Source: Roseococcus sp. SYP-B2431 | Lineage (GTDB): Bacteria > Pseudomonadota > Alphaproteobacteria > Acetobacterales > Acetobacteraceae | DNA: 64,000 bases | NCBI RefSeq assembly: GCF_004336745.1 | Contig: NZ_SJXD01000025.1 | Coordinates: forward strand, 558,001-622,000 | Reading direction: 5' to 3' | In this document: positions 1-64,000 of the stretch, piece by piece | Layout: the number at the start of each line of letters is the position of its first letter | Numbering within the stretch: position 1 is the first letter of the stretch | Program-made: the position numbers and the translations under genes | The notes under the pieces: generated by a model | Databases searched by the model: none | What the model saw: the letters and a program-made list of their open reading frames with translations, nothing else | Told to the model about the DNA's origin: nothing

Positions 1-1
1 G

Positions 2-835
2 GCCAAGACGCGCGTCGCGACCACGCTCGCCCAGGCGATCGAGGCCGCCTTCCAGCGCATCGCCTTCAGCCCGGGCCTGCGGATCGCCGATCTCATCGGA
101 ACCTTCGAGGAGGGCGAAGCGCCGGGCGGCCCGCCCCATGTCCCCGGCCCCGTCTTCGCCAACATCCTCCTGGCCGAGGACATCGACCAGGCCTCGCCGG
201 AGACGCGCCTGGCGCTGCTCGACGCCATGTCGGAGCGCTACGTCGCGGGGAGGGGCAGCGCGACCGACCTGCCCGTCATCTTCTTCGTCTGCGCGACCCA
301 TGCCCTTCCCGTCCATCATCGCGGAAAGCAGGCGCTCACGCCCGCGGAGCGGGATCGCTTCCTGATGCACCTGCGCATGGCCTATCCCGACGAGGCGGCC
401 GAGCGTCGCATCCTCGACATGGCGCGGCGGGAGAGCGCCCCGGCGGATCGGCCCGGGCCCGCGCCTGCGGTGCCCATGCCGCTCGCGGTGGTGCTGGCGG
501 CGCGGGAGATGGTGCGCGACGTCAGGCTCGGCCCCAAGATGCAGCGCCACATCACGTCGCTCGTCGCGGCGACCCGGGGCGGGCCGCCGCAGCCGAACGA
601 CGTCCGGCGCTGGCTCGCCGCCGGTGCCGGGCCGCGCGCGAGCATCGCCCTGGAGCGCTGCGCGCGCGCGCATGCCTGGCTGGCGGGGCGGCGGCAGGTC
701 ACGGACCGCGACGTGACGGCGGTGGCGCGCATCGTCCTGCGGCACCGGATCCAGCTCTCGGAAGCGGCGGAGGAAGCGGGCGTCACGGCGGATGCCGTCA
801 TCGACCAGCTTCTCGGGCGTCCCGCGGAGGCGTGA
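2..835 (+). CDS. MoxR-family AAA+ ATPase (5' end outside window)
   Basis: C-terminal part (277 residues visible) of a MoxR-type AAA+ ATPase, a family that acts as a chaperone for maturation of enzyme or stress complexes. The window opens inside the Walker A loop (AKT), followed by a MoxR-like stretch with VPGPVFANILLAEDID, an LLDAM motif, a sensor-1-like FFVCATHALP and the DRFLMHLRMAYPDE block; the small helical lid domain fills the rest to the TGA. Walker B reads LLAED where the family normally has LLADE, so the acidic pair is swapped, and the sensor-1 region has ATHALP instead of the common ATQNP. This suggests a divergent or less active ATPase. MoxR genes usually precede a DUF58 or von Willebrand gene; here a regulator follows instead. 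Confidence 0.8.
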   Translation, partial: AKTRVATTLAQAIEAAFQRIAFSPGLRIADLIGTFEEGEAPGGPPHVPGPVFANILLAEDIDQASPETRLALLDAMSERYVAGRGSATDLPVIFFVCATHALPVHHRGKQALTPAERDRFLMHLRMAYPDEAAERRILDMARRESAPADRPGPAPAVPMPLAVVLAAREMVRDVRLGPKMQRHITSLVAATRGGPPQPNDVRRWLAAGAGPRASIALERCARAHAWLAGRRQVTDRDVTAVARIVLRHRIQLSEAAEEAGVTADAVIDQLLGRPAEA

Positions 836-1009
836 GGCTCGACCGCGGCGCGCGCGAAAGGGGAAGGCAAGCATTACAGCGCATGGAAAACAGCTTCCTT
901 CCGTCAGTGGGACGGTATCTATTCGGCGCAACCAGGGAGGGGCGGTGCCACGGAAGCGGCATTCCACGACGGTGTCTCCGTCGTCAGGACGTTCGGCGAT
1001 TTCGATGCC

Positions 1010-1936
1010 ATGGCGGCCGCCCTTCCCGCCTGGGAGCTCGAATTCGCGCGCTTCGACGGGGGCGGCTTCTCCGCCCGCATCGAGATGGCGATGACCGCCC
1101 GGATGCAGATCGCGCGGCTGACGACGGATTCCGCGCTGCTTGCCGCCGGCAGCTCGCCGGCCGGAGCCTCGGGCGCCGCGCTGATCATGTCCGCGCCGCA
1201 GGGGGTCCGCTCGCGCGGCCGGGCGCTGGACGTGGCCACGACGGCGCCTGCGCGCCTGCAGCGAGGCGAGGTCCATTTCGTGACGGCCGGCGCCGTGGAC
1301 CTGATGGTGGTTGCGGCCGACCAGACCCTCTTCGAGCGCCATCTTCACGGCCGCTTCGACCGGGATGCCCGCTCGCTCGGCGCCGACTGGCTTCTCCGCG
1401 CTCCGCCCGGGACCGCCGATTGCGCGGAGCGCGGCCATGCCATCGCCGCCCTGCTGTCGGTGCTTTCGAACCGCGCCGCCCATTCGGCCGAGGCGCGCCA
1501 TCGGCTGCAGGAATGCGTGATGCAGATCCTGTTCGAAGGGCTCGAGACCGATGCCGCGTCGCTGCGCGCGGTGCCGCTGCCGGTGCGGCGGCGGGTGGCC
1601 CGCGCGGCGGAGGAGGTGCTCCGCGCGCGGATCGACGATCCGCCGTCGCTGCGGGAATTGTGCGAGCTGGTCGGCGTGCCCGAGCGCACCTTGCACCACG
1701 CCTTCCAGGAGGCGTTCGGCATGGCGCCGAAGGCCTACCTGCGGGCGCTCCGGCTCTGCGCCGCGCATCGCCGGCTGCGCGCCGGAAAGGGCCCGGTGAC
1801 GGAGGTGGCCGCCGATCTCGGCCTGTTCCATTTCGGCCGCTTTTCCCTGGAGTACCGCGCGATGTTCGGGGAGCCGCCATCGGAGACGCTGCGGCGCGCG
1901 CGGGTCCCGTCGAGGCTCCCCCGGATCGTCTGCTAG
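1010..1936 (+). CDS. AraC-family transcriptional regulator
   Basis: Transcription regulator of about 308 residues with a variable N-terminal sensing region and a C-terminal double helix-turn-helix AraC domain (about residues 190-300; SLRELCELVGVPERTLHHAF is the first HTH, and a VAADLGLFHFGRFSLEYR-like second helix set follows). The ATG has no convincing ribosome site, and the reading frame stays open upstream with family-like sequence (VSVVRTFGDFDAMAAALP), yet no ATG, GTG or TTG was found in that frame close by. The true start may therefore be further upstream, be unusual, or be hidden by a frameshift. The target is unknown; the neighbouring Bug receptor gene is convergent. Confidence 0.8.
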   Translation: MAAALPAWELEFARFDGGGFSARIEMAMTARMQIARLTTDSALLAAGSSPAGASGAALIMSAPQGVRSRGRALDVATTAPARLQRGEVHFVTAGAVDLMVVAADQTLFERHLHGRFDRDARSLGADWLLRAPPGTADCAERGHAIAALLSVLSNRAAHSAEARHRLQECVMQILFEGLETDAASLRAVPLPVRRRVARAAEEVLRARIDDPPSLRELCELVGVPERTLHHAFQEAFGMAPKAYLRALRLCAAHRRLRAGKGPVTEVAADLGLFHFGRFSLEYRAMFGEPPSETLRRARVPSRLPRIVC

Positions 1937-1994
1937 ATGTTTAGTCCCGCGCGATTCGGATTTCCGGCGCCTTCGCGCCCTCGGTCGTCACGCT

Positions 1995-2990
1995 TCAGCC
2001 GGGTGGAGGGAGGCGGCCGAGCCGCGTCAGGACGTCCCGCTCCTGCTCGAACAGGCGGGCCGCTTCCCGGGCGTAGTCCTCGCTTCCGAGATAGTTCACG
2101 GGCATGTCGAAGCGCTCGAGCACGCGCTGGACCGACGGATCGAAGAGAGCCTCCCGGAAGGCGTCGTGCAGCTTGCGGGTGATGGCCGGCTCCATGCCGC
2201 GCGGACCCGCGATGCCCGCGGCGGAATCGGCCGGCCATGTGATCCCGAACTCCCGAAGGGTCGGGACCTCGGGAAAGCGGGGCACCCTTTCGGCGGAGTA
2301 GACGACGAGCAGGCGCAGCCGGCCCGCCTCGACATGGGGCATCCAGCTGCTGGTCTCGGCGATGGCGTCGATCTGGCCTCCGAGCAGCGCCTGCAGCGAT
2401 TCCGTGCCTCCGCGGAACGGCACGGCGTTCCATTCGATGCCCTCCCGTCGCGCGATGATCTCAAGCGGAAGCTCGGTCGTGTTCACCCCGGGAAAGCCGT
2501 AGGCGATCCGGCCGGGATGGCCGCGGGCATGTTCGAGGAACTCTGGAAAGCTCCGCCAGGGCGATTCCGCGCGGACGACGAGGCCCATCAGCAGGCCGGT
2601 CAGCTGGATCACCCAGGTGAAGTCGGTGCGGGGGTCGAAGCCGGCCTGCGACGGCATGAGCAGCGGCAGGCGGAAGACGGTCACCGGCATCACCGCAAGC
2701 GTCTGGCCGTCGGGGCGGGCGTCGCGCACCGCGCGCGCGGCCAGGGTCGCCCCCGCTCCCGGCCTGTGCTCCACGACGACCGGCTGACCCAGGCTGTGCG
2801 AGGCGATCGCAGCGAGCGCGCGGATCGCGGCATCGCCCGGGCCGCCCGGCGGCGCGGGCAGCAGGAGCCGGACCGGCCGGTCGGGAAAGCGGGGCTGGGC
2901 CCGGGCCGCGGAACCCGGACCGGACGCGGCCATGCCCGCGGCGGCGGCTAGGCGCGCGAGCCCGCGCCTGCTCTGGTCCGTTCCCTTCAT
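1995..2990 (-). CDS. Bug/TctC-type periplasmic substrate-binding receptor
   Basis: Extracytoplasmic receptor of the tripartite tricarboxylate transporter family (about 331 residues). The N-terminus (MKGTDQSRRGLARLAAAAGM) carries a twin-arginine-like signal with cleavage near ARAQ, followed by the family hallmarks FPDRPVRLLLPAPPGGPGD, PVVVEHRPGAG and the VPTLREFGI region. Such receptors bind small carboxylates and deliver them to a TctAB membrane pair; none is adjacent, so this is an orphan. The start at 2990 was preferred over the longer 3059 alternative because AGGAAG lies 6 nt upstream and the signal peptide then begins properly. Ligand unknown. Confidence 0.88.
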   Translation of the reverse strand: MKGTDQSRRGLARLAAAAGMAASGPGSAARAQPRFPDRPVRLLLPAPPGGPGDAAIRALAAIASHSLGQPVVVEHRPGAGATLAARAVRDARPDGQTLAVMPVTVFRLPLLMPSQAGFDPRTDFTWVIQLTGLLMGLVVRAESPWRSFPEFLEHARGHPGRIAYGFPGVNTTELPLEIIARREGIEWNAVPFRGGTESLQALLGGQIDAIAETSSWMPHVEAGRLRLLVVYSAERVPRFPEVPTLREFGITWPADSAAGIAGPRGMEPAITRKLHDAFREALFDPSVQRVLERFDMPVNYLGSEDYAREAARLFEQERDVLTRLGRLPPPG

Positions 2991-3521
2991 GCGACGCTTC
3001 CTCGTGGCGCGCCACCCTAGCCTCGGCACCGGTGAGGGCGTGGCAATTTCGCGGGACATGCGGAAAAATGCGAAGGCCTGCCGATCGTTCGTCGCGAGCC
3101 GACCGCGTCTGCGGGAACCGGATAGCGCCCAGGCCTGCCGCTCTTATCGTTCCAAGCGGATCGGACGCCCCGGCTGGCGTCGGCGACCGAAGGGAGCTGC
3201 GCGATCCCGGCCCGGAGAGGGGAGGCGGCGCGCCTGCCCATCCGGCGGCGCATTCGGAGGTCTGACCGGCCTCCCCGGCCCCCATGCGCGGGCGCGTCAC
3301 ATGCGGGGCGCCGCGGCAGCCGGGCCCTTCGGCCGCGGAACGAGGGTAGCGTGATCACGCCCGGCGCGAGGCCCGCCACGGCACTGCCTCCACCGATGGC
3401 GGGAAACGGATAGCACCGCCCCCGCCCGCGGGCTGCATTGCAAGGGGGCAAGCGATGATGGGGACGCCCAGGGGCACCACCGCTGCGCACGCCGGATCGA
3501 CAAGGGTCAAGGAGGAACAGG
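2991..3521. other. intergenic stretch without a supportable gene
   Basis: About 530 bases between divergently transcribed genes. Several open frames cross it on both strands but none has a ribosome site, family-like sequence or sensible codon pattern. It presumably holds the promoters for the Bug receptor to the left and the lipoprotein gene to the right. Confidence 0.5.
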
Positions 3522-4079
3522 ATGAAACGCCGAACCGTGCTTCTGGGCAGCTTTTCAGCGCTGGTTGCGTGCCGGTCTGTGGACGCGGAGCAGACGACCA
3601 CGATCAACGCCGTCGTCGAGACGGTGGATCCCCGGTCGCGCGAAATCCTGCTTCGCGGCGGCGGCGGCGCTCAGTCCGGGGCGCTGCTCAGCATGGTCGC
3701 CAGCCAGAGGGTGCAACGGCTCGGCGAGATCCGGCCCGGCGATCGCGTGAGGGTGCGGTACTTCCAGGCGCTCGCGGCGCAGGCGGTCACGCCCTTGTCG
3801 CGCTCCAGCCTGCCCTTCGAAGGGGTGACGGTCGACCGTCGGGAAACGGCGGAACGCCCGGGCGGCGAGATCACGCGGGTCAGGCGCGGACGGGTCACCA
3901 TCACCGCCGTCGATGCGGCGACCGGCTCGGTCAGCTTCCTCGGGCCGAACAACGTGCCGCGCACGGTCGTCGCCCGGAACGCGGAGGTCCAGGCTTTCAT
4001 CCGGCGGCTGCGCGTCGGAGATCAGGTGGACCTCGTCTACGAGGAGGCGCTGGCGATTTCGGTCGAGCCGATGAGCTAG
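3522..4079 (+). CDS. putative lipoprotein of unknown function
   Basis: Predicted lipoprotein of 185 residues. The leader MKRRTVLLGSFSALVAC ends in a good lipobox (LVAC, Cys17). The mature part has two similar beta-rich halves: each speaks of nucleotide-free, DUF5666-like small barrels (RPGDRVRVRYFQA near residue 73; LRVGDQVDLVYEEALAI near the C-terminus). A strong AGGAGG lies 7 nt before the ATG. I do not recognise a named family and assign no function. It begins a same-strand group of exported small proteins (lipoprotein, patatin lipase, glycine-zipper protein), each with its own ribosome site. Confidence 0.7.
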   Translation: MKRRTVLLGSFSALVACRSVDAEQTTTINAVVETVDPRSREILLRGGGGAQSGALLSMVASQRVQRLGEIRPGDRVRVRYFQALAAQAVTPLSRSSLPFEGVTVDRRETAERPGGEITRVRRGRVTITAVDAATGSVSFLGPNNVPRTVVARNAEVQAFIRRLRVGDQVDLVYEEALAISVEPMS

Positions 4080-4174
4080 GCGGCGCCGTCCGGCCCTCAT
4101 GAACCATCACGGGATGGCATGTTTCTCCTGCGGCAGGCCACCCCCTCGACGATCGCGGGTGAGGAGTTCCTGGA

Positions 4175-4675
4175 ATGTATAAAGCCAATCGAATTCTCGC
4201 CTTGGGCGCGGTCCTCGGTCTGGCCGCCTGCGGGACGGGGGCGCCGCCTGAGCCGATGTTTCCGCTCGTCGATGCGACGGGCATGACCGTCGCCATGGTT
4301 CGTGAATCGGTGGTTCGCAACACCCCGCCGGGCACGGCGCTCCGTGCGAACATCAATGGCCAGGACCAGCTCGTGACGCTCGGACCGCGCGTCAACGCGG
4401 GCGTCACGGCCGGCCGCGCGGTCATCGTCGGCACGGATGAAGGCCGCCCCGTCGTCGAGCGCGTCGGGCCTGCCGCCGGCGACATGTCGCCGGTTGGCAC
4501 GCCCGTGATCACCGGCACGGGGGCGGATGGGCGTCCGATCATCACCTACGTGCAGCCTGGGCAGCAGGCGCCGGCCGGCGTCGTCGCCGGGCGCCCGGGG
4601 ACGCGCCGGATCGCGCCGGTCCAGCCCGGCACGCTGGCGCCGGGCGTGGCGCCGGTCGTTCAGCCGGCCCGCTAG
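4175..4675 (+). CDS. putative lipoprotein, proline/glycine-rich tail
   Basis: Predicted lipoprotein of 166 residues: a hydrophobic leader ending in the lipobox LAAC (Cys19), a central part of about 75 residues (TGMTVAMVRESVVRNTPPGT...) and a Pro/Gly/Val-rich, probably unstructured tail. GAGGAG sits 9 nt before the ATG. No family recognised; probably anchored in the outer-membrane periplasmic leaflet. A strong hairpin follows the stop codon, so it is probably its own transcript end. Confidence 0.65.
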   Translation: MYKANRILALGAVLGLAACGTGAPPEPMFPLVDATGMTVAMVRESVVRNTPPGTALRANINGQDQLVTLGPRVNAGVTAGRAVIVGTDEGRPVVERVGPAAGDMSPVGTPVITGTGADGRPIITYVQPGQQAPAGVVAGRPGTRRIAPVQPGTLAPGVAPVVQPAR

Positions 4676-4682
4676 TCGGATC

Positions 4683-4713
4683 GGGGCAGGGTGGCCACGA
4701 GGTCACCTGCCCC
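4683..4713 (+). terminator. GC-rich hairpin after lipoprotein gene
   Basis: Eight nt past the TAG, GGGGCAGG pairs with CCTGCCCC across an inner arm GTGGCC/GGTCAC with an ACGA loop. A U-tract is missing, as is common at this GC content, so termination is inferred from the stem alone. Confidence 0.5.
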
Positions 4714-4835
4714 CTCGCGCGGCGGAAGTGCCTGTTCTGGCCTCCCGACGTCCCGGAGCGACAAGCTCCGGCCCCGGCGGTGCCTCGCTGCGAGAGGGAC
4801 GACCTTTCGCGGCAACGACTCTCGAGAGGATAATC

Positions 4836-6035
4836 ATGGTCAACACCCGTTCGCGCCGGGGCGTGCTTGCGCTGGCCGCGGCCAGCCTCGGCGCCTGCAC
4901 CCTTCCGGTCCGGGAGCCGGCGGTGCCCCGCGGGCTGACCATGCGCGCCTCCGTTCTCGGCCTTCCCAACGAGCGATTTCTCATCGGCGAGGGCTACGCC
5001 GCGATCACGCGGGAATATCTCGCCGCGGGCGAGCGGCGGCGCGCCTTCCTGGGCCTCCGCCCGGGCGCCGTCCTGCCGCCCATGGACATGCTGGCCATTT
5101 CCGGCGGCGGCGAGGACGGGGCCTTCGGCGCGGGCCTGCTGAACGGCTGGAGCGTCGAGGGCTCGCGCCCCATCTTCAATCTCGTCACCGGCGTCAGCAC
5201 GGGTGCGCTCACCGCGCCCTTCGCCTTCATCGGAACCTCCGCGGATGCCGCGCTGAAGCGCGTCTACACCGGGATCACCCTGGCCGACGTCGCCATCGCG
5301 CGCGGGTACATGGCCGCCCTCTTCGACGATGCGATGGCCGATACCTCGCCGCTTTTCGCCACCATCACGCGCCAGCTCGACGACGCGATGCTGGCCGCGA
5401 TCGCGCAGGGCTACCGCGAGGGGCGCCTGCTGCTCATCGGCACCACCAACCTCGACACGCAGCTGCCCGTGGTCTGGAACATCGGGGCCATCGCCAATAG
5501 CGGGGACCCGCGCGCGCCGCAGCTCATCCGGCGCATCATGCTGGCCTCGGCGGCCATTCCGGGCGCCTTCCCGCCGGTCCTCTTCGACGTGGAGGCGGAC
5601 GGGCGGAAGTACCAGGAGCTGCATGTGGACGGCGGCGCCGTGGCGCAGGCCTTCCTCTATCCGACGGCCGTCGCCGAGCAGCGGCGTGCGAACCTGCGGG
5701 CGCGGCGCCCGGTGCCGACCATCCGAGCCTGGCTGATCCGCAACGCCCGGATGGACGCCAACTGGGCCTCGACGAACCGCCGGACGCTGAGCATCGCCCA
5801 GCGTGCCGTCGCCACGATGACGGCCATGAGCGGCTACAACGACGCGGTGCGCGTCTGGCTGAACGCGGAGCGGGACGGGGTCGAATTCCGGATGGCCTAT
5901 ATCGGCTCGGACTTCGGGGTCACCTACGACAGGCCCTTCGACCAGACCTACATGACGCCGCTGTTCAACTACGGCTTCGAGAAGGCCCGCGCGGGATATC
6001 CCTGGCTGCGGCAGCCTCCTTTCACATCCGGCTGA
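4836..6035 (+). CDS. patatin-like phospholipase, lipoprotein form
   Basis: Serine acyl hydrolase of the patatin family, 399 residues, predicted to be a membrane-anchored lipoprotein: the leader ends in the lipobox SLGAC. Visible features are the oxyanion-hole glycine run ISGGGEDGAFGAG (about residue 88), the nucleophile elbow GVSTG with Ser121, and the catalytic aspartate in HVDGGAV (Asp265). Patatins hydrolyse phospholipid or other acyl esters. The ATG at 4836 was chosen over an earlier in-frame start because GAGAGGA lies 5 nt upstream and the signal peptide begins there. A second, cytosolic-looking patatin occurs at 45393. Confidence 0.85.
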   Translation: MVNTRSRRGVLALAAASLGACTLPVREPAVPRGLTMRASVLGLPNERFLIGEGYAAITREYLAAGERRRAFLGLRPGAVLPPMDMLAISGGGEDGAFGAGLLNGWSVEGSRPIFNLVTGVSTGALTAPFAFIGTSADAALKRVYTGITLADVAIARGYMAALFDDAMADTSPLFATITRQLDDAMLAAIAQGYREGRLLLIGTTNLDTQLPVVWNIGAIANSGDPRAPQLIRRIMLASAAIPGAFPPVLFDVEADGRKYQELHVDGGAVAQAFLYPTAVAEQRRANLRARRPVPTIRAWLIRNARMDANWASTNRRTLSIAQRAVATMTAMSGYNDAVRVWLNAERDGVEFRMAYIGSDFGVTYDRPFDQTYMTPLFNYGFEKARAGYPWLRQPPFTSG

Positions 6036-6036
6036 G

Positions 6037-6066
6037 CCTGGCCGCCGAGCGGCCCTCGGCGCCAGG
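6037..6066 (+). terminator. hairpin directly after patatin gene
   Basis: CCTGGC-C-GCCGAG pairs with CTCGGC-GCCAGG around a short loop, starting 1 nt after the stop codon. It is a strong stem with one bulge and no T-run. Confidence 0.55.
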
Positions 6067-6133
6067 TCGCCTCGTTTCCCTGCGGGGGCGCCTCCCGCAG
6101 CGGGATCAACCCCTTGCACGATGGGACACTGCC

Positions 6134-6547
6134 ATGCACCGGATCACTTCGATGGCCGTCGGCGCCGTCGCTCTCAGCTGCGGGATCGCCGCGGCGCAGC
6201 CGGCCTTCTACCCCGCGAGGGGGCAATCCCCGGAGAGGCAGAACCAGGATCGCGCGGCCTGCGAGTCCTGGGCCCGGCAACAGGTCGGCCCGGCGCCCGC
6301 GGCCTCCAGCCCGGCGCGGGCCGGGGGCCGGGTGCGCGGCGCGGCCGCCGGCGCCACGGCGGCGGCGATCACCGGCAACGATGCCGGGCGCGGCGCCGCG
6401 GCCGGCGCGGTGGGGGGAGCAGCCGCCCAGCGCGGGGCGAGACGCCAGGACCGGCGGCACGCCGCGGCCACGCAGCAGCAACATGGCGCGTCCTTCGGCA
6501 GGGCCGTGGCGGCCTGCATGCAGGGACGCGGATACACGGGCGGCTGA
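6134..6547 (+). CDS. exported glycine-zipper protein
   Basis: Small exported protein, 137 residues: signal peptide to about residue 22 (AVALSCGIAAAQ), then a central Gly/Ala block in which small residues recur every four positions (RGAAAGATAAAITG, GRGAAAGAVGG), the pattern of glycine-zipper membrane segments. Two cysteines bracket it (AACESWA and AACMQGRGY), probably a disulphide in the periplasm. Related proteins insert in or associate with the outer membrane; function unknown. Another ATG lies 13 nt upstream in a different frame, but only this one gives the signal peptide. Confidence 0.65.
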   Translation: MHRITSMAVGAVALSCGIAAAQPAFYPARGQSPERQNQDRAACESWARQQVGPAPAASSPARAGGRVRGAAAGATAAAITGNDAGRGAAAGAVGGAAAQRGARRQDRRHAAATQQQHGASFGRAVAACMQGRGYTGG

Positions 6548-6579
6548 TCGGCCGCCGGGGCTGAGAGGCCGGTCGCGCC

Positions 6580-7005
6580 TCAGGCGCCGGCGATCTCCCG
6601 GATCATCGTGATCGTCCATTGCGAGTTGCCGCGGCCATGGGCCGAGACGCCGGCGCCGCCGCGAGGCGTCACGATGCCCTGGAGGGTGGAGGGGCCGGCG
6701 TAATTCAGCTCGACGGGATTGTTCTGCGACGTGAAAAAGCGGGCCGTACTCCCGCTCAGGCGGATGTCCACCTCGGTCGCGCCCCATCGTCCGGTGGCCC
6801 TGGTTCCCGCGTCGTTGACCGAGGTGACCTGCAGGACCACCGGCGTTCCCATCGGCATCAGGGGCCCCCGCCAGGTTCCGACGAGCCAATGGGGGCCGCC
6901 TTGCGCCGGCGAAGGCGCCGCCTGCGTGACGGGCCGGACATCCTGCTGGCAAGCCGCCAGGCCCATCATCGAGGCGGCGATCAGGAGCGTGCTTCTGCGG
7001 TTCAA
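6580..7005 (-). CDS. putative lipoprotein with TTG start
   Basis: Predicted lipoprotein of about 141 residues. The leader (NRRSTLLIAASMMGLAAC) ends in the lipobox GLAAC. The mature domain is rich in beta strands (HWLVGTWRGPLMPMGTPVVLQV, GRWGATEVDIRLSG) and looks like a small extracellular barrel; no named family recognised. An ATG 33 nt upstream would put eleven polar residues before the signal peptide, whereas TTG at 7005 has GGGAGG 5 nt ahead, so TTG is the preferred start. It converges on the glycine-zipper gene. Confidence 0.6.
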   Translation of the reverse strand: MNRRSTLLIAASMMGLAACQQDVRPVTQAAPSPAQGGPHWLVGTWRGPLMPMGTPVVLQVTSVNDAGTRATGRWGATEVDIRLSGSTARFFTSQNNPVELNYAGPSTLQGIVTPRGGAGVSAHGRGNSQWTITMIREIAGA

Positions 7006-7105
7006 AGGATGCCCTCCCTGTTGATTGCATGCCAGCAAATCAATTCGGCGCGGGCCGGGCGATTGGGAGAACTACGTGTGCGGATTCCTTTACACACCGG
7101 GCGTG

Positions 7106-7375
7106 CTAGTCGCCCGGCGGCTCGTCGTAGAAATCGACGCGCATTCGCATGGCACCGACAGGTTCGACGAAATGCAGCCGCCCGGGCGCCAAGGGCCCCG
7201 CGACATCGGGATTCAGGAGGACCGTCGAGAGGGGCTCGAGATAGGTGAGCTTCACCTGCCCCTCGAGCACGCGGATCATTCCCCAGGTCCCCGCTTTGGT
7301 GCTGTGCCGCGTCCGGAGGGCGGCGGGTAAGGTCGTCTCGTCGAAAACCGGCGTGGAGCGATAGGGCGTCGTCAT
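7106..7375 (-). CDS. DUF1971 (TehB N-domain-like) protein
   Basis: An 89-residue cupin-like protein of the DUF1971 family, recognisable by the start TTPYRSTPVFDETTLPAAL, the central TKAGTWGMIRVLEGQVKLTY and the closing LHFVEPVGAMRMRVDFYDE. Full length for the family. The same fold occurs as an N-terminal extension of some TehB tellurite-resistance methyltransferases, and tehB-type genes have been placed in predicted NsrR regulons; here the gene is 12 nt downstream of a microprotein gene controlled by NsrR-like sites. A role in nitrosative or oxyanion stress is inferred from context. Confidence 0.82.
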   Translation of the reverse strand: MTTPYRSTPVFDETTLPAALRTRHSTKAGTWGMIRVLEGQVKLTYLEPLSTVLLNPDVAGPLAPGRLHFVEPVGAMRMRVDFYDEPPGD

Positions 7376-7387
7376 GGTCCGGCCATC

Positions 7388-7540
7388 CTAGATGAACGGA
7401 AGGACCGACAAGACGACCACCAGGTTCCAGAACAGCATGTTCACCAGGGTCCGTATCATCGTGCGGCTGTCGACATCGCCCACATGCAGCGCGTCGCTGG
7501 CGAGGTTGCCGGGGAGCAGGAAGAGTTCCTTCGGATTCAT
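7388..7540 (-). CDS. 50-residue membrane microprotein, NsrR-linked
   Basis: Unannotated-looking small gene of 50 codons: MNPKELFLLPGNLAS at the start, an acidic polar middle (DALHVGDVDSRT) and one C-terminal hydrophobic span of about 20 residues (TLVNMLFWNLVVVLSVLPFI) ending at the TAG. A ribosome site (GAGG, 7 nt) precedes the ATG. It is the first gene of a two-gene unit with DUF1971, and its start lies 12 bases from a near-perfect NsrR operator. I do not recognise the family. The layout suggests a small inner-membrane protein made in response to nitric oxide. Confidence 0.65.
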   Translation of the reverse strand: MNPKELFLLPGNLASDALHVGDVDSRTMIRTLVNMLFWNLVVVLSVLPFI

Positions 7541-7552
7541 GGGGTGCCTCAT

Positions 7553-7575
7553 AAGGTGCATCACGAAAGCATCTT
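7553..7575. promoter_or_regulatory. NsrR-type operator 1
   Basis: 23-bp inverted repeat AAGGTGCATCA-C-GAAAGCATCTT. Its outer arms match the published NsrR dyad (AAGATGC...GCATCTT) at all but one position with the canonical 11-1-11 geometry. It lies immediately upstream of the microprotein gene, so repression by NsrR without nitric oxide is the natural reading. Confidence 0.75.
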
Positions 7576-7593
7576 ATAAGTGCCGCGCTTGAA

Positions 7594-7616
7594 AAGCAAT
7601 ACCGCTATTGCATCTT
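7594..7616. promoter_or_regulatory. NsrR-type operator 2, autoregulatory
   Basis: Second 23-bp site AAGCAATACCG-C-TATTGCATCTT, with a perfect right half (GCATCTT) and a degenerate left half. It ends 6 nt before the nsrR ATG and would block nsrR transcription, indicating autoregulation. The inner CAATA/TATTG arms add to the dyad. Confidence 0.6.
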
Positions 7617-7622
7617 ATCCGC

Positions 7623-8054
7623 ATGCGCCTCACCACCTTCACGGACTTTTCCCTTCGCATGCTGATCCACATCGCGCTCAAGCCGCAGGGCCGAGCGACG
7701 ATCGCTGAGGTGGCGCAGGCTTATGGCATCTCCGAGAACCACCTGATGAAGGTGGCGCAGCTGCTCGGCCAGGAAGGCTACGTGATCACGATGCGCGGGC
7801 GTGGCGGCGGCTTGGTCCTGGCACGGCCGGCGGCGCATATCACGGTGGGACAGGTGGTGCGGCGCCTCGAGCCGGACTTCGACCTGGTGCCTTGTTTCGC
7901 GGGGGGATGCTGCGTCATCCTGCCCGCCTGCCGTCTCAAACAGGCACTGCACGCGGCGCGCGAGGCATTCCTTGCGGTGCTGGATGCCACGACGCTCGAG
8001 GAGATAGCCCGGCCCGAGGCGGAGCTGCGCGGGCTGCTAGGGATCGCCACCTGA
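7623..8054 (+). CDS. nsrR: Rrf2-family nitric-oxide sensor repressor NsrR
   Basis: Rrf2 winged-helix repressor of 143 residues. The N-terminus MRLTTFTDFSLRMLIHIAL and the wing NHLMKVAQLLGQEGYV are typical of NsrR. The iron-sulphur ligands are at Cys91, Cys96 (with Cys97 beside it) and Cys103 in PCFAGGCCVILPACRLK, matching the three-cysteine NsrR spacing. NsrR holds an Fe-S cluster that reacts with nitric oxide, releasing DNA. An in-frame TTG lies 15 nt upstream but inside operator 2, so ATG 7623 is chosen. The gene is divergent from the microprotein/DUF1971 pair, and both promoters carry operators. Confidence 0.9.
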   Translation: MRLTTFTDFSLRMLIHIALKPQGRATIAEVAQAYGISENHLMKVAQLLGQEGYVITMRGRGGGLVLARPAAHITVGQVVRRLEPDFDLVPCFAGGCCVILPACRLKQALHAAREAFLAVLDATTLEEIARPEAELRGLLGIAT

Positions 8055-8094
8055 TTTGTCATCGCCGCCGCCGTGTGAGGAGTGCCCGGCACCG

Positions 8095-8166
8095 TCCACC
8101 AGAAGCACGGCGTGCAGCGGCGCGTCACCATCCACCAGAAGCACGGCGTGCAGCGGCGCGTCACCA
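8095..8166. repeat. 36-bp direct tandem repeat, two copies
   Basis: Unit beginning TCCACCAGAAGCACGG is present twice exactly (8095-8130, 8131-8166), with the start of a third copy following (TCCACC). On the minus strand each unit encodes twelve residues (VDGDAPLHAVLL), so it expanded in frame within a former coding sequence. Confidence 0.85.
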
Positions 8167-8256
8167 TCCACCCGGCGGGCGCCGGGTTGGTTGCGTGGCG
8201 AAAGTGGGCAGCAACGCCGACCACCGCCCGTCACTCAGCCAAAAGCCCTGCTCCAT
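8095..8256 (-). pseudogene. decayed IS5-type transposase N-terminal fragment
   Basis: From an ATG at 8256 with a GGAGGAG ribosome site, the minus strand reads MEQGFWLSDGRWSALLP, like the N-terminus of IS5-group transposases. A shift to another frame continues PRNQPGARRVDG, again transposase-like, before dissolving into the 36-bp tandem repeats. No catalytic DDE part, terminal inverted repeats or target duplication are visible. A frameshifted scrap is the best reading; resemblance is from memory of the family. Confidence 0.45.
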
Positions 8257-8326
8257 GATCCACATCTCCTCCAAGACGTGAATCACAGCGCGGCGCGTTG
8301 ACGCCCGTTCTGATTGGGGCTGGAGC

Positions 8327-8527
8327 CTAGGGGGACTTGCCGCTCCTGATCTCCGCCTGGATCTCCTGGACGCGGAGGACTTCCGCATCGATCACCGTCT
8401 GCAGGGTCGCGAGCAGATGGACACGCCCTTGCTCCCCGGCGACGCGCAGCCCGTCGCGCGCGGCGGCCAGCCGCTCTTCGGCCTCCGCCAGTCGGCGCCG
8501 CGCCGGGGTGAATGAGCCTTCCGCCAT
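8327..8527 (-). CDS. small coiled-coil protein, unknown
   Basis: 66 codons: MAEGSFTPARRR followed by an Ala/Glu/Leu-rich stretch (LAEAEERLAAARDGLRVAGE, then TVIDAEVLRVQEIQAEI) that should form two helices or a coiled coil. The ribosome site is weak (AGAAG). Resembles many short hypothetical proteins of Acetobacteraceae; no function can be given. The open frame runs further upstream without protein-like composition. Confidence 0.4.
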   Translation of the reverse strand: MAEGSFTPARRRLAEAEERLAAARDGLRVAGEQGRVHLLATLQTVIDAEVLRVQEIQAEIRSGKSP

Positions 8528-8897
8528 GCGCTTCTGACGCCCGAGCGGCCGGATGGTTTCAGTTCGGCCCAGCACGGCCGCCCCCGGGCCTCGATTGTCG
8601 AGGCAGCCGCAACTGGTAGGTCGCCATGTCGGCGGGCCGGGATCTCGCCGAGCCGGGGAAGGGCGGGACGGATGGACGTGGAACTGGCCCGCGGCCCGGT
8701 CGCGGCCCCGATCGTGGCGAGCAGCCCGCTGGTCACGCCCCTGGTGATTCGGGCGCTGCCGGGGTGCCGGGCCATGTCGGCCTCTCGCCATCCTCGCGCG
8801 GCGCTGTCGGTGCTGGGATCGCGCTGCTGCTGGCGATCTGATCGCGGAGCCTCGATCCCGCGGAAGCGGCCTTCCCAGCGGCGCCTATGGTCGCCGA
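8528..8897. other. gap of unclear content
   Basis: About 370 bases. A minus-strand frame starting at MARHPGSARITRGV (about 8775) has a GAGAGG ahead of it, but its composition is not convincing and it overlaps the coiled-coil gene in another frame. I call no gene. Confidence 0.4.
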
Positions 8898-9656
8898 TCA
8901 TCGGCCGCTGTCGGTGACCGGGACGCCGAGGCGCCCGATCCCGGGGAGCTTCAGGGCCGGCCGGCGGATGTCGAGACCCGCCACGGCGCCGAGGATGCTG
9001 ATCTCGATGCCGTCCACCCAGCCGACGGTCACGCCGGCATAGCCGCCCAGGGTCAGGCGAAGGCCCGTGCCCGAATGGGTCGGCCGGAGCCAGCGGCCGT
9101 CATGGGGATAGTCCTTGCCGATGGCCGTGGGGGGCAGGACCGCGTGGACTTCGGGGACCGCATCCAGCACGGCGGCGACGAAGGTGTTGGAGTTCGGCCC
9201 GGGCCAGGCCCGGTAGTCGCCCCGGCTGCGCCAGGCATAGCCGTCGATGGCCGCCTGCATGCGCGGGATCAGGGCTTGCGCCGCATCGCCGTCGGCGGCG
9301 TAGACCACCACGGGATCCCGCCCGAACCATCGCCCGTCCGCCTCGAACCCGTTGACGCGGACCGGATCGCCCCAGGCCGTGTAGTCGTAGCGGGTGTAGG
9401 TCCCGGCATTCTCGGCCTTGACCACGATCCAGGAGTGCACCGCGACGATACCCCGCCAGCGAACCGTGGGCGCGGCGAAGATCCGCACCACGGCCGCGGG
9501 ATGCTCGGAGGGCCGCGGCAGATGGGCGATGCTGGACCGGTCGGCGTTGAACCAGTCGGCGCCTATCCCATGCCGCTGATGGAGGAGGGCGGCGACGGCG
9601 ACCGGCAGGAGGTAGAGGAGGGCGAAGAGCCAGAGAGCGGACTTGGCGAGGCTCAC
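8898..9656 (-). CDS. DUF3750 family exported protein
   Basis: 252-residue protein with an N-terminal membrane/signal segment (LAKSALWLFALLYLLPVAVAALLH) and the DUF3750 core: VRIFAAPTVRWRGIVAVHSW, the RYDYTAWGDPVRV block and PNSNTFVAAVLDAVPE near residue 165. It starts with GTG whose bases overlap the stop of the GntR gene (GTGA), implying translational coupling. The pairing with a GntR regulator is unusual and may be accidental read-through. Family function unknown; the NTF segment recalls permuted papain/NlpC-like folds, which is speculation. Confidence 0.75.
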   Translation of the reverse strand: MSLAKSALWLFALLYLLPVAVAALLHQRHGIGADWFNADRSSIAHLPRPSEHPAAVVRIFAAPTVRWRGIVAVHSWIVVKAENAGTYTRYDYTAWGDPVRVNGFEADGRWFGRDPVVVYAADGDAAQALIPRMQAAIDGYAWRSRGDYRAWPGPNSNTFVAAVLDAVPEVHAVLPPTAIGKDYPHDGRWLRPTHSGTGLRLTLGGYAGVTVGWVDGIEISILGAVAGLDIRRPALKLPGIGRLGVPVTDSGR

Positions 9657-10354
9657 CGGGACGGAGCCGGCTCCGGCCGAGGGCCGCGCGCCAGCAGCGG
9701 CGACAGCACCCGGGCATGCTCGCACAGATCCCGCCGCACCGCCGCACGCGCCGCCTCCGCGTCGCGCGCGCCGAGCGCCGCCAGCAGTGCGTCGTGCGGA
9801 TGGCCCTGCGGCGAGAGCTCGCGCGGCCCCGCGAAGAGCAGGTTGATCGTCGGCCCCACCTGCACCCAGAGGCTCTCCACCACCCTTCGAAGGACGGGCA
9901 GCCGCGCCACGGCGATGACGCCGAAGTGAAAGCGCTCGTTCTCCTGCAGCACCACGTGCCGGTCCATCGCGCGGCGGCCGGCGAGCAGCCGCGCCTGGAT
10001 CTCCGCCAGCGCGGCGATCTCGGCCGGCGTGGCCAGCATGGCCGCGCGCGCGGCCGCCCGGCCTTCCAGCTCGATGCGCAGATCCATGATCTCGTCGTAG
10101 CGCGCGACCTCGAGCCGGGGCACCCAGGCGATGCCGCGGGCGTCGAGCTCCAGCGCCCCTTCGGAGACCAGCCGCAGCAGGGCCTCGCGCACCGGGGTGG
10201 GGCTGACGCCGAGCTCGGCGGCGAGCAGGCGGTGGACGAGCTTCTGGCCCGGCACGAGCCGTCCGCCGACCAGCGCGCTGCGCAACTGCTGATAGACCTT
10301 GCCCGCGAGGCTGTCCGCGCGGTCGACGGGGTGGAGGGCGGGTTCTAGATCCAT
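9653..10354 (-). CDS. GntR-family (FCD) transcriptional regulator
   Basis: About 233 residues: an N-terminal winged helix (LAGKVYQQLRSALVGGRLVP, ELGVSPTPVREALLRLVSEG) and a C-terminal all-helical FCD effector domain (ENERFHF, then HPHDALLAALGARD supplying metal-site histidines). FCD-type GntR proteins respond to carboxylates or sugar acids. It is divergent from the ThDP-enzyme/tctCBA operon, and a dyad between them is its likely operator, so it probably represses that operon. The start is uncertain: 10354 and an upstream in-frame ATG (10369) both lack a strong ribosome site. Confidence 0.85.
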   Translation of the reverse strand: MDLEPALHPVDRADSLAGKVYQQLRSALVGGRLVPGQKLVHRLLAAELGVSPTPVREALLRLVSEGALELDARGIAWVPRLEVARYDEIMDLRIELEGRAAARAAMLATPAEIAALAEIQARLLAGRRAMDRHVVLQENERFHFGVIAVARLPVLRRVVESLWVQVGPTINLLFAGPRELSPQGHPHDALLAALGARDAEAARAAVRRDLCEHARVLSPLLARGPRPEPAPSR

Positions 10355-10403
10355 TCGCCGGGGAACCATCCGCCGATGGGGTTGACCCGTCAAGCGACAT
10401 GAG

Positions 10404-10426
10404 ATTTGCTATTGCAAACAGCAAAT
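10404..10426. promoter_or_regulatory. dyad operator for the GntR regulator
   Basis: Perfect 7-bp arms ATTTGCT and AGCAAAT separated by 9 bp (ATTGCAAAC) in the only AT-rich stretch between the divergent gntR and ThDP-enzyme genes. Position and symmetry suit an FCD GntR dimer; assignment is inferred. Confidence 0.55.
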
Positions 10427-10447
10427 AGCTCCCTGAGGAACCGCTTG

Positions 10448-12172
10448 ATGCCAGATCACGGCCCGGCCGCCGCCAATACGAATGTCGCACTGCGTCTCGC
10501 GGAAGCCTTCGCGCGCCATGGCGTGACGGTGACATTCGGCCAGAGCCTGCCCTCGGCCTTCCATCTCGCCGCGCCGCATGTCGGCATCGAGCAGAAGGTC
10601 TACCGGCAGGAGAACATGGGCGGCACCATGGCCGACGGCTATGCGCGCATCTCGCGCAAGGTCGGAGTGGTCACCGCGCAGAACGGCCCCGCCGCGACCC
10701 TGCTGGTGCCGCCGCTCGCCGAGGCGATGAAGGCCAGCGTGCCGGTCATCGCGCTGGTGCAGGAAGTGACGCGCGACGCCGCCGACAAGAACGCCTTCCA
10801 GGAGCTGGACCACGTCGCGCTCTTCGCCGCCGTCTCCAAGTTCACGCGCCGGATCGACCGGGCGGACCGGCTGGAGGACTATGTGGACATGGCCTTCGCG
10901 GCCGCGACCTCGGGCCGCCCCGGCCCGGCCGTGCTGCTGCTGCCCGCCGACCTGCTGACGGAGAAGGCGGGGCCGATGTCCCGCCGCAAGGCCAATCTCG
11001 GCACCTTCCCGCTCGACCGCACCACGGCCGACCCCACGCGCATCGCCGAGGCCGCCGCGCTGCTGGCGGCCGCCAAGGCGCCGCTGATCATCGCGGGCGG
11101 CGGCGTGCATCTCTCGGATGCGGCGCAGGAGCTCGCCGCGCTCCAGCAGGACGCGCATCTCCCCGTCGCGACCACCTTCATGGGCAAGGGCAGCGTCGAC
11201 GAGAACCACCCGCTCTCGCTCGGCGTGGTCGGCAACACCATGGGCCTCGGCGCCCGCACGCGCGACCTGCGCCCGATGGTCGAGAATGCCGACGTCGTGC
11301 TGCTGGTCGGCAACCGCACCAACCAGAACGGCACCGATTCCTGGCAGCTCTACCCGCGCGCCGCGACCTTCATCCACATCGATCCCGACGGGATGGAGAT
11401 CGGCCGCAACTACGAGGCGCTGCGCCTGCTGGGCGACGCCAAGCTCACGCTTGCCGCGCTGCGCGCCGAGATCGTGAAGCTCGACCTCGCCGCCCGCGCC
11501 GCTGCGCGGCCGAAGGTGGAGGCGCAGATCGCGAAGGCCGTGGCCGACTGGCGCAAGCTCGTCGCCGGCGTCACCACGCGCGACGGCGGCCCGGTCCGCC
11601 CCGAGCGGGTGGTCGCCGAGATCGACAAGCGCCTGCCCGATGACGGCATCGTCTGCGCCGACGCCTCCTACTCGTCCAACTGGATCACCGGCTACATCAC
11701 GGCCAGGCGCGCCGGCCAGCGCTTCCTGACGCCGCGCGGCCTGGCCGGCCTCGGCTGGGGCGTGCCGCTGGGCATCGGCGCGCAGATCGCCGCGCCGGAC
11801 AAGCGGGTCGTGGTGGTCTGCGGCGACGGCGGCTTCGGCCATAGCTGGGCCGAGCTCGAGACGCTGCGCCGGCTGCAGACGCCGGTCACGGTCGTGGTGC
11901 TGAACAACGGCATCCTGGGCTTCCAGAAGCACGCCGAGGACACGAAGTACGGCGAGCACACGATCGCCTGCGACTTCGCCGAGGTGGACCATGCCGCCAT
12001 CGCCACGGCCTGCGGCGTGAAGTCGATCCGCGTCGCGAAGGGCGAGGATGTGGGCCCGGCGCTCGACACGGCCTTCGCCTCCGGCGAGCCCTATCTCATC
12101 GAGGTGCTCACCGATCCGAATGGCAAGCCGCCGCTGACCTTCTACCACGGGCAGTTCCCGGAGCCTTTCTGA
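10448..12172 (+). CDS. thiamine diphosphate-dependent enzyme, acetolactate synthase-like
   Basis: 574-residue ThDP enzyme of the acetolactate synthase/benzoylformate decarboxylase superfamily. N-terminal PYR domain with the conserved glutamate in YRQENMGGTMADGYAR, central Rossmann domain, and C-terminal PP domain with the cofactor motif GDGGFGHSWAELETL...VVLNNG. Full length. GAGGAA lies 9 nt before ATG 10448; an in-frame TTG at 10406 falls inside the operator and is rejected. First gene of a six-gene operon with two dehydrogenases and a tctCBA transporter, so it probably acts on an imported 2-oxo or hydroxy acid rather than in branched-chain amino acid synthesis. Exact substrate unknown. Confidence 0.85.
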   Translation: MPDHGPAAANTNVALRLAEAFARHGVTVTFGQSLPSAFHLAAPHVGIEQKVYRQENMGGTMADGYARISRKVGVVTAQNGPAATLLVPPLAEAMKASVPVIALVQEVTRDAADKNAFQELDHVALFAAVSKFTRRIDRADRLEDYVDMAFAAATSGRPGPAVLLLPADLLTEKAGPMSRRKANLGTFPLDRTTADPTRIAEAAALLAAAKAPLIIAGGGVHLSDAAQELAALQQDAHLPVATTFMGKGSVDENHPLSLGVVGNTMGLGARTRDLRPMVENADVVLLVGNRTNQNGTDSWQLYPRAATFIHIDPDGMEIGRNYEALRLLGDAKLTLAALRAEIVKLDLAARAAARPKVEAQIAKAVADWRKLVAGVTTRDGGPVRPERVVAEIDKRLPDDGIVCADASYSSNWITGYITARRAGQRFLTPRGLAGLGWGVPLGIGAQIAAPDKRVVVVCGDGGFGHSWAELETLRRLQTPVTVVVLNNGILGFQKHAEDTKYGEHTIACDFAEVDHAAIATACGVKSIRVAKGEDVGPALDTAFASGEPYLIEVLTDPNGKPPLTFYHGQFPEPF

Positions 12173-12174
12173 GC

Positions 12175-13206
12175 ATGTTCGCGCTCCAGAAGATGCGGCC
12201 GGGCTTCGGCCTCGAAGCCCGCGAGCTGCCCGAGCCGGGCGCCCCCGGGCCGGGCGAGGTGACCGTGCGCATCGAGGCCGTGGGCATCTGCGGCAGCGAC
12301 GTGCACGCCTTTGAATGGTCGGACGGCTACGGCCATCTGGAGCCCTACCTGCCCGTGACCATGGGCCATGAATTCGCCGGCCACGTCGCCGCGGCCGGCG
12401 AGAACACCGGCATCGCGGCGGGCACGCGCGTGGCGGTGCATCCGGGCATGCCCTGCGGCGGCTGCGACGCCTGCCGGCGCGGCGACGTGCGCGCCTGCAC
12501 GCGCCGCCGCTCGATGGGACTCACCTGCGAGGGCGCCTTCACGCAGCTGCTGAACGTGCCCATTGCCAATGTCGTGGCGCTGCCCGATGCGGTGGATGCC
12601 GAGCTCGGCGCGCTGGTCGAGCCGCTGGCCGTCGCCGCCGACGCGGTGCTGGTGGGCGAGGTGTCGCTGGGCGACACCGTCCTCGTCCTGGGGCCGGGCA
12701 CGATCGGCCAGGGCCTGGCGCTCATGGCCCGCGCGGCCGGGGCGGGGCGCGTCATCATCGTCGGCCGCGGCGACGGCCCGCGCTTCGAGGTGCTGAACGC
12801 GCTCGGCTTCGCCGATGTCGTGGATGTCGCCGAGGGCCCGATGGCCGGGCAGGTCCTGAAGCTCACCGGCGGCACTCCGGTCGACGTGGTGCTGGAGGCC
12901 ACCGGCCATCCGCCCTCCATCACCGAGGCCCTGCCGCTGCTGAAGCGCGACGGCATCCTGGTCGCGGCCGGCATCCATGACGGGCCGCTGACGCTGCCGC
13001 TCACCGTCTTCGTGCGGAACCGCCATCAGCTTCGCGCCTCGCATGGCTCGAAGCGCGGCACCTGGGACCGGGTGATCGCCCTGCTGGGCCGCGACCCGGA
13101 ATCCTTCCGCCCGATGATCACCCACCGCCTGCCGCTGGAGCGCGGGCTGGAGGGCTTCGAACTCGCGCGCCAGCGCGCCGCCAGCAAGGTGATCCTCCTG
13201 CCATGA
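12175..13206 (+). CDS. zinc-dependent medium-chain dehydrogenase
   Basis: 343-residue MDR-family dehydrogenase of the sorbitol/threonine dehydrogenase type. Catalytic zinc ligands are in GICGSDVHAFEW and MGHEFAGHV; the structural-zinc loop has four cysteines (MPCGGCDACRRGDVRACTRR). The Rossmann motif appears as VLVLGPGTIGQGLALMARAA. It oxidises a secondary alcohol or polyol with NAD(P)+. It begins 2 nt after the ThDP gene and overlaps the SDR gene by ATGA, so it is tightly co-translated. Confidence 0.88.
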   Translation: MFALQKMRPGFGLEARELPEPGAPGPGEVTVRIEAVGICGSDVHAFEWSDGYGHLEPYLPVTMGHEFAGHVAAAGENTGIAAGTRVAVHPGMPCGGCDACRRGDVRACTRRRSMGLTCEGAFTQLLNVPIANVVALPDAVDAELGALVEPLAVAADAVLVGEVSLGDTVLVLGPGTIGQGLALMARAAGAGRVIIVGRGDGPRFEVLNALGFADVVDVAEGPMAGQVLKLTGGTPVDVVLEATGHPPSITEALPLLKRDGILVAAGIHDGPLTLPLTVFVRNRHQLRASHGSKRGTWDRVIALLGRDPESFRPMITHRLPLERGLEGFELARQRAASKVILLP

Positions 13207-13964
13207 ACGCCAATTCGGATCGCGTCGCCCTCGTTACCGGCGCGGCGCGGGGCCTCGGCGCCGCCATCGCCCGCCGCCTCGCCGCGGCGGGCCATCCGGT
13301 CGTGCTGGCCGATGTGCTGGAGGGCGTGGAGGCCACCGCCGCGGCCGTCGTCGCGGAAGGCCATCAGGCCCGCGCGATCCGCCTCGACGTGGCGGAGGAG
13401 GCGGCCATCGCCGCGCTTCCCGACGTGCTCGGGGACTGGTGGCCGAAGCTCGGCGTGCTGGTGAACAATGCCGGCATCTCGCCCAAGGTCGACGGCCGCA
13501 AGCGCATGGTCGAGGACATTCCGCTCGCCGAGTGGAACCGCGTGATGGCGGTGAACCTGACCGGCCCCTTCCTGCTCTCCCGCGCCGCCATCCCCGTGCT
13601 GAAGGCGCGCCGCTGGGGCCGGATCGTGATGATGACGAGCCAGGCGGCGCATGTGCCCAGCACCATCACCGGCTCCTATTACGGCGCCTCCAAGGCCGGG
13701 CTGATGGGCTTCGCCCGCAACCTCGCGGCCGAGCTCGGCGCCTTCGGCATCACCGTGAACAGCGTCGCCCCGGGCCGCATCATGAGCGACATGGTCGCGG
13801 GCGCCGCGCCCGGCATGAACGACGCCTTCCTCGCGCGCATCCCCCTGGGCCGCCTGGGCGAGCCGGAGGAGGTGGCCGAGACCGTCCATTTCCTCGCCTC
13901 GGACGCGGCGGCCTATCTCACCGGCACCACCATCGACGTGGGCGGCGGCAGCTACATGCCGTGA
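13203..13964 (+). CDS. SDR-family oxidoreductase
   Basis: 253-residue classical short-chain dehydrogenase. NAD(P) motif TGAARGLGAAIA near residue 12, NNAGIS near 93, catalytic serine in MMTSQAAH, YxxxK in YYGASKAG, and the C-terminal ending TGTTIDVGGGSYMP. Annotated by homology it would be a 3-oxoacyl-ACP reductase, but the operon (ThDP enzyme, MDR dehydrogenase, tctCBA) points to catabolism of a hydroxy or sugar acid. ATGA overlap with the preceding gene. Confidence 0.88.
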   Translation: MNANSDRVALVTGAARGLGAAIARRLAAAGHPVVLADVLEGVEATAAAVVAEGHQARAIRLDVAEEAAIAALPDVLGDWWPKLGVLVNNAGISPKVDGRKRMVEDIPLAEWNRVMAVNLTGPFLLSRAAIPVLKARRWGRIVMMTSQAAHVPSTITGSYYGASKAGLMGFARNLAAELGAFGITVNSVAPGRIMSDMVAGAAPGMNDAFLARIPLGRLGEPEEVAETVHFLASDAAAYLTGTTIDVGGGSYMP

Positions 13965-13999
13965 CTCCCGGCCAGTCGTCACATACGGAGGAAAACAAA

Positions 14000-14959
14000 A
14001 TGCAACGCCGCACACTCATCGCCCAGGGTCTCGCCACGGGCGCCGCCGCCCTCGTCGCGCCGTCCATCGCCAGGGCCGCCTGGCCCGAGCGCGAGATCAC
14101 CATCATCGTCCAGTACGGCCCGGGCGGCTCGACCGACGTCTCCACCCGCGCCATCGCCGCCGAGGCGGAGAAGATCCTGGGCGTGCCCGTGCAGATCGTG
14201 AACCGGCCCGGCGGCCAGGGCACCGTCGGCGTGCAGACCGTGGCGGCCGCGCGGCCGGACGGCTACACGATCGGCACGACGGGCCTCGCCGGCCTCGCGA
14301 TCGCGCCGCATATGCTCGACGTCACCTACAAGTCGGACGACTTCACCTTCCTGCCCTCCTTCGCGCGCTACCTCTACGGCATCGCCGTCCGCGCGGAATC
14401 GCCGCACCGGACCATCATGGACCTGGTGAACGCGGCCAAGGCGCGCCGCACCACCTTCGGCGCCACGGGCGCGCCGAACAACATCGGCATGTTCGACATC
14501 GCGCGCGTCACCGGCACGCGGTTCCAGTTCATCCCCTTCGGATCGGGCGCGGAGGCCGTCACGGCGACGCTCGGCGGCCATGTGGACGCGGTGATCCAGA
14601 ACCCGCCGGAGATGCTGCCGGCGCTCGAATCCGGCCGCCTGCGCCTGCTCGCCTCCGCCAGCGACATCCGCTGGAAGGAATATCCGGACGTGCCGACGCT
14701 GCGCGAGCAGGGCGTCGACGTCACGGTGGATTCCATGATCGGCATCATCGGCCCCAAGGGCATTCCGCAGGACCGCGCGGAGCTGCTGTCGCGCGCCTTC
14801 CTGGAAGCCGCGCGGAAGCCGGCCCTGGCGGAGATCCTCGGCCGCTTCGGCATGGTGACCTCGATCATGCAGCCCGCGGAGTTCGAGAGCACCATCCGCG
14901 CCGCCTTCGACCGCTTCGGCCCGCAGCTGCGCGAGGCCGGACTGGCCCGGCGCCGGTGA
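14000..14959 (+). CDS. tctC: TctC receptor of a complete tripartite transporter
   Basis: 319-residue Bug/TctC periplasmic receptor with an N-terminal signal (MQRRTLIAQGLATGAAALVA, cleavage after SIARA). Family motifs: ITIIVQYGPGGSTDVSTRA, PVQIVNRPGGQGT, and the VPTLREQGVDV stretch. GGAGGAAAAC sits just upstream of ATG 14000. It is directly followed by tctB and tctA, the only full tripartite tricarboxylate transporter in this window, and is co-transcribed with the ThDP enzyme and dehydrogenases that presumably use its cargo. Confidence 0.9.
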   Translation: MQRRTLIAQGLATGAAALVAPSIARAAWPEREITIIVQYGPGGSTDVSTRAIAAEAEKILGVPVQIVNRPGGQGTVGVQTVAAARPDGYTIGTTGLAGLAIAPHMLDVTYKSDDFTFLPSFARYLYGIAVRAESPHRTIMDLVNAAKARRTTFGATGAPNNIGMFDIARVTGTRFQFIPFGSGAEAVTATLGGHVDAVIQNPPEMLPALESGRLRLLASASDIRWKEYPDVPTLREQGVDVTVDSMIGIIGPKGIPQDRAELLSRAFLEAARKPALAEILGRFGMVTSIMQPAEFESTIRAAFDRFGPQLREAGLARRR

Positions 14960-14963
14960 CCGC

Positions 14964-15446
14964 ATGACGCGGACGGCGCGCTACGTCGCCCTCGGCGGCG
15001 TCCTCTTCGCCATCTTCGGATGGCGGGAGGCGTCGAAGCTCGACGCCTGGGGCTGGGACGGCCCGGGGCCCGGGCTGATGCCGCAGGTGCTCTCGGTGCT
15101 CATCGGCGTCGTGGCGCTGGCCGTGCTGGCCTGGCCGGGCGATCCCGAGGTGGAGCCCGAGGGCGGCGCGCGTCCCTTCGCGAACGGCACCTTCCTCGCC
15201 TATGGCGGGGCGATGCTCGGCGTCGCGATCGCCCTGCCTTACCTGGGCTTCGTCCTGCCCATGATCGTCGCGACCGTGGCGATGCTGCGCTTCGGCGAGC
15301 GGACCTCCTGGGGCCACGCCGCCTTCTACGGCGTGGTGCTGACGGCCGGCATCGTCCTCGTCTTCGGGACGGCGCTCGGCGTGCCCTTCCCGGGCGGCAT
15401 TGCGGAGCGCGCGCTCTACTCCCTCGGCCTGCTGCGGAGCGCCTGA
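14964..15446 (+). CDS. tctB: TctB small permease subunit
   Basis: 160-residue membrane protein with four hydrophobic segments (about residues 8-22, 35-55, 75-100, 118-150) and the family N-terminal region (WGWDGPGPGLMPQVLSVLIG). The small subunit of the tripartite tricarboxylate carrier. Starts 4 nt after tctC and ends 3 nt before tctA. Confidence 0.88.
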   Translation: MTRTARYVALGGVLFAIFGWREASKLDAWGWDGPGPGLMPQVLSVLIGVVALAVLAWPGDPEVEPEGGARPFANGTFLAYGGAMLGVAIALPYLGFVLPMIVATVAMLRFGERTSWGHAAFYGVVLTAGIVLVFGTALGVPFPGGIAERALYSLGLLRSA

Positions 15447-15449
15447 GCC

Positions 15450-16940
15450 ATGTTCGACGGCCTGATGCACGGCTTCGCCGTGCTGTCCTCCTGGCAGAAC
15501 CTGTCCCTCTGCCTGCTGGGCGCCTTCCTCGGCACCGTCGTCGGCGTGCTGCCCGGCCTCGGTCCGGCGACGACCATCGCGCTGCTCCTGCCGATCACGC
15601 TGAAGCTCGACCCGACGGGCGCTATCATCCTGCTGGCCGGCATCTATTACGGCGTCGCCTATGGCGGCACGCTGACCTCGGTGCTGATGCGCATCCCCGG
15701 CGAGGCCTCCTCGGTCGTCACCTGCATCGACGGCTACGAGATGGCGAGGAAGGGCCGCGCCGGCGCCGCGCTGGGCGTCGCCGCCATCGGCTCCTTCTTC
15801 GCGAGCACGGTCGGCATCCTCGGCGTCATGATCCTCTCGCCGCCGCTGGCCGAGCTGGTCATCGCCTTCGGCCCCTGGGAATACGCCACGCTCATGCTGG
15901 CGGGCCTGTCGCTCATCGCCTTCTTCGCGGCCTCCGGCCTCGCCAAGGCCGGCCTGATGGCGCTGCTCGGCCTCGCGCTGGGCGCGATCGGGCTCGACCC
16001 GATCTCGGGCACGGCGCGCTTCACCTTCGGCGTGCCGGAGCTGGTGGACGGCATCAACATCACGCCGCTCGCGCTCGGCCTCTTCGGCCTCTCGGAGCTG
16101 CTCTACCTCGCGCTGATGCCCAAGACCAAGGCCGAGGTCCTGCGTCCGCCCTCCTCGCTGCTGGGCTTCCTGCCGAACAGGGAGGAGGCGCGCCGCTCGG
16201 TGGCGCCCGTCATGCGCGGCTCGGTGCTGGGCTTCCTGGTCGGGCTGCTGCCGGGCGGCGGCGCGGTGCTTGCCTCCTTCCTCTCCTACGCGATCGAAAA
16301 GCGGCTCTCCAAGCATCCGGAGCAGTTCGGCAAGGGCGCGATCGAGGGCGTGGCGGGACCGGAAGCCGCCAACAACAGCGGCACGGCCGGCGCCTTCATC
16401 CCGCTGCTGACGCTGGGCATCCCCTCCAATGCGGTGACGGCGCTGCTGCTGGGCGCGCTGCTCATCCACGGCGTCCAGCCGGGGCCGATGATCCTGGAGC
16501 GGCAGCCCGAGATCTACTGGGGCGTCATCGCCTCCATGTATCTTGGCAACTTCATCCTGCTGGTCCTGAACCTGCCGCTGGTGGGCTTCTTCGTCCGCGC
16601 GCTGGACATTCCGCGCCGCTACATGTCGCCGGCGATCCTGGCGATCTGCGTCATCGGCGTGTTCAGCACCAATCTCGCGGACTTCGACGTGCTGCTGGCG
16701 GTGGGCTTCGGCCTGCTGGGCTTCGTGCTGCGGCGGGGTGGCTTCGACCTCGGGCCGCTGATCCTGGCCTATGTGCTGGGGCCGACCTTCGAGCGTTCGC
16801 TGCGGCAGGGGCTGCTGATCTCGGACGGCGACCTCTCGATCCTCCTGGAGCGGCCGATCGCCCTCGGCTTCCTCCTGGCGGCGGCCGCGACGCTCCTGGC
16901 GGCGGTGTTCCTGCGGAACCGGGCGCGCGTCGCCGATTGA
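15450..16940 (+). CDS. tctA: TctA large permease subunit
   Basis: 496-residue polytopic inner-membrane protein, about 12 helices, the translocating subunit of the tripartite tricarboxylate transporter. Signature stretches: [17 protein letters not shown] (near residue 33), [20 protein letters not shown], and in the second half the repeated [20 protein letters not shown] and [20 protein letters not shown]. Uses the cation gradient to import a carboxylate delivered by the receptor. Last gene of the GntR-controlled operon; a GC-rich hairpin follows. Confidence 0.92.
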
Positions 16941-16949
16941 GGCGAGCCC

Positions 16950-16975
16950 GGGGGCAGGGCCTGGGGCCGGCCCCC
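16950..16975 (+). terminator. GC hairpin after tctA
   Basis: GGGGGC (16950-16955) pairs with GCCCCC (16970-16975), with an overlapping palindrome GGGGCCGGCCCC inside. It lies between the convergent tctA and the 72-residue gene and could serve both; there is no T-tract. Confidence 0.4.
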
Positions 16976-17006
16976 AAGGTTCACGCGCCGACGGAGGGCC
17001 TCGCCC

Positions 17007-17225
17007 TCAATACGCTTCGAGGAAGCGTGTGTTGCTGCGGCCCTCGTCGAACTCCGCATCGGCCACCTCGGCGGGGTCCTCGTCCTTCAGGGCGGGATAG
17101 GCGCCGCGCGCGCTTTCCTGGGCGAACCGCCGCGCCTCCGGGAGGGCCTGGCCCGGCTGGGGGGCGAGGCGGTGCAGCTCCATCATGCGGTCGACGTATC
17201 TCGTGATCCACTCGCGTTCGTCCAT
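17007..17225 (-). CDS. 72-residue acidic protein, stress-type promoter
   Basis: Short soluble protein, MDEREWITRYVDRMMEL at the start and DEDPAEVADAEFDEG near the end; helical, acidic. Good ribosome site GGAGGAGG 8 nt upstream of ATG 17225. No family recognised. Its promoter region holds an exact match to the EcfG-type consensus, so induction by the general stress response is likely. A longer in-frame reading upstream lacks protein-like composition. Confidence 0.6.
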   Translation of the reverse strand: MDEREWITRYVDRMMELHRLAPQPGQALPEARRFAQESARGAYPALKDEDPAEVADAEFDEGRSNTRFLEAY

Positions 17226-17253
17226 GGCGGGCGCTCCTCCTCCGGACTCGCAC

Positions 17254-17278
17254 AACGCCCCATCGCGCCGCCGGTTCC
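17254..17278 (-). promoter_or_regulatory. EcfG-type general stress promoter
   Basis: On the minus strand GGAAC (17278-17274), 16 nt spacer, CGTT (17257-17254). This is the published alphaproteobacterial EcfG/sigma-ECF15 consensus without mismatch, 28 nt before the start of the 72-residue gene. Confidence 0.65.
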
Positions 17279-17311
17279 TCGCGGCTGGCGCGGCGCGGGC
17301 ACACGCCGGCC

Positions 17312-20300
17312 TCAGAAGGCGTAACGGACCCTCACCGTGCCCGCGACCTCGCGGACACGGCTGGAGAGCTCGCTGTCCACCCGCGCTCCCAGGGTCCATC
17401 GGGGCGCGATTTCCGTCTCGATGCCCGCCGCCAGGATGGCGCTGTCCGCATCGGGGCGCGCCCCCTGCACCGTGAATCCGTTCCCCGGAAAGGCCTGCAG
17501 GGCCACGGCCGAGGTCTGCTCCCGCATCAGGTAGTGACCCCAGGCCGCGCGGCCGAAGCCTCGCACCAGCCGCGTCCCCATGGGCAGGGTGAAATCGGCC
17601 TGGACCCCGAGTTCCGTCCGCACCGTGCTGTTCGTCGCGGAGCGGACCGTCACGCCCGTCGGCGTCCCTGGTGCGGAGCTGCGCTCGGAGTAGCCGTCGC
17701 TGTCCACCACCTGCGCCTGGATCGCGGCCAGGGGCTGGATCGCGATCCCCGGGCGGCGCATCCCGTCATGCCGCCCCTCCAGGCGGAACGAATACACGCG
17801 CGAGTCGGCACTGGCCCGCTGCTCCGCCGAGTTCAGGAAATACTGCGTCCGCTTGGTATCCGTCTGCAGGAAGGACACCGCTGCCGCGCCCGCCAGGGTG
17901 AAGCCGCCGGCGGCGGTGTCCAGCCGGGTCCGCCCGAAGACGCCGAGCTGCCCGGTCCAGGAATTCGCCCGGCCGAGCCCGCCGGACAGCGAGGCGCTGG
18001 TCTCGCCCGCTCCCGCCGCGATGCCCACCATGGACTGGGAGCCCAGCGCGATGTCCAGGCCCATCGCGAAGCCCGCGCCGCGCGCCGAGCGCGTCGCCGA
18101 GCCCGCGCTGCCGTCGCCCGCGACACGGGAATAGGCGCCCGTCGCCTGGCCCCACATCGCGTAGCGCGGGCGGGGCGGGCCGGACGCCATGTCGTCGCCA
18201 TCGGCCGAGCCGTCGGGCGCGATGCGGCTGCCCATGAGCGTGTCGCGACCGTAGCCGAAGGGGTTCAGCATGGAGCCGAGGAACTGCTGGCCGGCTATCA
18301 GGCCCATGCCGGTCGTGGTGGTTCCCACCTCGCCCGACAGCTGGTTCACCGCCTGGCTGATCGTCGCGGAGGGCTGGTTGTAGACGTTGAAGAACGGCTG
18401 AAGGTTCCCGCCCGCCGCGCGCGCGATGTCCAGCGCCCCGGCCGTGCTGCGGATATTCGCGGGAAGGGGGCCCGGAAGGCCGGTGGCGACCCTCACGACG
18501 GGCGTCTCGCCCACGCCGGGCGGCAACGGGGAGATCTGCAGGGGGCTCGGCGGGAGGAGCAGCGGGGCGGGCGTCAGCGTCAGCTTCACATGGGTCGGGC
18601 TCACGCTGAGCACGGTCGTGACGCCGGCGCCGAAGCTGCCCTGCGTCGATAAGGTGGGCGAGCCCACCACGCTGGCGGCAGTCAGCAGCGTATAGGGCGC
18701 GTTGAAGCTGTAGTTTCCGCCGAGCGGGATCAGGCGGATCGTCCCGTCCAGCTGGGCCGTGCCGCTGACGTTGATCCGGTCGGCGGCCCCGCCCCGCACC
18801 TCCATGGCCATGGTCGCGCCGCTCGCCACCGTGAGATTCCCATTGACCGTCAGCGTGCCCACGGAGTTGCCCGGCGCGATCGTGCCGCCGCTGTCGATGA
18901 CGGTGGCGGGCAGGGTGCCGATGCCGCTGACCGTCGCGCCGGAATCGACCCGAAGTCCCGAGGAGGCCGCGATGGAGCCGTTCACCGTCAGCGTGCCGCC
19001 GCCGACATAGGTCGCGTCCGCATAGGTGTTGTTGCCGCCCACGACCAGGGTCCCGGGGCCGAAATGCTCGACATAGCCGGTGCCGGAGATGGGCGCGTCG
19101 ATCGTCAGGGTGCCGGAGCGCCGGACCGTCAGCGTGCCGTTGTTGAGGATGGCGCCGCTGCCCGCCGAGCCGGTGGCGCCGCCATTGCCCAGCTGCAGGA
19201 TGGCCCCGGTGTGGATCGTCGTCCCGCCCGAATAGGTGTTGTTCGCGGTGAGGACCAGGATGTCGGACTGCCCGCCGGGGTCGCCTCTGACGACGACCGA
19301 TCCGGCGCCGCCGATGGCATTGGCCACCACCTTCTCCTGGCTGCTTTCGAAGAGCGGGCGTATGACCGAAAAGAAGGTGAGCGTGCCGTCGTTCGTCACC
19401 GCGCCGGAGCCCAGGGAGGCCGCCGCCGCGCCCACTGTCCCGTCGCCGAGCTGCAGGCTGAATCCCGGCCCGATCGAGGTGCCGCCCGTGTAGGTGTTGT
19501 TGCCCGTGAGGATGAGATCTCCCGCGATCACGAGATTGCCGGGGCCGCTGATGACGTTCGGGAGTTCCACGGAGGACAGAATGGTGGTCGCGCCGCCGAT
19601 CGAGATTCCGCCGTTGAGGCTCCAGCCGGGCAGGAGGGTGAGGGAGCTGTCGCCGGTGAGCTGGAGGGCATGGCCCTGGGTCATGCCGCTGCCGCCGCCG
19701 GAAACGGCCGCTTCGATCGTGAGGCCTACGTTGTTCCCCACGACGCCGGAGCCGTTGGCGCCAGTGCCCCCCAGGCCGATGCCGCCGGCGCCGCCGGTCA
19801 CGCTGGCCCCGATGGTCAGGCTCGGCGAAGCGCCCGTGAGAACGAGGCCGTGGCCGCCCGAGCCGCCGGAAGCGCCCGCCCCGCCGCCATCGCCTCCGTT
19901 GCCGCCCGCCACCGAGACGCCCAGCGTTCCGAGGTTGCCGGATCCGATGACGACGGAGCCGTAGCCGCCCGCGCCGCCGCCGCCCGTGACTCCGGCCCCG
20001 CCATTGCCGCCGCTGACGGCGATCCCAGGCAACGCCGCTCCGACATGGCCATGGGCCCCGCCGCCCCCTCCGCCGAGGATGGCCGTGCCGCCGGCACCGC
20101 CTGCCGTCGAGGCCCCGCTCCCCGCGCTCGGGCCATCGCCATCGCCACCGGTCGCACCGGCGCCGCCCCCGCCGCCCAACGTGCCGACGCCCCCGGGCCC
20201 GGTGTCGCCATTCGCACCGCCGGCGGAGCCGGGGGACCCGGACGAGCCGCCGTTCGCGCCTGCCGGGGCAATGGCTTGTGTGGCGAGGGCGAGGCTCATG

Positions 20301-20431
20301 AGCGCCGTGGAGGCAAGGAGACCGGGCCGCAGGATCGGAGCATTCCGCTGGAGGGGGCCGCATCCGCGGGCAAAGCGGGGAAACGGCCGAGGCCGAAGGC
20401 TCGGAACATTGCCCAGACCGCCACGGTGCAT
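17312..20431 (-). CDS. PGRS-like autotransporter adhesin
   Basis: 1,039-residue type V secreted protein. Long N-terminal region and signal to about residue 58 (LLASTALMSLALATQAIAPAGA), then about 200 residues of Gly/Ala/Ser-rich short repeats (GGAGGTAILGGGGGGAHG-type, resembling mycobacterial PGRS sequence). Next come autotransporter-associated beta-strand repeats (NNTYTGGTSI, NNTYSGGTTI, NNTYADATYVGGG; the LTVNGSI motif) forming a beta-helix stalk. The C-terminal 270 residues form the autotransporter barrel, ending in RVRYAF with terminal Phe as BAM requires. GGAGGGGG lies 8 nt before the ATG. Probably a surface adhesin or biofilm factor. Confidence 0.85.
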   Translation of the reverse strand: MHRGGLGNVPSLRPRPFPRFARGCGPLQRNAPILRPGLLASTALMSLALATQAIAPAGANGGSSGSPGSAGGANGDTGPGGVGTLGGGGGAGATGGDGDGPSAGSGASTAGGAGGTAILGGGGGGAHGHVGAALPGIAVSGGNGGAGVTGGGGAGGYGSVVIGSGNLGTLGVSVAGGNGGDGGGAGASGGSGGHGLVLTGASPSLTIGASVTGGAGGIGLGGTGANGSGVVGNNVGLTIEAAVSGGGSGMTQGHALQLTGDSSLTLLPGWSLNGGISIGGATTILSSVELPNVISGPGNLVIAGDLILTGNNTYTGGTSIGPGFSLQLGDGTVGAAAASLGSGAVTNDGTLTFFSVIRPLFESSQEKVVANAIGGAGSVVVRGDPGGQSDILVLTANNTYSGGTTIHTGAILQLGNGGATGSAGSGAILNNGTLTVRRSGTLTIDAPISGTGYVEHFGPGTLVVGGNNTYADATYVGGGTLTVNGSIAASSGLRVDSGATVSGIGTLPATVIDSGGTIAPGNSVGTLTVNGNLTVASGATMAMEVRGGAADRINVSGTAQLDGTIRLIPLGGNYSFNAPYTLLTAASVVGSPTLSTQGSFGAGVTTVLSVSPTHVKLTLTPAPLLLPPSPLQISPLPPGVGETPVVRVATGLPGPLPANIRSTAGALDIARAAGGNLQPFFNVYNQPSATISQAVNQLSGEVGTTTTGMGLIAGQQFLGSMLNPFGYGRDTLMGSRIAPDGSADGDDMASGPPRPRYAMWGQATGAYSRVAGDGSAGSATRSARGAGFAMGLDIALGSQSMVGIAAGAGETSASLSGGLGRANSWTGQLGVFGRTRLDTAAGGFTLAGAAAVSFLQTDTKRTQYFLNSAEQRASADSRVYSFRLEGRHDGMRRPGIAIQPLAAIQAQVVDSDGYSERSSAPGTPTGVTVRSATNSTVRTELGVQADFTLPMGTRLVRGFGRAAWGHYLMREQTSAVALQAFPGNGFTVQGARPDADSAILAAGIETEIAPRWTLGARVDSELSSRVREVAGTVRVRYAF

Positions 20432-20547
20432 CTCACAACCCCCTCCGATGAAATGTCAGTAAAGGCGCGGGCAAGCTCGGGCAAAAGCAACTTGCGGTTG
20501 CATTTGGAGTCTCTCGGCAGCGGTGCGCGGGGAGCGGCGCCCCTTGG

Positions 20548-20790
20548 CTACGAGGGGTGCGATCCCTGGTGGCGGCGAGCGGCCAGGATGATGGCGCTTA
20601 CAGAGAGCAGGATACCGGACACCATGACGCCAATGGCGACCAGCCCGGCCGGTGTGCAGCGGGCGGTGGCGGACAGGCCGCCGGAACCGAAGCGCGCGTC
20701 CAGCGCGACTCGAAGCTCTTCCGGATGCCCCGGCGTGTTGCTGTCTTCTTCCCTCCGCGCGAGGGTGACGTTCTCCGTCGTGGCATCCAT
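20548..20790 (-). CDS. 80-residue single-pass membrane protein, unknown
   Basis: Polar N-terminal half (MDATTENVTLARREEDSNTP) and a C-terminal membrane helix (GLVAIGVMVSGILLSVSAII) followed by a short basic tail. AGGAG is 8 nt upstream of ATG 20790. It precedes the autotransporter gene on the same strand by about 115 bases. No family recognised. Confidence 0.5.
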   Translation of the reverse strand: MDATTENVTLARREEDSNTPGHPEELRVALDARFGSGGLSATARCTPAGLVAIGVMVSGILLSVSAIILAARRHQGSHPS

Positions 20791-21074
20791 TTTCTCGACT
20801 CCTATGGCGATGAAGGAAGAGGCAGCTCGGGGCCGATGGGTTGCCTTGCTTCGGCCCGAGGGGAGCGCCTGCGCGAAGGCGCAGTACGGCCTCGCGTCCG
20901 CGGGAACGCATGGCCGTGCGCCCCGCGCTGGGTTAAGTACGGGGCGTGCGAACGCTCCTCGCCGGGATTTAGAGCAGATCCCGATCAAGCTGCTTCGATG
21001 GATCGGGTGGAGATGCTCGGAATAGTGAGGCTGGGCTTTTGAAGTGAGTCTATTCGAACCGAAAATACGCTAGA

Positions 21075-22082
21075 GTGGCCCGCGTCACGATCCGCGAGGT
21101 CGCGAAGGCGGTCGGCGTCTCCGAGGCGACGGTCTCGAATGCGCTGGCCGACAAGCCGATCGTCACGGCCGAGACCAAGGCCCGCGTGCGCCGCGCGGCC
21201 GAGGAGCTGGGCTACCACATCTCGCCCATCGCCCGCGCGCTGCGGACCGGGCATAGCGGCACGGTCGGCATCGTGGTCTCGAACCTGGCCAATCCCTTCT
21301 ATGCCGACATCCTGCTCGGGATCAGCAGCGTGCTCACGCCGCGCGGCTATCAGACGATGATCTGCAACACCGAGTCCCGGCCCGAGCTGCAGGAATGGCA
21401 CGTGGCGCACCTGCTGCGGCACATGGTCGACGGCATCCTGCTGCTGTCCTTCTCCTCCGAGACGGAGGACACGACGCGCGCGCTGAAGGCGGGCGTGCCG
21501 CTGGTCGCGCTGTGGCGCCGGCCGGGGGGGCGCGAGGCCACCTTCGTCGGCATGGACGACGCGAAGGCCATGCACACGGCCCTGGAGCATCTCTGGTCCC
21601 TCGGCCACCGGCGGATCGGGCTGCTGCGTGCCCATGCCGCGTCCAGCCCCAGCGACGCCCGCCAGACGGCCTTCAACGACTTCCTGACGGGGCGCGGCGC
21701 GGCCCTGGATCCGGGCCTGGTGGTCGGTGCCGAGATCTCGATCGAGGGCGGCCGCGACGCGACGCGGCGCCTCCTGGACCTGCCGGAGGCGCCGACGGCC
21801 CTCATCGCCACGTCGGACCTGATGGCGCTGGGCGCGACCATCGCGCTGGCGGATCGCGGCCTGAGCGTGCCCGCCGACATGTCCGTGGTGGGCTTCGAGG
21901 ACACCTTCGTCGCGGCGCTGCCGCAGATCCGCCTGACGACGGTGTCGGTACCCCGGCGCGAGCTCGGCCTGCGCGCGGCCGAGTTGCTGCTGGAGCGGAT
22001 CATCGACCCCGCGCAGCCGGTCCGGAACGTGGTGCTGCAGCCGGGCTTTCAGATCCGCGGCACCACGGCGCGGGTCGGGTAG
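21075..22082 (+). CDS. LacI-family transcriptional regulator
   Basis: 335-residue LacI/GalR repressor. N-terminal HTH (VTIREVAKAVGVSEATVSNAL) and hinge helix (ISPIARALRTGHS), then a periplasmic-binding-protein-like effector domain (TVGIVVSNLANPFYADIL to VVGFEDTFVAALPQIRLTTV). GTG start immediately follows a TAG. It converges on the two Bug receptor genes and dioxygenase gene, and the dioxygenase promoter has a perfect LacI-type palindrome, so it probably represses that operon until an imported ligand appears. A weak dyad (TTCGAACCGAA, 21053-21063) lies in its own promoter. Confidence 0.9.
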   Translation: MARVTIREVAKAVGVSEATVSNALADKPIVTAETKARVRRAAEELGYHISPIARALRTGHSGTVGIVVSNLANPFYADILLGISSVLTPRGYQTMICNTESRPELQEWHVAHLLRHMVDGILLLSFSSETEDTTRALKAGVPLVALWRRPGGREATFVGMDDAKAMHTALEHLWSLGHRRIGLLRAHAASSPSDARQTAFNDFLTGRGAALDPGLVVGAEISIEGGRDATRRLLDLPEAPTALIATSDLMALGATIALADRGLSVPADMSVVGFEDTFVAALPQIRLTTVSVPRRELGLRAAELLLERIIDPAQPVRNVVLQPGFQIRGTTARVG

Positions 22083-22086
22083 GGCG

Positions 22087-23070
22087 TCAGTTCGCCGTCA
22101 CGTTGCCGGCCCGGATGACCTCGCGCCAGGTGCGGCGATCGGCCTCGAGGCGGCGGGTGAAGTCGGCCGTGTTCTCGAAGTACGGGGTGAAGCCGAGATC
22201 CTCCAGCCGCTTGCGCACGGTCGCGTCCTGCATGGCGCGGCCGATCGCGCCGGCCCAGATCTGCCGCAGGGCATCGGGCATCTCCCGGTGGCCGCACATG
22301 CCGAACCAGCCGGTGACGTCGAAGCCCGGGAGGGTGTCGGCGATGCGCGGCGCATCCGGGAAGACGGGCGAGCGGGTCGGGTCGCCGATGCCCAGCAGCC
22401 GCAGGTCGCCGGACTGGGTCTGGCGCGTGGCATCGCCCAGATTGCCGATCATGAAGTCGATGCGGCCGGCGATGAGATCCAGCACCGCCGGCGCCGTGCC
22501 GCGATAGGGCACATGCGTCATGTCGACGCGGGCGAGGCTCTTCATCAGCTCGCCCGAGAGGTGCTGGGCCGAGCCGGCGCCCGGGCTCGCGAAGGTGAGC
22601 CGGCCCGGGCGCGCGCGCGCCGCGGCGAGGATGTCGGCCACGCTGCGATACTCGCTGCCGGCGCCGACGAAGAGCCCGTAGGAGGAGAGCGCGACATTGG
22701 CCACGGGCGAGGTCTCGACGCCCGGATCGAGCGGCAGCGTGGCGCCCTGCAGCTGCGGCGTGATGGCCAGGGTGCTCATGGAGCACTGGTAGATCATGGA
22801 GCCGTCCGGCGGGCTCTGCGCCACATAGGCCGCGGTGATGACGCCGTTCACGCCGGTGCGGTTCTCCACGACCACGCGCTGGCCCAAGGTGGGGCTGACG
22901 GCATCGGCGATGAGGCGGGTGAGCGTGTCGCTCGATCCGCCGGGCGCGAAGCCGCTGATGATGCGGAGCGGCCGGTCCGGCAAGGCGGTCTGGGCCGAAG
23001 CCGGGCCGGCGGCGAGCAGCAGCGGCAGCGCGAGCGCCCTGGCGGCGCGGAGGATCCTGGGACGGTTCAT
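22087..23070 (-). CDS. Bug/TctC-type receptor
   Basis: 327-residue receptor with signal peptide MNRPRILRAARALALPLLLA...ASA. Motifs PDRPLRIISGFAPGGSSDT, QRVVVENRTGVNG and the GDLRLLGIGDPTRS stretch. Ends 4 nt from the convergent LacI stop. The start at 23070 is set by AAGGAAA ahead of it. Closely resembles the receptor at 60522 (both have the RIISG opening, NRxGVNGVI and an extended WFG block), suggesting a shared ligand class. No TctAB nearby. Confidence 0.9.
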   Translation of the reverse strand: MNRPRILRAARALALPLLLAAGPASAQTALPDRPLRIISGFAPGGSSDTLTRLIADAVSPTLGQRVVVENRTGVNGVITAAYVAQSPPDGSMIYQCSMSTLAITPQLQGATLPLDPGVETSPVANVALSSYGLFVGAGSEYRSVADILAAARARPGRLTFASPGAGSAQHLSGELMKSLARVDMTHVPYRGTAPAVLDLIAGRIDFMIGNLGDATRQTQSGDLRLLGIGDPTRSPVFPDAPRIADTLPGFDVTGWFGMCGHREMPDALRQIWAGAIGRAMQDATVRKRLEDLGFTPYFENTADFTRRLEADRRTWREVIRAGNVTAN

Positions 23071-23176
23071 TCCTGGTCGTTTCCTTGTTTTGATTTCTGC
23101 CGTGGGCGGGGAGCGGCATGACCGCCGCCGAGAGGCGGTGAGGGCGGCGCGCCTGGCCGCCGACACCGCCCCTCGA

Positions 23177-24151
23177 TCAGCCGCGGCGCAGGCCGAGCCG
23201 CTCGATCAGCTCGCGTTCCTCGCGCGCGGTCTGCTCGGCATAGGCCCGGTAGTCCTCGCTGCCGAGATAGGCCGGCACCTGGTCCAGCCGCTCGACGAGG
23301 AGCTTGTAGTCCGGGTCGTCCAGCGCGGCGCGGAAGGCATCGTGGACGATGCGCGTCACATGCGGGTCCATGCCGCGCGGCCCGGCGATGCCGTAGGGCG
23401 AGTTGGAGACGATGTCGTAGCCGAGCTCCTTCAGCGTCGGCACCTCCGGCGCCAGGCGGCTGCGCGTGGCGCCCCAGGTCGCCAGCAGGCGCACGCGGCC
23501 ATCCTCGACGAGCGGCTGCCACGGGCCGGAATCCGACATGAGCTGGACCTGCCGGCCGAGCAGCGCGTTCACGCTCTCCGCCCATCCCCGGAAGGGGACG
23601 TGAAGGAGGTCCGTCCCGTCATGCGCCGCGATCCGCGCCATGATGAGATGCGGGGTGCCGCCGATGCCGTTGGAGGCGAAGGAGATGGCGCCGGGCTCCC
23701 GCTTCGCCTGCTCGGTCAGCTCGGCGAGGCTTCGCCACGGCGCGTCGGCCCGCACGCCCATGTTGAAGGTGTAGCCGCCGGTCCGGATGATCCAGGTGAA
23801 GTCCGCGACCGGATCGTAGCTCGCTCGCGCCAGGGCCGGGTAGCGGAAGACGTTGATCGGCATCTGGCAGATCGTATAGCCGTCCGGCCGGCTGCCCTGC
23901 GCCATGCTGGAGGGGCCGAGGGTGCCGGCGACGCCGGGGCGGTTCTCGATGACGATGGGCACGCCGAGCACCCGCCCGGCCGCGACGGCGAGGGACCGCG
24001 CGGTGGCGTCGCTCGGCCCGCCTGGCGTCCAGGGAACGATGAAGCGGATCGGGCGGGAGGGGAAAGCCTCCTCCTGCGCCGAACCGAGGCGGGGGGCCGC
24101 CAGCACCGGAACGGCGGCCAGGAGGGCGCGCCGCTTCACAGTATCATGCAT
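23177..24151 (-). CDS. Bug/TctC-type receptor
   Basis: 324-residue receptor. Signal MHDTVKRRALLAAVPVLAAP, cleavage near GSAQ; motifs FPSRPIRFIVPWTPGGPSDA, PIVIENRPGVAGT, PTLKELGYDI and the C-terminal LGSEDYRAYAEQT also found in the orphan receptor at 1995. GAGAGG lies 8 nt upstream of the ATG. Second of three genes under the putative LacI operator; the paired receptors with a dioxygenase suggest capture of one or two related organic acids. Confidence 0.9.
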   Translation of the reverse strand: MHDTVKRRALLAAVPVLAAPRLGSAQEEAFPSRPIRFIVPWTPGGPSDATARSLAVAAGRVLGVPIVIENRPGVAGTLGPSSMAQGSRPDGYTICQMPINVFRYPALARASYDPVADFTWIIRTGGYTFNMGVRADAPWRSLAELTEQAKREPGAISFASNGIGGTPHLIMARIAAHDGTDLLHVPFRGWAESVNALLGRQVQLMSDSGPWQPLVEDGRVRLLATWGATRSRLAPEVPTLKELGYDIVSNSPYGIAGPRGMDPHVTRIVHDAFRAALDDPDYKLLVERLDQVPAYLGSEDYRAYAEQTAREERELIERLGLRRG

Positions 24152-24183
24152 GGGGTTCTGCCTCTCTGCGCGGGCCGGGCCGG

Positions 24184-25062
24184 TCAGGCCGCCTGCGCCA
24201 GGGTGGAGGCGACATCCATGATGGTGACGCGGCGCATGTCGCGCGGGTACTTCTTGTCGTCGAAGGGGCGGGCGCGGTGCATCGTGGTGCGGTTGTCCCA
24301 CATCAGCAGGTCGTTCACGCGCCACTGGTGGCTGTAGACGAAGCGGCGCTCGGTCGCGTGCTCCATCAGGTCGCGGATCAGGGCCAGCGCCTCGGGCACC
24401 TGCCAGCCGACGATCCGGCCGATATGCGAGGAGAGGTAGAGGCTGCGCCGGCCGGTCGAGGGGAGGTAGCGCACGAGGCGCTGCTGCACAGGCGCGAAGG
24501 AGGCGCGCTCGGCCTCGGTGAACTCCGTGAAGCCGAGCAGCTGGCGGGAATAGAGCAGGCTGTGCTCGCAGACGAGGTCGCGGATCTTCTCCTGCATCTC
24601 GGGGTCCAGCGCGTCCCAGGCGGCGCGCATGTCGGCCACCTCGGTGGGCGCGCCCTTGGGCGGGATCACGCGCGCATGCAGCATCGAGTACTTGGCGGGG
24701 ATGGCCTTGAAGCTGCTATCGCTGTGCCAGAGCTGGTTGCCCAGGTTGAACATCCGCCGGCGGGCATCGGCCGCCAGGATGGAGCCGTCCGGGGCGAGGT
24801 TGGAGATGTCGTTGAGGGTCTTGTCCTTGAGGCGGGACTTTTCCGCATCCACCGTGGCGCGCGTCGCCTCGATGGTTCCGAGCGCCTCTCCGAGGGCCCG
24901 CTGCTGCGCGTCGTCGAGCGCCTGGTCGCGGAAGACCAATGCCGCGTAGGTGTCCATCGCCGCGTCGATCTGGGCCGCCGCCTCGGGCGTCAGCGGCCGC
25001 GTCAGATCGATGCCGGTCACTTCGGCGACGAAGGTCTCGGTGGTGGGGGTAACCGTCAGCAT
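24184..25062 (-). CDS. TauD/TfdA-family 2-oxoglutarate/Fe(II) dioxygenase
   Basis: 292-residue non-haem iron dioxygenase. Iron ligands: HxD in LWHSDSSF and the distal histidine in RTTMHRARPF; the 2-oxoglutarate arginine is in RDMRRVTI. Sequence is nearer the TfdA (2,4-D/alpha-ketoglutarate) branch. Two ATGs are close: 25062 has GGAGG at 8 nt, 25068 has it at only 2 nt, so 25062 is preferred. First gene of an operon with two Bug receptors and preceded by a LacI-type palindrome; likely oxidatively cleaves an aryloxy- or alkyl-substituted acid taken up by the receptors. Substrate inferred only. Confidence 0.87.
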   Translation of the reverse strand: MLTVTPTTETFVAEVTGIDLTRPLTPEAAAQIDAAMDTYAALVFRDQALDDAQQRALGEALGTIEATRATVDAEKSRLKDKTLNDISNLAPDGSILAADARRRMFNLGNQLWHSDSSFKAIPAKYSMLHARVIPPKGAPTEVADMRAAWDALDPEMQEKIRDLVCEHSLLYSRQLLGFTEFTEAERASFAPVQQRLVRYLPSTGRRSLYLSSHIGRIVGWQVPEALALIRDLMEHATERRFVYSHQWRVNDLLMWDNRTTMHRARPFDDKKYPRDMRRVTIMDVASTLAQAA

Positions 25063-25108
25063 GTTCATTTCCTCCCAGCGCGCCGGCCTTACGCAGCGCA
25101 AGAGGTAA

Positions 25109-25124
25109 ATTTAATCGATTAAAT
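25109..25124. promoter_or_regulatory. perfect 16-bp LacI-type operator
   Basis: ATTTAATCGATTAAAT, fully palindromic with the central CG typical of LacI-family half-sites, 47 nt upstream of the dioxygenase start in a short AT-rich island. The only LacI gene in view lies at the far end of the same cluster. Confidence 0.7.
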
Positions 25125-25167
25125 ATCCGGGCGCAACGTATTGGAGGGGAGCACAGGCTTGGCCAGA

Positions 25168-25563
25168 TCAGCGGCTCCCGGCCGTGCGGGCCCTGTGCTG
25201 CCTCAGCAGTGCCATGTTGCGGCGATTGGCCCGGAAGAACACGTCGCCCACCGCTCCGACAAGCGGCACGGAGCTGATCGCCGCATCCAGGCCGACATTG
25301 GCGATCATGCGTGCCAGCAGGCCGCGCGACGCGCCAAGTCGATGTGCCTCCCAGATCAGGTATCCCGACAGCGCCGTCGAGATCGCTGGGCCGGCCGCGG
25401 GAATCAGGCTCAGCAGGGCGTCCGCGCCGAACCTGATTCCGGTGCCCGGAATGCGCCAGCGGCTGTCGAGCAGATCCGCGATCAGGTCGAGGCGCGCGGT
25501 TCCGGAGACGAGGCGGACCTTGGGCTGCCAGGCAGCCGCTGCTGTCGATGTCATGGCGGTCAT
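25168..25563 (-). CDS. DUF4112 membrane protein
   Basis: 131-residue protein of the DUF4112 family: LLDSRWRIPGTGIRFGADALLSLIPAAGPAIS, a second hydrophobic region and the closing SSVPLVGAVGDVFFRANRRN. Two probable membrane hairpins. Function unknown. A second ATG 9 nt downstream is possible; neither has a strong ribosome site. Confidence 0.82.
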   Translation of the reverse strand: MTAMTSTAAAAWQPKVRLVSGTARLDLIADLLDSRWRIPGTGIRFGADALLSLIPAAGPAISTALSGYLIWEAHRLGASRGLLARMIANVGLDAAISSVPLVGAVGDVFFRANRRNMALLRQHRARTAGSR

Positions 25564-25688
25564 GCCAATCAGATGGTGAGTTCAGGCCAGCGGATCAATC
25601 ACCTCCGCCTTCCGCGCCCTTTCATGAATTTCTTGCAACTTCTGGCCGGCCCATGCCTTACGACCGAAGGGAAGCGCGGGAGGACACA

Positions 25689-27956
25689 GTGGCAGGATCG
25701 TCCGACACGGTCGGCTACAAGGGCGCGTCGGGCGGCTGGGGGTCTCTGCGCGGGATTGTCGAGACGATGGCGCGGGAGAAGTCGTCGCCCGGCTCGCTGG
25801 CTACGCTGCGGCGCCAGAACAAGGCCGGCAGCTTCATGTGCGTCAGCTGCGCCTGGGGCAAGCCGAAGCATCCCCATGCCTTCGAATTCTGCGAGAACGG
25901 CGCCAAGGCGACGCTGTGGGAATTGACGACGCGCCGATGCACGCCGGAATTCTTCGCGAGCCACAGCGTCAGCGAACTGCGCGGCTGGAGCGACCATGAT
26001 CTCGAGCAGCAGGGCCGGCTGACCCATCCCCTGCGCTACGACGCCGCCAGCGACCGCTACGTCCCGTGCAGCTGGCAGGAGGCGTTTGCGGCGATCGGCG
26101 GGCAGCTGAAGGCCCTCGAACCGAAATCCACCGTCTTCTACGCCTCGGGCCGCGCCAGCCTCGAGACCTCCTACCTCTACGCGCTGTTCGCGCGGCTGCA
26201 TGGCCACAACAACCTGCCCGACAGCTCGAACATGTGCCACGAGACGACCTCGGTGGCCCTGGGCGAATTGATCGGCTCGCCGGTCGGCACCTGCGTGCTC
26301 GAAGATTTCGAGCAGTGCGATGCGATGTTCTTCTTCGGCCAGAACACCGGTTCGAACAGCCCGCGCTTCCTCCATCCGCTGCAGAAGGCGGTGGAGCGTG
26401 GGTGCAAGGTGGTGACCTTCAATCCCATCCGCGAGAAGGGGCTGACGCGCTTCGTCAATCCGCAGAGGCCGGTGCAGATGCTGACCGGGCAGGCGACGGA
26501 GATCAGCTGCCAGTACCTGCAGCTCCGCCCGGGCGGCGACATCGCCGCGATCATGGGCCTGTGCAAGGTGGTCCTGGCCGAGGACGAACGCCAGGGCGGG
26601 ACGGTGATCGACCATGCCTTCATCGCCCGGCACTGCGCCGGCTTCGAGGCCTTTCGCGCGAGGGCGGAGGCGACCTCCTGGGAAAGGATCGAGCGGGAAT
26701 CCGGCCTCGGCCGCGCCGAGATCGAGGCGGCGGGGCAGGTCTATCTCGCCGCGGAGCGCGTCATCGGCGTCTACGGCATGGGCCTGACGCAGCACGTCCA
26801 TGGCTTCGAGAATGTCGCCATGCTGGTGAACCTGCTGCTGCTGCGCGGCCATATCGGTCGGCCAGGCGCGGGCATCTGCCCGGTGCGCGGCCATTCCAAC
26901 GTCCAGGGGCAGCGCACCGTCGGCATCGCGGAAAAGCCCGAGCTGGTGCCGCTGGACAAGCTCGCGGACCAGTTCGGCTTCGAGCCGCCGCGCGAGCCGG
27001 GCATGAATGCCGTCGACGTCTGCGAAGGGCTGCTCCAGGGCGAGGTGCAGGCCTTTCTCGGGCTGGGCGGCAACTTCCTGCGCGCCATCCCGGATCAGCG
27101 GCGGATCGAGCCCGCCTGGGAGCGGATGCGCCTCACCGTCCAGATCGCCACCAAGCTGAACCGGAGCCATCTGTTCAATGGCCAGACCTCCTACCTGCTG
27201 CCCTGCCTGGGCCGCAGCGAGGAGGATCTTCAGGCCAGTGGTCCGCAAACGGTGACGGTCGAGGACAGCTTCAGCCACATCCACGGATCGCTCGGCCATC
27301 GCAAGCCCGCCAGCGAGCACCTGCTGTCCGAACTGGCGATCGTCGCGGGCATCGCCAAGGAAACGCTGCCGCCAAATCCCAGGCTCCGCTGGGACGACTG
27401 GACCGCCGACTACGCGCTGGTCCGCGACCTGATCGCCGAGACCTATCCCGACCAGTTTCACGACATGAACGGCCGGATGTTCCAGCCGGGCGGCTTCTAC
27501 CGCGGCAATCCGGCGCGGGAGCGGATATGGAAGACGGAAAGCGGCCGCGCGCGGTTCACGGCGCCCGACATGCTGGCCGCCACCGACGTGGAGGATGCCG
27601 AAGGCCGCTACCGGCTGATCACGATCCGCTCGAACGACCAGTTCAACACGACCATCTATGGCTACAGCGACCGACTGCGCGGCATCGAGGGCAAGCGCGA
27701 CGTCCTGCTGATCAACCCCGGCGACATGCGCCGTGCCGGGCTTGTCGCAGGGCAGCGCGTGTCGCTCCTCGGGGATGCCGGGGATGGGCATGCGCGACGG
27801 ATCGACGGACTGGAGGTGGTGCCGTTCGACCTGCCCGACGGCAGCGTCGCGGGCTATTATCCCGAGCTGAATCCGTTGATCGCCCTGCAGCATCACGACC
27901 GCAAATCGAAGACGCCGGCAGGCAAGGCCGTCCCCGTCCGCATCGAGGCGGCTTAG
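25689..27956 (+). CDS. YdeP/FdhF-type molybdopterin oxidoreductase
   Basis: 755-residue bis-MGD molybdoenzyme of the FdhF/YdeP branch related to formate dehydrogenase alpha. Cysteines in FMCVSCAWGKPKHPHAFEFC replace the usual four-Cys [4Fe-4S] motif; SNMCHETTSVALGELIG supplies the probable molybdenum cysteine; the C-terminal MGD-binding domain is RLITIRSNDQFNTTIYGY. Length matches YdeP. GTG 25689 is chosen because GGGAGGA lies 6 nt upstream, although an ATG exists at 25653. In E. coli ydeP is tied to acid resistance. A formate/nitrite channel gene follows by 8 nt, supporting formate or a similar small acid as substrate. Confidence 0.85.
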   Translation: MAGSSDTVGYKGASGGWGSLRGIVETMAREKSSPGSLATLRRQNKAGSFMCVSCAWGKPKHPHAFEFCENGAKATLWELTTRRCTPEFFASHSVSELRGWSDHDLEQQGRLTHPLRYDAASDRYVPCSWQEAFAAIGGQLKALEPKSTVFYASGRASLETSYLYALFARLHGHNNLPDSSNMCHETTSVALGELIGSPVGTCVLEDFEQCDAMFFFGQNTGSNSPRFLHPLQKAVERGCKVVTFNPIREKGLTRFVNPQRPVQMLTGQATEISCQYLQLRPGGDIAAIMGLCKVVLAEDERQGGTVIDHAFIARHCAGFEAFRARAEATSWERIERESGLGRAEIEAAGQVYLAAERVIGVYGMGLTQHVHGFENVAMLVNLLLLRGHIGRPGAGICPVRGHSNVQGQRTVGIAEKPELVPLDKLADQFGFEPPREPGMNAVDVCEGLLQGEVQAFLGLGGNFLRAIPDQRRIEPAWERMRLTVQIATKLNRSHLFNGQTSYLLPCLGRSEEDLQASGPQTVTVEDSFSHIHGSLGHRKPASEHLLSELAIVAGIAKETLPPNPRLRWDDWTADYALVRDLIAETYPDQFHDMNGRMFQPGGFYRGNPARERIWKTESGRARFTAPDMLAATDVEDAEGRYRLITIRSNDQFNTTIYGYSDRLRGIEGKRDVLLINPGDMRRAGLVAGQRVSLLGDAGDGHARRIDGLEVVPFDLPDGSVAGYYPELNPLIALQHHDRKSKTPAGKAVPVRIEAA

Positions 27957-27964
27957 ACGATAAG

Positions 27965-28756
27965 ATGGGCGACACTCTCAACGATCCCGTCGGAAGTGCA
28001 ATCGCGCGGGACGCGCCGGAGACGCTGGCCGCCAAGGCCCGGCAGCCCTTGGGGCGGATGATGGTCCTGGCCTGCCTCGCCGGCGCCTTCATCGCCTTCG
28101 GATCGGTGATATCGCTCGTCGCGCAGGCGGGCATGGGCGAGGGTTCCGGGACGGGGGCGGTCCAGCTGATGTCCGGCCTCGCCTTCTCGGTCGGCCTCGT
28201 CCTCGTGATGGTCGCGGGCGCGGAGCTCTTCACCGGAAATGCCATGATGGTACTGCCCGCCGTCACCGGCGCGCTCACGCCCGGCCCGCTGGCCCGCGCC
28301 TGGGCCGTCGTCTGGCTCGGCAATCTCGTCGGCAGCCTCGCCGTCGCGTGGCTCTTCGCCGCGAGCGGCGGGCTGGACGGCGGCGTCGGAGAGGCCGGGA
28401 GGAGCTTGGTGGCGGAGAAGCTGGCGAAAACGCCGCAGGCCATCTTCTGCTCCGCCATCCTGGCGAACATGCTCGTCTGCCTGGCCGTCTGGATGTCGAT
28501 GAACGCGGCGACCATCCCAGCGAAGGTCGTCGCCATCGTCGGCCCGGTGACGGTCTTCGTCGCGGCCGGGCTGGAGCATTCCATCGCCAACATGTCCCTC
28601 CTTCCCCTGGGATGGCCGAGCGGGGCGGACGGAGGCGCTGCCTGGCTGCCGGGCGTGCAGAATCTGGCGCTGAGCACCCTCGGCAATATCGTGGGAGGCT
28701 CGCTTCTGGCGCTCGGCCTGGCCTATGGTCATGATGCGCTTCGGCAGGACGCCTGA
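27965..28756 (+). CDS. formate/nitrite transporter family channel
   Basis: 263-residue FNT channel (FocA/NirC type) with six membrane helices. Signatures: AGAFIAFGSVISLV (helix 1), GAELFTGNAMM in the broken helix 2 and ANMLVCLAVWMS plus FVAAGLEHSIANM around the lumen histidine. Conducts formate, nitrite or related monoacids. Directly downstream of the YdeP-type molybdoenzyme, which is the natural partner. No strong ribosome site, so coupling to the upstream gene is likely. Confidence 0.88.
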   Translation: MGDTLNDPVGSAIARDAPETLAAKARQPLGRMMVLACLAGAFIAFGSVISLVAQAGMGEGSGTGAVQLMSGLAFSVGLVLVMVAGAELFTGNAMMVLPAVTGALTPGPLARAWAVVWLGNLVGSLAVAWLFAASGGLDGGVGEAGRSLVAEKLAKTPQAIFCSAILANMLVCLAVWMSMNAATIPAKVVAIVGPVTVFVAAGLEHSIANMSLLPLGWPSGADGGAAWLPGVQNLALSTLGNIVGGSLLALGLAYGHDALRQDA

Positions 28757-28757
28757 G

Positions 28758-28847
28758 ATGCAGACCAAGGAACCGCCCCGCACGCCGGTCATCATCGGCG
28801 TCATGCGCCGGAGGGTGTCGTGCCGGGGAAGGCCGGCGGGACCATGA
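28758..28847 (+). CDS. possible 29-codon linker ORF
   Basis: MQTKEPPRTPVIIGV... starts 1 nt after the FNT stop and ends in an ATGA overlap with ctaG. It has no recognisable family and may only serve to couple translation, or be chance. Confidence 0.25.
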   Translation: MQTKEPPRTPVIIGVMRRRVSCRGRPAGP

Positions 28848-29539
28848 CGAGCTATTGCGGCGCCCCGCCCCAGCCCTACGACTGGATCCACCGCTGGAAC
28901 CTGGACCCGGTCCTGCTGGTCTTGCTGGGCCTGGGCACCATGGTCGCGCTGCGGTCCCGGCGTCCGGGCCTGGCCCTGGCGGCCGTCGGCGTTCTCGCGC
29001 TGGCTTTCGTCTCGCCCCTCTGCGCGTTGAGCGTTGCGCTCTTCTCGGCGCGCGCCGTCCATCACGTGCTGATCGTCGCGGTGGCCGCGCCGCTGATCGC
29101 CCTGGCCTTTCCCGCCCGCCGGACCTTGGGCCTGGGCCTGGCCTTCCTTGTGGCGACGGCGACGCTTTGGGCCTGGCACCTGCCGTCGCTTTACGACCGC
29201 GCGCTGGCCGGCACCCTGCTTTACTGGATCATGCAGGCCAGCCTCCTGGTCACGGCAGCCTGGTTCTGGCGGGAGCTCTTCGCCGCGCCTGCGGTGCCCG
29301 CGGCCATGGCCGCGGTCTTCGGCATGGCGCAGATGGGCCTGCTGGGCGCGCTGCTGACCTTCACGCCAGGCGCGCTCTACGCCGCGCATGCCGGCACGAC
29401 CCTGCCCTGGGGGCTGGATCAGGTCGCCGACCAGCAGCTCGCCGGTCTGGTGATGTGGGTGCCGGGCGCCATTCCCTATGCGGTGGCGATCGCGCTGATC
29501 GGCCGGCGCGCCTGGGCCAGGGCCGCCGTCGCGACATGA
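28844..29539 (+). CDS. ctaG: CtaG-type cytochrome c oxidase assembly protein
   Basis: About 231 residues, seven predicted helices, of the caa3_CtaG family (distinct from the Cox11-type CtaG). Conserved features: YDWIHRWNLDPVLL, the paired histidines in ARAVHHVLIVAVAAPL, WAWHLPSLYDRAL, and LTFTPGALYAAHAG. Thought to assist copper-centre assembly of the oxidase encoded just downstream. GTG at 28820 is an alternative start. Overlaps the CopD-like gene by ATGA. Confidence 0.85.
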   Translation: MTSYCGAPPQPYDWIHRWNLDPVLLVLLGLGTMVALRSRRPGLALAAVGVLALAFVSPLCALSVALFSARAVHHVLIVAVAAPLIALAFPARRTLGLGLAFLVATATLWAWHLPSLYDRALAGTLLYWIMQASLLVTAAWFWRELFAAPAVPAAMAAVFGMAQMGLLGALLTFTPGALYAAHAGTTLPWGLDQVADQQLAGLVMWVPGAIPYAVAIALIGRRAWARAAVAT

Positions 29540-30030
29540 TCGCCATGTTCAAGTTCTTCCATATCGCGGCGCTGTCGGTCTGGTGCGCCGGGCTGGTCGG
29601 CCTGCCGCTGCTGCTGGCCCGGCACGATTCGGCGGACACCCAGGCGGAATTCGCGAGGACGAGGCTCGTCACGCATCACGCCTATGTGCGGATCGTCACC
29701 CCCGCCGCCGTCATCGCCATCGGCGTGGGGACCGTCCTGGTCTTCCTGCGCGGCGTCTTCGTGCCCTGGATGTTCGTGAAGCTGGCCCTGGTGGGTCTGC
29801 TGGTCCTGGTCCATGCCTGGGTCGGCCATGTGACGCTGAAGGTCGGTGAGGAGCAGGGCGACTACCAACCGCCCCCGGCAGGCCTGCTGGTCGGGATGTC
29901 CCTGCTCGCGATGCTGGCGGTCCTGATCCTGGTCCTCGGCAAGCCCATCCTGGGGGAGGGGCTGGTTCCGGCCTGGCTTCTCGGGACGCAGGGTCAGCCC
30001 CTGCCGTTGCGCGAGGTGCCGATTTGGTAG
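29536..30030 (+). CDS. CopD-like membrane protein
   Basis: 164-residue integral membrane protein with four helices, of the CopD/HemJ-like group: FKFFHIAALSVWCAGLVGLPLL with a helix-1 histidine, THHAYVRIVTPAAVIAIGVG and VKLALVGLLVLVHAWVGHV. The histidines could bind haem or copper. It sits between ctaG and the oxidase genes and overlaps both ctaG (ATGA) and, convergently, DUF2231 by 37 bases. A helper in oxidase metallation is inferred. Confidence 0.75.
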   Translation: MIAMFKFFHIAALSVWCAGLVGLPLLLARHDSADTQAEFARTRLVTHHAYVRIVTPAAVIAIGVGTVLVFLRGVFVPWMFVKLALVGLLVLVHAWVGHVTLKVGEEQGDYQPPPAGLLVGMSLLAMLAVLILVLGKPILGEGLVPAWLLGTQGQPLPLREVPIW

Positions 30031-30533
30031 TCGAAGACGAGCTTGCCGCCATGCCAGCCCGTGACGGTGGTGAATCCCGCCGCCAGGGCCGACAGCAGCA
30101 CGCCCCAGGGCAGGACCGCCTCCTCGTAGCCCGTCAGGCGGTATCCCCAATTGGCACCCAGGATGGAGAGCAGCATCATGGCGAGGACGAAATGCGTCCA
30201 GCTCGCCGCGCGGGCCCGGATGCCCGGGACCAGCAGCAGCTCGACCGTGCCCGCGAGGCCCGCCGCCAGCCCCAGCAGGAAGGCCATTCCGCTCGCCCAG
30301 AGCGCGGCGCGGGCCCAGAAGCTGTCGCCCGTCCACCAGTAGAACCCGTCGGCTCCGAGGGTGCACATGGTCAGCGCGATCGGAAAGGTGACGAGCATCG
30401 CGTGGACCGGATGGCCCGCGACGGCAATGCGCGATTCCGTCCGATGGAAATGCGGCTGGGCGGAAATGGGATCGACCCGCGCCGCTCCTGCTTCGGACGA
30501 TTCGGGGGCGGATGTCTCGGGAGTGAAGGCCAT
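29994..30533 (-). CDS. DUF2231 membrane protein
   Basis: 179-residue four-helix membrane protein of DUF2231: IAVAGHPVHAMLVTFPIAL (the GHPxHxxLVxFP signature, about residue 38), LGADGFYWWTGDSFWARAAL and YRLTGYEEAVLPWGV. Divergent from coxB with only 6 nt between starts; its 3' end overlaps the CopD-like gene. DUF2231 proteins often accompany haem-copper oxidases; exact role unknown. Confidence 0.85.
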   Translation of the reverse strand: MAFTPETSAPESSEAGAARVDPISAQPHFHRTESRIAVAGHPVHAMLVTFPIALTMCTLGADGFYWWTGDSFWARAALWASGMAFLLGLAAGLAGTVELLLVPGIRARAASWTHFVLAMMLLSILGANWGYRLTGYEEAVLPWGVLLSALAAGFTTVTGWHGGKLVFDYQIGTSRNGRG

Positions 30534-30539
30534 CGCCCG

Positions 30540-31214
30540 ATGCTACACGCGCTCGGCACGGCGGTGCCAGCGCTGGTCGCGGGCGGATGCTCGGGGCCGC
30601 TCTCGACGCTCGACTCGGCCGGGCCCGCGGCGCGCGATGTCGCGACCCTCTGGTGGGCGATGCTGGCCGGCGCGACCCTGCTGACCCTGCTGGTGGTGGC
30701 GCTGCTCGCCCTGGCCTTCCTCCGTCGCGCCAGGCAGGGCGAGACCGGGGCGGCGCTGTGGATCGGCTGGCTGGGCCTCGCCATGCCCGGCGTGGTGCTG
30801 CTGGCCCTGCTCGGCTCGGCGCTCGTGCTGGGAGAGCGGATGATCGCGCGGTCCGAGCCCGGCCTGGTCGTGGTCGAGGCGACCGGCCATCAATGGTTCT
30901 GGGACTTCCGTCAGCCCGGCGCCGAGGGGGCCATCGCGACGCGCGACGTGCTGCATATTCCGGCCGGACGGCCGGTCCATGTGCGGATCGCGGCCGCCGA
31001 CGTGATCCACGGCTTCTGGGTGCCCAGGCTTGCCGGGAAGATGGATGCCATCCCCGGCCATGTGAACGTGCTGCGGATCGAGGCCGCGCAGCCTGGCGTG
31101 TTCGAGGGGCAATGCGCCGAGTTCTGCGGGCTGGACCACACGGGGCACCGCTTCCGCGTGATCGCCCATGACGAGGCCGGCTGGGCCGCGTTCCAGCGCG
31201 GGGAGGGGCCATGA
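30540..31214 (+). CDS. coxB: cytochrome c oxidase subunit II with altered CuA site
   Basis: 224-residue subunit II: probable lipoprotein leader (VPALVAGGC), two membrane helices and a CuA cupredoxin domain. CuA ligands read His157 (DVIHGFW), Cys192, Glu194, Cys196 and His200 in GQCAEFCGLDHTGH; the position that is normally the axial methionine (11 after the first Cys) is His203. No C-terminal cytochrome c domain, so aa3 rather than caa3 architecture. Starts 6 nt from divergent DUF2231 and overlaps the fused subunit I/III gene by ATGA. Confidence 0.9.
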   Translation: MLHALGTAVPALVAGGCSGPLSTLDSAGPAARDVATLWWAMLAGATLLTLLVVALLALAFLRRARQGETGAALWIGWLGLAMPGVVLLALLGSALVLGERMIARSEPGLVVVEATGHQWFWDFRQPGAEGAIATRDVLHIPAGRPVHVRIAAADVIHGFWVPRLAGKMDAIPGHVNVLRIEAAQPGVFEGQCAEFCGLDHTGHRFRVIAHDEAGWAAFQRGEGP

Positions 31215-33703
31215 ACGCGCTCCGCCGCCACCGCGCGCTCACCGCGATCTGGGGCGCGCCGCGCGGCTGGCGCGGGACGATCGTCTCGGTCAATCACTCG
31301 GATATCGGCCGGCGGTTCATCCTGGCCGCCTTCGCCTTCTTCGCCATCGGCGGGGTGCTGGCGATGATGATCCGCGCCCAGCTGGCCACGCCGGGCAGCG
31401 CCTTCGTCGGTCCCGACATCTACAACCAGCTTTTCACGATGCATGGCAGCATCATGATGTTCCTCTTCGCCATTCCCATGTTCGAGGGGCTGGCGCTGTA
31501 CCTGCTTCCGAAGATGCTGGGCAGCCGGGACATGGCCTTTCCGCGCCTCTCGGCCTTCGGCTGGTGGTGCTATCTCTTCGGCGGCTCGATCCTGATCGCT
31601 GCGCTGGCCATGGGCGTCGCGCCGGACGGCGGGTGGTTCATGTACACGCCGCTCTCCTCGCGCGCCTATTCGCCGGGCATCAACGCCGATGTCTGGCTGC
31701 TCGGCATCACCTTCGTGGAGATTTCCGCGATCGCCGCCGCGGTGGAGATCACGGTCTCCATCCTGAAGCTGCGCGCGCCGGGCATGCGGCTGGACCAGAT
31801 GCCGCTCTTCGCCTGGTACATGCTCATCACCGCGCTGATGATGATCGTCGCCTTCCCGCCGCTGATCCTGGGATCCATCCTGCTGGAGGTGGAGCGCGCC
31901 TTCGACTGGCCCTTCTTCGACCCCGCGCGCGGCGGGAGCCCGCTGCTGTGGCAGCACCTGTTCTGGCTGTTCGGCCATCCGGAGGTGTACATCATCTTCC
32001 TGCCCGCCGCCGGCGTGATCTCGACCGTGCTGCCGGTGATGGCCCGCACGCGCATCCTGGGCTACGGCTGGATCGTGGCCGCGCTGCTGGCGATGGCCTT
32101 CCTCAGCTTCGGGCTGTGGGTGCACCACATGTTCGCGACCGGCATTCCGCACATGGCGCTGGGGTTCTTCTCGGCCGCCTCGGCGCTGGTCGCGATCCCG
32201 ACCGCGGTGCAGGTCTTCGCCTGGATCGGCACGTTGTGGAACGGCCGGCCGGAGCTGAAGCTGCCCATGCTCTACCTGCTGGGGTTCTTTCTGATCTTCG
32301 TGATCGGCGGGCTCACGGGCGTGATGCTCGCCATGGTGCCCTTCGACTGGCAGGCGCACGACACCCACTTCGTCGTCGCGCATCTGCATTACGTCCTGGT
32401 CGGCGGCTTCGTCTTTCCGATGATGGCGGGCGCCTATTACTGGCTTCCCCACTTCACCGGCCGCGCGCGCGGGGGCGCGCTGGGCAGCGCGGCCTTCTGG
32501 CTGGTCTTCCTCGGCTTCAACCTCACCTTCTTCCTGATGCACCTCACCGGGCTGCTGGGCATGCGGCGGCGCGTCCACACCTATTCCGAGGAGATGGGAT
32601 GGACCTGGCTGAACCTGCTCTCCTCGATGGGAAGCTTCGTGATGGCCTTCGGCTTCGCGCTCTTCGCCCTGGACGTCGCGCTGCAGATCTTCTGGTCGCG
32701 CCGGACCCGCCGGAACCCGTGGAGCGCGGGCACGCTGGAATGGGCGTCGCCCATTCCCACGCCCGCCTACAACATCGCCAGCCTTCCTCACGTCGGCGAT
32801 CGCGAGCCGCTCGCGGCCCAACCCGCGCTGGCCCTGAAACTGGCGCGCGGCGAGGGCTATCTGGCAGAGCCCCGGCATGGCTGGCGCGAGGCGATGGCCG
32901 TGGAGAGCACCACCGGCGCGATCGATCACATCGTGGTGCTCCCGGGAAACACGCGCCTGCCCATCGTCACGGCCGCCATGACCGGGGGCTTCTTCCTCTC
33001 CCTGCTCTTCGGCTTCTACTGGCTCGCGCCCGTTCCGCTGGCCCTCGTCGTCGTCCTCGCCTGGCGCTGGGCCTCGGTGCTGGGCCACCGCGAGGATTTC
33101 GGCCCCCTTCCGATCGGGCATGGGCAGACGGCGCCGATTCATCGCGAGGCGGCGGGCGCGCCCGGATGGTGGGGCAGCGCCTTCCTGCTGGTGGCGGATG
33201 GAACGCTGCTGGCGTCGCTGCTCTTCGGCTACGCCTTCCTCTGGGTCGTCGCGCCCAACTGGCCGCCGCCCGCGCGGATCGATGGGGGCTTTCTCCTCGG
33301 GCTGACGGCCGCGGCGGCGTCGCTGGCCGGGGTTGGGCTGGCCCGGCGGGGCCTGGCCGCGGCGGAGGCGCGGGCACCCATCGCCGCGGGGCGCGCGGCG
33401 GCCGGTGCGGCGGCCGCGCAGGCCGTCTGCATCGTCGCGCTGTTGTCGCTCGGCGTCACGGCGCTGCCGGCGCCCGAGACGCATGCCTATGCCGCCGCCG
33501 GCTGGGCGCTCCTCGTCTATGCCGCGCTGCACGCCGCGATCGCTCTGCTCTGCACTGCCTTCGCGGGCGCGCGCATCGCCTCGGGCCATGTGTCGGGCAC
33601 GCGCCTGCTGGAGCCCTCGGTGGCGCGGCTCTTCAGCGACTACTCGGGCGCGGCCACGCTGATCGTGCTGGTCTGCGTCCTGGCACCGGCGATCGCGCCG
33701 TGA
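31211..33703 (+). CDS. cytochrome c oxidase subunit I-III fusion
   Basis: 830-residue fusion. Residues 1 to about 560 are the 12-helix haem-copper subunit I: haem a ligand in LFTMHGSIMMF, HPEVYI with the CuB His-Tyr crosslink pair and D-channel Glu (A1 type), the CuB pair VHHMFATG, and haem ligands in HDTHFVVAHLHYVL. From about 560 a linker leads into subunit III-like helices (GWWGSAFLLVADGTLLASLLFGYAFLW cut here into family blocks). The fusion resembles caa3/ba-type enzymes of other phyla. It reduces oxygen and pumps protons; CtaG, CopD-like and DUF2231 genes next door are likely assembly helpers. Confidence 0.9.
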   Translation: MNALRRHRALTAIWGAPRGWRGTIVSVNHSDIGRRFILAAFAFFAIGGVLAMMIRAQLATPGSAFVGPDIYNQLFTMHGSIMMFLFAIPMFEGLALYLLPKMLGSRDMAFPRLSAFGWWCYLFGGSILIAALAMGVAPDGGWFMYTPLSSRAYSPGINADVWLLGITFVEISAIAAAVEITVSILKLRAPGMRLDQMPLFAWYMLITALMMIVAFPPLILGSILLEVERAFDWPFFDPARGGSPLLWQHLFWLFGHPEVYIIFLPAAGVISTVLPVMARTRILGYGWIVAALLAMAFLSFGLWVHHMFATGIPHMALGFFSAASALVAIPTAVQVFAWIGTLWNGRPELKLPMLYLLGFFLIFVIGGLTGVMLAMVPFDWQAHDTHFVVAHLHYVLVGGFVFPMMAGAYYWLPHFTGRARGGALGSAAFWLVFLGFNLTFFLMHLTGLLGMRRRVHTYSEEMGWTWLNLLSSMGSFVMAFGFALFALDVALQIFWSRRTRRNPWSAGTLEWASPIPTPAYNIASLPHVGDREPLAAQPALALKLARGEGYLAEPRHGWREAMAVESTTGAIDHIVVLPGNTRLPIVTAAMTGGFFLSLLFGFYWLAPVPLALVVVLAWRWASVLGHREDFGPLPIGHGQTAPIHREAAGAPGWWGSAFLLVADGTLLASLLFGYAFLWVVAPNWPPPARIDGGFLLGLTAAAASLAGVGLARRGLAAAEARAPIAAGRAAAGAAAAQAVCIVALLSLGVTALPAPETHAYAAAGWALLVYAALHAAIALLCTAFAGARIASGHVSGTRLLEPSVARLFSDYSGAATLIVLVCVLAPAIAP

Positions 33704-34011
33704 CGTTCCTGGCACGGGCGAGCGCCGGGTTGATGCTGTGGGCCTTCGGCTTCTCCCTGCTCTACGCGCTGCACGGCATCGGCTGCGCGGGCGGCTGGGA
33801 CGAGGTTGCAATGGCGGGCGCGACGTTGTTCCGCTGGGCGCTGGTCGGCACCTGGTGCCTGCTGTGCCTGGGCGCCGTCGCCCTCATGCGACGGGCCTGG
33901 GCGGCGCCTGCCGGATTTGAGAGAGGGCTGGGCCTGGTTTCGGCGCTGGCCGGCCTGGCTGCGATCCTCGTGACGGGGGCGCCGGTGGTTCTGACGTCCG
34001 CCTGCGCCTGA
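33700..34011 (+). CDS. small membrane protein of the oxidase operon
   Basis: 103-residue protein with three hydrophobic segments (AGLMLWAFGFSLLYALHGIG, LFRWALVGTWCLLCLGAVAL, LVSALAGLAAILVTGAPVVL). GTG start overlaps the stop of the oxidase gene (GTGA), so it is co-translated. No family recognised; an oxidase subunit IV-like or assembly role is only suggested by position. Confidence 0.7.
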   Translation: MTFLARASAGLMLWAFGFSLLYALHGIGCAGGWDEVAMAGATLFRWALVGTWCLLCLGAVALMRRAWAAPAGFERGLGLVSALAGLAAILVTGAPVVLTSACA

Positions 34012-34037
34012 GCGAGCGAACGCGAACGCAGCGCGAT

Positions 34038-34080
34038 CTAGAGACTTCGCGTTCGCAAGGGCTCACTGCGAAGTCTCTAG
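34038..34080. terminator. 13-bp perfect inverted repeat after oxidase operon
   Basis: CTAGAGACTTCGC and GCGAAGTCTCTAG flank a 17-nt loop, 27 nt past the last oxidase gene and facing the convergent GH5-like gene. A bidirectional terminator is the simplest reading. Confidence 0.6.
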
Positions 34081-34092
34081 CCGTTTGCTTTC

Positions 34093-34139
34093 GAGCATCT
34101 TTATCCGACGAGACGATTCCGTCTGCTCGGATGATGCTC
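34093..34139. repeat. REP-like nested palindrome
   Basis: Outer arms GAGCATC/GATGCTC, middle arms ATCCGA/TCGGAT and an inner hairpin AGACG-ATTC-CGTCT make a cruciform-like element of 47 bp. It abuts the stop codon of the GH5-like gene. The form resembles repetitive extragenic palindromes found in other Alphaproteobacteria; only one copy is in this window. Confidence 0.55.
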
Positions 34140-35623
34140 TAGGCGCGGCGGATCGCGATCGCGAGGTCGCCGCCCGCGACGGTGACGGGCAGGAGGATCC
34201 CATCGGCTTCCGCTGTCACCTCCAGCCGGCCGGCCTCCTGCCCCTTCCGCGTGTCCCAGCAGGTGGCGCGATAGCGGCCTGCTGCCAGCCCAGGCACCTG
34301 CAGCGTGGCGGCGATCTCCCCGTGATCCACCACCTGACGCAGCTGCCGCACCGCCGGCGCCAGCTCCTGCCGCAATAGCCAGACGAAGGCTTGATGGGCG
34401 TCGCCGCAGCCGAAAGCGCGCAGACGCGGATCGCTGACCCTGAGCTGATCGTTCAGATTGCGGCGGCAGAAGCGCGGCCAGTCGATCAGGGGCAGGAAAT
34501 CCGCCAGCGCGCGCTGGGCCCGCCGCATGCCCGCGGTCAGCACGTGGGGATGGCGGTTCGGCCAGCGCATTCCGCCGCCGGCGCCGCCGGAGGCTATATG
34601 CGCCCATTGGATGTGGCGGAAATACTCGTCGTCGAAAGCCTCGGGCAGCGTGAGGTGGCGGTCCTTGAAGCTGTGGATCGGCCCATGCTCGGAATCGAAG
34701 AAGGGGCGCTGATCGGTGATCTCGCGCAGCGCCTCCTGCGTCAGCCGCCCCACGGCGATGGCGGGCGCCACCGTGTCGCGCGGATCGTCGATGGTCCCTT
34801 CCTCGTAGAAATGGCTATTGGCGAAATCGAGGCCGGGGTGGCGGAAGATCGGATCGACCGTCCAGGGCTTCCAGATCAGCTCCGGGCCGAAGACCGAGAC
34901 GCATTGCAGATGCGCCCGGCCATGCAGCCTCGTCTCGAGCTCGCGCAGGAAGGGGCCGACATCCCCGATGAACTCGGCAAAGGCGTGCGGCTCGTCGCCG
35001 GCCTGGGCGGGGTGCATCTCGTTCCAGAGATCCCAGGCGAAGATCACGCCGCTGCCGCCCCAGCGTTCGGTCGCGAAGGCCAGACGCGCCTTCACCGCCT
35101 TGCGAGTGGCCGGGCAGACCAGCAGCCGCTTGCGCGACGCGCAGGGCCCGCCATTGGCCGCGTTGTAGGGGTGGTGCCGCCACCGGATCCAGGTGAAGAA
35201 GGTGTCATAGGGCGTCAGCAGGACGCGCATCCCGACCTTGTCGCACAGGGCGAAGAGATCATCCCAGAGCTGGACCATCGCCGGCACGAAGCGACCGACC
35301 GGCCGTTCGAGATAGCGATGCCGGCCCTGCGCATATTCCAGCATCAGTCGCAGGCAGGTCACGCCGTGGTCGCGCAGGTGGCGAAGATGGCGTTCCACCG
35401 CCGGCAGGTCGCGGCGCCGGAACAGACCGGCGAATTCGGGCCAGTCGATCGCGTCGTTCTGGCCGATCGGCGTCCAGGCCTCGCCGGCGGCGGTGACGAA
35501 ATAGGGCGCGCCCGGCGCACGCCCAATCCAGGGCATGCGGTCCGCCCGCTCGGCCAGAGCACGGTCCGCCGGCTCCATACCAGGGCGGTGAGCGGAGGGC
35601 GGATCCCGGGTCGCGCTCGTCAT
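34139..35623 (-). CDS. GH5-like glycoside hydrolase
   Basis: 494-residue clan-A glycosidase-like protein. (beta/alpha)8 barrel with the acid/base glutamate in FAWDLWNEMHPA (about residue 205) and the nucleophile in RPFFDSEHGPIHSF (about residue 320), then a C-terminal beta domain (GRYRATCWDTRKGQEAGRLEV). No signal peptide, so probably cytosolic. The family (cellulase/mannanase fold) suits a beta-linked glycan or glycolipid; substrate unknown. Start could also be M16 (35578). Confidence 0.75.
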   Translation of the reverse strand: MTSATRDPPSAHRPGMEPADRALAERADRMPWIGRAPGAPYFVTAAGEAWTPIGQNDAIDWPEFAGLFRRRDLPAVERHLRHLRDHGVTCLRLMLEYAQGRHRYLERPVGRFVPAMVQLWDDLFALCDKVGMRVLLTPYDTFFTWIRWRHHPYNAANGGPCASRKRLLVCPATRKAVKARLAFATERWGGSGVIFAWDLWNEMHPAQAGDEPHAFAEFIGDVGPFLRELETRLHGRAHLQCVSVFGPELIWKPWTVDPIFRHPGLDFANSHFYEEGTIDDPRDTVAPAIAVGRLTQEALREITDQRPFFDSEHGPIHSFKDRHLTLPEAFDDEYFRHIQWAHIASGGAGGGMRWPNRHPHVLTAGMRRAQRALADFLPLIDWPRFCRRNLNDQLRVSDPRLRAFGCGDAHQAFVWLLRQELAPAVRQLRQVVDHGEIAATLQVPGLAAGRYRATCWDTRKGQEAGRLEVTAEADGILLPVTVAGGDLAIAIRRA

Positions 35624-35670
35624 GGCGTCAGCGCCCGCTGACGGCGAGCGGGAAGGACATCATGCGCGGC

Positions 35671-37920
35671 TCAATCGATCAGCTTGTCGATGGTGATGGG
35701 AAGGCTCCTGATTCGCTTGCCCGTTGCATGGAAGATCGCGTTCGCGATGGCCGCCGCCGTTCCGATGATACCGATCTCGCCGACGCCCTTCACGCCCAGC
35801 GGCGTGACTTCCGGGTCGGGCTCGTCCACGAAGATGACGTCGATCTGCTCCACATCGGCATGGGCCGGCACGTGGTACTCGGCAAGGTTGTGATTCATCC
35901 ACCGGCCGAGCTTTCTGTCGGCAAGGGTCTCCTCGTGCAGGGCCATGCCCATGCCCATGACGACGCCGCCGAGGATCTGGCTGCGCGCGGTTTTGGGATT
36001 GATGATGCGGCCGGCGGCCACGGCGTTCACGATCCGGGTCACCCGCACCTGGCCCAGCTCCTCGTCCACGCGCACTTCGCAGAAGATGGCGCTGTGCGTG
36101 TTCCGCGACTTCAGCATCTGCGAGACCATGCCGGAGATGCCGCCGGAGGCCGTCTCCTCCTCCTCGATCACCGGCAGCTCCGCGGCCTGCATGGCCTGCA
36201 CGATCCCGACGCTCCGGGTCGGGTCGGACTTCAGCAGCATGCGTCCGCCCTCGAAGACGACATCGTCGAGCGAGTGCGCGCCATTCAGCGGCCGGCCCTC
36301 GACCTTGTCCGCGGCGCGCAGCAGCTTCTTCGCGACCGATTGGCAGGCCAGCTGCACCGCCGCGCCCGACGACGCCGCGGCCCAGGACCCGCCCTCCACG
36401 GGGGCGGTCGGCAGCGAGCTGTCGCCGAGCCGCGCCGTGATCTGCTCGGGCGGCAGGCCCAGCGTGTCGGCCGCGACCAGCGTGAGCACGGTGTAGGTGC
36501 CGGTGCCGATGTCGGAGGTCGCGCAGGCCACCTCCAGATGGCCGTTGGCGCTCAGCTTCGCGCTCGCGCTCGTCTTCGAGAACATGGCGTCCCACATGCC
36601 GGTGGCGACGCCCCAGCCGACCAGCTCCCGGCCCTCCCTCATGGAGCGCGGCTCGGGCGAGCGCCGGTCCCAGCCGAAGCGCGCGGCGCCCTCGCGGTAG
36701 GCCTCCCGCAGCGCCTTGCTGGTGAAGGGCGTGCCGTTCATGGCATCGACCTCGGAGTAGTTGAGCAGCCGGAACTCCAGCGGATCGACGCCGGCCTTGT
36801 AGGCCATCTCGTCCATGGCGATCTCGAAGAGCGTCATGCCGGTCGCGGCGCCGGGCGCCCGCATGTCGGCCGAGGTATAGGTGTCGCGCGGCGCGATGGA
36901 GTAGGAGCCCGCGGCGTTCGGGCTCGCGTAGTTCATCATGCCCCAGATGACGATATCCTCCATGTTGTCCTCGAAGCGCGAGGTGGAGGTCGTCGCGTCG
37001 CAGATCACCGAGGTCAGACGGCCTTCCACGTCGGCGCCGAGGCGCACGCTCATGCGGCATTCCGGGCGGTGTACATGGGTGAACATCTGCTGGCGCGTCA
37101 TCACGACGCGCACCGAGCGCTGCATGTGCTTCGCGGCGAGGGTCGCGAGCTGCACCTGCCATTGCGGCCGGAGCCCCGAGCCGAAGGCGCCGCCCACATA
37201 GGCGTTCACCACCCGCACGTCGGACTTCGAGAAGCCGAAGGCGGAGGCGAGGTAGGCCTGCACGCCCTGCGGCCCCTGCGTCTTGTCGTAGACCGTGATC
37301 TTGCCGTCGCCGTGCCAGTGAAGGGTGGTGGCGTGCATCTCCATGGGATTGTGATGCTCGGTGGCGAGGTGGTACTCGCCCTCCAGCTTGAGGGGCGCCT
37401 CGGCGAAGGCGGCCTCGGCATCGCCGCGGTTCTTCGGCGGATGGAAGGAGCTGCGCTTCTTCGAGGGCTCGAACTTCTCCGCGAGCGAGACCTGGAAGTC
37501 GATGTTGTGGGCCTCTTCCTCGTAGCGGATGTCCAGGAGGCTCGCGGCATGGCGCGCCGCCTCGAAGCTCTCCGCCAGCACGAGCGCGACCGGCTGGCCG
37601 GCGAAGAGAACCCTGTCGTCGCCCAACGCCCGGAAGGGCTCGCCGGGGATCTTCAGCTCGTCCTTCCAGCTGCGGTCGAGCCAGGCTTCGCGGGGGCGGT
37701 TCTCGTGCGTCAGCACCTCGACCACGCCGGGCACCTGGCGCGCGGCCCGATCGTCGATGGCGGCGATGCGGCCCCGGGCGATCGCGCTCGGCACCGCCAC
37801 GCCGTGCAGCATGTCCGGCACCTCGTACTCGGCCGCGTACTTCGCCCGTCCGGTCACCTTCTCCAACCCGTCGACGCGGGACAAGGGGGTGCCGATTCCG
37901 ACCTTCATCACTGTGTCCAT
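35671..37920 (-). CDS. paoC: molybdenum subunit of PaoABC-type aldehyde oxidoreductase
   Basis: 749-residue large subunit of the xanthine oxidase family. The a/b hammerhead domain (GRAKYAAEYEVPDMLHGVAV, residues 20-130) is followed by the molybdopterin-binding domains (TVYDKTQGPQG, MRAPGAATGM, QILGGVVMGMGMALHEETL) and the catalytic glutamate in GVKGVGEIGIIG (Glu715). AGGAAGGG is 6 nt before ATG 37920. Last gene of a paoA-paoB-paoC operon in the E. coli YagTSR order. Oxidises aromatic or other aldehydes to acids, transferring electrons through the partner subunits. Confidence 0.87.
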   Translation of the reverse strand: MDTVMKVGIGTPLSRVDGLEKVTGRAKYAAEYEVPDMLHGVAVPSAIARGRIAAIDDRAARQVPGVVEVLTHENRPREAWLDRSWKDELKIPGEPFRALGDDRVLFAGQPVALVLAESFEAARHAASLLDIRYEEEAHNIDFQVSLAEKFEPSKKRSSFHPPKNRGDAEAAFAEAPLKLEGEYHLATEHHNPMEMHATTLHWHGDGKITVYDKTQGPQGVQAYLASAFGFSKSDVRVVNAYVGGAFGSGLRPQWQVQLATLAAKHMQRSVRVVMTRQQMFTHVHRPECRMSVRLGADVEGRLTSVICDATTSTSRFEDNMEDIVIWGMMNYASPNAAGSYSIAPRDTYTSADMRAPGAATGMTLFEIAMDEMAYKAGVDPLEFRLLNYSEVDAMNGTPFTSKALREAYREGAARFGWDRRSPEPRSMREGRELVGWGVATGMWDAMFSKTSASAKLSANGHLEVACATSDIGTGTYTVLTLVAADTLGLPPEQITARLGDSSLPTAPVEGGSWAAASSGAAVQLACQSVAKKLLRAADKVEGRPLNGAHSLDDVVFEGGRMLLKSDPTRSVGIVQAMQAAELPVIEEEETASGGISGMVSQMLKSRNTHSAIFCEVRVDEELGQVRVTRIVNAVAAGRIINPKTARSQILGGVVMGMGMALHEETLADRKLGRWMNHNLAEYHVPAHADVEQIDVIFVDEPDPEVTPLGVKGVGEIGIIGTAAAIANAIFHATGKRIRSLPITIDKLID

Positions 37921-37931
37921 GACGGCCCTTC

Positions 37932-38945
37932 CTAAGCGATGCGCTTGTCGGTCTGCGACTGCGGCGTGCCGGCGGCCGCCTGGGAGAGCGCCCGGACGAT
38001 GGCCCTGCGCGCCAGCGGAATCTTGAAGTCGTTGTCGCCCTGGCCCATGGCGCCCTCGAGCAGACCCTGCGCCGCGGCCTCGAACAGCTCGCGCGACGGG
38101 GCCTGGCCCCGCATCGCCGCCTCGGCCTGGGGGCGCCGCCAGGGCTTGTGCGCGACGCCGCCGAGCGCGATGCGGAGATCGGCGACGCGGCCCTCCTCGA
38201 CCCGCATCCCCACGGCCACCGAGACGAGCGCGAAGGCGTAGCTGAGGCGGTCGCGCAGCTTCAGGTAGGTGTGATGGGCGGCGAAGCCCTCCGGCGGAAG
38301 ATCGATGGCGGTGACGAGCTCGCCGGGGGCCAGCGTGTTGTCCTTCCAGGGCTCGTTGCCCGGCAGGCGATGGTAGTCCTCGAAGGGAATGGTGCGCTCG
38401 CCCTGCGGTCCCGTCACGCGCACCACCGCTTCGAGCGCGGCGAGGGCCACGCACATGTCGGAGGGATGCGTCGCGATGCATTGGGGGCTGGCGCCGAGGA
38501 TCGCATGGATCCGGTTCGCGCCGCCGATGGCGCCGCAGCCCTGGCCCGGCTCGCGCTTGTTGCAGGGAGTCTGCACGTCGTAGAAGTAGTAGCAGCGCGT
38601 GCGCTGGTTCAGGTTGCCGCCATTCGTCGCGGCATTGCGGAGCTGCGGGCTGGCGCCGGCGAGGATGGCCGAGCAGAGCAGCGGGTACCGACGCCGCACC
38701 CGTTCGTCATAGGCCGTGTCCGCATTCGTGACGAGGGCGCCGATCCTCAGCCCTCCGCCGTCGATCTCCACGATGTCGCGCAGCGCAAGGCGGTTGATGT
38801 CCACCACCTCGGCGGGCCGCGCGACGTTCTCCTTCATCAGGTCGACGAGGTTCGTGCCGCCCGCGAGGAAGGCCGCGCGGCCGGTCGCACCGAGGCGCAC
38901 GGCCTCGGGAAGCGCGTCGGGGCGCGCATAGACGAAAGGGTTCAT
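37932..38945 (-). CDS. paoB: FAD subunit of PaoABC-type oxidoreductase with extra Fe-S loop
   Basis: 337-residue FAD-binding subunit. PCMH-type FAD motifs FLAGGTNLVDLMKE and QLRNAATNGGNLNQ; CO dehydrogenase flavoprotein C-terminal domain. An inserted loop after NLNQRTRCYYFYDV carries four cysteines (TRC, TPC, GQGCG, SPQC), as in PaoB and 4-hydroxybenzoyl-CoA reductase beta, where they bind an extra [4Fe-4S]. This loop separates it from ordinary XdhB. Its ATG overlaps the paoA stop (ATGA). Confidence 0.87.
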   Translation of the reverse strand: MNPFVYARPDALPEAVRLGATGRAAFLAGGTNLVDLMKENVARPAEVVDINRLALRDIVEIDGGGLRIGALVTNADTAYDERVRRRYPLLCSAILAGASPQLRNAATNGGNLNQRTRCYYFYDVQTPCNKREPGQGCGAIGGANRIHAILGASPQCIATHPSDMCVALAALEAVVRVTGPQGERTIPFEDYHRLPGNEPWKDNTLAPGELVTAIDLPPEGFAAHHTYLKLRDRLSYAFALVSVAVGMRVEEGRVADLRIALGGVAHKPWRRPQAEAAMRGQAPSRELFEAAAQGLLEGAMGQGDNDFKIPLARRAIVRALSQAAAGTPQSQTDKRIA

Positions 38946-39472
38946 CGGGCGTCGCCCTTTTCCAGGACCTCGAGCACGGCATCTGCGATGTTGGTATAGG
39001 CGCCGCAGCGGCAGAGATTGCCGCTCATCTGCTCGCGCACCTCTTCGCGGCTCCGCGCATGCCCCTCGGCGATCAGGCCGGCCGCCGAACAGATCTGACC
39101 CGGCGTGCAATAGCCGCACTGGAAGGCGTCGTGTTCGATGAAGGCGGCCTGGAGCGGGTGGAGCCGCCCGGCCTGGCCCAGGCCTTCGACCGTGGTGACC
39201 TCCGAGCCGTCGAGCGAGACCGCCAGCTTCAGGCAGCTGTTGATCCGCCGGCCGTCGAGGAGGACGGTGCACGCCCCGCATTGCCCATGATCGCAGCCCT
39301 TCTTCGTGCCGGTGAGCCCGAGCTGCTCCCGCAGCAGATCGAGCAGCGTCGTCCAGGGCTCGATCAGGAGCTGGTGCGGCGTGCCGTTGATCGTGAGGCT
39401 GGCGCCCATGCTCGCCATGGGCGCGGCGCTGGCGTGGGCCGTCCCGGCTTTCGGGGAGGTGTGATGCGTCAT
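38942..39472 (-). CDS. paoA: 2x[2Fe-2S] subunit of PaoABC-type oxidoreductase
   Basis: 176-residue iron-sulphur subunit. Plant-ferredoxin-type cluster ligands in TKKGCDHGQCGACTVLLDG and the C-terminal pair in FQCGYCTPGQICS and GNLCRCGAY. The start at 39472 has AGAGGAG 7 nt upstream; the N-terminal 35 residues lack the twin-arginine export signal of E. coli PaoA, so this enzyme may be cytosolic. A PaoD/XdhC-type maturation gene is not in view. Confidence 0.87.
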   Translation of the reverse strand: MTHHTSPKAGTAHASAAPMASMGASLTINGTPHQLLIEPWTTLLDLLREQLGLTGTKKGCDHGQCGACTVLLDGRRINSCLKLAVSLDGSEVTTVEGLGQAGRLHPLQAAFIEHDAFQCGYCTPGQICSAAGLIAEGHARSREEVREQMSGNLCRCGAYTNIADAVLEVLEKGDAR

Positions 39473-39678
39473 GCTGCGACTCCTCTGGTGGCTCCCTGGT
39501 CGGCTCATGGGTGCCGCCGCCGCGACGCGGCCGGACGGTGTCGCCGGCTGCCGTCCGCGGGCGGCAGGCCGATGTCCCGTGTTGCAGCAAGAACCCGCAC
39601 ACGGGCGAAAAGTTTGAAAAAAGCAATTCTATCAAATGATAACGGGCGCGCATGAAGTCATGCCGGCGAAGAAATTTT

Positions 39679-39703
39679 GGAACCTCCGCCCGATCCATGG
39701 GTT
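39679..39703 (+). promoter_or_regulatory. EcfG-type stress promoter before DUF892 gene
   Basis: GGAAC, 16-nt spacer CTCCGCCCGATCCATG, GGTT. One mismatch from GGAAC-N16-CGTT. The end lies 33 nt before the DUF892 start. Nearly the same string recurs at 48971. Confidence 0.6.
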
Positions 39704-39736
39704 TTACCAGACATCGCGCCGAGAGAAGGACATCCC

Positions 39737-40246
39737 ATGACGGACAGCATTCAAGACATCTACATCACGGGCCTCGTGAACGCCCGGGCCGTCGAGACGC
39801 AGGCCATTCAGCTCCTCTCCCGCCAGGTCGAGAGGCTGGAGAACTATCCGGAGATGGAGGCCGTCCTGCGGCGGCACATCACGGAAAGCGAGGCCCAGCG
39901 CGACCGGCTGGACCACCTCCTCGAGGAGCTGGGCACGTCCAATTCCACCGTGAAGGACATGGTGACCGGCCTCATGGCGAACATGGCGGCGCTGGGCCAC
40001 GCGGTCGCACCGGACGAGGTGATCAAGAACTCGCTCGCGAACTACGCCTTCGAGCACTACGAGATCGCCACCTACAACTCGCTCCTGACCCTGGCGGACC
40101 TGGCGGGACACGCCTCCGCGCCCGCGGCGCTGAAGCAGTCCCTGACGGAGGAGCAGCGCATGGCGCAGTGGTGCGCCGACCATCTGGACGCCACCACGCG
40201 CCGCTACGTCCAGCTCCGCGTCAGCGGCGAGAAGGCCGGCGTCTGA
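39737..40246 (+). CDS. DUF892 ferritin-like stress protein (YciE/YciF type)
   Basis: 169-residue four-helix ferritin-like protein: MTDSIQDIYITGLVNARAVE, the metal-site type EHYEIATYNSL and the C-terminal EEQRMAQWCADHLD. DUF892 proteins are widespread general-stress products in Alphaproteobacteria. AAGGA 8 nt upstream of ATG 39737. An EcfG-like promoter precedes it, consistent with induction by desiccation, osmotic or oxidative stress. Ends 2 nt from the convergent glycosidase gene. Confidence 0.85.
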   Translation: MTDSIQDIYITGLVNARAVETQAIQLLSRQVERLENYPEMEAVLRRHITESEAQRDRLDHLLEELGTSNSTVKDMVTGLMANMAALGHAVAPDEVIKNSLANYAFEHYEIATYNSLLTLADLAGHASAPAALKQSLTEEQRMAQWCADHLDATTRRYVQLRVSGEKAGV

Positions 40247-40248
40247 CC

Positions 40249-41346
40249 CTAAAGCGGCGCGCCACCGCGCGCCGCAACCCCCTGTCCCAGGAGCCGCCGG
40301 ATCGCAGCGGACTGGCCTGGGCGCAGGAAGCGGTCGCTGCCCTTGCGGCCGATAGGGCCGCACGGGCAGTGCCGCTCGTTGTCCCATCCTGAATAGTCCA
40401 TCACCGGGTAGATGCAGGCGCCCTGCAGGGCGATTCCGTCCTCCGCGGCAGCGGCGAGTTCGTTGCCCACATAGGCGAGCCAGGCGTCGCCGCGCGGCTC
40501 CTCGGCGCCCGTCTCGGTGAGCGCCATGGGCAGCCGGAACCGCGCCTCCACATCGGACAGGAGATGCCGCAGCGTCCTGTACCGCGGATCGGCCGACGAA
40601 ACCTGTTCAGCGCCCTCGAACCACTGGTTGTGGGGGTAGTGGTTGAGGCCGACGATGTCGACCGCCGTCGGATCCTCCCGCAGGATCATCTCGACTGCCT
40701 CGAAGGACCCTTCCATGAGGTTGCGCGCGCGCTGCGCCGCCTCCGGCGTCCCGTCGCGCGGCAGCACCCATATGAGCGGCTCCGCCAGCATGATCGGCTC
40801 GTGAAAGCCTGCATCGCGCAAGGCGCGCGTGACGGCCAGGTGGGCGCGGACGAGCTGGCGCTTGAGCGCGCTGCCCTGGTCCTGGAGATAGGGCTCGAAA
40901 TGTCCCTTCTCGCCGCCGGCCCAGGCCCAGAAGGAGATCTCGTTCACCGGAACCCAGCCGGCGACGGGCACCCCTTCGGCATGCAGCCAACGGGCTGCCG
41001 CGACGGCGAAGCGGGCCAGCCTCCCGGGCCAATCCGCAGCCATGATGTCCATGCCCTGCGGCACGCCCCAGTGGCAGATGTCCCAGATCACCTCGGCGCC
41101 GGCGGCACGGGCGCCCGCCAGCTGCCCGTGGGCCGAGCTCCAGTCGTAGCGGCCCGGCGCCTGCTCGATCAGGTGCCAGCGCAGCGCCTCCCGCACGGTG
41201 CCTATGCCGATCGAGCGCAGCAGTGCGTAGTCGGCGGTCGCACACGCATCATGCGCGCTGGTGGCGATGGAATCGATCCGGTGACCGTCGCGCCTCCGAT
41301 GGGAGGCTCCTTCGAAGCCTCCCCAGACGAAGCTGCGGAAATGCAC
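40249..41346 (-). CDS. clan-A (GH1/GH5-like) glycosidase
   Basis: 365-residue TIM-barrel glycosidase: FVWGGFEGASHRRRDGHRID at the start recalls family 1 enzymes, acid/base in WVPVNEISFWAW (about residue 138) and nucleophile in ALTETGAEEP (about residue 285). Starts with GTG 4 nt after the UDP-galactopyranose mutase fusion stop, so it is the second gene of that operon. It may trim or transfer a glycosyl residue of the same polysaccharide; that is inference. No signal peptide. Confidence 0.75.
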   Translation of the reverse strand: MHFRSFVWGGFEGASHRRRDGHRIDSIATSAHDACATADYALLRSIGIGTVREALRWHLIEQAPGRYDWSSAHGQLAGARAAGAEVIWDICHWGVPQGMDIMAADWPGRLARFAVAAARWLHAEGVPVAGWVPVNEISFWAWAGGEKGHFEPYLQDQGSALKRQLVRAHLAVTRALRDAGFHEPIMLAEPLIWVLPRDGTPEAAQRARNLMEGSFEAVEMILREDPTAVDIVGLNHYPHNQWFEGAEQVSSADPRYRTLRHLLSDVEARFRLPMALTETGAEEPRGDAWLAYVGNELAAAAEDGIALQGACIYPVMDYSGWDNERHCPCGPIGRKGSDRFLRPGQSAAIRRLLGQGVAARGGAPL

Positions 41347-41350
41347 CTCG

Positions 41351-43624
41351 TCAGTCCGCGGCCACTGCGACGGGACGATCGATCATGCGCCGGGCCGTCG
41401 CCAAGGCCTGTCCAACGACCTGATCCATGTTGAGGTACCGGTAGGTGCCCAGACGGCCGAGGAAGGTCACGCCCCGCTCCGCATCCGCCGCCGCCTCGTA
41501 ACGCTTGAAGAGCGCCTGGTTCGCCGGGTTCGGGATCGGGTAGTAGGGGTCGCCCTCCGCCGAGGAGGTCTCGCGGCAGACGCTCGTATGGCGATGCGTC
41601 TGGCCGGTGAGATGCTTGAATTCGGTGCAGCGCGTGAAGGGCGTGTCCAGACCGGGAAAGTTGATCGTGGCCACCGGCTGCTTGAATTCCACGGGCAGTG
41701 TCTCGTGCTCGAAGCGCAGCGAGCGGTAGGGAAGCGGGCCGAAGCGGTGGCCGAAATACTCGTCCACCGGTCCCGTGAAAGTCATGTGGCCGAAGCGCCC
41801 CGCCGGCACCTCCTTGTAGGAGGTGCTGGTCATCACCGTGATGTTGTCGCGGTCGAGCATGTTCTCGAACAGGCGCGTATAGCCGTTGAGCGGCATGCAC
41901 TGGTGCCGGTCCTGGAAGTACCGGTCGTCGTCGCAGGTGCGGGTCGGCACCCGCGCGGTGACGGAGCGATCCAGCTCCGACGGATCCACGCCCCACTGCT
42001 TGAGCGTGTAGCCGCGGAAGAACATCTCGTAGAGCAGCGGGCCGACCGATGAGATCACGAAGTCGCCGGCCGAGCGGATGTCCTCCATCGGGCGCGCCAG
42101 CGTTTCCAGGAAGCCGCGTGCCTCCTCCTCGGTCCTCAGCGCCAGGCCGAAGACGCGATTGAGCGTGGTCCGGTTGATCGGCATCGGCACGAGGCCAGCC
42201 TCGACCTGCGCCAGGACGCGATGCTCATAGGGCCGCCATGGGGTGAATCGCGACAGATAGGCCAGGACCTCGTCGCTGTTGGTGTGGAAGATATGCGGGC
42301 CGTAGCGATGGATGAGCAGCCCGGCCGCATCGTATTCGTCATAGGCATTGCCGGCGATGTGCGGGCGCTTGTCCACCACCAGCACCTTCGAGCCGGAGGA
42401 GGCCAGCCGCTCTGCCATCACGGCGCCGGCGAAGCCCGCGCCGACGACCAGGTGGTCGGCAAGAGGGGCGGGCCGCGCATGAAGGGTTGGGAGGGCCAGC
42501 ACTTGGCCGTGCTCCTCGGCCTCCAGCAGGGTGGACATCCGCGCCGCGATCGCATCCCAGGAACTGTCCGCGAGAAGGTCGTCCACGGCCGCGAAATCGG
42601 AGCTGTCGCCGCGCGCCATGGCCAGCTCGGCGGCCGCGACGAAGCCCTCGGCATCCTCGGCGATCGCGACGGCCTCGATCCCCTCGAAGCGCCGCACCAC
42701 GTCGGAGACGGGCGTCGAGATCACGCGGCATCCGCCGGCCAGGTATTCCGGCGCCTTGGTCGGGCTGATGAAGCGGGTTGCTTCGTTGAGGGCGAAGGGC
42801 ATCAGCGCGGCGTCCCAATGCGCGAGATAGCGCGGAAGCTCCGCATAGGGCTTGCCGCCGAGCCAGTGGATGTTCGGCGCCTGCGGCAGCTCCTCCGGCG
42901 CCAGTTTCGCGACGGGGCCGAGCATCGCAAAATGCCAGCCGGGGCGAAGCTCCGCCATGCGCGCCAGCAGCCCCATGTCCAGCCGCTCGTCGATCACGCC
43001 GAAATAGCCGAGCAGGGGACGCGGAAGATGCGCCTGGTCCTCCGGCTCGGCGAGCCCGCTCCTTGCGGCCATGAAATGGTCGAGATCCACGCCGCTCGGG
43101 AAGCAATGGATATTGGAATGCTGGCCGCGGCGCGCCTCGAAGAGACCCAGGCCGCCGGTGAAGACGACATCCGCATCGGCCATGAGCCGCTGCTCGCGCG
43201 CCTTCATGTCGCTCGCCGCGAAGCGGAAGGCCGCGAGCTCGTCCATGCAGTCATAGGCGATGGCCCGCCAGGGCACGTGGTCCGAGAAGGCGCGGGCCAG
43301 CGGCGTGTAGTACCAGGCGGATGCCGTCCCCAGGCGCGCGACCAGCCCGTCGACCATCCGGCGCAGGGCATCGAGGTCCCCGGGGTCGCGCAGCAAGGGG
43401 GTCAGCACCTGCACGCCCGTGGCGGGGCAGGTCTCCGCCTGAAGCCGCTCCTCCCCGCTCCAGATCGGCTCTTCGAAGAAGAAGACCTCGCGCCGGGCCG
43501 CCAGGCGGGACAGCAGATGCTGCGGCCGCTGGAACACGGAATTCCAGCGAAGATGGGAAAAGCACACCAGCGGCGGCCGGCGGCCCATGCCCACGCCCGC
43601 GCCATTCGTTCCGTCCATTGCCAT
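41351..43624 (-). CDS. glycosyltransferase fused to UDP-galactopyranose mutase
   Basis: 757-residue two-enzyme fusion. Residues 1 to about 385 are a GT-B glycosyltransferase-like domain: VCFSHLRWNSVFQRPQHLLSR, DCMDELAAFR, then GYFGVIDERLD and the SPTKAPEYLAGG nucleotide-sugar block. From about 388 a complete UDP-galactopyranose mutase follows: FAD motif HLVVGAGFAGAVMAERLA, DKRPHIAGNAYDEYD, GPHIFHTNSDEVL, FRGYTLKQWG and the substrate-binding TGQTHRHTSVCRETSS/YYPIPNPAN regions. The mutase makes UDP-galactofuranose, which a transferase would use for galactofuranose-containing envelope sugars. GGAAG is 6 nt before ATG 43624. Confidence 0.85.
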   Translation of the reverse strand: MAMDGTNGAGVGMGRRPPLVCFSHLRWNSVFQRPQHLLSRLAARREVFFFEEPIWSGEERLQAETCPATGVQVLTPLLRDPGDLDALRRMVDGLVARLGTASAWYYTPLARAFSDHVPWRAIAYDCMDELAAFRFAASDMKAREQRLMADADVVFTGGLGLFEARRGQHSNIHCFPSGVDLDHFMAARSGLAEPEDQAHLPRPLLGYFGVIDERLDMGLLARMAELRPGWHFAMLGPVAKLAPEELPQAPNIHWLGGKPYAELPRYLAHWDAALMPFALNEATRFISPTKAPEYLAGGCRVISTPVSDVVRRFEGIEAVAIAEDAEGFVAAAELAMARGDSSDFAAVDDLLADSSWDAIAARMSTLLEAEEHGQVLALPTLHARPAPLADHLVVGAGFAGAVMAERLASSGSKVLVVDKRPHIAGNAYDEYDAAGLLIHRYGPHIFHTNSDEVLAYLSRFTPWRPYEHRVLAQVEAGLVPMPINRTTLNRVFGLALRTEEEARGFLETLARPMEDIRSAGDFVISSVGPLLYEMFFRGYTLKQWGVDPSELDRSVTARVPTRTCDDDRYFQDRHQCMPLNGYTRLFENMLDRDNITVMTSTSYKEVPAGRFGHMTFTGPVDEYFGHRFGPLPYRSLRFEHETLPVEFKQPVATINFPGLDTPFTRCTEFKHLTGQTHRHTSVCRETSSAEGDPYYPIPNPANQALFKRYEAAADAERGVTFLGRLGTYRYLNMDQVVGQALATARRMIDRPVAVAAD

Positions 43625-43698
43625 GCGGATCTTCCGTTCCTGTAATGTCGTCGTGAGAGGCGGCAGCCGCGGCGCCGGAGCGCCGCAGCCGCAGCGGT

Positions 43699-44193
43699 TC
43701 AGCCCCGGCCGCCCTGCATGCCCTGCAGCATGCTGATGTGCTGCTGGATGCCGGCGACCGCGATGGTCGAGATGATCCGGTCGTCGCGCGCGCCGGAGCT
43801 GACGCTGCGCTGATGGAGCGAGAGCAGCTCGCGATGGCCCGTGAGCTGACCTTGCAGGTACATCCGGTCGAAATCGGCGCCATTGAGCGTCTCCAGCTGG
43901 CGCAGCTGCCGCGTGTGCTCGGCCTCCATCTGCACCTGGCCCACCGGCAACGCGGCGAGCTCCATCGCCTGCATGATCGAGGTCTGCTCCGCGACCTCGA
44001 AGCCGGCGAAGGTCTTGACCGTCGCGGCGGCGGCGTGGTTCGGGGCGAGCCGGCTCGTCATGAGCGAGAAGGTGCTGGCGGAGACGATCCGCCGCCGCAG
44101 CTCGAGGTCGCCGCCTTGCGCGGCGGCGGGCAGGATCAGCGGAGCCAGCATGGCGGTGCCGGCAAGGCCGGCGAAGACGTTGCGACGGATCAT
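43699..44193 (-). CDS. DUF4142 exported ferritin-like protein
   Basis: 164-residue exported protein: signal MIRRNVFAGLAGTAMLAPLILPAAA, then the DUF4142 helices (STFSLMTSRLAPNHAAAATV, VKTFAGFEVAEQTSIMQAM, NGADFDRMYLQGQLTGHREL). Two-helix-hairpin ferritin-like fold; function unknown, often stress-associated. AAAGGAAG 6 nt before the ATG sets the start over a longer in-frame option. Confidence 0.82.
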   Translation of the reverse strand: MIRRNVFAGLAGTAMLAPLILPAAAQGGDLELRRRIVSASTFSLMTSRLAPNHAAAATVKTFAGFEVAEQTSIMQAMELAALPVGQVQMEAEHTRQLRQLETLNGADFDRMYLQGQLTGHRELLSLHQRSVSSGARDDRIISTIAVAGIQQHISMLQGMQGGRG

Positions 44194-44423
44194 GGGGCTT
44201 CCTTTCGCGGGTTGAGGTGACGAGAAGGCGGTCTTCCGGGGCTTGCCGCGGTCTGCCGCTCCTCCTCGGTCGGTGCAGGAGACGCCCGCGGCGACAGCCA
44301 GGGCGCAGGGAGCAGGCGCCGGCAGCCGGAGGCGGAGTCCAGCCGGCCGGCAGGTGCTCCCGATGTCTTCGGGCAGAGGGGCGGTGGATGAAACGTGGCG
44401 GCCGGCGAGCGTCGAGGACATGA

Positions 44424-45011
44424 TCAGAACGCGCGCCGACCGCTCGGGCTGGGTTCCTGGAGGGTCTGCACCCCGGTCGCCGCCGCGGCGGCCGTGTTGG
44501 GCAGGGGTGGCAACGCCGCCAGGATGGCCAGGGTCGCGGGACCGCCGCGCTGGAACGGAGCCCGGGACAGGGCCGCCAAGGCGACGTCGTCACGTCCTGT
44601 GTCGAGAGCGCCGGCGGCGGTGTAGAGGCCGTCGATCACGGGCTGCGCCGGCGCGGTGGGCGGGATCCCGAGGACGCTCCGCCACTCCTGACGCGCGATA
44701 TCCAGCTGCGGCCCGAGAGTGGGTGGCGAGAAGCGCAGCGTCGGGCTGCCCGGCAGCTCCACGGCGAGGAATTCCATCTGAGCGATGGCGCGCGCCGCGG
44801 CGGGGGGCGGCAGGCGGCCCGGAGACCTGAAGGCGGAGGCGGTGGACAGGACCGAGGAGCGGAGCGGGTCAGCGGCGCCAACCACCGCATTCGGAGGCAG
44901 GCTCGCGGAGGCGTAGGGGAGGGAAGGGGCGCAGGCCGAACAGGTCACGACGGCCAGCGCCAGGGCTCGGCCATAGCGGCTCCATCGACGGCTTTCCTTG
45001 CGTGTCGTCAC
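44424..45011 (-). CDS. putative lipoprotein, unknown
   Basis: 195-residue exported protein with basic N-terminus (MTTRKESRRWSRYG), hydrophobic core (ALALAVVTCSAC) and a likely lipidation cysteine there. The rest is Pro/Ala-rich with helical patches (AAARAIAQMEFLAVEL, DIARQEWRSVLGI). No family recognised. Just downstream of an AT-rich promoter region that also faces the patatin gene. Confidence 0.55.
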   Translation of the reverse strand: MTTRKESRRWSRYGRALALAVVTCSACAPSLPYASASLPPNAVVGAADPLRSSVLSTASAFRSPGRLPPPAAARAIAQMEFLAVELPGSPTLRFSPPTLGPQLDIARQEWRSVLGIPPTAPAQPVIDGLYTAAGALDTGRDDVALAALSRAPFQRGGPATLAILAALPPLPNTAAAAATGVQTLQEPSPSGRRAF

Positions 45012-45392
45012 TGCCGTCTCCCATGCATCGATGCCAGGAAGAACGGCCTCACCGTCACTTCGGTTTCAATAGCGAGCTGGTCAAATCTATTCATGACAAA
45101 TGTTAAGATTGTATCTGTGCAAATGTTAATGCGCCATTTTATGTATTTCTCCGAGTGTTTACAGAAGATGATCCGAATTAAATGTTTCGTCAATGAATAA
45201 TCAGCGTTTGTCGAATTCAGGCGAGGGGTGCGGAAGGCTGGCGCCCGTCAGCCAAGACTGTCCTGGGAACTGAACTACCTATTGGTGTGCTCTGAGGCGG
45301 GCGGGTGGCCGACCGGCGTTCGAGGAGCTTGTGGATTGGCCGGCGGCCGTCTCGACCGGGCAACCGGCGCCGCCCAGGCGGATTGAGGAGCT
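45012..45392. promoter_or_regulatory. AT-rich divergent promoter region
   Basis: About 380 bases of strikingly low GC between divergent genes. It holds two direct copies of CAAATGTTAA (45097-45106 and 45120-45129), 23 bp apart, i.e. about two helical turns, which looks like binding of one protein in tandem. A 61-codon minus-strand frame crosses the stretch (45008-45193) but is not protein-like. Low GC alone could also mean foreign origin. Confidence 0.45.
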
Positions 45393-46550
45393 ATGTCCAC
45401 ATCCGCTTCCCGCACTGAGCTTCCGAATCCGCTCCGCGCCCTCGTGTTGTCGGGAGGTCTCGCCCTGGGAGCTTTCGAAGCGGGGGCCTGCGCGGCCTAT
45501 GAAGAGGCTGGGGAGCGTGGCCCGGACTGGATCTCGGGCAGTTCCGTCGGCGCCATCAATGCGGCGATCTTCGCCGGCGCCCCGCCCGGCCGAGGCGCGG
45601 AGCGACTCCGGAGCTTCTGGCAGGGCCTGGCGACGGATCCCGCGCCCTTCGCCACCTATATGCTCGGGCCGCCGCCGGCCGTGGGCGCGTGGCGCAGGGC
45701 CTACAATCTCGCGGGCGCGATGCAATCGATGCTCATGGGCCATCCTGGCCTGTTCCGGCCGAGAGCGGCATCGCCCTTCGGGATCGGCCAGGCGCCGGCG
45801 GTCTTCGATCTGGAGCCGCTGGAACGCCGCCTTGCCGCGGCCGTGGACTTCGAGAGGCTGAATGGGGGGCCATGCCGCGTGAGCATCACGGCGACGGATG
45901 TCGTGTCGGGCGAGCGCGTCGTCTTCGACACCGCGGAAGGGGCCCGCATCACGCCGCGCCACCTGGTCGCCTCAGGCGCGCTGATGCCAGTCTTCGCGCC
46001 GGTGGAGGTGGAGGGGCGGCTGCTCGGGGACGGGGGCCTCTCGGTCAATGCGCCGCTCGACCTCGTGCTGGATGCGCCGCGCGCCGGCGCGCTGGACTGT
46101 GTGGTGGTCGAGCTCTTCGCTCCTGCGGGCAGCCGGCCGCGCTCCCTCGGCGCCTCGATGAGCCGCGCCGCCGACCTCGTCTTCGGCAACCAGACGCGGC
46201 GCCTGCTCGAAAGCCGCGGCAAGGAGCAGCGGCTCCGGCGTGCGATCGCGAGGCTTGCGGAGCGGCTGCCCGAGGCGGAGCGCGAGGACGCGGAACTGGC
46301 GGCGCTGCTCGCCCAGGCGGAGGGCGGCGGGCCCGCGACGGTGGTGTGCCTGGGTTACCGCGCCGGGCTGGACGAGGCCGGCCTGGGCGCGCCCTTCGAC
46401 TTCACGCCGGCGACGATCAAGGACCGCTGGGAGGCCGGTGCCGACGGCATGCGCCTCGCGCTGGGCAAGCTGCGCAGCGACCCCGCGGGCGAGGCGCCGG
46501 ACGAGGCCTTCCGCATCCACACGGTGGATGTTCAGCCCGGCGGCCGATAG
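45393..46550 (+). CDS. patatin-like phospholipase (RssA type)
   Basis: 385-residue patatin. Oxyanion run ALVLSGGLALGAFEAGAC, nucleophile elbow GSSVG with Ser51, and catalytic Asp213 in GDGGLSVNAPLD. No signal peptide, so probably cytosolic or peripheral, unlike the lipoprotein patatin at 4836. The C-terminal half (LVFGNQTRRLLESRGKEQRL) is a helical extension common to this subgroup. Its end overlaps the convergent MBL hydrolase gene by 19 bases. Confidence 0.87.
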   Translation: MSTSASRTELPNPLRALVLSGGLALGAFEAGACAAYEEAGERGPDWISGSSVGAINAAIFAGAPPGRGAERLRSFWQGLATDPAPFATYMLGPPPAVGAWRRAYNLAGAMQSMLMGHPGLFRPRAASPFGIGQAPAVFDLEPLERRLAAAVDFERLNGGPCRVSITATDVVSGERVVFDTAEGARITPRHLVASGALMPVFAPVEVEGRLLGDGGLSVNAPLDLVLDAPRAGALDCVVVELFAPAGSRPRSLGASMSRAADLVFGNQTRRLLESRGKEQRLRRAIARLAERLPEAEREDAELAALLAQAEGGGPATVVCLGYRAGLDEAGLGAPFDFTPATIKDRWEAGADGMRLALGKLRSDPAGEAPDEAFRIHTVDVQPGGR

Positions 46551-47428
46551 GCCGTCCCGTCCTCGGCGCGCGCCGGCCGGTCCAGATAGGTTCCGGCCTC
46601 CGGCCGCGCGAGCCGGTCGAAGTCCTTGGCAAGACGGTGCAGCGCGGCCCGCATCCCGGCCCCCCGCATGGCCCTTCCATGACCCGCCACCACCAGTTCC
46701 GGCTCAAGGGCGGCGAGGCGGCGCACGGATTCGCGCGAAGCCTCCCAATCCACCGTGAAATAGGCCGGTGGGCCGTGCATCTCGGGCGATTGGGTCATTG
46801 CGGCATAGGCGGATTCCTGCCGCGTGGTGATGAAGGCGTCGCCGGAAATCATCGCGCGGTCGGCCTCGCGCCAGAACGAGACATGGCCGACGCTGTGGCC
46901 CGGCGTGAAGACCCATCGCCACGCCGGTAGCACGGGCATGCCGCCATTCGCGCCGAGCGCGCGCAGCCGCGTGCCGAGGCGGACGGGGTCGCGGGGGAAG
47001 AGCGGCGAGAGCGTGCTCATGAGCCCGCCGCCCACGCCGGGATCGGGCGGCGGATAGGCTGCGGTGCCGTCCAGGTAGGGATGCTCCAGGGCATGTGCGA
47101 AAACCGGCACGTCCCATTCCTCCGCGAGGTCCACCAGCACGCCGACGTGATCGAAATGCCCATGGGTGAGCAGGATCGCCGCGGGCCGCGCGCCGGCGCC
47201 GAAGCGCGCCTCGGCGGCACGGGTGATCATCCCCTTGGTTCCGGGCAGCCCCGCATCGACCAGCACCCAGCCGCGGTCTCCGGCGCCGGCCGGGCCGAGG
47301 AAGGCCACGTTGACGATCGCGAGCCGCAGATAGGCGATGTCCGGCGCGACCTCATGCACCCCGTCGCCGCGCTCGTGATCGGCGGCGGCATCGAAGGCGG
47401 TGGCATCCTCGGGCAACGGAACAGGCAT
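46532..47428 (-). CDS. metallo-beta-lactamase-fold hydrolase
   Basis: 298-residue MBL-fold enzyme. Metal motif LTHGHFDHVG (about residue 93), WVFTPGHSVGHVSFW (third histidine), MISGDAF (bridging Asp) and VAGHGRAM (last His). Resembles glyoxalase II-like or quorum lactonase-like hydrolases; substrate not predictable. ATG 47428 has AGGAGAG 7 nt ahead; an earlier in-frame start adds 14 unlikely residues. Confidence 0.87.
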   Translation of the reverse strand: MPVPLPEDATAFDAAADHERGDGVHEVAPDIAYLRLAIVNVAFLGPAGAGDRGWVLVDAGLPGTKGMITRAAEARFGAGARPAAILLTHGHFDHVGVLVDLAEEWDVPVFAHALEHPYLDGTAAYPPPDPGVGGGLMSTLSPLFPRDPVRLGTRLRALGANGGMPVLPAWRWVFTPGHSVGHVSFWREADRAMISGDAFITTRQESAYAAMTQSPEMHGPPAYFTVDWEASRESVRRLAALEPELVVAGHGRAMRGAGMRAALHRLAKDFDRLARPEAGTYLDRPARAEDGTAYRPPG

Positions 47429-47505
47429 GAGGGCTCTCCTGTCAGTGGGGGCGGCTCGGATCGTGCTCACGGCGGAAGCACGGGCCTCGCGGGAACGAGG
47501 ATTCG

Positions 47506-47937
47506 CTAGGAGGCGGCCACGGTGAGCCGGAGCAAGGCCGCGAGATCAGGCTCGTCCACCAGGGATGCCGCGGCGGGGAGCCGGAACCATTGCCGCTGGC
47601 GCTGCATGTGCTCCGGCCAATGCGGCAGCTCCCGCTCAACGGTCATGCGGAATACGGTAACGTTGCAGCGCCGTTGCCTGCCGTCAGCCAGCATCTTCTG
47701 GTAGCCGTAGGATCCGATGGCCGAGGCGCTCATCCGGCCGATCAGGCCGGCCTCCTCGAAGGCCTCCTTGGCGGCAAGCTCGCGGCCGGTCAGGCCATCC
47801 TCGGCCCACCCCTTCGGCAGCACCCAGCGATGCGTTCGGCGGCTGGTGATCAGCAGCACTTCCATTCCTTCACCCGCATCCCGCAAGGGTATGGCAGCGA
47901 ATTGCTGGGCGACATCGGCCTTGGCAGGAGAGGGCAT
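47506..47937 (-). CDS. Nudix hydrolase (DIPP type)
   Basis: 143-residue Nudix protein similar to diphosphoinositol-polyphosphate/diadenosine hydrolases: WVLPKGWAEDGLTGRELAAK followed by EAFEEAGLIG forms the Nudix box, with Lys in place of the usual Arg of REUXEE. Substrate may be a nucleoside polyphosphate or inositol pyrophosphate. Full length. Confidence 0.88.
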   Translation of the reverse strand: MPSPAKADVAQQFAAIPLRDAGEGMEVLLITSRRTHRWVLPKGWAEDGLTGRELAAKEAFEEAGLIGRMSASAIGSYGYQKMLADGRQRRCNVTVFRMTVERELPHWPEHMQRQRQWFRLPAAASLVDEPDLAALLRLTVAAS

Positions 47938-48149
47938 GCGACGTGCTTAGCACGCGTCATGGGCGTCCCACGCCATCAAAGGTTGTGATCCGCCCCACCG
48001 CCGATGAGCTAGCTTCGCGTCAGCAAAAGGCGGGACCGAAGCGAAGTGGTCATTATGAGGAACTCGAGCGCCGGTCCTGCGATTGCGGCCTGCTCTTCGA
48101 CCCGGCCATGCGGGGCGCCGGTGGTCATCCACTTGGAAAGGTTTTCGCC

Positions 48150-48938
48150 ATGAACCGACTTTGCTCCACGCCAGGCCGGCGTGGCTTCGGCTCTGCTTTG
48201 CTGGCCGGGGCCGCGGCGGCCTGCGCCTGCGGCCGTCAGGCCCAGGCGCAGCCGGCGCATGGCAGCGGACCGCCGGCAGCCGGCGAACCGCCCTCGCTCC
48301 AGAGCCGGGCGCTGGCCGCCGGCGCGGCGCTGCTGCAGACCAAGGCGCCGCTGAACGCGATGGACCTCTACCTCAACGGCTTCCATTTCTACGCCGACGA
48401 CATGGGCCGGCCGGTCGAATCCCACCACTACTGCACCCATCTGACCGAAGACCTGCACCAGTGCACGATCTTCGACGGCAATACGCAGCAGTCCAGGCTC
48501 ATCGGGATCGAGTACATCATCTCGGAGCGGCTCTTCGTGCAGCTCCCGGAGGACGAGAAGCGGCTCTGGCACAGCCATCACTACGAGACCACCTCGGGAC
48601 AGCTCGTGATGCCAGGGATTCCGGAGGCGGTGGAGACCGTCGCCATGCGGCAGCTCGCCAATACCTACGGCAAGACGTGGCACACCTGGCAGGTGGACCG
48701 CGGCGATGCGCTGCCCCTCGGCATTCCGCAACTCATGATGGGATACACGCGCGACGGCCAGCTCGATCCACAGATCGTCGCGGCGCGAGACCGCGGTCTG
48801 GGCGTCTCCATGGCGGAGAAGCGGCGGGCCCGCTCGGAGATCACCGTTCCGACGCCAGCGGCCGGCGCGAATGCCTGGGAGAGCGGTCAGACGCCCCAGC
48901 TTGCCGTGAATGCGGTGGAGGTCCGGAACAGGCGTTAG
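48150..48938 (+). CDS. DUF1264 exported protein
   Basis: 262-residue protein with a twin-arginine-like signal (PGRRGFGSALLAGAAAACACG) and the DUF1264 core: APLNAMDLYLNGFHFYADD, ESHHYCTHLTEDLHQCTIFD, GIEYIISERLFVQLP and EKRLWHSHHYE. The family is related to plant oil-body-associated proteins; its rich histidine/cysteine content hints at metal binding. GGAAAGG 9 nt upstream fixes the start at 48150. A weak EcfG-like box (GGAAC-N16-CGAT) lies about 70 nt upstream. Followed by two stress-type microprotein genes. Confidence 0.85.
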   Translation: MNRLCSTPGRRGFGSALLAGAAAACACGRQAQAQPAHGSGPPAAGEPPSLQSRALAAGAALLQTKAPLNAMDLYLNGFHFYADDMGRPVESHHYCTHLTEDLHQCTIFDGNTQQSRLIGIEYIISERLFVQLPEDEKRLWHSHHYETTSGQLVMPGIPEAVETVAMRQLANTYGKTWHTWQVDRGDALPLGIPQLMMGYTRDGQLDPQIVAARDRGLGVSMAEKRRARSEITVPTPAAGANAWESGQTPQLAVNAVEVRNRR

Positions 48939-48970
48939 CTCGGCGCGGCGAAGCTCGCGCGAGAAATTTG

Positions 48971-48995
48971 TGAACCATCCGCCGGCCCATGGGTT
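48971..48995 (+). promoter_or_regulatory. EcfG-like stress promoter before microproteins
   Basis: TGAAC, spacer CATCCGCCGGCCCATG (16 nt), GGTT. One mismatch in each box, but the whole string closely parallels the one at 39679 upstream of DUF892, including most of the spacer. Confidence 0.5.
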
Positions 48996-49024
48996 CTTCC
49001 ATCGAGATCCAAAGGAGCATGTCC

Positions 49025-49219
49025 ATGTCATCCAAAGCGCATCCGCCCCCGGTTCCTCCCGCCAACCGCACGCCACAGGAACGTGACAAGCACGGGATGG
49101 GAGGAGCCGATCCGCGGGCCAACCAAGGCAAGGCGCGTGAGCCGACTCACGATCGCGACAGCGGGACGGACGGGGTCGCCCCCAATACCCATCATCAAGG
49201 CTATCAGCAGGATCGTTGA
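49025..49219 (+). CDS. 64-residue hydrophilic disordered protein
   Basis: MSSKAHPPPVPPANRTPQER followed by Gly/Asp/His-rich sequence ending THHQGYQQDR; no hydrophobic core, so likely disordered. AAGGAG lies 7 nt before ATG 49025 (an ATG 6 nt earlier is too close to it). Preceded by an EcfG-like promoter and followed 2 nt later by a similar gene. Resembles hydrophilin-like desiccation proteins by composition only. Confidence 0.55.
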   Translation: MSSKAHPPPVPPANRTPQERDKHGMGGADPRANQGKAREPTHDRDSGTDGVAPNTHHQGYQQDR

Positions 49220-49221
49220 TC

Positions 49222-49425
49222 ATGACCCAGCGCAACAAGGATCACACGAGCAAGCATGCGGGCGGGCCCGGCAGCAGTCACCAGGGAGGGAGCCACGGGG
49301 AGACCACCCGGACGCCGCCACCCGCCAAGGCTGGCGCCCCAACGAATAGCAACAGCAGCCGGGTGTCCGGCGGCGGCGGCGAGCGGGACAAGCATCACAC
49401 CCACGATCGAGCCACCAAGAGCTGA
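49222..49425 (+). CDS. 67-residue hydrophilic disordered protein
   Basis: MTQRNKDHTSKHAGGPGSSH, rich in Gly, Ser, His and Lys, ending DKHHTHDRATKS. Same style as the preceding protein, 2 nt away, so the pair is probably co-translated. No family recognised; a hydrophilin-like protective role is a guess from composition. Confidence 0.5.
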   Translation: MTQRNKDHTSKHAGGPGSSHQGGSHGETTRTPPPAKAGAPTNSNSSRVSGGGGERDKHHTHDRATKS

Positions 49426-49571
49426 CCGGGTCGCCATCAGATCGCCATCGCGCCGGCGCGCGTGAGGGCGCCGAGCGTCGGGGGGCAGCTCGGCTGAGCT
49501 GTCCGTCCAGGCAGGACAATGAAGCGCTTCCGCTTGGAGGCCGAGGGTCCGTCGTTCTGGGCCGTTGAAGA

Positions 49572-52500
49572 TCAAACCTTGCCGCCTCGCTCCTGACTGA
49601 GCCTTTCGGCGATGTCGACCCAGCGCGGGGAGGCCGCGAGCTGGTCGAGGCTGATCGACAGGCGGCGGCGCCAGTTCGGGTGCTCCTGGTCGGTCGCAGG
49701 CACATTGACGGGGTGGGCCTCGTCCGTGAGATCGTCGATCTGCACCATGGCGAGCATGGCCGGCGTCCTGGCCAGGAAGGCATGTACGGCCCTGGCGAGG
49801 CACGACGGGTCCGGCTCGCCGTCGTCGGCCGGCAGCGTGCCGGCCTCGCGCAGGGCGAGCAGCAGTTGCGAGCGGTCTCGTTGCCGATTCACGCGCTGTG
49901 CTTCGGACGCGGCTGCGTCGTGAAACAGGCCCAGCTCCTCCCGCAGTCGGATATCGCGGCCTTCCCACCAGCCGCGCAGCGTCGGCAGGTCGTGGCTCCC
50001 GACGACGGCAAGGGCCGGGGCCGGATAGTCCTCGGGAGGCAGGAAAGCGCCGCTTTCGCCATCCTGTTCAAAGAACAGGACACGGTATGACAGGATATTT
50101 GCGGCCGCCATGCGCTCGCGGAACCCTTCCGGTACGGTTCCCAGATCCTCGCCGACCACGAGGCACCGGTGGCGGTGGCTTTCCAAAGCCAGGATGCCGA
50201 TCATTTCTTCCATGGGGTACTGCAGATAGGCCCCGTCATCCGGCTTCTTGCCTTGGGGAATGAGATAAAGGTGCTGCAGGGCCATCACATGGTCGATCCG
50301 CAGCCCCCCGGCATGGCGCATGTTGGCGCGGAGGAGCTCGATGAAGCTGCGATAGGCTTCCGCGCGCAGGGCATGCGGATTGAAGGGGGGCAGGCCCCAA
50401 TCCTGCCCCGCGGTGTTGAAGATGTCCGGCGGCGCGCCGACCTGCGCGCCTGAGACCACCGCGATGGAATTGCTCCAGGTCTCCGCTCCGGCTCGATCGG
50501 CGCCCACCGCGAGATCGCGATAGAGGCCGACGGACATACCCAGCTCGACCGCGGTCGTGGCGGCGGTGGCCAGTTGGGTGTCGGCGATCCATTGCATCCA
50601 GGCCAGGAAGTCGACCCGGTCGCGATGGCGCTGCGCGAAATCCCGCACCTCGGGCGAGCCAGGGTCGCGGAAGCCTTCTGGCCAGTTGTGCCAGTCGGCA
50701 AGGCTGGGATCCTGCTGGGCGAAATGCTCACGCAGCGCGAGGAAGAGACAATGGCGCTCCAGCACCTCACCCTGCTCGCGGCAGAAGGCTCGGAAATCCA
50801 TCCATCTGGCCGAGGGGGCTGCGTCCCGGCAGGCGGCGAAGAGCGTCTCCAATGCGGAGAGCTTCAGCGCGGTGACCTCGCCATAGGCCACCAGGGGGCT
50901 GGAGCAACAGGCCTCGAGCCGCGCTTTGAAGTTCATGCTCGCGATGAGGGCCTGAGCTTCCGCGCAGTCCTGCAGTTCCGGGATGGCCTGGACGTCGATG
51001 TAGAGGATGTTCAGCAGCAGGCGGCTGGCCGGGGAGTAGGGGCTCGCATGCTCCGGGTCGTCGTGGAACATGGCGTGCAGCGGGTTCAGGCCGATGAGCG
51101 CCGCGCCCTGCTCGGCCGCAAGTTCGACGAGCCTGCGAAGGTCGCTGAAGTCCCCGATGCCCCAGTTGCCGGCCGAACGCAGGAGATAGAGCTGGGCCGC
51201 GACGCCCCAGAGGCGCTCGCCCCTCTCCGACGCCGCGGGCAGCCAGCACCGGCCCGGCGTGACGATCAGCAGGGTGCTCGCGCCTCCCGGCTCGAGATTC
51301 AGGCGATGATAGCCCCAGGGAAGGCCATCGGGCAGCGACAGCTTGCGCCGCTGCAGGTCAAGTCCTTCCACCCGAGCGCTCTCGAGCAGGTCGAGAGAGG
51401 CGAAATCTGTCCGCCCCTGTCGCTCCGCGCCATCTTCCAGGGTGAGGCGCCACTGAACGATCGTCGCTGTTGCGGGCAGGACCAGGGCCGCGCCGGACTC
51501 CTCGGGCCCGAGCACGACAACGGCCGGGAGGGTCTGCAGCCAAGCATCCAGGTCCAGGCGGTCCAGCTCTGCCCGGGCCGCCGCGTCGTCGGTGACGTCG
51601 AGCCCCATGGCGGTCAGCAGCCCAGTTTTGGCCTCGGCGGTCGGGCGGACCATCTCCCCATGGGCGTTACGGAATTCGGGCTCGATGCCCATGCGCAGGG
51701 CGAGCCTGTCGAGGCTCGACTCCTCTCCCGCCGTTTTGCCGGCCCCGGCCGTCTCGATAGTCCAGCGAACCGACCAAGGGCCGAGCACCTCACCGGAAGC
51801 CTGCGCCCCTTCCTCCCAGATCACCCGGCTGACGACCGCGGGGAAGCCGGCCACGGTCTGGCCGGAGAGGTTGGCGGCCAGCACCAGCGTCTCCCCGCCG
51901 GCTACCGCCCAACGCACCACCACCGCACCGTCAGCCACCGCCCTATGCGTGCCGCCGGCCCGGATGCGGGACAGGCGCGGTACGATCTCGGCACGGCGTG
52001 CCGCGATGGCGCGCCGATACCAGCCGAGCCAATCCGCATGGGCTCCGAACTCGCGATCCTCCCAAACCAGTTTCGCCGAGGTGAAGGTGGCCTCGGCCAT
52101 GGGATCGGGGATGCGCTCGCGCATCTCGGGGTCCTGGAATTCAGGGAAGCGGGCGAACTCCTCACGCCGGCCGTTCCGCACCGCATCGGCGAGCTCGGGG
52201 CCGAAATCGCAGAAGAAGGGGAAGGGCTGCGCGGCAGCCCATTCCTCCCCCATGAAGATCATGGGAATCTGCGGCAGCAGCAGATAGACGGCTGCCACGG
52301 CGCGGACCGCTTCCGGCGGCGCGAAGTTCGTCAGGCGGTCGCCGAAGGCGCGATTGCCGACCTGGTCGTGGTTCTGGATGAAGGCGACGAAGGCCGTTGG
52401 CGGCAGGCCGACGCTGGGCTCGCCCCGGGCATGACCGCGATAGGGCATGACCTCGCCCTGAAAGGCGAAGCCTTCCGCCAGCGCGCGGGCGAGCTTCCCG

Positions 52501-55112
52501 GTGTCACCAAGGTAGTCGGCGTAATAGCCCTTGCCCTCTCCGCTCGCCGCGGCGTGCAGCACGTGATGAACATCGTCGTTCCATTGCGCCGTGTATTCCG
52601 GGGCATCGCCGGCGCCGGACCGGGTCAGCCGGCTGGCCTGGTTTTCCTCATTTTCCAAGAGCAGGTGAATCTCACGGTCCGGTGCCGCGGCGCGGACGCG
52701 CTCAGCGAGCTCCGTCAGCAGATGTTTCGGGCTGTCGTCGAGAATCGCGTGCACCGCGTCCAGCCGAAGGCCATCGAGGTGGTATTCCTGCGTCCAGTAG
52801 AGCGCGTTCTGGATGAAGTATTCGCGCACCGGGCCCGAACCTGCTCCGTCGGTGTTGATGGCGGCACCCCAGGGCGTCTTGTGACGATCGGTGAAGGTCT
52901 GCGGCGCGACGGCGTGGATATAGGCACCTTCCGGCCCGAAATGGTTATAGACCACGTCCAGCAGGACCATCAGGCCGCGCGCATGGGCGGCGTCGACCAG
53001 CGCCTTCAGATCCTCAGGGCGGCCGTAGCTGGCATCGGGTGCGTAGGGCAGGACGCCGTCGTAGCCCCAGTTTCGCCGGCCCGGGAAATCGGCGATTGGC
53101 ATGATCTCGATCGCGGTGACGCCGAGCTCGACGAGATGATCCAGCTTCCCGATCGCCGCACGGAAGCTGCCCTCCGGCGTGAAGGCGCCGATGTGCAGCT
53201 CATAGATGACGGCCTCTTCCCAGGGACGGCCCTTCCAGCCGGCATCTCGCCAGGCATAGGAAGCGGGGTCGATGACCTCGCTAGGCCCGTGCACATCCTC
53301 CGGCTGGTAACGGGACGCCGGATCGGGGGCCTTCAGCCCATCCGGCAGCACGAAGCGATAGTGCGAGCCGGCGCGCGCCCGATCGGTGACGAGGGCGTGC
53401 CAACCGTCGCCGAGCGCCTCCATGGGCCGCGGAGGTGTGCCTTCGATCTCGATCTGCACGGCCGCATGCGACGGTGCCCAGAGCCGGAAGCGCACCTGGC
53501 CGTCCGGCTGCAACTCCGCGCCGAAGGGCATGGCATGCGCCCGCCGCGCCGGTCCGTTATTTTGCAGCAGCGCCAGCACGCCTCGCAGCGGAATGGCGAG
53601 CCAGTCGGGGCGGTTGGCAAGTTCATAGGCGACCTCGTAGAGCGCCTTTTCCAGCATGAAGAACCGCAGCAGCCGCTCGGCCTCGGAGCGCTCTCGCGGA
53701 AGGCTGGGGATATCGGTGGCGGCTGCCCAATAGGCCTGGGTGAAAGCTTGCGAGGCCAAGGCTTCCCAGTCCTTGATTCGGGGGGCGGCATCCGGCAGGG
53801 CGCGGGCCGCAGTGGCTGCGGCATAGGAGATCGAGCGCAGCAGGCCAGCGACGTCGCGCAGCACCGCCTGCTTGGCGCGGCGCTCCGCCAGCGGCCGCAG
53901 CGGCTCGCCCTCGAAGTCCACGATGACCGCATCGCCCGCCGTGACGAGAACCTGCCCGAGGTGATAGTCGCCGTGATGCCGCGTGCGGACGAAGCCGCGC
54001 GCCTCGCGGATGCCGTCATGCAGCGCGGCCCCGATCGCGGCCCGCTGCCCCAGCACCTCTGCCGCGAGGCTTCGCGCTTCGCCGCGCAGGCGGGGCAAGG
54101 CGCCCTCAAGGCCCGTCAGGGCGCGGCCGATCATTGCCTCCGCGGCGGTCGCCCAGGCGGCGATGTCCGCAGGCCCCACGGCTTCAGGGCCGAAGGCCTC
54201 GTCCGCGGTGGGCGTGCCGAAAGCCCGATGCATCTCCGCCGTGCGCGCACCGAGGCGATGAAGCCAGGTGGTCGCCTCCGCCTGCGCAGCGTCGTCGCCG
54301 GCCAGGCGGTCCAGGATCCAGGACCAGCCATCGCCTTCGTTGGGCACAAAGCGCTGCAGGAGGGCCAAGGTGCTGCCATCCAGCTCCAGCCAGCCGAGCA
54401 TGGCCGGCGTGGCAGAAAAGCCGGCTACGTCGGTCAGGAAGCGCCCGACCTCCAGTTCCGGATGGATGCCGTCCTCCAGCTTCCGGATCACCTTGAGAAT
54501 GAGGTCCTCGCCCAGCCTGATCGACGTGTTCGACTGCTCGGCACTGCCTCGACGGATGTTCCAGCGTCCTTGCATGTCAAGTGTCTGAAGTTGGGCTGTG
54601 ATGCCACAGCTGAGCGGGTCCGGTGCTGCCCCGCTCAACAGCATTTCGGCGAAGCCCCGGACGAAACGGTCGTCAGCGAAAGCTTCGACCAGCTGCATGC
54701 CGCCGCCATCTCTCGCCCGGCCAAGATCCAGTATGACATCGCCGTCCGGCGCGAGACCGGTTGGGAGCAGGGCCAGCGGGACGAAGAGCCGCATCTGCGG
54801 CTGTCCCGGGGGTGTTACCCGCCAGACGGCGATTGCGGCGGCGACATCCTCTGTCGTGAGGGGATGCAGGCGATCCAGGGCGACATCCGGGGGGCCGGCA
54901 TCCTTGGCGGGGTACCAGCGCTTCGACAGCAGGAATCCCGCCATGGCCGCCTGAGCCCCGTCGAGGACAGCGCGTGACCAAATTTGTTGGAGGGGATCGC
55001 CAGGTAAAAGGCCATCTCGGGCGTTATCGGACACGGCAGACTCTGCAATTCGGATGTGGAGCAGAGCAAACTGCCGTGGAAGGCGAGGGTTGCTGTAATA
55101 GAGATAGGTCAT
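49572..55112 (-). CDS. maltokinase-TreZ-MalQ three-domain fusion
   Basis: A single uninterrupted frame of 1,846 residues with three enzymes. (1) About 1-525: maltokinase-like aminoglycoside-phosphotransferase fold, catalytic Asp382 in HHGDYHLGQVLV and metal Asp399 in VDFEGEP. (2) About 528-1128: malto-oligosyltrehalose trehalohydrolase (TreZ, GH13), with RFRLWAPSHAAVQIEIEG, nucleophile Asp785 (DGLRLDAVHAI), acid Glu820 (LLLENEEN), Asp916 (FIQNHDQVGNRA). (3) About 1132-1846: 4-alpha-glucanotransferase (MalQ, GH77), nucleophile Asp1607 (GGLRIDHVMAL), Glu1655 (VVGEDLGTVP), Asp1708 (SHDLPTLRGWW). All catalytic residues are present. No treY, treS or glgE is in view. Start uncertain: a TTG at 55178 would add 22 residues; no good ribosome site for either. 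Confidence 0.88.
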   Translation of the reverse strand: MTYLYYSNPRLPRQFALLHIRIAESAVSDNARDGLLPGDPLQQIWSRAVLDGAQAAMAGFLLSKRWYPAKDAGPPDVALDRLHPLTTEDVAAAIAVWRVTPPGQPQMRLFVPLALLPTGLAPDGDVILDLGRARDGGGMQLVEAFADDRFVRGFAEMLLSGAAPDPLSCGITAQLQTLDMQGRWNIRRGSAEQSNTSIRLGEDLILKVIRKLEDGIHPELEVGRFLTDVAGFSATPAMLGWLELDGSTLALLQRFVPNEGDGWSWILDRLAGDDAAQAEATTWLHRLGARTAEMHRAFGTPTADEAFGPEAVGPADIAAWATAAEAMIGRALTGLEGALPRLRGEARSLAAEVLGQRAAIGAALHDGIREARGFVRTRHHGDYHLGQVLVTAGDAVIVDFEGEPLRPLAERRAKQAVLRDVAGLLRSISYAAATAARALPDAAPRIKDWEALASQAFTQAYWAAATDIPSLPRERSEAERLLRFFMLEKALYEVAYELANRPDWLAIPLRGVLALLQNNGPARRAHAMPFGAELQPDGQVRFRLWAPSHAAVQIEIEGTPPRPMEALGDGWHALVTDRARAGSHYRFVLPDGLKAPDPASRYQPEDVHGPSEVIDPASYAWRDAGWKGRPWEEAVIYELHIGAFTPEGSFRAAIGKLDHLVELGVTAIEIMPIADFPGRRNWGYDGVLPYAPDASYGRPEDLKALVDAAHARGLMVLLDVVYNHFGPEGAYIHAVAPQTFTDRHKTPWGAAINTDGAGSGPVREYFIQNALYWTQEYHLDGLRLDAVHAILDDSPKHLLTELAERVRAAAPDREIHLLLENEENQASRLTRSGAGDAPEYTAQWNDDVHHVLHAAASGEGKGYYADYLGDTGKLARALAEGFAFQGEVMPYRGHARGEPSVGLPPTAFVAFIQNHDQVGNRAFGDRLTNFAPPEAVRAVAAVYLLLPQIPMIFMGEEWAAAQPFPFFCDFGPELADAVRNGRREEFARFPEFQDPEMRERIPDPMAEATFTSAKLVWEDREFGAHADWLGWYRRAIAARRAEIVPRLSRIRAGGTHRAVADGAVVVRWAVAGGETLVLAANLSGQTVAGFPAVVSRVIWEEGAQASGEVLGPWSVRWTIETAGAGKTAGEESSLDRLALRMGIEPEFRNAHGEMVRPTAEAKTGLLTAMGLDVTDDAAARAELDRLDLDAWLQTLPAVVVLGPEESGAALVLPATATIVQWRLTLEDGAERQGRTDFASLDLLESARVEGLDLQRRKLSLPDGLPWGYHRLNLEPGGASTLLIVTPGRCWLPAASERGERLWGVAAQLYLLRSAGNWGIGDFSDLRRLVELAAEQGAALIGLNPLHAMFHDDPEHASPYSPASRLLLNILYIDVQAIPELQDCAEAQALIASMNFKARLEACCSSPLVAYGEVTALKLSALETLFAACRDAAPSARWMDFRAFCREQGEVLERHCLFLALREHFAQQDPSLADWHNWPEGFRDPGSPEVRDFAQRHRDRVDFLAWMQWIADTQLATAATTAVELGMSVGLYRDLAVGADRAGAETWSNSIAVVSGAQVGAPPDIFNTAGQDWGLPPFNPHALRAEAYRSFIELLRANMRHAGGLRIDHVMALQHLYLIPQGKKPDDGAYLQYPMEEMIGILALESHRHRCLVVGEDLGTVPEGFRERMAAANILSYRVLFFEQDGESGAFLPPEDYPAPALAVVGSHDLPTLRGWWEGRDIRLREELGLFHDAAASEAQRVNRQRDRSQLLLALREAGTLPADDGEPDPSCLARAVHAFLARTPAMLAMVQIDDLTDEAHPVNVPATDQEHPNWRRRLSISLDQLAASPRWVDIAERLSQERGGKV

Positions 55113-55550
55113 TTCGGATGTATCGCAAATGTTAGTACGAGAAATTACCTTCTGAACCAGGGAGGCATGCTCCTCCAATCTGCTTCATGCAAATATCGCT
55201 TTCGGCCACCGATATGAGCCTTGCCGGCCGGCCAGGGGCCAAGCAGACCACTTGGCTAAGTCGCTTGCCCGGGCGGGGACGATGCCGGGGTCCCGGCCGT
55301 CGCTCGCGAACGAAGGCAGGCTCCCTCCTTCAGATGTCGCAAGCGCCGCTCAATCGCCGGCCGCAAATCCAATTGGCGCATCAGATGTTGGCAAAGAATG
55401 CGGGCGACACAGCAACCGGCCCCGAGCCCCGCCGTTGGGGTGAAGACGCAATAGTGGGTGCATTTGCATCTGCCCGACGCTCTCCCGCGTTGAGCTTCTT
55501 TTTACCGGCCCCTGAGTCAGTGACTCCGGCCTGCACAGGCAAGAGGAAGC
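55113..55550. other. divergent intergenic region
   Basis: About 440 bases between the giant fusion gene and the polyketide synthase operon. The left part is AT-richer and contains GCAAATGTTA (55125-55134), a third copy of the decamer-like word seen at 45097 and 45120. An open frame crosses it on the plus strand but is not protein-like. No -35/-10 pair can be assigned confidently. Confidence 0.4.
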
Positions 55551-56609
55551 ATGGGCCTCCCGCACATCAACCGAATCGCCACGGCCGTGCCCCGACACGA
55601 GGTTCACGAGGCATTCCGGGCCTTTGCGGAACGTCAGCTGCAGGAGCCGCACTCGAGAGAAGCCTTCGCCCGGTTGGCGCAGCGCGCGCAGATCGCCTCG
55701 CGCCACTCCGTCCTGGAACCCTTGCCGGATGCGACGGGCAGCGTCTGCGGCTTCTACACCGTCGCCGCCTTCCCGAGCACCGGCGCGCGGATGGCGCGCT
55801 TCGAGGCGGAGGCCCCGCATCTGGCGGAGCAGGCCTGCATGGCCTTGGGAATGGAGACGGAAGGGTCAGCCGTCACTCACCTCATCGTCGCGACCTGCAC
55901 AGGCTTTGCGGCCCCCGGTCTCGACCATTGGCTGATGCGCCGCTTCAGCCTGTCGCCCAGCGTGGAGCGGAGCATTGTCGGCTTCATGGGGTGCCAGGCC
56001 GCGATCAACGCGCTCAAGCTCGCCTGGCACATCGCGCGCGGCGACCACAGGGCGCGGGTGCTCGTGGTGAATTTGGAGCTCTGCACGCTGCACCTCCAGC
56101 CGGCCCGCGAGGCGGAGCCCCTGCTTTGCTCGCTTCTCTTCGCCGACGGCTGCTCGGCGGCGCTCGTCAGCCAGGATGCCCGCGGCCTGCGGATGGACGG
56201 CTTCCACGCCACGGTGATGCCGGAGGCGGCGCATCAGATCACCTGGCGCATTGCGGACAGCGGCTTCGACATGCGCCTCTCCGGCCTCGTGCCGCTGACC
56301 CTGGCGCGCGCCCTTCCGGACCAGATCGACGCGATGCTCGGCGGCATGCCGCCGGCCGAGGTCTCGCATTGGGCCGTCCATCCTGGCGGCCGTTCCGTTC
56401 TCGACGCCGTCGCCCATGGCCTTGGCCTGCCGGCGGCCGCTCTGGACACGAGCCGGCAGGTGCTGCGCGAGTTCGGCAATATGTCCTCGGCGACCGTGAT
56501 GTTCGTGCTGGAGCGCATGATGCGGGACGCTCTTCCAGGCTCGCCGGGATGCGCGCTGGCCTTCGGGCCGGGCCTCTCGGCGGAGTCCATGCGCTTCACG
56601 GCTGCGTGA
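55551..56609 (+). CDS. type III polyketide synthase
   Basis: 352-residue chalcone/stilbene synthase-like ketosynthase. The catalytic triad is complete: Cys148 in VGFMGCQAAINALK, His277 in WAVHPGGRSVLD and Asn310 in REFGNMSSATVMFVL; the LIVATCTGFAAPGLD block is typical. Condenses malonyl units onto an acyl starter to give alkylpyrones, alkylresorcinols or phloroglucinols. First gene of a tight three-gene operon with a methyltransferase and flavoprotein, so the product is probably a methylated, hydroxylated phenolic lipid or quinone. Confidence 0.9.
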   Translation: MGLPHINRIATAVPRHEVHEAFRAFAERQLQEPHSREAFARLAQRAQIASRHSVLEPLPDATGSVCGFYTVAAFPSTGARMARFEAEAPHLAEQACMALGMETEGSAVTHLIVATCTGFAAPGLDHWLMRRFSLSPSVERSIVGFMGCQAAINALKLAWHIARGDHRARVLVVNLELCTLHLQPAREAEPLLCSLLFADGCSAALVSQDARGLRMDGFHATVMPEAAHQITWRIADSGFDMRLSGLVPLTLARALPDQIDAMLGGMPPAEVSHWAVHPGGRSVLDAVAHGLGLPAAALDTSRQVLREFGNMSSATVMFVLERMMRDALPGSPGCALAFGPGLSAESMRFTAA

Positions 56610-57280
56610 TGCTGCGCCAGCGCTCGCGCCAGCCGGAGTGGATGGACGATCCGGAGGCGGCGGGCTTCGACACCGCGCTGGCCGAGTTGGCCCTCATCAA
56701 CCGACTCAGCCTCGCCGCGCGGCCGGTGCTCGGCTTCCTCGACCGCGTGGCGGCGCGCCAGGGCGGCCGCCCGCTTTCGATCCTCGACGTGGGTGCAGGC
56801 GGGGGCGACCTGCTGGCCCGCATCGCGGTCTGGGCGCAGCAGCGGCGGATCGCGGTGGAACTGACCGGGCTGGATGTCAGCCCATGGGCAGCCCGGCATG
56901 CCATGGCGCGCGGCGTTCCCGCGAAGTGGATCACGGCCGATGCCTTCGCGGTGGAGGGCAGCTACGACGTCGTGCTGTGCAGCCTCTTCGCGCATCATCT
57001 CGACGACGCCGCCCTCGCGCGCTTCCTGGTCTGGCTGGAGGCGAGGTCGCGCGTCGGCTGGCTGATTTCGGACCTGCACCGGCATTGGCTCCCATGGGGC
57101 TTCATCTGGGGTGCTTTCCGCCTGCTGCGCCTACATCCGATGGTGGTGCATGACAGCACGGTCTCGATCGCCCGCGGCTTCACGCGGGCCGATTGGCGGC
57201 GTCTGCTGGCGGAGGCTCAGGTTGAGGCGCAGCTGCGATGGGCCTTCCCGTTCCGCTGGCAGGTGAGCGTCGTGCGGTGA
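56609..57280 (+). CDS. SAM-dependent methyltransferase
   Basis: 223-residue class I methyltransferase: motif I LSILDVGAGGGDLLARIA, motif II GLDVSPWAARHA and acidic motif DVVLCSLFAHHLDD. The ATG overlaps the stop of the polyketide synthase gene by one base (TGATG). In similar clusters such an enzyme methylates the polyketide phenol or a quinone. The C-terminal region (RRLLAEAQVEAQLRWAFPFRW) is typical of this cluster's subgroup. Confidence 0.87.
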   Translation: MLRQRSRQPEWMDDPEAAGFDTALAELALINRLSLAARPVLGFLDRVAARQGGRPLSILDVGAGGGDLLARIAVWAQQRRIAVELTGLDVSPWAARHAMARGVPAKWITADAFAVEGSYDVVLCSLFAHHLDDAALARFLVWLEARSRVGWLISDLHRHWLPWGFIWGAFRLLRLHPMVVHDSTVSIARGFTRADWRRLLAEAQVEAQLRWAFPFRWQVSVVR

Positions 57281-57291
57281 CAGAGGGGGCG

Positions 57292-58464
57292 ATGACGGAG
57301 ACGGCGGTAATCGGCGCGGGTCCGGCCGGCTGTGCCGCCGCCATCACCCTCGCCCGCGCAGGCCGGCAGGTCACCCTCATCGACCGCTGCGCCTCGGCGC
57401 CGGAGAGCGTCTGCGGCGAGTTCCTGAGCGAGGATGCCGTGTCGCTGCTGCGCGGGCTGGGACTGACTCCCCTGTCGCTCGGTGCGGTGCGGCTGCATGG
57501 CCTGCGCGTGGCCGCAGGTGCCCGCGTGGCCGCCGCCTCCCTGCCATTCGCGGCCTACGGCCTGCCTCGGCAGCGGCTGGATGCGGCGCTCCGCGATCTG
57601 GCCATCTCGTGCGGCGTCAAGCTTATCGCCGGCGTGACGGTGCAGGGCGCCGATCCCGCTCCGGAAGGATGGTCGCTCCGCGGCACTCCGGTGCGCGCCC
57701 GGCATGCCGTCCTGGCGACGGGCAAGCATGCCTTCCGCGGCCAGCCAAGAGCCTCCCGATCTCGAGCGGTCGGGCTGAAGCTGCATCTGGAAGAGCTCCA
57801 CCTCGCGCCCGAGATCGCGCTGCTGCGCTTCCAGGGCGGCTATGCCGGTCTGCAGCCCGGACCGGACGGGAGGGCCAACCTTTGCCTGGCGCTGACCGGA
57901 CCGGTGCCATCCGGCACCGAAGGCCTGCTGGAACGGGTCCGAGGTGGATCCGCCCTGGCCGGGCGATTGCTGGCGGAGGCCCGGCCTGCCTGGACCAGGC
58001 CCCTGGCCGTCGCGGGGCTTCCCTTCGGCTTCGTTCACTGCGGTACGGGTGATCTGTACCGCGTGGGAGATCAGCTCTCCGTCATCCCGAGCCTGGCTGG
58101 CGATGGGATCGCCATGGCGCTCGCTTCCGGCATCGCGGCGGCGGAATCCATTGTCCTGGGCCGGAATGCGGCGGAGTTCCATCGGGCATGGGGGCGGCGC
58201 ATCGCGCCGCAGATGCAGCTCGCCATGGCCGGCGCGTGGCTGTTCCGCTCGATGCCGGCTGTCTTCATGGCCGCCCTGGGCAGCGCTGCCTTTCGGGGAT
58301 TGATGCGGGCTACCCGGCTGAGTGGCCAATCGGCGGCAAGAGCCGACGCCGTCAGCCTGTCCAGGGCCGGCCTATCCGGCGCCTTGGGCGCCTCAGGATT
58401 CTACGGCCCGATCCGTGGCACTGCGCCGGATCCGCCCCGACCGCCGGGAAGAGCGCGCCCATGA
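57292..58464 (+). CDS. FAD-dependent oxidoreductase of the polyketide operon
   Basis: 390-residue flavoprotein of the geranylgeranyl-reductase/hydroxylase group: dinucleotide motif AVIGAGPAGCAAAITLARAG, FAD-binding ribityl region SLAGDGIAMALASGIAAAE, C-terminal helix cluster (LAMAGAWLFRSMPAVF) that may touch the membrane. Two starts are possible: GTG at 57277 in a GTGA overlap, or ATG at 57292 behind AGAGG; the latter is used. Probably hydroxylates or oxidises the methylated polyketide to a quinone. Confidence 0.85.
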   Translation: MTETAVIGAGPAGCAAAITLARAGRQVTLIDRCASAPESVCGEFLSEDAVSLLRGLGLTPLSLGAVRLHGLRVAAGARVAAASLPFAAYGLPRQRLDAALRDLAISCGVKLIAGVTVQGADPAPEGWSLRGTPVRARHAVLATGKHAFRGQPRASRSRAVGLKLHLEELHLAPEIALLRFQGGYAGLQPGPDGRANLCLALTGPVPSGTEGLLERVRGGSALAGRLLAEARPAWTRPLAVAGLPFGFVHCGTGDLYRVGDQLSVIPSLAGDGIAMALASGIAAAESIVLGRNAAEFHRAWGRRIAPQMQLAMAGAWLFRSMPAVFMAALGSAAFRGLMRATRLSGQSAARADAVSLSRAGLSGALGASGFYGPIRGTAPDPPRPPGRARP

Positions 58465-58534
58465 TCCGGCCACGCCCGCTGCCGTCATGGAAATGCCGAG
58501 GAGCGGCGAAATGCCGAGGCGCCGCATCTGCCGC

Positions 58535-59506
58535 TCACCTGAACGCGGGAAGCACCCGCGCCCCGAACGTCTCGAGGAAGGCCTGCTGGTTTCGGCCGAC
58601 CTGGTGGAGCTGCACCTCCTTGAAGCCGATCTCCGCCAGTTCGGCGATGCGCCCGGCATGCCAGCCCGGATCGGCCGAGATCCATACAGCGTCCCGCACG
58701 TCCTCCGGCCGGACGAAGCGCGTGGCGATGTCGAACTGCTCGGGCGTGCGGAGTTCCCAATTCACATCGCCGCCCAATACGTTGGTCCGCCATTGCTCAT
58801 GTGCGCCGGCCAGCGCCTCCGCCTCAGTTGGCGCCCAGTTCAGCGTTACCTGCGCGACGAGCCGCTTGCCTGCGCCGCCGCCACGGCGGAAGGCCTCGAC
58901 GACGCGGCGCATCCGCTCCGGGTCGGCCGAGACCGTCAGCAGCCCGTCCGCCCATGCGCCGACCGCCTCGGCCGTCTCTTCCGTTACGGCGGCGCCGAGC
59001 AGCAGCGGCGGCTCGGCGGGCCGGCTGTAGAGCTTCGCTTCGACGACGGTGACGAGCCCGTGATGCGTCACCGTCTCCCCGTCGAGCAGCGCGCGAATGA
59101 CCTCCGCGCATTCACGCAGCCGGCGGTTGCGCATCCCCTTCTCGGGCCAGGCCAGGCCGGTGATGCCCTCGTTCAGCCGTTGCCCGCTGCCCAGCGCGAG
59201 CCAGAAGCGGCCAGGGAACATTTCCGCGAGCGTCGCGGCGCCCTGCGCGATCACCGCCGGGTGGTAGCGGTAGCCCGGGGCCGAGATGACGCCGATGGGC
59301 AGGCGGGTCCGCGCCAGGGCTGCTCCGAGCCAGGACCAAGCGAAGCCGGAATGGCCCTGGGCGGCGCCCCAGGGGCGGAAGTGATCCGAGGACATGGCGC
59401 AGTCGAAGCCCGCGGCCTCGGCCGCCTGTGCCAAGTCCAGGAGCTCCGAGGGCGGAAACTGCTCGTGCGAGGCGTGGAAGCCGATGCGGAGGGACAAGGC
59501 GGTCAA
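58535..59506 (-). CDS. LLM-class flavin-dependent oxidoreductase
   Basis: 323-residue luciferase-like monooxygenase fold, closest by memory to the non-F420 flavinoid oxidoreductase group (TIGR03885): FHASHEQFPPSELLDLAQAA, CAMSSDHFRPWG, LPIGVISAPGYRYHPAVIAQ, MFPGRFWLALGSG and the AVWISADPGWHA end. Starts with TTG in a TTGA overlap with the DUF72 gene; a second TTG nine bases on has better spacing to AAGGA. Substrate unknown. Confidence 0.87.
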   Translation of the reverse strand: MTALSLRIGFHASHEQFPPSELLDLAQAAEAAGFDCAMSSDHFRPWGAAQGHSGFAWSWLGAALARTRLPIGVISAPGYRYHPAVIAQGAATLAEMFPGRFWLALGSGQRLNEGITGLAWPEKGMRNRRLRECAEVIRALLDGETVTHHGLVTVVEAKLYSRPAEPPLLLGAAVTEETAEAVGAWADGLLTVSADPERMRRVVEAFRRGGGAGKRLVAQVTLNWAPTEAEALAGAHEQWRTNVLGGDVNWELRTPEQFDIATRFVRPEDVRDAVWISADPGWHAGRIAELAEIGFKEVQLHQVGRNQQAFLETFGARVLPAFR

Positions 59507-60261
59507 TCCTTTTGTGGACTTTCATACGCCGGCCGGAGACTGATCCACTCCCGCAGTTCCAACGCGTTCCGTGTGGCCTCACCAAGCGTCGTATTGTCGA
59601 AGATGCACCAACATTGCCTCCCGGCCTTCGCATCGAGGCAGATTTGCGCGGCCAGTCCAGCAATCGCGTCGGCGGAATAGGCAGATCGATATACGTCCGG
59701 GGCGCCATGCAGGCGCCGATAGGTCATGCCGAGCCAACCACCCGGCGAGGCTGCGCTGGGAACGATCGCGGGATCGGCTGCGACCCGCGCAACCTCGTAT
59801 TTCTCCAACTGCTTCTCTGCCTCATCCGTGAACCAGGTTCGATGGCGAGGCTCGCAAACCACGGAGTCGAAGCGCCTTCGGATGGCACCGAAAAAATGGT
59901 CGGCAACGCCAGCGCTGAAAGCAAGTGACGGTGGAAGCTGTACGAGCACAGGCCCCAGGGCAGGGCCCAATTCGCTGACTTCCTCGCGAAAACGATCGAG
60001 TAGCTCCTCAGCGCCGACCAGCTTAAATTCGTGAGTAATGGATTTGGGGACCTTCACAGAAAATCGAAAATCACCAGGTACCGTGGCCGCCCATCTGCGA
60101 TATGTGGCGGGACGGTGCGGCCGATAGAACGATGAGTTGATCTCCACAGCCCGGAGTTGCTGTGCATAGCGCGCTAGGTGCGAGCCCTCGGCCGGAAAGC
60201 AGCTTGAATGCTGCTTCGGAATTGCCCAGCTTGCCGTTCCTACGAAGCTGCCGCCGACCAT
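59503..60261 (-). CDS. DUF72 protein (YecE-like)
   Basis: 252-residue TIM-barrel protein of DUF72: FVGTASWAIPKQHSSCFP, QLRAVEINSSFYRPH, WAATVPGDFRFSVKVPKSIT, LGPVLVQLPPSLAF and CWCIFDNTTLGEATRNAL. Function unknown. ATG 60261 has GGGAAGG 5 nt ahead. First gene of a two-gene unit with the flavin oxidoreductase; GC is somewhat lower than in its neighbours. Confidence 0.87.
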   Translation of the reverse strand: MVGGSFVGTASWAIPKQHSSCFPAEGSHLARYAQQLRAVEINSSFYRPHRPATYRRWAATVPGDFRFSVKVPKSITHEFKLVGAEELLDRFREEVSELGPALGPVLVQLPPSLAFSAGVADHFFGAIRRRFDSVVCEPRHRTWFTDEAEKQLEKYEVARVAADPAIVPSAASPGGWLGMTYRRLHGAPDVYRSAYSADAIAGLAAQICLDAKAGRQCWCIFDNTTLGEATRNALELREWISLRPAYESPQKD

Positions 60262-60521
60262 CGCGCCTTCCCGGGATCTGAGGTTGTAGCGCCAGCAGAG
60301 CAAAAGCGTTGCACGACCCGCCACATGGCCGCGACCGTATGAACGCCTGCTTGCTATCTCACCTGAGCGCCCGGGGCGCGACGGCGCGATCCCTTATCCG
60401 AAAGCGCGATGCGCGGCATATCGGAGAGGCGGCCGCGAGGGCTGGTGCCGCTCATCGGCGATGCTGGCGAGGGCAGACTGGAGCAGGGATAGGAACCAAG
60501 ACGACAGTGTTCTCTGGCCCA

Positions 60522-61478
60522 TCACTCCGCGCGAATGTTGGAAGCCTGGATAATTTGCCGCCAGTTCGTGCGATCGGCGGCAATACGCCGGGCGAAAGTT
60601 TCCGTGTCTTCAAAAAGGGGCGTGATGCCGCCGTCTGATAGCCGCTGCCGCAGTTCACCACTGGCTAGCACCTGCTGGATCGCCGTCAACCAACGCGCCA
60701 TGGCCGCCGGCGGGATGTCACGCCGTGCACAAAGGCCGAACCAGCCCACGACCTGGAAGCCCGGCACGGTCTGGCTGACGCGCGGCGCGTTCGGGAAGAT
60801 GGGCGAGGGCGTTTCGTCAGCGATCGCGAGCAGCCGGAGGTCGCCGCCCTGCACCTGCCGCGCGATGTCGGCGATGTTGGTGAGGCTGAAATCCACCCGT
60901 CCTGCCAGGATCTCCACCATGGCCGGCGCAGCGCCACGAAAGGCCACGTGCTCCATCTGCGTGCCCGTCATCTGCTTGAGCAGTTCGCCGCCCAGATGCT
61001 GCGCGGCTCCGACGCCAGGGCTGGCGAAGGTGATCTGGCCGGGCCGGCTGCGCGCGTCCGCAATGAGGTCGGCCAGGTTCCGATACGGGCTTTGGGCGCG
61101 GACGACGAGGCCGTAGCTTGATAAGCCCACCATCGCGATCGGGCCCAGATCCACTCCGGGATCCACCGGCATGGTCATGCCGACGAGCTGGGGGGTGATG
61201 GTGACGGTGCTCATCGGGCACACGAAAGCAGTATAGCCGTCTGCGGGGCTGTTCACGACAGCCTCTGCCCCGATCACCCCGTTCACTCCAGCGCGGTTCT
61301 CCACGACAATGCGCTGGCCGAAGATGTTGCCGATCTTCTCCGCGAAGAAGCGCGCCACGAAGTCGTTAGAGCCGCCGGCAGCAGAGCCGCTGATGATGCG
61401 GAGCGGACGGTTCGGAAAGTCCTGGGCCGCCGCCGGTCCGGCAAGGAGCAGGAGGGCGCCGAGGATGAATCGGGTCAT
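60522..61478 (-). CDS. Bug/TctC-type receptor, fourth of tandem set
   Basis: 318-residue receptor: signal MTRFILGALLLLAGPAAAQ, motifs FPNRPLRIISGSAAGGSNDF, QRIVVENRAGVNGVIGAE, and GDLRLLAIADETPSPIFPN. Strongly reminiscent of the receptor at 22087 in both motif and length. Last gene of a minus-strand run of at least four receptors, 11 nt after the preceding one. Confidence 0.9.
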   Translation of the reverse strand: MTRFILGALLLLAGPAAAQDFPNRPLRIISGSAAGGSNDFVARFFAEKIGNIFGQRIVVENRAGVNGVIGAEAVVNSPADGYTAFVCPMSTVTITPQLVGMTMPVDPGVDLGPIAMVGLSSYGLVVRAQSPYRNLADLIADARSRPGQITFASPGVGAAQHLGGELLKQMTGTQMEHVAFRGAAPAMVEILAGRVDFSLTNIADIARQVQGGDLRLLAIADETPSPIFPNAPRVSQTVPGFQVVGWFGLCARRDIPPAAMARWLTAIQQVLASGELRQRLSDGGITPLFEDTETFARRIAADRTNWRQIIQASNIRAE

Positions 61479-61489
61479 GCGGGTTTCCT

Positions 61490-62467
61490 TCAGCCGGCTG
61501 TGATGCCGCGGTCGCGGATCAGGCGGCCGAGCCGCTCCACGTCGCCGCGAACGAGGTCGCCGAGCGCTTCCGGCGTGGTGACCTCGGAGATGAGGTCTGG
61601 GGTCAGCATTGCGCGGAAAGGGCCGCTGCGCATAGCGTCGGCAAGGCCTTCGTGGAGCTTCCGGATGACGGGCGCCGGGGCGCCTGCCGGCATCAGGAAC
61701 GCGTGGAACCAGGTGTAGACCATGGATTCGAAGCCCTGCTCACGGAAGGTCGGCAGGTCCGGCAGGCCGGGCAGGCGCTCCGGGGTGGAGATGCCGATGA
61801 TGCGCAGCTCTCCCGAGCGATGCTGCTCCAGCAGATTCATGGTCGCGCCCACGACGACGGGGATGGTGCCGGCAAGCACGTCCAGCACCGCCGTCGCCTC
61901 GGAGCGGTAGACGATGTTCTCGAAGCTTGCGCCGCTTTCTGCGGAGAGCATCTCCACCAGCAGATGGGAGGGCGTGGCGCGGCCGAGCGTGCCGTAGCTG
62001 ATGGAGCCGCGCTCGCGCGAGAGCGCGACCAGCTCGCGCAGGTTCCGCACCGGCAGGCTCGGAGAGACCCCCATGGCCGTCGCGCCTCGATAGGCCACGG
62101 TGAGCGGCTGGAAGTCCGCATTGCGGAAGGGCAGGCGGGGGACCATCAGCGTGGCCAGCACCAGCGCCGAGGAGATCATATGGCCGATCGTGTGGCCATC
62201 TGGGGCGGCGCGCGCGAGCTCGCCCGCGGCGATCACGCCATTGGCGCCCGGCTTGTTGTCCACGATCACTGGCTGGCCGAGGCCTTCGCGGAGGCGATCC
62301 GCGACGAGGCGGTCGAGGATGTCGGTGAAGCTCCCGCCCTGAGCCGGGCAGACGATCCGCATCGGCCGCGAGGGGAAGGTGCCCGTGTTCTGCGCGAGGG
62401 CCGGCATGGCGAGCCCGAGCGTCGCGCCGGCGGCGACGAGGCTGCGGCGGGTGGTGGAGCGGATCAT
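61490..62467 (-). CDS. Bug/TctC-type receptor, third of tandem set
   Basis: 325-residue receptor: signal (MIRSTTRRSLVAAGATLGLA), FPSRPMRIVCPAQGGSFTDI, QPVIVDNKPGANGVIAAGEL. The C-terminal half (LVRGDVERLGRLIRDRGITA) closely parallels that of the receptor at 63458, suggesting a recent duplication. Start overlaps the stop of the upstream receptor gene (ATGA). Confidence 0.9.
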   Translation of the reverse strand: MIRSTTRRSLVAAGATLGLAMPALAQNTGTFPSRPMRIVCPAQGGSFTDILDRLVADRLREGLGQPVIVDNKPGANGVIAAGELARAAPDGHTIGHMISSALVLATLMVPRLPFRNADFQPLTVAYRGATAMGVSPSLPVRNLRELVALSRERGSISYGTLGRATPSHLLVEMLSAESGASFENIVYRSEATAVLDVLAGTIPVVVGATMNLLEQHRSGELRIIGISTPERLPGLPDLPTFREQGFESMVYTWFHAFLMPAGAPAPVIRKLHEGLADAMRSGPFRAMLTPDLISEVTTPEALGDLVRGDVERLGRLIRDRGITAG

Positions 62468-63453
62468 CGGTTCTCCCTTCCAGCGGCGCCGCGCAGCAGC
62501 CCCAGCGTGTTCAGCACGCCGCGTTCCTGCGAAGCGATGCGGCGCATGGCCGCATCGAAGTCCGGCCCGTCGACGAAGCCGGGCGTCAGGTCGAAACGGT
62601 CGAAGACCGCGCGCACGCCCGGGTCCTGCATCGCCTCGCGCATCGCGACCTGGAGCGGGCGGGCGGCCTCTTCCGGGATGCCGTGCGGCCCGATGATGCC
62701 GAGCGAGGCGGTGCCGTCGAATTCATAGCCGAGCTCGTTGAGTGTCGGCGTGTCGGGATAACGCGGGATGCGCCGGGCGCTGCTGCTGATCGCCAGCAGG
62801 CGCAGCGACCCGTCCCGCACCGCTCCGGCCCAGAAGGCACCGTCCGATATGACGTTGACCGAGCCTGCGAGCAGCGCGCCCAGCACGTCGCTGCTGCCGC
62901 GGTACGGCACGAAGACCGCCTCGATCCCCGCCTGGCGCGCCACGATCTCCATGGCGATGTGTCCGCCCGTGCCGATGCCCGAGGCCGCATAGATCAGCTG
63001 GCCGGGATGGGCACGGGCCCAGTCCATCAGCTCGGCCCAGCTGCGCCAGGGCGCGTCGGCCTTGACCGCGATGCCCACGGTATAGCCGCCGAGCTGCGCG
63101 ACATAGCTGAAATCGGCCATCGGATCGTAGGTGACCGAGGGCGTCATATAGGCAGCGCGCAGGACGCTGACCGTGCAATTGCCGAGCGTATGGCCGTCGG
63201 CGCGCGACTGGACGACGGCCTGGGCGGCGAGCGCGCCCCCGGCGCCCGAGCGGTTGTCGACGATGACCGGCTGGCCGAGCCGGCGCGCCATGAAATCGGT
63301 CACTGCGCGCAACGGCAGGTCTGTCGAGCTGCCGGCCGGGCCGGTGCAGAAGACCCGGATGGGGCGTTGCGGAAAGCCCTGGGTGCGGCCGGGGCGTGGT
63401 GCTGCGAGCGGGGCGGCCATGGCCGCCGCAAGGGTGAGGCGTCGGGACGGCAT
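62464..63453 (-). CDS. Bug/TctC-type receptor, second of tandem set
   Basis: 329-residue receptor: signal MPSRRLTLAAAMAAPLAAP, FPQRPIRVFCTGPAGSSTDL, QPVIVDNRSGAGGALAAQA, YPDTPTLNELGYEFDG. Belongs to the subgroup of the receptors at 1995 and 23177 (VTxDPMADFSYV, MREAMQDPGVRAVFDRF). Four nt after the upstream receptor stop. Confidence 0.9.
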   Translation of the reverse strand: MPSRRLTLAAAMAAPLAAPRPGRTQGFPQRPIRVFCTGPAGSSTDLPLRAVTDFMARRLGQPVIVDNRSGAGGALAAQAVVQSRADGHTLGNCTVSVLRAAYMTPSVTYDPMADFSYVAQLGGYTVGIAVKADAPWRSWAELMDWARAHPGQLIYAASGIGTGGHIAMEIVARQAGIEAVFVPYRGSSDVLGALLAGSVNVISDGAFWAGAVRDGSLRLLAISSSARRIPRYPDTPTLNELGYEFDGTASLGIIGPHGIPEEAARPLQVAMREAMQDPGVRAVFDRFDLTPGFVDGPDFDAAMRRIASQERGVLNTLGLLRGAAGRENR

Positions 63454-63457
63454 CGCG

Positions 63458-64000
63458 TCAGCCCGCCGTGATGCCGCGTTGCTCGATGAGCGTGCGAAGG
63501 CGCCCCTGATCCTCGCGGATCAGCGCGCTGTAGGCCTCCGGCGAGATGAGGTCCGGCACGAGGTCGGGGCTCAGCAGCGAGAGGAACGGTTGGGTCCTCA
63601 TCACCTCGCCGATGGCGCCGTGCAGCCGGTCCACGATGGGCCGCGGCGTGCCGGCGCGGACCACGAAGCCGTGGAACCAGGTGTAGACCATCGACTGGAA
63701 GCCCTGCTCCCGGAAGGTCGGGATATCGGGCAGGCCGGGCAGCCGCTCGGCGGTGGAGACGCCGATGATCCGGATGGCGCCGGCACGCTGCTGCTCCATG
63801 AAGTTCATCGGCCCGCCCACCGCCACCGGGATGGTGCCGGCCAGCACGTCGAGCACCGCGGGCGCCTCGCCGCGATAGACGACGTTCTCCAGCGTCAGGT
63901 TCGTCTCGGCGGAGAGCATCTCCATCAGGATGTGAGCGGGGCTGGCCCGGCCAATGGAGCCGTAGCTGAGCGAGCCGCGCTGCCGGACATAGGCCACGAG
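63458..64000 (-). CDS. Bug/TctC-type receptor, first of tandem set (5' end outside window)
   Basis: C-terminal 180 residues of another receptor. Visible are RQRGSLSYGSIGRASPAHIL, TIPVAVGGPMNFMEQQRAGA, LPDIPTFREQGFQSMVYTWF and the end IREDQGRLRTLIEQRGITAG, near-identical in layout to the receptor at 61490. The signal peptide lies beyond the window edge, and more transporter genes may follow there. Confidence 0.88.
   Translation of the reverse strand, partial: LVAYVRQRGSLSYGSIGRASPAHILMEMLSAETNLTLENVVYRGEAPAVLDVLAGTIPVAVGGPMNFMEQQRAGAIRIIGVSTAERLPGLPDIPTFREQGFQSMVYTWFHGFVVRAGTPRPIVDRLHGAIGEVMRTQPFLSLLSPDLVPDLISPEAYSALIREDQGRLRTLIEQRGITAG

Follow-up and report, generated by a model that had tools for sequence, protein, structure and literature searches.

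Gene organization and domain architecture

In the genome of Roseococcus sp. SYP-B2431, within the window studied here (the whole stretch of DNA that was analysed, 64,000 nucleotides), one unbroken frame of 1,868 codons plus stop encodes a maltokinase-like kinase, a malto-oligosyltrehalose trehalohydrolase (TreZ) and a 4-alpha-glucanotransferase (MalQ) in a single chain (Table 1; residues are numbered from the TTG start). The original prediction had described a chain of 1,846 residues, without giving the strand; the single frame stands, while that length corresponds to the ATG start and the GTG codon is the likelier one. Of the three candidates, GTG is the likeliest true start because it aligns with the sole ATG that the nearest relative (L014) has within its first 30 codons.

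Table 1. Features of the fusion locus (positions in the window)
Feature	Positions	Strand	Remarks
Fusion gene maltokinase-TreZ-MalQ	49572..55178	minus	Single open frame and profile matches
Maltokinase-like kinase domain	53556..54998	minus	Residues 61-541; ATP, Mg and maltose residues of mycobacterial Mak conserved
TreZ, malto-oligosyltrehalose trehalohydrolase domain (GH13)	51744..53528	minus	Residues 551-1145
MalQ, 4-alpha-glucanotransferase domain (GH77), with MalQ_N beta-sandwich	49572..51728	minus	Residues 1151-1868 and stop
Candidate start TTG	55178		1,868 aa
Candidate start ATG	55112		1,846 aa
Candidate start GTG (likeliest of the three)	55034		1,820 aa
Region between likely fusion start and divergent type III polyketide synthase gene (at 55551)	55035..55550

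The TreZ profile TIGR02402 matches residues 562-1109 with 720.5 bits (cut-off 538.8), and the MalQ profiles TIGR00217 (residues 1282-1850) and PF02446 score 463.1 and 398.1 bits against cut-offs of 205.65 and 25, with a MalQ_N match at residues 1217-1308. Alignments place D807, E842 and D938 of TreZ, and D1629, E1677 and D1730 of MalQ, in the expected motifs; we take the former to be the GH13 catalytic Asp/Glu/Asp and the latter to be the catalytic Asp/Glu/Asp of MalQ. No TreS domain was found in the fusion chain, TIGR02456 reaching just 41.8 bits (cut-off 678.35) in the TreZ part. A TreY domain after MalQ is likewise absent, since the chain stops at MalQ: PRK14507 collects 858.7 of 2148 bits, its best stretch covering the MalQ part (profile positions 4-722 of 1693).

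The maltokinase-like domain

The maltokinase profile TIGR02457 (cut-off 375.05) matches residues 76-538 with 371.2 bits when the whole protein is scored, and with 374.8 bits, or 376.3 bits with neighbours in frame, in the genome search. The residue set expected of a maltokinase is complete: S216, K229, D404, Q409 and D421, aligned to MvMak S136, K149, D305, Q310 and D322, provide the P-loop Ser, the ATP Lys, the catalytic Asp (HGD) and the Mg-binding Gln and Asp (DFE). K511, Y514 and Y518, also present, are the counterparts of Lys413, Tyr416 and Tyr420 in the maltose pocket of M. vanbaalenii Mak, where their mutation was reported to practically abolish activity (PMC4306142). The predicted domain order is borne out by the profile matches, and the alignments agree with the earlier statement that catalytic residues are intact in all three domains. 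Among 32 MalQ/TreZ-linked kinase rows, 5 of which are second fetches of genes already included, ten of eleven checked kinase sites are identical throughout and the eleventh (K511) is kept in 31; the equivalents of S216, K229, D404, Q409 and D421 are kept in all 32. A stand-alone member of the MalQ-linked kinase clade (L178) has lost catalytic residues.

The AlphaFold model of the kinase domain has a mean pLDDT of 85.6 and shows N-terminal strands preceding the kinase core. The profile of the N-terminal cap subdomain, Mak_N_cap (PF18085), gave no match in the window kinase at E 1; it exceeds its cut-off in one of six MalQ-linked kinases and in the genome's own TreS-Mak. The best PDB match of the model is the maltokinase 4u94, with a glucosamine kinase a close second, so that structure does not settle the substrate. 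The signature Q-x2-RE-x2-YA-x3-LP-x-W, reported for the actinobacterial glucosamine kinase (PMC6520443), occurs in none of the 83 kinase rows, which speaks against identity as that enzyme. We infer that the substrate is maltose.

Distribution of the fusion

The order kinase-TreZ-MalQ in one open frame was found at 13 other loci. Of the 499 stretches confirmed in the named-genome scan, the best 80 were retained; 25 loci repeating DNA under another identifier were removed before the domain sets were built, and four MalQ rows were omitted as truncated and one kinase row (L183) as broken. The search for the same three-domain order that had been proposed with the original prediction was productive: the architecture is not confined to this genome, and one copy is annotated 'treZ' in a plasmid record. 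The treY gene comes next in 10 of the 14 triple-fusion loci; at the window locus it does not, and no treY lies behind the fusion within the window.

In the family holding Azospirillum the kinase type is present in 48 of 82 genomes, 40 of them with frames of 1,783 codons or more, and in the genus code holding A. brasilense Sp7, whose copy lies on plasmid ABSP7_p1, in 39 of 45 (36 of these with frames reaching that length). The maltokinase-TreZ-MalQ architecture is usual in Azospirillum, a soil genus. The window's own family has the kinase type in 10 of 397 genomes; together, the counts in the two families exclude a unique oddity of the host genome. Among 398 genomes drawn from the phylum (limit E 1e-80), the window itself ranked first (746.4 bits), ahead of a match of 434.1 bits, and the seven matched regions inspected showed no kinase joined to either MalQ or TreZ. 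Of 385 genomes sampled from the class, just two (G000 and G747) gave matches beyond E 1e-85, a limit too strict for a census. In the open-access literature, subscription papers being outside the scope of the search, no paper recognisably describing a maltokinase-TreZ-MalQ or maltokinase-MalQ protein was found, nor any enzyme assay of a MalQ-linked kinase member.

The MalQ-linked kinase lineage

In the kinase tree, which was rooted at the midpoint only, the MalQ-linked kinases form one side of a branch (support 97/91, 26 rows) that includes none of the 34 TreS-fused rows. This tree omits 18 of the 83 kinase rows: 11 TreS-type rows that were duplicates, partial or near-alike, and 7 MalQ-linked kinase rows that were second fetches or truncated, among them L170 and L172, whose genomes (G1223 and G1224) are otherwise absent from it. 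Kinase-MalQ proteins without TreZ account for five tree rows in three places. The reversed order, MalQ-kinase, appears once, and its MalQ groups with unfused MalQs in a MalQ tree from which 7 of 53 rows were excluded. A separate TreZ is kept in all six searched genomes with the kinase-MalQ or reversed kinds (G286, G747, G1186, G1222, G1221 and G148). Since this kinase clade is joined to MalQ without TreZ, and also in reverse, MalQ is its recurring partner; the original prediction had paired the kinase with TreZ and MalQ alike, and the relatives point to MalQ, not TreZ. In every domain, dN/dS lies between 0.10 and 0.24 (three pairs), indicating purifying selection.

Other arrangements were also seen. 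In P. hellenica a kinase-TreZ fusion is followed by a separate MalQ gene; in Geminicoccus the kinase gene and a TreZ-MalQ gene share an ATGA overlap, which is only a short step from fusion. The kinase-TreZ frame of G046 ends at a contig edge, and G1144 has TreZ-MalQ and part of GlgE, with no kinase found. In several relatives treZ, malQ and treY are neighbours.

A second kinase, of the TreS-Mak type, accompanies the MalQ-linked one in 48 of 48 and 10 of 10 carriers of the two families, raw counts that ignore shared ancestry and in which most second kinases were typed by score and frame length only. GlgE was found in 11 of 11 and 13 of 13 further carriers, that is, in all 24 tested (raw counts again, shared ancestry being ignored), and in none of six kinase-free genomes of the carriers' family.

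Glucan and trehalose enzymes in the host genome

GlgE, a TreS-maltokinase and GlgB are encoded on the same contig as the fusion, about 66 kb away, GlgX-TreZ-TreY on another contig, and the genome also has GlgX-MalQ. All four genes whose presence the original prediction had left to be checked, treY, treS (as TreS-maltokinase), glgE and glgX, were thus found, and its statement that neither usual partner is nearby holds within the window but not genome-wide. The idea that the fusion substitutes for missing pathways is rejected, as TreS-maltokinase, GlgE, GlgB, GlgX, TreZ, TreY and GlgX-MalQ are all present. Because the usual partners exist in the genome, the fusion supplements the normal wiring: the proposed link between the GlgE and TreYZ routes is supported, whereas a rewiring that replaces them is not. 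With a second TreZ, the TreS-maltokinase and GlgX-MalQ in the genome, each activity of the fusion is potentially redundant.

A possible MalQ route to maltose-1-phosphate

The protein is probably a natural trifunctional alpha-glucan enzyme whose tethered kinase turns MalQ-made maltose into maltose-1-phosphate for GlgE, bypassing TreS. TreY and TreZ would free trehalose from glucan ends, leaving short malto-oligosaccharides, which MalQ would disproportionate into maltose and longer chains reusable by TreY. The maltokinase domain would then phosphorylate the maltose, an irreversible step at the cost of ATP, and GlgE could add the maltose-1-phosphate back to glucan. The kinase belongs to the MalQ-linked lineage, apart from the genome's TreS-fused maltokinase, and maltose-1-phosphate could therefore arise without trehalose or TreS. 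The kinase would use maltose made by MalQ, and tethering may bring some benefit. A MalQ route of this kind has been proposed from Pseudomonas aeruginosa mutants and from in-vitro mixing of separate enzymes: MalQ of strain PAO1 is reported to feed maltose to the maltokinase, MalQ with TreS/Pep2 converting maltohexaose and ATP into maltose-1-phosphate, which could bypass TreY, TreZ and TreS (PMC8084333).

It is unlikely that the kinase salvages another sugar, or the free glucose that it would find as a by-product of its neighbour, instead of maltose, in the way that the glucosamine-kinase paralogues of actinobacterial maltokinase act on glucosamine. MalQ does release glucose, the TIGR02457 score on the whole protein falls just under the cut-off, and a glucosamine kinase follows closely in the structure search; maltokinase paralogues are also reported to have changed substrate before (PMC6520443). 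Against this stand the maltose-contacting Lys in 31 and both Tyr in all of the 32 rows, the missing glucosamine-kinase signature, the presence of GlgE in every carrier tested, and the fact that in the two surveyed families the kinase is seen only beside a second, TreS-type one. The position of the kinase beside TreZ and MalQ, and the frequent adjacency of treY, would also suit a kinase that caps the reducing ends of longer malto-oligosaccharides against TreY, acting as a switch between trehalose and storage glucan. Nothing is known to us that uses longer phosphorylated chains, and we regard such capping as very improbable. Among the acceptors tested, moreover, the known maltokinase is reported to have used only maltose (PMC4306142).

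Little probability is likewise given to mere operon convenience, where the fusion would ensure equal expression of neighbours without any special relation between kinase and MalQ. The adjoining treZ, malQ and treY genes and the overlapping genes of Geminicoccus fit it, and the structure of the TreS:maltokinase complex is reported to speak against channelling (PMC6509496), a process that the original prediction had suggested for the present chain. In separate lineages, however, this kinase clade is linked to MalQ, both ahead of it and behind it, and also where TreZ is missing from the chain. A sequencing or assembly artefact, or a frameshift, joining separate genes has the unusual size of the protein in its favour and is scarcely credible, given the same order in one frame at the 13 other loci, some of them on Azospirillum plasmids deposited as complete, and the purifying selection on every domain.

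The preferred reading, a kinase serving MalQ, has a broader form on which we are evenly divided: that a second, old maltokinase lineage is dedicated to MalQ and not TreS, tied to it in several arrangements, and gives bacteria like Azospirillum a trehalose-independent entry to GlgE, one chain together with TreY deciding whether glucan ends become trehalose or maltose-1-phosphate. That kinase and MalQ are fused in both orders, and that selection maintains the fusion, points to bacteria in which the MalQ route has become built in.

Comparison with known systems

A close parallel is the bifunctional TreS-Mak (TreS/Pep2) of the GlgE pathway, in which a maltokinase is likewise fused to its maltose supplier and maltose-1-phosphate is made for GlgE. 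In contrast, the present kinase is N-terminal, belongs to a separate clade and has MalQ, with or without TreZ, as partner instead of TreS, and both types coexist in the same genomes. The glgA-treZ-malQ-treY-glgX operon described for P. aeruginosa PAO1, with treS/pep2 elsewhere, shares the treZ-malQ-treY order; there, however, these genes are not fused to one another and the kinase is joined to TreS (PMC8084333). MalQ is also joined to another glucan enzyme in the NCBIfam fusions PRK14507 (MalQ-TreY, found in L023 and L024) and PRK14510 (GlgX-MalQ, found in the host genome), but the L023, L024 and host chains have no kinase. PRK14705, a 1,224-position model named branching enzyme, places a maltokinase-like region before a glucan enzyme (positions 13-488 match the present kinase); its partner is a branching enzyme, however, and the match to the present kinase is weaker, at 207.2 bits.

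The Azospirillum ramasamyi protein WP_111068116.1 has the same kinase-TreZ-MalQ order and a similar length, with treY next. It differs in sequence, with identities of 43% in the kinase, 65% in TreZ and 55% in MalQ, and lies with treY on a 919-kb plasmid. This protein, the one annotated copy examined, carries the name treZ only; an automatic label of this kind can leave a kinase and a glucanotransferase unnoticed, a point of importance for pathway prediction in Azospirillum, a plant-growth-promoting genus.

Organisation and integrity of the fusion

The original prediction of three enzymes in one reading frame holds: a maltokinase-like kinase, TreZ and MalQ were found in that order on the minus strand of the window (49572-55178), with gaps of just 10 and 6 residues between the aligned domain blocks. 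Counted from a TTG, the frame runs for 1,868 codons; an ATG gives 1,846, the length first claimed, and a GTG gives 1,820. The GTG, at 55034, appears to be the likeliest start, since it aligns with the sole ATG that L014, the nearest relative, has in its first 30 codons.

Domain layout of the fusion, in residues of the 1,868-residue chain counted from the TTG
Domain	Residues	Strand
Maltokinase-like kinase	61-541	minus
TreZ	551-1145	minus
MalQ, including N-terminal sandwich	1151-1868	minus

The fusion kinase can be aligned with mycobacterial maltokinases. The residues reported for M. vanbaalenii Mak are Ser136, Lys149, Asp305, Gln310 and Asp322, with Lys413, Tyr416 and Tyr420 in the maltose pocket (PMC4306142; PMC11046441), and all are kept in the fusion (S216, K229, D404, Q409, D421, K511, Y514, Y518). 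Across 32 rows of MalQ/TreZ-linked kinases (27 distinct genes and 5 second fetches) 10 of the 11 positions checked do not vary, and K511 is retained in 31 rows. The glucosamine-kinase signature given in PMC6520443 occurs in none of 83 kinase rows. Modelled with AlphaFold from a 13-row alignment (mean pLDDT 85.6), the kinase domain has as its top PDB match a maltokinase, 4u94, with glucosamine kinase a near second. TIGR02457 gives the fusion 371.2 bits, narrowly under its 375.05 cut-off, and the cap profile PF18085, passed by the TreS-fused maltokinase (TreS-Mak) of the same genome, has no match in the fusion kinase. TreZ and MalQ pass their family profiles easily and retain the motif residues. 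The catalytic residues are intact in each domain, as had been claimed. Nei-Gojobori dN/dS between the window and L014 is 0.24 for the kinase, 0.14 for TreZ and 0.19 for MalQ, and ranges from 0.10 to 0.24 in two Azospirillum pairs; purifying selection thus maintains all three domains.

Relatives of the fusion and its probable origin

The domain order is not peculiar to this chain. A scan of named genomes confirmed 499 stretches; in the best 80 of these, together with further regions read for domain order, maltokinase-TreZ-MalQ occupies one open frame at no fewer than 14 loci, thus at least 13 besides the window: L014, L015, L016, L017 and L137 in Acetobacteraceae, the family of the window, and L020, L155, L156, L157, L158, L181, L182 and L185 in the family that holds Azospirillum. 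Fusions known among these enzymes include TreS-Mak, MalQ-TreY and GlgX-MalQ, for which models exist, and GlgB-MalQ in a Neisseria; neither the present order nor a clade of MalQ-linked maltokinases was found described in the open-access literature searched, PMC1769515 and PMC11046441 included. The sole annotated copy read, WP_111068116.1 of A. ramasamyi, with treY behind it, is named just 'malto-oligosyltrehalose trehalohydrolase'. The next gene is treY in 10 of the 14 loci, and treY was not seen in the stretches read around the fusion at the window, L014, L181 and L185.

Partly joined arrangements were also found. In Geminicoccus flavidas the kinase stop and the TreZ-MalQ start overlap in ATGA (L018:2041-2044), an apparent step preceding fusion; Plastoroseomonas hellenica (L022) has a fused kinase-TreZ followed by a separate MalQ gene; L021 carries TreZ-MalQ without the kinase, which was found nowhere in its genome; and treZ, malQ and treY lie unfused in a row at L026, L027, L030, L031 and L053. 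The simplest history would be growth of the fusion from an operon of the treZ-malQ-treY kind. In Aerophototrophica (L020:2575-8319) the MalQ N-terminal region has an additional low-complexity stretch, and a break within TreZ divides the fusion of G1190, a genome of the Azospirillum genus code, into frames of 690 and 1,870 codons (L177:7748-13365).

In a midpoint-rooted tree of 65 kinase rows, a branch (97/91, 26 rows) sets the MalQ-linked kinases, together with the stand-alone kinase L178, apart; all 34 TreS-fused rows fall outside this set, and the stand-alone kinase L161 adjoins it. TreZ is dispensable within the set: kinase-MalQ without TreZ occurs at three separate places (G286; G747, G1222 and G1221; G1186). 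TreY follows kinase-MalQ in all five such genes read. The order is reversed in G148, as MalQ-kinase. The kinase of this chain belongs to the MalQ-linked set and its MalQ clusters with unfused ones (96/93 with L061), a pattern suggesting more than one joining of kinase and MalQ. All six of these genomes have a TreZ gene elsewhere. The kinase of L178 (G1147; L178:8813-10933, minus strand; 707 codons) has lost the two maltose tyrosines, the P-loop serine and the aspartates for catalysis and Mg binding, and looks degenerate or repurposed.

Distribution and co-occurrence with GlgE

The MalQ-linked kinase type was found in 2 of 21 genomes of the window's genus and in 10 of 397 of its family, where it was called by a score gap (at least 366 bits against at most 275); the ten do not all show the triple fusion, P. 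hellenica, G286, G148 and G046 being different; in G046 a contig end truncates the kinase-TreZ frame. In the second family, that of G747, to which contig and coordinate identity assigns Aerophototrophica, Indioceanicola and A. brasilense Sp7, 48 of 82 genomes carry it, G1147 and G1176 being ambiguous; in 40 of the 48 the frame is 1,783 codons long or more, the domain order having been read at eight triple-fusion loci. The genus code of A. brasilense Sp7 accounts for 39 carriers among 45 genomes. Among 398 genomes drawn from the phylum no other match of this type stood out (7 regions read).

In raw genome counts, which here and for GlgE below include shared ancestry, 10 of 10 and 48 of 48 carriers of the two families also have another kinase match that is of TreS-Mak type, mostly called from score and frame length, with the TreS domain read in few (the window genome and G016 included). 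In G148 the TreS-maltokinase is split between two frames (L183:5439-8814, minus strand), either a real split or a sequencing error. GlgE is present in 11 of 11 carriers, then in 13 of 13 further carriers including Geminicoccus, and in none of six kinase-free genomes searched in the second family. It is also present in G1147, the genome with the degenerate kinase, and in G1160, which has the TreS type only. A counter-case is the metagenome bin G1144, with TreZ-MalQ, a partial GlgE match and no kinase found.

Proposed role and genomic context

TreY and TreZ would cut trehalose off glucan ends, MalQ would recycle the leftover stubs with release of maltose, the fused kinase would turn this into maltose-1-phosphate, and GlgE would put the product back into glucan. 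According to PMC8084333 and PMC11046441, MalQ of P. aeruginosa PAO1 forms maltose from malto-oligosaccharides and, with TreS/Pep2, maltose-1-phosphate from maltohexaose and ATP, by which TreY, TreZ and TreS could all be circumvented; the kinase fused to MalQ would place the same reaction pair in one chain. Maltose is the probable substrate of the kinase, and tethering may bring a benefit. The structure of the TreS:maltokinase complex (PMC6509496) argues against direct channelling there, so the fusion may offer nothing beyond a common location or a balanced dosage.

The absence of a usual partner nearby, part of the original prediction, stands within the window, where the fusion is flanked by a DUF1264 gene and a divergent gene for a type III polyketide synthase, with treY not adjacent, but not beyond it: treY, treS, glgE and glgX are all present elsewhere in the 4.7-Mb draft genome, of which the window is C23:558001-622000. 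GlgE, TreS-maltokinase and GlgB lie about 66 kb from the fusion on the same contig; a GlgX-TreZ-TreY cluster and a separate GlgP, GlgB, GlgA, GlgX-MalQ cluster lie elsewhere, the frame between GlgB and GlgA looking like a putative GlgC. GlgE was named by location and by 49-51% identity to proteins annotated as maltosyltransferase, because the NCBIfam scan matched weakly. With these separate enzymes, every activity of the fusion has another counterpart in the genome. The second TreZ, that of the GlgX-TreZ-TreY cluster (L094:3286-9934), is 52% identical to that of the fusion. The genome's TreY is just 38-40% identical to the treY genes adjoining relatives' fusions, and may be a replacement for a native treY since lost. 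Adjoining the fusion, window 55551-58464 (plus strand) holds the polyketide synthase and an FAD oxidoreductase, with a frame between them that by eye is methyltransferase-like.
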